Shown: piece after piece, positions 1 to 20,534 of the stretch
Layout of the letters: every line of letters begins with the position of its first letter
Numbering within the stretch: the first letter of the stretch is position 1
Source: Spirogloea muscicola
Lineage: Eukaryota; Streptophyta; Zygnematophyceae; Spirogloeales; Spirogloeaceae
NCBI GenBank assembly: GCA_009602725.1
Contig: WELB01000217.1
Location: 30,540-51,073 of the forward strand
Length of the DNA: 20,534 bases
Reading direction: 5' to 3'
The notes under the pieces: model-generated
Databases searched by the model: none
Seen by the model: only the letters and a program-made list of their open reading frames with translations
What the model was told of the DNA's origin: nothing
Program-made: the position numbers and the translations under genes

Positions 1-160
1 CACGCCGTCCATACGCGCGCAGGCCGTGCTATGGCCGCCGCCTCTGGGTCTCGGCGGAGCGCCTCTTTCCCTGCAGCGAGCTACTCAGACCTGATGTTGC
101 TCACTCGTGGGTACTGGGTTTCTGTGTTCTGCAGTATGTTGTAGTGTAGTCCTTTCTCCG
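1..160 (+). repeat. Family B dispersed repeat, copy 1 (truncated by window edge)
   Basis: GC-rich unit containing GCTATGGCCGCCGCCTCTGG, then CTGCAGCGAGCTACTCAGAC and GTTGCTCACTCGTGGGTACT, ending in a TTGTAGTGTAGTCCTTTCTC tail that runs into family A sequence. The same order of segments recurs at 624-870 and, inverted, at 946-1138, 1256-1365 and 1372-1590, with partial copies at 17731-17820 and 17957-18050. No frame is conserved between copies, so the ORFs crossing it look incidental. I do not recognise the family; it could be a decayed non-autonomous transposon or SINE-like sequence. Confidence 0.75.
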
Positions 161-623
161 GCTCCTCTTGCTTTGGCTTTGGACATTGTCCATTCTTTTT
201 TGGGCTGGCTTGGCCAGCCCCTCTTTTCTATGGGCGCGCTTTTCTCTTCAGGCCCCGCAGTCGCTGCTTAGCTCGTAGTTTGGCCCCTTCGAACCTTGTC
301 AATTCTTTTCGGGCTGGCTTCTCACAGCCCTTGCCCCCATTGGGAGAGCCACTTCTTCTTCGAGAAGTGCGCGCCCATAGAGAGGAAGAAAAGCGCGCCC
401 ATAGAAAAGAGGGGCTGGCCAAGCCAGCCCAAAAAAGAATGGACAATGTCCAAAGCCAAAGCAAGAGGAGCCGGAGAAAGGACTACACTACACTTTGGGC
501 TAGCAAAGCCAGCCCAAAAAAGAATGGACAATGTCCAAAGCCAAAGAAAGAGGAGCCGGAAAAAGAGAGAAGGGCTCGCCCATTGAGGATATGGGCTGGA
601 AAAAGCCAGCCCAAAAAAACAAC
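161..623. repeat. Family A hairpin repeat cluster (five units, both orientations)
   Basis: Five copies of a short palindromic core flanked by conserved sequence. Plus-oriented cores lie at 202-220 (GGGCTGGCTTGGCCAGCCC) and 311-330. Inverted cores lie at 412-430, 497-515 and 593-612. Flanks include CCATTCTTTT before the core, CTCTTTTCTATGGGCG after it, and a second small palindrome GGACAATGTCC. The segment after the core at 412-430 recurs after the core at 497-515, a local duplication of about 85 bp. All ORFs here are made of repeat sequence and are not called as genes. Confidence 0.8.
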
Positions 624-870
624 GCACCGGTTCGCTCGCACAAGTCTTCCGCATGCGCCTGGCCGTATCGCTTCAACGCTCCCTTGCCCACGCCGTCCAC
701 ACGCGAGCAGGCCGTGCTATGGCCGCCGCCTCTGGGTCTCGGCGGAGTGCCTCTTTCCCTGCAGCGAGCTACTCAGACCTGATGTTGCTCACTCGTGGGT
801 ACTGAGCTTCCTCTGCATCGTTTCTGTGTTCTGCAGTGATTTGTAGTGTAGTCCTTTCTCCGGCTCCTCT
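624..870 (+). repeat. Family B dispersed repeat, copy 2 (full-length looking)
   Basis: This is the longest plus-oriented B copy. It starts near GCACCGGTTCGCTCGCACAA and runs through the shared segments to TTTGTAGTGTAGTCCTTTCT. It forms the left arm of the inverted repeat at 657-1138. An A core follows at 904-922 with two changes in the stem (GGGCTAGC / GCCAGTCC). Confidence 0.75.
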
Positions 871-1138
871 TTCTTTGTCTTGGGACTTTGTCCATTCTTT
901 TTTGGGCTAGCTTTGCCAGTCCCTCTTCTCGAGAAGGGGCCAGGCCACTACAAAACACTGCAGAACACGTAGACGATGCAGAGGGAAGCTCAGTACCCAC
1001 GAGTGAGCAACATCAGGTCTGAGTAGCTCGCTGCAGGGAAAGAGGCACTCCGCCGAGACCCAGAGGCGGCGGCCATAGCACGGCCTGCTCGCGTGTGGAC
1101 GGCGTGAGCAAGGGAGCGTTGAAGCGATACGGCCAGGC
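657..1138. repeat. 193-bp inverted repeat with 96-bp spacer
   Basis: Left arm 657-849 (begins GCCTGGCCGTATCGCTTCAA) and right arm 946-1138 (ends TTGAAGCGATACGGCCAGGC) are near-identical reverse complements. The few mismatches lie mainly near the loop-proximal end. The spacer 850-945 carries an A-family core. The arrangement is two family B copies head to head. Transcribed through, it would give a long fold-back RNA. Confidence 0.85.
946..1138 (-). repeat. Family B dispersed repeat, copy 3 (inverted)
   Basis: Reverse complement of copy 2 and the right arm of the inverted repeat. It keeps the full inner section, including the CTGCAGGGAAAGAGGCACTC segment that is deleted from copy 4. An A core (1135-1153) directly abuts and overlaps its end. 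Confidence 0.75.
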
Positions 1139-1255
1139 TGGCAAAGCCAGCCTAAAACAGAATGAACAGTGTCCAAAGCCAAAGAAAGAAGCAAGCGCGG
1201 CCAGATTAACTGGTGGCTGGGAGAGGCCAGCCGAACGGAAGAGGAGCCGGAAAAA
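1139..1255 (-). repeat. Family A repeats, inverted, two subtypes
   Basis: The core overlapping 1135-1153 (AGGCTGGCAAAGCCAGCCT) is followed by a second subtype at about 1185-1245 with AAGCGCGGCCAGATTAACTG then GTGGCTGGGAGAGGCCAGCC. The second subtype matches, reverse-complemented, the units at 8485-8550 and 16815-16890, and the one that splits the 111-bp array at 16165-16289. Confidence 0.7.
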
Positions 1256-1590
1256 GGACTACACTACAAAATACTGCAAAACACATAGACGATGCAGAGG
1301 GAAGATCAGTACCCACGAGTGAGCAACATCAGGTCTGAGTGGCACTCCGCCGAGACCCAGAGGCGGGAAAAAGGACTACACTACAAAACACTGCAAAACA
1401 CATAGACGATGCAGAGGGAAGCTCAGTATCCACGAGACAGCAAAGAGGCACTCCGCTGAGACCCAGAGGCGGCGGCCATAGCACGGCCTGCTCGCGTGTG
1501 GACGACGTGGGCAAGGGAGCGTTGAAGCGAGACCGCCAGGCGCATGCGGAAGACTTGGGCGAGCGAACTGGCGGCGTTGAAGCTTCTCCA
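1256..1590 (-). repeat. Family B copies 4 and 5 (inverted, internally deleted)
   Basis: Two further inverted B copies in direct tandem. Copy 4 (about 1256-1365) jumps from AACATCAGGTCTGAGT to GGCACTCCGCCGAGACCC, missing the roughly 20 bp between them in copy 3. Copy 5 (about 1372-1590) lacks more of the same section but continues further, to GCATGCGGAAGACTTGGGCG. Different internal deletions suggest serial decay after amplification. Confidence 0.7.
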
Positions 1591-2344
1591 TGGGCGCTTG
1601 CTTTCTCTCTGGGCGAGCACTTTCTTCTGAAGCCGGGCATCGCCCCTGGCAGACCCGGCCGCCGGTCAATGGCCTGGAAAGGAGGGGAAAGGCCCGGAGG
1701 GGCCGGAGGAGAGGGGAGAGCCGCCGAAAAGGCAGCGGGGAGGTCGAGTCATTATAGTCGGCCGGGGAGGGAGGCTCTGCGGGTACAGTACAATAGCCTC
1801 AGAAGCGAAAGGCTAGTGTCTTGACCACTAATGGAGAGAGCCTCTTGCCTGCGAAGGGAGGGCCTAATACTCTACCCATGGCCGCACGATGGGACCGATC
1901 GAGGGCACTTGGCCCGTTGAAGATGCTTGAACGCGGTCGATGTTCACCATCCGTCGGTTCTTAGGTCCATCTGCGAAGGAGCATCGTCGCTCTCCGGGGA
2001 CCTCTGATCGACGGCAGCTGCTTCGTCCCACTTAGACCTCTGCACTTAAAATCGATCAGCACCAAGCTAATTGTTTCTTGCTCTGAGAGACTCGTGCCCT
2101 TAACCTCGGATTGACAGCTCAGCTGAGCCCTACGGCAAACACACATGCAGCTTCTGACAAGAGACCATCCGAAGATTGCATTACTGCCAAACAAGCTTCG
2201 TGCTGCGGTAAGCAGCTTCTTGTGTGGAACATGTTCCGGCAAACAACGCAGCGTGAGACGAGCACTTGCATGTATTCAAGTATTAGCATGACAATCTGAA
2301 CACTGAAGCAGTGCCATCAGGAAAGCGAGTGAGCCACAAGATTC
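1591..2344. other. No recognisable gene; beta-COP downstream flank
   Basis: ORFs here on either strand are short and resemble no family I know. The part next to 2345 should include the 3' UTR of the minus-strand beta-COP gene. I see no AATAAA on that strand and cannot place the poly(A) site. The segment around 1600-1780 is GC-rich and the rest is of average composition. Confidence 0.5.
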
Positions 2345-5300
2345 CTAACCCTTTTGCTTCAGAGTGATTTTGTCCCCAAGACTGAGAGCAATGCCTTGTG
2401 TCTTGCTGCGTATTCTGATGTAACCCCCGAGCTTCCCATCGGGCTGCTTCTCGACGCTGATGTTTACCAATGCATCCTCCCCAAATACGCTCTTGGCGTA
2501 CAGATTCGCAGCCAGGTAGCCGCAGTCTCCAGCCAGTTGCGACCTGAGATTGCGTTTGAATAGAAAATGAGCTGGCGCTTGTGAGGGCACACCATTCTAT
2601 GTCAATCTCAAGTATATGTCAATCTCAAGTAATGTCAGGCAATTGCACCATACGAATCCGGCTCAAGGATGGTGACAAGAAATCTGTTGTCTATACGCAT
2701 TCTCCGGCTTTGCTTTGACACAACGAAAACCAATGGAGACTCAGCGGGTGCAGAGACTAACGGCGGTGTCAAGCACTTCATGTTGGTCGATGTCACAATG
2801 TGCTCCAAGAATTGAGATACCTCGGTGATTTGAGAATTCACAGCCACCTGCCATCCTTACGATCACATCAGCCCAAGCATGGAGAGGTGTAGGCCGCAGC
2901 CCACTTTACTTCGCGCCAAGCTCCATGAAGCAGAAGCACAGCGCAGCCAGCTTGTTACCTTGTTCTCCCACTCAAACTCCGCCCACATGTTGCGGAAAGC
3001 CACGTCCGCGCAGGTGGCCGGGGAGATGTAGTCCATGATATCAATGTGGATGTCATTCAAGACAACCACGTTTCGGTCTAGCACACTCGTAGTTTCATAC
3101 ACAATGTTGCCAAAAATGACACCAGTTTCAGTAGAAGAGACCTTGATATTTGCCCGGATCTGCTTGCTTGCCTCTGGTCCAAGTGTGTAATTCTGCGCGA
3201 TTGAGCAGCATGTCAAAGCCTCTCAAAAGTAGTATGGATCGACTAGTCACTACCGCAACGTGCTGTAATGGCTCCACCAAACAGGCAGGTCCTGTGCGCC
3301 ATTGTGATGAGCTCAACTGCCGATCCCTCAAGAACCCGCATGAGAAAAAATGCTGCTGCCGATCTCGAAAACGGCTGTTAGAGCCAGCCATGCGTCCCTC
3401 AAAAGCGACAGAGCTAGCATGCCTACTTCAAAGGGCCTCGTGCGAGGGTTCAACTACTAAAGCTTCTACATCGACTCACCTGAGGCCGCTCTACTAGCTT
3501 GAGATCCCCCATTGTGGCCAACTCCAGGCAGAGGTTTTGCAAGGTCTCAGTCGTCCGATTCACCACAGTCACATCCAAGACAATGTCGTACTGGTGGACT
3601 GTGACATATGCCTCAGCATACACCGGGTCGCTGGAAGGATATGAGCACAGTATTAGCAGGTGCTGGCTGCACAATGGAAGGCAACTGACCAATACAGTAC
3701 AGTGTTACTGGAAGAGCAACAATTGAAGGCAGGGGGCTAAGTATTACCTAATACTTGTTCTGTTTGTGCAAGCAACATCCCAAGCAGTGCATGTAGAAGA
3801 TCTGCTAAAGAGCTGCATGAAACCTGAAGCCAGTAAGCTGGAGAACCCTGTTCAACTTCCGCGTGTTGTCGCTGTCCTTGGTGAACTCTCCAGTTGCCCG
3901 CTTGAGATCGTTTTGGACCTCATCTTCCAGCTCCAGTTGGCTCATACCCTGACAACATCATACATGGTTATTGCCTAAGTATCGAATGGACAAACTGGAA
4001 ACTTCTCAGAGACCAGAAGTCAGCTGACAATCATTGCACTTGACCACGATAGAAGCCTTACCTTACGGCTCTTCAGGTGGTAGAAGTCGATAAGATCGTC
4101 GGGCTGAGCATTGGACACCTGAGACTTTGCCTTGTTCTCCTCCACTTCACGATGCTGTCAAAGCAAGGTCCAAAAGCTCTTAACACCATCCTCTCTAGAA
4201 CCAGCCATGCTGAGTGCTCAATCATGGCAACGAAACCTACTCACAGATGCACAAGTAGGACGCCTAATATATGCTTGTGTACTTGATTGAGCAGTAATCA
4301 GCAATACCTGCTTGTCAGCAATCATTTCAGCAAAGGCCTGACGGCAGTAGCTCAGCCAGACTTTCCGCATGACGTCGGCAGGGCTGGCAAGTATGCGTAT
4401 GCACAATGATATCCTCTCCACAGAGTCGTCATCTATCGGGTGGGGAAGGGCAGAGGATTGGCCCAGCCGTAAAATGGATACTAGATAGAGCATAACCTCA
4501 GCTGTGACCTAAATTGGCAACCAGCAGCATTCAGAGTCAAGTGGGTTTTAGCAATTGCATGCCCGTGCAAGTCTACAGACACAGGTGCCTGCTGACATTA
4601 AGCTCTATTCATCTGCACCATATACGCCATCATCTGACCTAGCAAGACATGGAACATCCTTTGCTTCTGTGAATAATTGTCTCAAAAGTATACAAATCCT
4701 CTGAACTTCTGTGCTGCAGTATCGGTGCTGACTCATGCTGCATATGCTTTTGTAAATATTGATGTCTGCAAAGCATGCAGGCAATACCTCATTCGTGTTG
4801 ACCTTATCCTCAGGCTGCACATCTGCAAGCCTCAAGACAAGCTTGGTGAGCGTGGTTGCGGTCACCGAGCCTAGGAAAAAGTCCCCTGTCAGAAGCAAGG
4901 CTCGAAGATTGGCACTGCTTCCCGCGCTTGCCACCACTGTTGGTGCAGCTACGGCATTCTCCACAGCAGCACTCTGCAAAGCACAGCCCCAAGAGCCTGA
5001 TGATGATAGCCTCCAATGAATGACGAAACTTTCATTGACACTGGAGTTCACCATACAAGGTCCACTGCCAAGTTTTCAACAACAATAATTTATGCAAGCA
5101 ACACTAGCTTCGGTCATCTCACAAGTTGCTCACCTGCGTGGCGTACGTGCCATCAGCTAAGATTGCGGGTCTCTTCGAAGTTACCACTGGAGCAGGCACA
5201 GCTGTCACGCCTGGTGCAGCACCAGCTGGCTTCCCTGCAGTTTCCTCTTGTACCTCCTCTGCTGCTACAAAGAAAGGTAGATCCCCAAGAGACTGCAGAA

Positions 5301-8117
5301 AGTAACATTCAGATTTTAATTTATATATAGATTCATGTATTTAAATATGCATATGACTCGTAGGCTTGCACATATATTTCTGTGCTGGTCAAGGGCTGAA
5401 CAAATCACCTGCTTCACGGTCCCAATGCCTTGCTCGACTTCTGTCCTGCTCTGGCAGTACTCTCCAATAATCCAAAGTGCACAGGAGCAGACTCGGGAAG
5501 ATCGGATTTGATAGAATGTGTCCAGCAGCCTCGTCATGATAGATTCTCTCAATTTCGGGTTGGTTTCAATGATTTCTCGGACGAAGAACACCACATCAAG
5601 GGCTGATGCTGTATTCTGCAAACATGACTTAAACAGCTTAGTAGCCTGTGGTGTCCTTTACCTACACTTACATGATGTGACATTCATCGTCTGCCACATG
5701 CAAAAAAATTGTGAAGTCTTGTCCTTGTGTGAACCTTTTATTAAGCACATAACATGTCAAATTGAATCAAAATACATCATCATTTGAACCTTGAAGCAAG
5801 GGAGCCAAGGCTATACCGTGTCACCCAAGAAGTCCATGAGGAGGTGTACCACACTACTGGCCACATCAGGAAACTTGATTGCGCATGAGTGAATTGCCTG
5901 CAAAAATGTGAAGAATGAGTGAGCTGCGCACTATCAAAGACATAGGGTAGTAATTCAAGACACACCAGCAAGCACGTCCATAAGTGCAGTCGTACTGTCC
6001 TAGCTTAGGGAGCAGATACTACTTCAAAAGCTGTGCTGTAATAAGTAGCAGATGTTTGATGCCATTGAGGGCCTGACGCTTTGACATTCCTTTGCTTGAT
6101 TTCCTGCATGTAAGGCACCTCCAAGCTAAGCCAGCGCTGTTCTCACCTGCACGAGCATCTGGCGATACTCCCCATTCTTTTCAAGTTCCTTATTCTGGGT
6201 CTTGACTACCTCCTTCTTCAATGTCAACACCACTTCATCAATGTTCCTAGGAGTTATCAAGTCCAGGGCAATATCGAGAGTTTTCCGCCTGATGTCCATG
6301 TTGGGGCTCGATAATGCCCTCAATACATCCATAATCATCTCCACCATCACCTCCCTGTGATGTGCTTTCAGCTCCTGCAATAATGAAACACAGGAGCAGG
6401 AATGCACTTCAAATATCTGTTCCTTTTAAACCCGACTTTGTGCATATGTGTCTGGCTAGCATCCCAGACAATAGCTATAACCAACAGAATGATGGCTGGT
6501 GTAAAGGCTGCGGCATTTGTACTCAGCAGAAAGGGATAAAACTGTTGAAAGTGAAAGCTGCACTCACTTGAAGTCGATCTAGGACAATCAGCTTAACATT
6601 GTTGTCACTTTGGGACAGTAACAGCTGGCAGTAGCAGTTTGCTGCAGCACGGACAGCTGTTGGTGCGGAAGACAACGTGACCAGCGTCCCGGCACACTCA
6701 TACACGACAGCAGCTGATGACGAACCAAGGAGCGAGAGGATGATCTTGATGTACTTGCCCTTTTCAGAGGGGGTTGTTCTGCAAACCTGGACAGCAATAG
6801 TGACTGTGTGAATGAGTAAGCTTAAACATCAAAAGGACAGAATGAAGAGGAAGTGTATGATGTGACACGTCCCACAGTGAAGTGGCACATAAGGGCAAAT
6901 ATTCTTGGGCCCACCTTTTTCACAAGCTCAAGAACAACCATCTGCAGAATGTCTCCCCACAGTGGAACATTGTCCAGGTTGTTGAGGAGATAGTGCACTG
7001 CGTGCTCCTGGAGCCAAGATCATAAGAGCCACTAGTAAGGAACGTTAGAAGAAGAATGGCAGTATAAAGTTGAGAAAGTTGCTCATTCTGGTTGTCTGAT
7101 TGTCTTGACCAGACCTGCCCTGACTTTCAATTATGTTTGAAGCTGATTACGTTCATTGCAGCGTGTTGCCAGAAGCACAGGCAAGGCAAAATCGATCCTG
7201 GATTCGTGGTCGGCTATAAGATAGAGGTTTACATGTGCGCAATTGTACAGCATCAGGAAGGCATTCCTCTTTGCTGACAAATCCTGCTCCGTGCTCAAGA
7301 ACTTCTCGATCATCTCCGGAGCATCGACCAGCAGGTGCTCCCCCTGGGGCAGCTTGTAGATGGACATGATCGCCAGCACGGCATTCCTCCTCACGAATGC
7401 ATTGCGGTGCTCCAGGTTGTCGAGGATTGAGGGCACCAAGGGCTCAATGAGCTCCGCTTCCTGCCACAAGCCACTCGCCACGATCAGCAGGCCACATTTG
7501 CAGTGACGGCGTGCTTACATGCATCTACAGTGAGGAGCTTGCCAATGTATGAAAGTCAAGCAGGATACACTGGTTGTAGAATTAGGTGTAGCTATCGTGC
7601 AGGCATATGTGTTTATCAATCTTATATCTTGCATATATCTTGATAGTATACCTATATATATATTTTCTAAATGATGCTATAAACTTGAACTATCAACTTG
7701 CAGGGCCTATTAGGCTGCAGGGATCTTAGCAGCAGGAGGACTTGCCTGGAGCCGGCACAGGAACCGGAGTGTGACGCCGCGGATGTACTCGTTCGGGTGC
7801 TGGAGGTTGTTGCGGAGGTTCTGGCAGATGAGGATCATCTCCGGCAGGATCTTGCCCTGCGCGTCAGTCTTGTCGATAATCTCCAGGTACAGCAGCAGGA
7901 GCTTCTGGACAGTGTGGTCCTCGGACGGCAGGACGTAGCGCACGATGGTGATGAAGAGCGTCGGCAGGTGCTCGCCGTTGAGCAGCAGCATGATGGCCTT
8001 CTTCATTGCCTCCTGCTTGCGCTCGTTGTCGCTGCCCTCCAGCGCCTCCTTGATCTCGTTGGCCAGCGCCGGCGTGCCCTTGTCAAAGTGCACCAGCAGC
8101 GTCGACGTCTTCTCCAT
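2345..8117 (-). CDS. Coatomer subunit beta (beta-COP), complete, 16 coding exons
   Basis: Beta-COP is a core subunit of the heptameric COPI coat, recruited by ARF1-GTP to Golgi membranes for retrograde Golgi-to-ER and intra-Golgi traffic. Exons, 5' to 3' on the minus strand: 8117-7746, 7460-7233, 7007-6915, 6786-6568, 6374-6147, 5897-5817, 5615-5409, 5292-5134, 4973-4788, 4508-4308, 4154-4062, 3948-3824, 3630-3480, 3192-2959, 2847-2762, 2543-2345. They sum to 2862 nt, giving 953 aa plus TAG, the usual family length. Introns are phase 0 except 12 and 15 (phase 2). Residues about 20-530 are the adaptin N-terminal HEAT-like region ([38 protein letters not shown]); about 665-805 the beta C-terminal domain ([10 protein letters not shown]); about 815-945 the appendage platform ([25 protein letters not shown]). 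The start matches plant beta-COPs ([16 protein letters not shown]) in a GCCATGG context. No frame break is seen. Weakest calls: donors of introns 12 (GTTTCA) and 15 (GTTAGT), both chosen because they restore the family alignment without gaps. Confidence 0.96.
2598..2631. repeat. 17-bp perfect tandem duplication in beta-COP intron 15
   Basis: TATGTCAATCTCAAGTA occurs twice head to tail (2598-2614, 2615-2631), followed by a 6-bp start of a third copy (ATGTCA). It lies inside intron 15 (2544-2761) and does not touch the splice sites as modelled. Confidence 0.9.
7461..7745 (-). other. GC-AG intron 1 of beta-COP
   Basis: Exon 1 ends CTCCAG at 7746 and the intron begins GCAAGTCC. The intron ends TTGTGGCAG at 7461, with exon 2 starting GAAGCGGAGCTCATTGAG. 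Joining them gives [11 protein letters not shown], collinear with plant beta-COPs. No GT donor nearby preserves the frame and alignment. AG/GCAAGT is the strong consensus typical of GC-AG introns. The interior is AT-rich with runs of TATATA around 7650-7670. Confidence 0.88.
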
Positions 8118-8479
8118 GGCGTCGTCCCAGCGGCCTCCGCCGCCGCTACCGGCTTGTGCTCAAGGCCCCGCCGTCCTTGACCGCGCGGCAGCTCATGCGC
8201 CGCGAGAGCCGGGGCCCGCCGCCTGTGCCAAGTCGCTGCGCCGCGATCCTGGCTGCGGATCCGTTGCCGTCGGCGGCGGGGACATGCGAGTCTCTCCAAG
8301 CTCCCAATCGCNGTTTCCAGCGCCTCGCCCTGGCCCCCCTCGACCCCCCCCTCCTAACTCGTATTCATAGTTAACCGAGGTCATGATCACATGTTGTTGA
8401 TTCGGTGGTCAAATGCGTAGCGGCCCTGGGCCGCTCACGGCCAACTCCCACCCAAGAAAAAGACCCAAGGTTGCTCATT

Positions 8480-8690
8480 CTCCCTTATCCTCCATTCTTT
8501 TGGGCTGGCCTCTCCCAGCCACCAGTTCCTCTGGCCGCGCTTGCTTTTATCCTGCGTCGTCAATCTCTTTTCCACTTTCTATTTCCTAGGGTAGCCTCAG
8601 AGAAGTGTCACTCCCAGTGGGGGCAAGGGCTGTGAAAAGCCAGACCGAAAGGAATTGACGAAGGTTCGAAGGGGCCAAATGACGGAAGTG
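8480..8690. repeat. Family A repeat copy in the divergent promoter
   Basis: The core GGGCTGGCCTCTCCCAGCC at 8502-8520 is preceded by CCATTCTTTT and followed by CTGGCCGCGCTTGCTTTTA, matching the second A subtype. An inverted half-unit (GGGGCAAGGGCTGTGAAAAG at about 8620-8639, then AATTGACGAAGGTTCGAAGG) closes the segment, so the two ends point inward. The same inverted half-unit recurs near 18757-18805. Confidence 0.75.
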
Positions 8691-9045
8691 CCTTATAAGC
8701 GCTAAGCGGCTACGAAGGGATCTCTTGGCTGGGCTGACATCAATTTACCTGTAATAAGCTAACCTAAGTGATTAAAGCACTATTAGCGCTAAAGACGCCG
8801 GGGCAGTACATGTCACCGCAGGAGTCGGCAACTCCGACCATCTCGATTCTCATCCGCGTCGCGCGATGACAGCTATTCCGTTTTTTGATATCACAATACA
8901 CGACTTCCATATAAGATTCATACCTGGCGGTTAAAGTCCAAGATTCGACCGCTCGAAGACCGGCGGGAGCGGGGATACCTGGCCGGGGATAGCAGCCCCG
9001 CCCGCAGCCATTTCATTGGCCGCACAGATCGACCAGCCTTGGCCA

Positions 9046-9080
9046 GCGCCGCCGCCGTCGCCGCCGCCGCCGTCGCCGCC
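9046..9080 (+). repeat. GCC/GTC trinucleotide tract before the NFU start codon
   Basis: A run of GCCGCC and GTCGCC triplets leads straight into CGCCATGGCGG at 9081. It gives a favourable ATG context and a GC-rich leader. It is a likely site of length variation. The minus-strand ORF across it is only the complement of the triplets. Confidence 0.75.
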
Positions 9081-12000
9081 ATGGCGGCCCTGCCAGCACC
9101 TCCAGGTGAGGCCCGCTGGGCCATTTCATCATCAATTTAAACATTAAGCGCCGGCCGCCATGGCACTCCACCAGCTCTGTGCTTTCTGGCCGATCTGGCC
9201 AGGGCGAGCAGGCGCGACAGGCGCCAGTAAGCTCTGCGATGGTGGCTTAATTTCGTCTGCAGAAGGCGTAACAGCCGCAGGTATATCAAAGGGAGTCTAG
9301 TCCAAGCGTTGCACTGGTCAGGGAAGTTATCAGAATAGCAGCCGCCAAGTAACTTCTCACCAGCTCATCGAGAAATTTGCTCCTCGTACCAACCCGGCCT
9401 GGCCACTCGGAAGGTACTGAATGTGCGCATCGCCTGTGATGTAGCTGCTACCGGCGCCAACTCTCGCTTGATGACAGTCTCCAGCGGCGAGACTGAGTCA
9501 AGATTGGGCACGTCATTGAGGGCTAAGAGTCAAGTGAGTTGCTCACAGTCGAATATGCGGCTGAAGCATCTCCACAGGAGGGAAAATGGTAGAGGTTTTC
9601 AGTTCTTGTGTTGTCATGGCACGCTTTCTCTCCCTGAGTTGCTTTTCTAGCTGATGATCATGGAACCCTTGCCAGTCCCCATTCAACAGTCTAAGTGGCT
9701 ATGACCAGCTTCTTTACCCAGGTTGTTCTGGCCGGCACGCAGACATTTACAACTGGCTTGTTCGCACCCATCAAGTCCCTGCCCCAAGAGCATCTGGAAG
9801 CTGTGAGTTGCAACTCTGTCCTTCTTGACTTTTACTTTGAGAACCACGGCTACAGACAAGTGACTGCTTCTTTTCGCAGCGTTGGTTGAGCCGAGTGAAT
9901 TGCCTAGTCCCAATCGCTGCTGCACCACAGCAGTCGCTTAACAATTGCCCGCTTATAAATTGGTCCTATTTGCTTTGGGGTGCAACTGATTTCTCTTCTG
10001 TGCTTTATGCAGCTTGCACCTGGGCCTACACCCACACACTCAGCAAGGAGGTACGACGCCTCCTGGTTTTCAGGTTCCCTTTCCCTATCCTAAACTGCAG
10101 CATCATTCTCTATTCAGCAACTTGGCCTGCCAGACCCTGAAAACTATGGCTCAACATAGCAGAAACAGGTTTCTTGCAACCTGTATCTGCCTTGCGACCT
10201 CTTGGCTGTAATCAAAGTCATATCTTGCAAATGTCCACTGTGAATGAACGGGCAGATGTCACTGCTGTCGCAGATTGGTGCTGCGACGATTTTTACATAG
10301 TGCATGGACAAGCTCAAAGCTCCACTGTGAGAAAGGGAATGTTCCATGTTTTATGCCGGCTTGCGTCATGCAGGCTGTGTATCCAGGTCATGAAAACTGG
10401 AAGCAGCGGAATCAGTACAGAGCAGATGGAAAAGTTGCAGTCTTTAGGAGGAGTGGTTACAGATGATGCTGTGCCCGAAGGTCATCAAGGGCTCCATGGT
10501 TTTCTCTATGGCGACAATGGGGCAGGTTGGCCCATCTCTGATTTGGTGCTGTTGCCTGTTCAAGAAGGCACTGAATATGTCTCCTGGTCATGATTGGTCG
10601 GGTAATCTTGGTCTTGCCCTACTTGCAGATGTTCATGATGCACCGACATCCACCTACCAAGCAGAATCTGGTCAGGATGACGGGTCTACTGTGATGTTGT
10701 TCTCCAACTATGTAGACCCAAGGTAACGTTTCAGATATTCTTTGGCACATCTTTCTATTGGAAAAGGAGAGTGTATGTCTTTACCTTTTATAGGGTTGGA
10801 GTCTGTGCAGCCAAGCAGGTCAGGCTGTTATCTAGCTTGGGGAGAATGTAGATTATTTGCTTTCCAGACATTTTCAGCTAACTTACACACATAGTGAGTT
10901 GTATTACATGGCTGCAGATACAAGCCATCTTATGAGTTGATGTCAGATTCTGTGCTATGCAACATGGATCTTGTTGACATGACTGTGCAGGGACGGGGTT
11001 AAGTTTGCCGGGGTGTACGCAATATATGCTGAGGATGGTGCATTGCAGTATATTGGTTACTCCAGAAATGTTATTCTTACTTTGAAGGTCAGTACCAAGA
11101 CGGCGGCCATGGTTCTTTTCTGCACGGGTTGATCGTTTATACTTAACCAGACATCCATGTATACTTCACCACGATATCAGGAAAAATATGTTGTGTGCAG
11201 CTATGCTTGCAGTGGAAATTTCTGACATCCTAGTATTTGTGCAGGCTCATCGGAGTAGAGTTGGATCTGCCAGATGCTCGGCGGTCCGTGTGAAGATGTA
11301 CACTGAGGCAGCCATGGTCACACGAGCTAGACTTCAAGAGGAATGTGAGCTCTGGCTTGCACAAGGTGCTCCACCACCAGGAAACAGCACTGAGCGGTGA
11401 GGAGCGTCCTTAACATCCCTAACCTAGAATTCTAAACCCTAAACCCTGGTGAACGATGTGAAGTCCTGCTTGGTTTCACATTCTCTTGACAGCTTCTGCC
11501 TTGGACCACGTTCTAATACTGTGGACACAATGGAAGGATTACCATGATTTTGAAGGCTGTCAATACTGCTCAATGCAGGGCTTCGTGGGAGGGGACAGCA
11601 GGCACTGTGGCAGCCTACATGACAGAGGAGGACAAGGCGGCTTATGAAGAGAAGAAGCTGAAGATGAGGAAGGCCATGGGGGAGAATCTGTATGATGATG
11701 TGGAAGGGGAGACAGAGGACTCTAAGACACGCCGTCTTCGGCTGCTGCAGGTCAATTTTCACAGACCCTCGCTTACCTTTCATGCATAAGCCAAGCCAAA
11801 CAGCAAGTGGTGGCCTCCCCTTGCTATCTCAGTGAGCCTTGAAGCCTCCTACACGTTAGTCAGTTGGTAGGCAGCAAGCATGAACTACACAGCTGAATGC
11901 TTCGTGTTGAGTGTGAAGTCCGTTGGAGTCCAGTGATTGAGAAGTGGAAGTGTCAGGCATCCATGTGTGTCGAAGTCGGATTGACAGGCTTAGCTAGACA

Positions 12001-13148
12001 TGTGGGTTGGAGCGCTTTATGTCAATGGGCATCAATATGCTTGTGCAGGCAGTAGAGGGCGACGATTGGAGCAGCGTGATTGATGGCCAAACAACAGAAA
12101 CGCTGCACGAACAAGAGCCTACCACTTCTGCGCAGACAGGCAGCTCTGTCACAGATGCAGCTGCCGCAGTCCCTGGACAAATTGTTAGCCCGTTCGCGAG
12201 GCCTGGAGGGCTCTTGCTGGGCAGTCAGGAGTCTGCTGCTGAGCTGGAATTGACAGCTGCCAATGTCGATATGGTCTTGAATGATGTGCGGCCTTATTTA
12301 ATTGCGGACGGAGGCAATGTTGAGGTTGTTGGGGTACAGGACGGCATTGTGGCACTCCGCTTGCAAGGTGTGTACCATTCAATCAGTACATTGTTGCCCT
12401 AAGTGGACACCAGTGTTGTGCACCCCCCTTGTGGCTATTCCTATTTCTCAGATTGGGTCCTGCAAGCCATTTTGCCACAATTGGGTAGCTTTATGATCTT
12501 GCACATATCCCTGCTACTCTACGTTATGCTCTTGAATTAGTTGATCAAGAGTGTTATTCCTATACTGCATGTCTTATGCTAGTGAGTCCTTCATTGTCCA
12601 TCACTGGAGCTTTCCCCCGCACTCAAAGGAGTGTTTCACTTGCAGGAGCTTGCGGCACCTGCCCGAGCAGCACATCAACTATGAAGATGGGCATTGAGAG
12701 AGCCCTTCAAGCCAAGTTCCAAAGCTCCTTAAGGGAGGTGGTGCAGGTGGACAAGATGGACTTGGGAGCTACAGTAGAGGTGAGAGTCAATCTTGCGGTC
12801 CCAAGGTTTAGACTACAAAGTGTTGAACTAAGTAAGTGGTCATGGTGGCGCCACAGTATGTAGGGCCTCCTGATACTGGTATCAAAGATGTTGAAAGACA
12901 GGCGTGCACGTCATGTTTTCTTCTTGACATCGTTCTTCATGCTCGCTCAGAGTTTGGACGCCTTTTTGGAAGGCTTGCGGCCAGCTATCACAAATTATGG
13001 GGGGAGCGTGGAGGTTGTGAGTGTGGACAGGGTCAAGGGTGCGTGCCTCATTGACTTCAAAGGCCCTGCACCAATCAGCATGGGCATTCAAGCTGCCGTC
13101 AGGGACAAATTTCCTGACATGCGGACTGTGAATCTTGTCAGTCCTTAA
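9081..13148 (+). CDS. GIY-YIG / tandem NFU-domain protein, probable plastid Fe-S carrier, 14-exon model
   Basis: NFU proteins bind a [4Fe-4S] or [2Fe-2S] cluster on a CxxC motif and pass it to apo-proteins; plastid NFUs serve photosystem I and other targets. Exons: 9081-9105, 9263-9280, 9364-9533, 9722-9802, 10013-10050, 10118-10168, 10374-10525, 10629-10722, 10991-11087, 11245-11396, 11579-11750, 12049-12367, 12646-12779, 12951-13148; 1701 nt, 566 aa, TAA stop. Exons 7-14 are firm. Exons 1-6 are chosen because splice consensus and phase close exactly; they encode a Ser/Arg/Thr-rich leader that could be a transit peptide. Residues about 215-290 are GIY-YIG-like (GVYAIY at 217-222, YIGYSRN at 230-236, PPPGN at 285-289), resembling the GRXS16 N-terminal domain. 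Residues 294-350 are a charged, probably helical linker. NFU domain 1 spans about 416-495 (RPYLIADGGNVEVV; GACGTCPSST with Cys459 and Cys462). NFU domain 2 spans 502-566 and lacks CxxC, as in plant plastid NFU1-3. A TGTAA at 13153-13157 is too near the stop to be a convincing poly(A) signal. Confidence 0.85.
11426..11447 (+). repeat. Short interstitial telomere-like motif (telo-box) in an intron
   Basis: CTAAACCCTAAACCCT, about two units of the plant-type CCCTAAA repeat, lies inside intron 10 of the NFU gene. The same motif serves as the telo-box in plant promoters of housekeeping genes. Its intronic place here gives no clear role, and two units can occur by chance. Confidence 0.6.
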
Positions 13149-14236
13149 TTTTTGTAAGCATAGAGAGTAAGAGGAGAAGACTCGTTTCAGCTAGTGCCTT
13201 TCTTGACTTTCGTACTCTGGTCATTCGCCTACAATTTTGTGGTCTTGGTCGCTGTGCGGCATCCACTGCCACCATCAGCAGCGGGGCTGTTTCGACGACC
13301 CGGTGGGCATTAGAGGTTGCTTTGAGCTCTTGCTGCCAGCTTGCCATGGCTTAAGAGGTCAGCCAGGGGCTGCTGGGAGTAGGAAGGTTGTTGGCCAAGG
13401 GTATAAGATAAAAAAGTTAAGCACGTGATTCATCCAGATAGTGGTACATATGATGACATGTGGTGACAATTGCTTGGCGCCGGTTCTCTCAGTCCTTAAG
13501 CCATGACGACAGCGGGTTCGTTGCTGCTAATGACTGACAGTGGGTCTAACTGTATAGATTTCTGTAAGTGCCACTTGGCACCAATAGTCGTCTTGAGGTA
13601 TGTAGCCTTATCTTATTGAGCTTATCAGGTTCTCAAAGACAACCCACAATACACGAAGTTGTAGGTATTCTATCACCTGGAGCCGCTGCAGTACAAGCAG
13701 CAGCTTTTAGCGTGAGCAGGTTCTCCTGCCTCCCATTCAACCTTCCAGTCTGCATGGAAGGGCCCACTACGTTCATTGGTTGCTGAGTAGCACCAGAACT
13801 GCGCCTTAATTCTTTGTATCGATTCACTTTGCTCATACACCCATCTTCTGCTACAAAGTCTGCCATGATCAATCTGTAATGAAGATTGGTCAGTGCACAG
13901 AGTAGTTCTTTGTTTATTTGAGTGCCTATAGATGTTGGGTTGGCTCAATAGTATCTGAGTTGTCTTGTGCACAATCCTACTAGATCAGCTCGCACATAAG
14001 CGGAGATTTGTATCAGGCATGCTCAATCTAGACGTCAGATTGGATTAGACGGTTCCTCTTTCTTTTGCCTGATCCATTGAGCTACCTGTTCAGGCGATTG
14101 AGGGCTCAGACTCGCCCTCATGCTCCTCATTGTGCAAGACTACCAATATGGGAGAAGATAGTGTACCCTAGGTCTTGTGAACACCTTCATGGTGCCCCCA
14201 GCTCATTACCCAGTTAACAGGACATTTGCAAGGCTA
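13149..14236. other. No recognisable gene; NFU gene downstream flank
   Basis: This stretch includes the 3' UTR of the NFU gene. A second TGTAA occurs at about 13562-13566. Minus-strand ORFs of 79 and 99 codons (13633-13872, 13673-13972) overlap each other, show no family resemblance and are not called. I see no tRNA-like fold or family A/B repeat in this stretch. Confidence 0.5.
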
Positions 14237-14282
14237 GATTGGCCTCCCTTTCAACTTCATGCGCACCGCGCGCCTTTCACAT
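14237..14282 (+). repeat. Family C dispersed repeat, copy 1 (partial)
   Basis: ATTGGCCTCCCTTTCAACTT followed by CATGCGCACCGCGCGCCTTT. It aligns with 18379-18470 and, more weakly, with 16453-16530. The upstream segment containing CTGAACAATGTATTGGCTTG, shared by the other two copies, is absent here. It is seen by eye only and the boundaries are approximate. Confidence 0.5.
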
Positions 14283-15170
14283 GTGGAAGGTAACCACCAC
14301 GAAGGTTTGGGGACGGGAGCTGGCACTCGTACAAGGCAAAGCACTTGCTTGTAGCAGCAATACACGTACAGCAACATTACTTCTCTTAACAGTCATTATG
14401 TTCACCAACTCATGCTCAAGGGAAGAGGAAGAGGTCATTAAGGAGCATGAATTAGACGCGTTGCGAGCCGCGCAATGCACGACTCCCAAGACCACAATTT
14501 TGTCTAATGCGTCTAGCAACACTGTGGTGACGTCATCCTCTTGCCAGTGGGGGCGTCGAGCTCCCGTGTGGATCTCGCAATGTTATCTGTGTATTCTTGC
14601 AGGCAAGCAAGGGGGGCATAAGTCAGGAGGAGTGACTCCACGGGGTATCCAAAGCCTTCACATGCGTGAAAGCAACGTGCCTACCAAGCCACACAATGGC
14701 CACCCAGCATCAGCAGCTGACTGTAATCACCCTGCCAACTGAATGCATGGGCCACAGTTTACCGGTGACTCGCAGTGCTTGCCAAGCAGACGACCACCAA
14801 GGCTGCTGACTTTCTACGACGACATGGATCGAAGCGTTGTCCTACAAGCACCTCCCAAGCGGTGTCTGCTGCACTCAAATTTACGTGCTTCTCAGGAAGG
14901 AGACAAATAGCTGGAGTCACAGATGAGGTGCACAAACACATCGACCAACTGAGGTCATTGTGGTTCATGAAGCCCGTATATCGGCTGGACTTCGGAAGGG
15001 CTGGAATGGTTGCTATTGGCACTGCACAATCTTTCCCTAGCAAGGAGAGGCAAGCTTGTAAGTCGAGCATCACAGAGATGGAAATTGCAATAAAAGAAGC
15101 CTTGATCTTTAGCAGCGCACCTGTGGGATTGCGGGGGCTCAGTCTCGTCTGTTGAAGCTAGGCAGCAGCT
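14283..15170. other. Gene-poor stretch with unassigned ORFs
   Basis: Plus-strand ORFs of 167 codons (14239-14742) and 126 codons (14775-15155) and opposing minus-strand ORFs are open but show no domain, family signature or convincing splice context. The 167-codon ORF has a leucine-rich stretch followed by an acidic run, which is weak evidence of anything. The segment also lies just downstream of the possible minus-strand gene at 15171-15782 and may hold its 3' UTR. Confidence 0.4.
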
Positions 15171-15782
15171 TCACAAACTAGTAAGCCCAGCACGATGCAC
15201 GCTCGGTAGTGGAAATCGTAGCAAGATGTTGATCGCAAATGGTTCCCGCGGGCACTCATAGAGCATGTGGGAAATTTTCGAAGCTGACGATGACTTAAGC
15301 AGCTTCATGTCAATAACAAAGCGAACAGACTTCTAGGTGCACAAGGCTTCGGTGTTAGTGGCCGTGGAGGGCTTTTTGCATATTGGCAGCTACATGGAAG
15401 AACGTGCAAATGGCGCGTGTGCTACTTAGATCTGAAGCATCTCTTTTGGGCTCGCCATTAAGAATTTCCCATTCTATCTCGGGCTTGTCAAATTTACCCG
15501 GTCCACCATCAACCACGACCCCTGTCCACCTGTTGTTGATCGCAATAATTCGGCTCTCAGACGAGGGACTTTCTTCAGCCACCCAAATTTGTATGCCATG
15601 GTGGCCCATCTGTCCATCCTGAATCTCTGGCGCGTAGACCTGAGCACAAATTTAGATAGAACAACACCCTAACATTTCCATCAGTCTAGGAGGCCTAATA
15701 TGTTACCAAGTCTTGCAGGGGCCAATTAAGCGTCGCCAGCCATCTCCGCAGTGGGGGCTGCGCTGGCCACCCTGGTCGCCAT
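15171..15782 (-). CDS. Possible small split gene or gene remnant, function unknown
   Basis: I do not recognise this protein. The best part is a minus-strand open segment that a CTCAG acceptor would open at 15639, reading VYAPEIQDGQ then GHHGIQIWVAEE, AINNRWTGVVVDGGPGKFD and KPEIEWEILNGEPKRD. Its composition is like a folded protein, not like repeat translation. A phase-0 donor at 15393 (CAT/GTAGCT) and an acceptor ending at 15333 (CACCTAG) would join it to 15332-15171, which reads KSVRFVIDMKLLK and ends in TGA; that intron would be only 61 nt, shorter than any other here. An upstream ATG at 15782 could supply a four-codon first exon (15782-15771) ending AGG/GTGGCC. The start and both splices are guesses. 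Alternatives are one exon of a longer gene, or a pseudogene exon. Confidence 0.3.
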
Positions 15783-15874
15783 TCGTCTGACGGAAAGGCC
15801 AATCGGAACAGTCAGTTGGCCTGCTGAGCAGTCTGCGCTTTTGAGTTGAGGCTTCCTCCGGAACTTGTCATTCA

Positions 15875-16450
15875 TATCCGGCCAGCTTTCCACAACCACC
15901 ACCGCCATCCCTCCTGCCACTGCTGATGCCCTACTCCTCTAGCAGCTCCAGAAGCGGATGAAGGACAGGTCATCAAGGCCCTCATCGGCGTTTCCGGCCC
16001 TCCTTCTCATCCCCGCCATTCCTCCTGCCACTGCTACTGCCCAACTACGCTTGCAGCTCCAGAAGCGGACGCAGGACAGGTCGCCAAGGACCCCATCGAC
16101 ACTTCTGGCCCTCCTTCCCCCCTCCGCCATCCCTCCTGCCACTGCTGCTTCCCCACTCCTCTAGTCCCCTTGCTGCCGTCTAGCACTTAGTACCTTGCTT
16201 TCTGCGCCATCCGGCTCCTTCAGACCTTCTCCAATCCTTTGGGCTGGCCCTCTCACAGCCACCAGTCAATCGGGCCGCGCTTTCTCTTTTCTAGCAGCTC
16301 CAAACGAGGACGCAGGACAGGTCGACATGGCCCCCGTTGGCGATCCGGCCCTCCTTCCCACCCCTGCCATCCCTCCTGCCACTGTTGCTGCCCCACTCCT
16401 ACCAACAGCTCCGGAAGCGGTCGTAGGACGGGTCGACAAGGCCCCCATTT
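15875..16450. repeat. 111-bp tandem repeat array, interrupted
   Basis: Units begin CAGCTCCAGAAGCGGA or close variants at 15943, 16054, 16295 and 16406, with a partial unit ahead of 15943 and a truncated last one. Spacing is exactly 111 bp within both the left and the right pair. Shared segments include GGACAGGTCGCCAAGG, GGCCCTCCTTCCC and CCATCCCTCCTGCCACTG. The gap between the second and third starts is 241 bp because 130 bp are inserted at 16165-16294. 111 is divisible by 3 and one frame stays open across the first pair (AAPEADAGQV), but changes between units are not mainly synonymous, so coding is not supported. Confidence 0.85.
16165..16289 (+). mobile_element. Family A element inserted in the 111-bp array, with candidate 5-bp target duplication
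   Basis: About 125 bp carrying the A core GGGCTGGCCCTCTCACAGCC (16241-16260) and the flank CAGTCAATCGGGCCGCGCTT interrupt the tandem array between units 2 and 3. TCTAG lies on both sides (16160-16164 and 16290-16294). The uninterrupted junction at 15934-15949 reads CTCCTCTAGCAGCTCC, with a single TCTAG, and so serves as an internal empty site. No protein is encoded, so the element would be non-autonomous. The 5-bp duplication is short and could be coincidental. Confidence 0.55.
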
Positions 16451-16452
16451 CT

Positions 16453-16530
16453 TTGCACTAATTTTGTCTGAACAATGTATTGGCTTGAATTGGCCACGCA
16501 TTCGTTTCAAGCACACCGCGCGGCTTCTTC
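16453..16530 (+). repeat. Family C dispersed repeat, copy 2
   Basis: CTGAACAATGTATTGGCTTG (16469-16488) followed by ATTGGCCACGCATTCG and ACACCGCGCGGCTTC. It aligns with 18379-18470, where the first segment has a 3-bp insertion (ATTATTGG). Only the second half has a counterpart at 14237. Confidence 0.55.
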
Positions 16531-16740
16531 TTCTTCTGGAAAGCTTGTCGAACCCTTCACCCATTGCTGCCGTTTCTGTGGGACGTGGGAGCGGCAGACA
16601 CGTCCCCCACGTTCACCCTCACCTGCCTCGGAAGCGAAGGGCCCCTCCCCAGGCACTGCCGCCATCCTGCCGCGCCCTGACGGCCTGTAGCACCTCACGC
16701 AATATTGGTCACTCAGGCCCACGTTCCGGTCCTGCCAGAT
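16531..16740. other. Unassigned GC-rich stretch between repeats
   Basis: I find no gene or strong repeat match. Overlapping ORFs on both strands are low-complexity Pro/Arg/Ser translations of GC-rich DNA. This is probably decayed repeat sequence. Confidence 0.4.
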
Positions 16741-17360
16741 TCCATCTCATGGGCTGGCCCCTCACAACCCTCGCCCCCTTTGGAAGAGCCCCTTTCCTTT
16801 GGAAGAGTCCTTTCAGACCTTGTCCATTCTTTTGGGCTGGCCTCTCCCAGCCACCAGTTAATCTGGCCGCGCTTGCTCTTTCCGGCTCCTCTTTCTTTGG
16901 CTTTTGACATTGTCCATTCTTTTTGGGCTGGCTTTGCCAGCCCCTCTTCTCTGTGGGCGACCACTTTCCTCTTTCCTTCACAGCCACTTCCCTCTCCTTG
17001 TAAGAGATCCTTCTTCTGATTCTGTCCATTTATTTCGGGCTGGCCTTCCACAGCCCTTGCCCCCATTCCTCGTTGAACTTCACTGGGCTGGTTTCTCTCA
17101 GCCCTTTACTGGCTAGCCAACTCATTTTGTGGAAGTGCTAGCTTCCTTTTCACTGCTGCTCACAGCCACTGCCTTGGAAGAGCTCTTACTTTCGGACTAG
17201 GTTAGAACAGCTCTTTCGAAGTGACGTAATGGTTGTGAGAGGCCGATTCCATAGATAGAAGGATCTCTCCCAATGGAAGGCGATGGCTGTGAGACGCCAG
17301 CCCAATAGGGAGAGACTCTTCCAGTAGAGGGCTGAGCTGTGGTTGGCCAGCCCAGAAATG
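16741..17360. repeat. Family A repeat cluster (at least six units)
   Basis: Cores lie at about 16751-16770, 16834-16852 (CTCTCCCAGCC type), 16925-16943 (perfect GGGCTGGCTTTGCCAGCCC), 17037-17056 and about 17084-17103, with inverted half-units near 17286-17310 and 17340-17352. Flanks alternate CCTTGTCCATTCTTTT with CCCCCATT or CCCTTTGGAAGAG. The units occur in series about 50-100 bp apart, as if one element had been amplified in place. Confidence 0.75.
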
Positions 17361-17668
17361 GAATGAACACAGACCGACGGGGACAGAGAAGCGCTAAAGG
17401 CACAGCGTATTCAAGTGGCCACTGGGTGCTCATGACGCCACGCCAGCCCAATAGAAACGGCTGGGGGGGCAGCCACGCCGCCGCACTCCTCCCCGCGCTT
17501 GCCAAGCATGTGGAACGTGCGCTGCATGCGCCCCACGCTGCGGACAGGCGATCTGATTCCGGATTAGGTGGGCGGGAGATGGGGTCGTGTTTCCGGCTGC
17601 GTCACGTGGGACCACTAATTTTGGCGGGTGGGGGGTCGGAAGGTGAGATGGAGGTGGGGACACAACAC
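17361..17668. other. Unassigned stretch with one G-box
   Basis: There is no recognisable gene; ORFs crossing it run into the (AG)n tract or are GC-rich shadows. A CACGTG hexamer (GTCACGTGGGACC) lies at 17603-17608. With no gene start nearby its relevance is unclear. Confidence 0.4.
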
Positions 17669-17724
17669 AGAGAGAGCGAGAGTGAGAGAGAGAGAGAGAG
17701 AGAGAGGGGGGGGAAGGGGGGGGG
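17669..17724 (+). repeat. (AG)n microsatellite followed by poly-G
   Basis: An interrupted AG-dinucleotide run (17669-17706) leads into a G-rich tract with two A's (17706-17724). It is strand-asymmetric purine DNA, prone to slippage and to triplex or quadruplex structure. The Glu/Arg-rich ORF that crosses it is an artefact of the repeat. Confidence 0.95.
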
Positions 17725-17730
17725 CCCTTG

Positions 17731-18130
17731 ACCGTGGCTGCCGCCTCTGGGTCTCGGCGAAGTGCCTCTTTCCCTGCAGCGAGCTTCTCTGACCTGAGGC
17801 TGCTTAGCAGGGGTTACTGAGTAATACGTAGCTGCTTTGTTTCTTGTTGTGCTTGTTTTCCTTAGCGCTTCCCGTGGCCCCCTTCTCGTACTTTGTTCCT
17901 TCGTACTTTTGGGCTGGCTTTTTCAGCCCCTATCCTCAATGGGCGAGCCCTTCTTATACTCCGACCTGATGTTGCTCACTCGCGGGTACTGAGCTTCCCT
18001 TTGCATCGTCTTGCATTTTGTAGTGTTTTGAGGTGTAGTCCTTTTTTCGGTACCTCTTTTCTTTGGCTTTGGACATTGTCCATTCTTTTCGGGCTGGCTT
18101 TGCCAGCCCCTCTTTTCTATGGGCGAGCAC
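17731..18130 (+). repeat. Family B partial copies 6 and 7 with family A cores
   Basis: 17731-17820 has GCCGCCTCTGGGTCTCGGCG and CTCTTTCCCTGCAGCGAGCT but diverges after it. 17957-18050 keeps ACCTGATGTTGCTCACTCGC and GGGTACTGAGCTTCC. A cores lie at 17911-17929 (GGGCTGGCTTTTTCAGCCC) and 18091-18109 (perfect). The order A-B-A resembles the left-hand block at 161-1153. Confidence 0.7.
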
Positions 18131-18145
18131 TTTCTTTCTTGAGGG

Positions 18146-18201
18146 TGGGCAGCCTGTGGGCAGCCCGTGGGCAGCCCTTTTGCTCGAGGGGCTGCCCACG
18201 G
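18146..18201. repeat. Short direct repeats forming a 13-bp perfect hairpin
   Basis: GTGGGCAGCC occurs three times in a row from about 18155. The last copy, CCGTGGGCAGCCC (18165-18177), pairs perfectly with GGGCTGCCCACGG (18189-18201) across an 11-nt loop. No T-run follows, and this is eukaryotic DNA, so it is not called a terminator. It lies just downstream of an A-family unit but its stem differs from the A core. Confidence 0.85.
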
Positions 18202-18378
18202 CCACAACAAGCTTCCGGCCCCCTGGGCCACGCACGTCATGTGACACTGGACCACTGGTACGTTCCGGTGTTGGTGGCCACGTGCAGCAGGAGATGGGGC
18301 TGCAGATCCTCCCCAAGTTCTGATAGAGCATTTGTCATTTCATTCCAACAGGGCTCCGTTTCATATAGCCTTGTTTAT
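18202..18378. other. Unassigned stretch with one G-box
   Basis: No gene is recognised. CACGTG occurs at 18279-18284 (GGCCACGTGCAGC). Confidence 0.35.
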
Positions 18379-18470
18379 CCTGCACTACTTTCTGCCTGAA
18401 CAATGTATTATTGGCTTGCATTGGCCTCCCTTTGATCTCATGTGCTCCGGGCGCCTTCTCTCCATACAGC
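18379..18470 (+). repeat. Family C dispersed repeat, copy 3 (longest)
   Basis: CTGAACAATGTATTATTGGC then TTGGCCTCCCTTTGATCTCA and CCGGGCGCCTTCTC. It is the reference for the copies at 16453 and 14237. A weak B-like tail (CGACCTGCGGCTGCTCGACA and GATTACTGAGTGCC, 18492-18525) follows and resembles the divergent end of B copy 6 near 17790-17820. Confidence 0.55.
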
Positions 18471-18559
18471 TACCCGGAGACTAGCTCCGACGACCTGCGG
18501 CTGCTCGACAGAGATTACTGAGTGCCTTGTCGCCACTTGACTCATTGTATGCTTCGGCG

Positions 18560-18815
18560 CTTTCTCTGGCCCCTCCAAAGTTTGTTCATTCTTTTATCTA
18601 AGATGGCCTCTCACAGCCATCGCCCTCTACTGGAAGCGTCACTCACAGCCATATCCCCCTGTTTGGATGAGCTTCTTTGTTGGAAAGAGCTTGTCCTCTG
18701 CCTGGGACTCAACTCATTCGTGCTGGCCATTCACAGAAGAAGTGGCTCACCCAATGGGGGCAAGGGCTGTGAAAAGCCAGCCAGCAAAGAATTGACAAAG
18801 GGTTGAAAGGGCCAC
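18560..18815. repeat. Family A repeats, divergent, both orientations
   Basis: The left part carries GGCCTCTCACAGCCATCGCC after GTTCATTCTTTT. The right part is the inverted half-unit CAATGGGGGCAAGGGCTGTG, then AAAAGCCAGCCAGCAAAGAA and TTGACAAAGGGTTGAAAGGG, matching the closing segment of the copy at 8480-8690. Confidence 0.65.
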
Positions 18816-19160
18816 AATGACGGAGGGGCCTGAAGATGCTATGTCAGAACGGGTGGAGGATGGAAAATTCAGTAGCTCCGAGTGATGAGCCTCAAATCCG
18901 ACAAACTAGCTGCCGGTAAAGTATCCCCCTGACACAAACCAGAGGCACCAGCGAGAGCACGGCCAGCACGCAGATGTAAGGTGTGGGCCGCCAACTTCAC
19001 AGCCACCAACTTCAACCACGAAAAGCCTTTTCTTCTCTGCATCTGCCTGCCTCTGCGTCTTATGTCCCTCTCACTTGGTGAGGCGCGCTACTGAGCGGGT
19101 CGACTTAGCAGCAGGCGGCTTACATTCGTAGATTCGTTTTCCAGAGAAAATCCTTCAAAG
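18816..19160. other. No recognisable feature
   Basis: There is no ORF of note and no clear match to the repeat families seen elsewhere in the window. Composition is average. Confidence 0.4.
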
Positions 19161-19310
19161 AGGGCGATGGCTGTGATCGATCAGCCTGAAAGACAAGAAC
19201 AAGTAAACAAGGTCCAAAGGAGCCGGCAAAAAAAGAACAGCGCTTCCAAATTGACTGGTGGCTGTGAGAGGCCAGCCCAAATGAATGGACAAGGTCTGAA
19301 GGGGCCGGAT
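19161..19310 (-). repeat. Family A repeat, inverted, second subtype
   Basis: Contains AAATTGACTGGTGGCTGTGA then GAGGCCAGCCCAAATGAATG and GACAAGGTCTGAAGGGGCCG. This is the reverse complement of the unit type at 16165-16289 and 16815-16890. The 82-codon ORF over it reads repeat sequence. Confidence 0.7.
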
Positions 19311-19435
19311 GGCGCAAAAAGCAAGATACTAATTGCTAAGACGGCAGCAAACGGGCTCTCAGCAAAAGTACACTACTCAGGAAAGCAAGTGCTGGCTGAG
19401 TACTCGGCCGCTTGAGTCCATCACTCGATAGATCT

Positions 19436-19515
19436 CTTGTCCCTCCCTCTCTCCTCTTTCAGATTTACTCTCCCTCTCTTATCCTCCCTCTCTCTCGCCC
19501 CCCCGCCTCTCTCAA
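19436..19515. repeat. CT-rich low-complexity tract
   Basis: A pyrimidine run of CCCTCCCTCTCTCC type, ending in a poly-C stretch (CGCCCCCCCGCC). A shorter (CT)n run lies at about 19648-19664. Confidence 0.8.
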
Positions 19516-19529
19516 AACAATCAGCTTTC

Positions 19530-19610
19530 CAATATGAGGCAATGGCTGTGAATGGCCAGCCCAAAAAGAAAGAACTAGGTTCGGAGGGCTGAAAGGCGCC
19601 AAAATCGCAG
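19530..19610 (-). repeat. Family A repeat, inverted half-unit
   Basis: CAATGGCTGTGAATGGCCAG then CCCAAAAAGAAAGAACTAGG and TTCGGAGGGCTGAAAGG. The core is imperfect. It resembles the unit near 17283-17352. Confidence 0.6.
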
Positions 19611-19764
19611 CCATGCAAGAGACTACAGCAATTGGGAGTAACGCACTCTCACTCTCTCTCTCCGCCCTCCTTGCTGTAGGTTTTCATGTCCGCCCCGCCC
19701 TTCCCTCACTCTGATGAGTCACTAAGTGAATATCCTACATGGTACTTGCTCATTCATGTATTCC

Positions 19765-19862
19765 AGCGCTTTTTACGGCCCCTTCAGACCTTGTCAACTC
19801 ATCTCGGGCTGGCTTTCCACAGCACTCGCCCCCCTTTGGGAGAGCTCACTTCTTTCCTCCAC
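19765..19862 (+). repeat. Family A repeat, plus orientation
   Basis: TTACGGCCCCTTCAGACCTT, then GTCAACTCATCTCGGGCTGG, CTTTCCACAGCACTCGCCCC and CCTTTGGGAGAGCTCACTTC. Nearly the same order of segments occurs at 263-352. It is the last A copy before the GC-rich region at the right edge. Confidence 0.7.
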
Positions 19863-19929
19863 CGCCCAAAGATTCAGTGATGAAAATGGAGACGAAGATC
19901 CACCGATCCCCTCGAGATTCCCTGCGACA

Positions 19930-20494
19930 CCCCCCCCGCCTTATTCAGATTTCCTGGCGACACGCCACGTGGCAGCCACACCGCGCAGTCCGAACCGGGT
20001 GCTTGGGTGGGGGTTGGACACGGCACGTGGGGCACACGCTGCGACCGGGCGGGCACCTCATCAGAGGGGCCCCAGGGGCCACAGGGGCACAAAAGCAGGC
20101 CCTTGTCGCGGCGCGCCCCCCTATGATGGCCAGGTCCCGCTCGTGGCGGCGCCAGGCGGCTTCATGCAGTCAGAGGACAAGCTTGTCTTGTCGTCTCCCG
20201 CGGCAGGTGTCGACCTCAGGGGGCGGTCGGCCGCCGGATCGCCGGTCCCGGCGGCAGGGCCCAGGGCGCCGCCACAGGACCGGAACACCCTGGGATCTGC
20301 GGGGACGGACGGGGCCCGTCCACCCCCCCCCGCCCGAGTACATAAGCTCCCGCGCCTCCGCCATCTCTCCCCACAACCCTCGACCTCCCCACCTCCTCCC
20401 TCCCTCTTCCCTCCCTCCTCAGCTTGCCTCCGCAGCGCCTCGCCGCCCTCCCCGCTCCTCCTCCCGGAGAGCTCGGTCCCGCCGCCGCCGCCGC

Positions 20495-20525
<31 letters not shown>

Positions 20526-20534
20526 GCAGTCGCC
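19930..20534 (+). promoter_or_regulatory. Probable promoter and 5' leader of a gene beyond the right edge
   Basis: Two G-boxes, GCCACGTGGC (19964-19973, a perfect 10-bp palindrome) and CACGTG (20024-20029), lie upstream of a very GC-rich zone. From about 20340 the plus strand becomes strongly pyrimidine-rich (TCTCTCCCCACAACCCTCGA, CTCCTCCCTCCCTCTTCCCT) and runs into a CCG tract with no ATG before the window ends. This is the usual look of a GC-rich plant or algal 5' UTR. A TATA box is not clear (ACATAAG at about 20340). G-boxes bind bZIP and bHLH factors in light and stress responses. The gene itself is not seen. Confidence 0.5.
20479..20527 (+). repeat. (CCG)n trinucleotide tract
   Basis: About 16 CCG/GCC triplets with a single CTG interruption near 20512. 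It could lie in the 5' UTR or start of a reading frame that continues beyond the window. Confidence 0.95.

What the first reader, a model, noticed from the sequence alone, without database searches (positions are those of the whole stretch)
10991..13148. Plastid-type tandem NFU protein fused to a GRXS16-like GIY-YIG domain
The plus-strand gene encodes a GIY-YIG-like domain (GVYAIY ... YIGYSRN ... PPPGN) ahead of an NFU domain with CxxC and a second NFU domain without it. From established knowledge, Arabidopsis plastid NFU1-3 have the two NFU domains but no GIY-YIG part, whereas the plastid monothiol glutaredoxin GRXS16, also an Fe-S carrier, has a GIY-YIG-fold N-terminal domain. Finding the same accessory domain on a second plastid Fe-S carrier suggests it has a shared role there (partner docking, redox control or nucleic-acid contact). 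I do not know whether this fusion has been described.
Basis: partly seen in the sequence, partly recalled or inferred. Interest (0 to 1): 0.75.

Follow-up and report, generated by a model that had tools for sequence, protein, structure and literature searches.

The report
Algal plastid iron-sulfur carrier, extra domain
This is a probable green-alga version of an already described chloroplast iron-sulfur carrier protein (NFU1 with a GIY-YIG-like front part); the added detail is that the front part matches, almost end to end, a small separate protein found in some cyanobacteria.

Summary
Eight exons (10374-13148, +) encode a GIY-YIG-like domain, an NFU domain with CGTC, and a degenerate second NFU domain. 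The genome carries three diverged copies; all keep these splice sites, have no exon indels and show Ka/Ks 0.07-0.11: one gene under selection.

The architecture is not new. Couturier et al. 2013 (PMC3721309) described GIY-YIG plus two NFU domains in some algae, a moss and spruce, and noted the likeness to GRXS16. Przybyla-Toscano et al. 2021 (PMC8003979) described Chlamydomonas NFU1.

What I add tests the 2013 guess of two cyanobacterial ancestral genes. Cyanobacteria have two related stand-alone proteins. The algal front part matches 'type 2' almost end to end (167 bits, both flanks) against 61 bits for 'type 1'. GRXS16 scores better with type 1 (59 vs 45), but a core-only tree resolves neither.

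The Arg and Glu positions of UvrC-like nucleases are not kept, so a docking or redox module is likelier than a nuclease. One Cys is present in 40 of 40 cyanobacterial rows and all three NFU1 copies; it aligns with the only Cys in the matched part of AtGRXS16, probably the reported redox Cys123.

The parts
10013..10050 (+). probable upstream exon (tentative)
   Evidence: open frame joined to the next exons and AG/GT borders in all three copies; not the first exon
10134..10168 (+). probable upstream exon (tentative)
   Evidence: as above
10374..10525 (+). exon; holds the type-2 motif VPxxHxGLHxFLY
   Evidence: three copies, no indels; aligned with cyanobacterial type 2
10629..10722 (+). exon
10991..11087 (+). 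exon; first half of the GIY-YIG core (GVYAIY, YIGYSRN)
11245..11396 (+). exon; second half of the GIY-YIG core, ending PPPGN
11275..11277 (+). conserved Cys codon of the GIY-YIG part
   Evidence: Cys in 40 of 40 cyanobacterial rows, 3 of 3 NFU1 copies and the 2lwf row; Val in the alga's GRXS16
11579..11750 (+). exon; type-2 C-flank motif YEEKKLKxRKAM
12049..12367 (+). exon; end of the type-2 block (DDWSSVI), linker, start of NFU domain 1
10462..12102 (+). span (introns included) of the block that matches the cyanobacterial type-2 protein, residues 30-240 of the joined frame
   Evidence: 167.3 bits, model positions 11-218 of 220; coordinates
12265..12725 (+). NFU domain 1 (intron included)
   Evidence: PF01106 85.9 bits; coordinates
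12646..12779 (+). exon; second half of NFU domain 1 with CGTC at 12651-12662
12951..13148 (+). last exon with stop; degenerate NFU domain 2 at 12963-13130
   Evidence: PF01106 21.5 bits, E 2.6e-4, below cut-off; coordinates

Best explanation
It is the alga's NFU1-type plastid Fe-S cluster carrier, of the same architecture as the fusion proteins already described in algae and plants. A near-complete cyanobacterial type-2 GIY-YIG-like protein (about 210 residues) was fused in front of a tandem NFU. The first NFU domain binds the cluster through CGTC and passes it to clients; the second has lost its cysteines. The front part most likely does not cut DNA and serves for docking and/or redox control, possibly through its conserved Cys. 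Shown here: one selected gene, domain order, homologies, absence of the UvrC-like Arg and Glu positions. Inferred: plastid location, cluster carrying, docking or redox role.
For: Selection and shared splice sites over three copies; NifU, 2z51 and 2lwf matches; type-2 model 167.3 bits with N-flank 26.9 and C-flank 67.1; no stand-alone type 2 found in this genome, where its only good matches are the three NFU1 copies. Arg position Ser/Thr/Gly and Glu position Cys in NFU1. Cys in 40 of 40 cyanobacterial rows and 3 of 3 NFU1 copies. PMC5890173 (passage) reports a disulfide between Cys123 of the AtGRXS16 GIY-YIG domain and its CGFS Cys.
Against: No RNA, targeting or biochemical data. The same passage of PMC5890173 reports nuclease activity of the AtGRXS16 domain, which lacks the same positions. 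Cyanobacterial rows keep a Glu one helix turn earlier (40 of 40), so a shifted active site is possible there; NFU1 has Gln. The Cys is Val in the alga's own GRXS16. No Fe-S gene was seen among shared neighbours of types 1 and 2 and none of 80 cyanobacterial NFU loci holds type 1 or 2.
Confidence: 0.6

Rival explanations
1. The front part is an active plastid nuclease, and the NFU part supplies metal or redox control for it (the metal idea is in Couturier et al. 2013).
For: GIY and YIG motifs and the Asn of PPGN are kept in 3 of 3 NFU1 copies; PMC5890173 reports endonuclease activity of the AtGRXS16 domain (passage); PMC3721309 proposes it (passage).
Against: The Arg that is invariant in 9 of 9 UvrC-like rows is Thr, Thr, Gly in NFU1, and the Glu position is Cys; Pfam GIY-YIG is below cut-off.
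Confidence: 0.15
2. The front part has no function of its own beyond a spacer or stability element left over from the fusion.
For: Many dicots do without it (PMC8003979, passage) and the plain tandem NFU in this genome lacks it.
Against: It is held under selection: the front exons have few amino-acid changes among three copies (per-exon counts) and keep motifs shared with cyanobacteria.
Confidence: 0.15
3. Two neighbouring genes were read as one (exon-joining error).
For: No transcript data; the 5' end is unresolved.
Against: One frame runs through eight exons in three diverged copies without stop or indel; the type-2 block ends and the NFU domain begins inside one exon, 12049-12367; the same fusion is published for other algae and plants.
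Confidence: 0.03

Closest known systems
GIY-YIG-NFU fusion proteins (Chlamydomonas NFU1, Cre17.g710800; PMC3721309, PMC8003979)
   Same: N-terminal GIY-YIG-like part followed by an NFU domain with cluster cysteines
   Different: PMC8003979 says CrNFU1 lacks the second NFU domain; here a degenerate one is present, as PMC3721309 says for some algae. Sequences of the published proteins were not compared: none is held in these tools
Arabidopsis NFU1-3 (plastid)
   Same: Tandem NFU, first with CxxC, second without; 2z51 (NFU2) is the best PDB match
   Different: No GIY-YIG part (PMC5890173 and PMC8003979, passages)
GRXS16 (AtGRXS16, PDB 2lwf)
   Same: Homologous GIY-YIG-like core, E 4.1e-7
   Different: Carrier part is a CGFS glutaredoxin; lacks the type-2 flanks and scores better with type 1
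Cyanobacterial type-2 stand-alone protein (my label; L108-L131)
   Same: End-to-end match to the front part, 31-39% identity in 24 rows
   Different: Free-standing, about 220-230 residues, no NFU part; found at full-length strength in 25 of 386 genomes

Membership tests
GIY-YIG-NFU1 (CrNFU1 type) | GIY-YIG-like domain N-terminal to NFU in one reading unit | tested here: met
GIY-YIG-NFU1 (CrNFU1 type) | NFU domain with CxxC | tested here: met
   CGTC 12651-12662; 85.9 bits
GIY-YIG-NFU1 (CrNFU1 type) | Second, Cys-less NFU domain (the two papers disagree) | tested here: met
   21.5 bits, E 2.6e-4, under the 27-bit cut-off
GIY-YIG-NFU1 (CrNFU1 type) | Plastid targeting | not tested
   start codon and transit peptide unresolved
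GIY-YIG-NFU1 (CrNFU1 type) | Transfers Fe-S clusters | not testable with these tools
   needs biochemistry
Active GIY-YIG nuclease | GIY and YIG motifs with both Tyr | tested here: met
   3 of 3 NFU1 copies; second Tyr is Phe in GRXS16 and in 10 of 16 type-1 rows
Active GIY-YIG nuclease | Arg of the helix after YIG | tested here: not met
   Thr, Thr, Gly against invariant Arg in 9 of 9 UvrC-like rows
Active GIY-YIG nuclease | Glu before the W/L-I pair | tested here: not met
   Cys in NFU1; the line-up with UvrC beyond the YIG stretch was made by eye, without gaps
Active GIY-YIG nuclease | Pfam GIY-YIG cut-off | tested here: not met
   18.9 of 22.6 bits; a UvrC-like control row scores 45.9
GRXS16 | CGFS glutaredoxin domain | tested here: not met
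   NFU domains instead; a separate GRXS16 with CGFS exists
Cyanobacterial type-2 protein | Type-2 N- and C-flank motifs around the core | tested here: met
   26.9 and 67.1 bits for the window copy
Cyanobacterial type-2 protein | Free-standing protein | tested here: not met
   fused to NFU here; no stand-alone match in this genome

The most novel reading that the evidence does not exclude
Two plastid Fe-S carriers each took up a different member of one cyanobacterial protein pair (type 2 into NFU1, type 1 into GRXS16), and the pair is an old non-nuclease accessory of Fe-S carriers whose invariant Cys forms a redox switch with the carrier's cluster cysteine.
Probability: 0.25. Interest if true: 0.65.

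Novelty: already known. Interest (0 to 1): 0.35.

Why it matters
The fusion itself is published, so this gene mainly adds another alga. The useful part is that the accessory block can be traced to free-standing cyanobacterial proteins that can be knocked out and tested. If these help Fe-S carriers, the fusions would point to the role of an uncharacterised cyanobacterial family and of the puzzling GIY-YIG part of GRXS16.

Tried and rejected
Core tree: 89 columns and 45 rows do not decide between one and two origins; the best tree joins NFU1 with GRXS16 (85/79) with a long-branch warning. I do not use it as support for two origins. Rows dropped before it and before the models: L107 and L133 (same genes as L102 and L096), L103 and L104 (same as L109 and L108), L132 (broken copy). 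L012's GRXS16 was not entered.

A scan of bacterial genomes with the 5-row GIY-YIG alignment confirmed no relative, nor did viral contigs; the whole-genome profile search did. Plasmids: no type-2 match. Neighbours within about 1.5 kb of type 2 (24 loci) and type 1 (17 loci, one gene twice): among the clusters printed (those in 4 or more loci, at most nine per type, one example of each read by eye) I saw no Fe-S gene; a sugar-transporter-permease-like frame on the other strand lies upstream in 12 of 24 type-2 loci. No type 1 or 2 in 80 cyanobacterial NFU loci with up to 3 kb on each side. The glutaredoxin about 40 kb upstream on the window's contig carries CPYC, so it is not GRXS16.

A label (R27eq) is two residues too far; one search gives the position used here.

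Full report
Observation. The window lies in a 153-Mb assembly of 471 contigs (G000:C217:30540-51073). Joining exons 10374-10525, 10629-10722, 10991-11087, 11245-11396, 11579-11750, 12049-12367, 12646-12779 and 12951-13148 gives one open frame of 438 residues without a fixed start. Two further copies lie on C56 (L009) and C68 (L010). Across the three copies the splice sites are kept, the exons have no indels (with slightly different borders; final borders), Ka/Ks is 0.09, 0.11 and 0.07 for the three pairs, and the introns differ more (for example 84 of 103 and 232 of 268 aligned bases identical between window and L009) and most carry gaps. Two more upstream exons, 10013-10050 and 10134-10168, keep borders and frame in all three copies. 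Further up I could not settle the model; L010 lacks a stretch there.

Domains. NifU: 85.9 bits for domain 1 with CGTC, 21.5 bits (E 2.6e-4, under the 27-bit cut-off) for domain 2 without CxxC. GIY-YIG: Pfam 18.9 of 22.6 bits for the window copy and 15.5 for L010, no match exon by exon in the genome, but PDB 2lwf, the N-terminal domain of Arabidopsis GRXS16, at E 4.1e-7. The best PDB match of the joined protein is 2z51, Arabidopsis NFU2.

Setting. PF01106 finds 12 matches in the genome: a plain tandem NFU in three copies (C206, C195, C222; the frame in L001 has no GIY-YIG part) and this gene in three copies. The GIY-YIG query finds, besides this gene, weak places on C168 and C256 (E 0.02 and 0.035), which lie in a GRXS16 with CGFS. 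PMC8003979 says that GRXS16 is almost never found outside the green lineage (passage), so the host is most likely a green alga or relative; I did not identify the species.

Literature. Couturier et al. 2013 (PMC3721309, passages) describe, in some algae, P. [quoted passage not shown] they did not find it in the angiosperms analysed. Przybyla-Toscano et al. 2021 (PMC8003979, passages and part 1 of the tables) describe CrNFU1 as GIY-YIG plus NFU without the second NFU domain, with proteins of similar make-up in many algae and in all terrestrial plants except dicots. The architecture is therefore already known. This gene agrees with the 2013 account on the second NFU domain.

Origin of the front part. 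A profile of NFU1 and GRXS16 cores matched 13 of 19 cyanobacterial genomes at E <= 1, 12 of 19 at E <= 5e-13 (a twentieth handle was not held). The proteins fall into two kinds. A three-row profile (two type-2 proteins and NFU1) over 386 genomes of the phylum, drawn evenly, matched 105 of 386 at E <= 0.001: 25 of 386 hold a match of 179.9 bits or more over most of the model (type 2), and each of these 25 also has a weaker core-only match of the type-1 kind. As the profile is of type 2, the type-1 count is a lower bound.

Models rebuilt from cyanobacterial rows only (24 type 2, 16 type 1) score the window's NFU1 with 167.3 bits for type 2 (model positions 11-218 of 220) and 60.9 bits for type 1 (positions 33-136 of 180). 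The type-2 flanks alone give 26.9 bits (N side) and 67.1 bits (C side). The type-1 N-flank finds nothing and its C-flank gives 5.7 bits, near noise (best of 200 shuffles 2.3 bits for that model, 5.1 for any model). The alga's GRXS16 scores 58.7 bits with type 1 and 44.6 with type 2 and matches no flank model alone. Identity of NFU1 over aligned positions is 31-39% to type 2 (24 rows) and 21-26% to type 1 (16 rows). The 24 and 16 rows are those whose loci were cut out, not all matches. This supports the 2013 guess for NFU1; for GRXS16 the preference is modest. The core tree does not decide: it places NFU1 with GRXS16 at 85/79, and the AU tests reject none of the four other groupings tried (NFU1+T2 p 0.218, GRX+T1 0.411, NFU1+T1 0.139, GRX+T2 0.295). 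None of the 80 NFU loci of cyanobacteria shows type 1 or 2 beside it, and each holds one NFU domain.

Function. Ten UvrC-like stretches from the same cyanobacteria were fetched (name recalled); nine were aligned, one was dropped because a motif filter missed it; one of them passes PF01541 with 45.9 bits. They show an invariant Arg in the helix after YIG, a Glu and an Asn. At the Arg position type 1 has Ser in 16 of 16, type 2 Ser or Thr in 24 of 24, NFU1 Thr, Thr, Gly, GRXS16 Ser in 2 of 2. At the Glu position NFU1 has Cys, type 2 Arg or Lys, GRXS16 Trp, type 1 Glu in 6 of 16; three residues earlier a Glu stands in 40 of 40 cyanobacterial rows, but Gln in NFU1 and Ser or Thr in GRXS16. The Asn is kept in 3 of 3 NFU1, 24 of 24 type 2 and 13 of 16 type 1 rows. 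hhalign lines up only 23-24 columns with UvrC (probability 37, 9 and 28% for pooled, type 1 and type 2), so beyond the YIG stretch the residue comparison is mine by eye. I take a docking or redox role as likelier than a nuclease. The most suggestive residue is a Cys present in 40 of 40 cyanobacterial rows, 3 of 3 NFU1 copies and AtGRXS16, but Val in both copies of the alga's GRXS16 that I read. PMC5890173 (passage) reports that Cys123 of the AtGRXS16 GIY-YIG domain may form a disulfide with the CGFS Cys; that this is the same residue is my inference, as it is the only Cys in the matched part of 2lwf.

What is not shown: expression, start codon, transit peptide, plastid location, cluster binding, any activity of the front part. 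Papers not named here were seen only as search listings. PMC1564403 (passages) does not hold the words glutaredoxin, NifU or cyanobacter; PMC8256493 and PMC3816324 were seen as passages. I found no paper that describes the type-2 protein in the searches, apart from the remark in PMC3721309; the library lacks most subscription journals and I did not read every listed paper.

Noticed in passing
window 10374-13148, L009, L010; G000 C206, C195, C222: The assembly holds three diverged copies of this gene and of the plain tandem NFU gene (synonymous divergence 0.13-0.19 for this gene), as if three genomes were present (a hybrid or triploid).
   Followed up: partly
G000:C217:385-570, C68:282583-282768, C56:38954-39136: A glutaredoxin match lies about 38-42 kb upstream of this gene on all three contigs; in the window's contig it carries CPYC, so it is not the GRXS16.
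   Followed up: partly
L108-L131 (type 2); L093-L102, L105, L106, L134-L137 (type 1): Two related cyanobacterial protein kinds of which the six rows scanned and the two all stay below the Pfam GIY-YIG cut-off; the two type-1 rows scanned against NCBIfam match no fitting family.
   Followed up: partly
L132 (G175:C8:3668-4292): A type-2 copy that looks broken: a TAG inside the match and a second piece in another frame. Described only.
   Followed up: no
window about 11431-11448: A short CCCTAAA-like (plant-type telomere-like) repeat in the intron after exon 11245-11396.
   Followed up: no
window 9081-10010: The stretch upstream of the firm exons is partly conserved among the copies but with indels, and L010 lacks part of it; first exons and transit peptide remain open.
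   Followed up: partly
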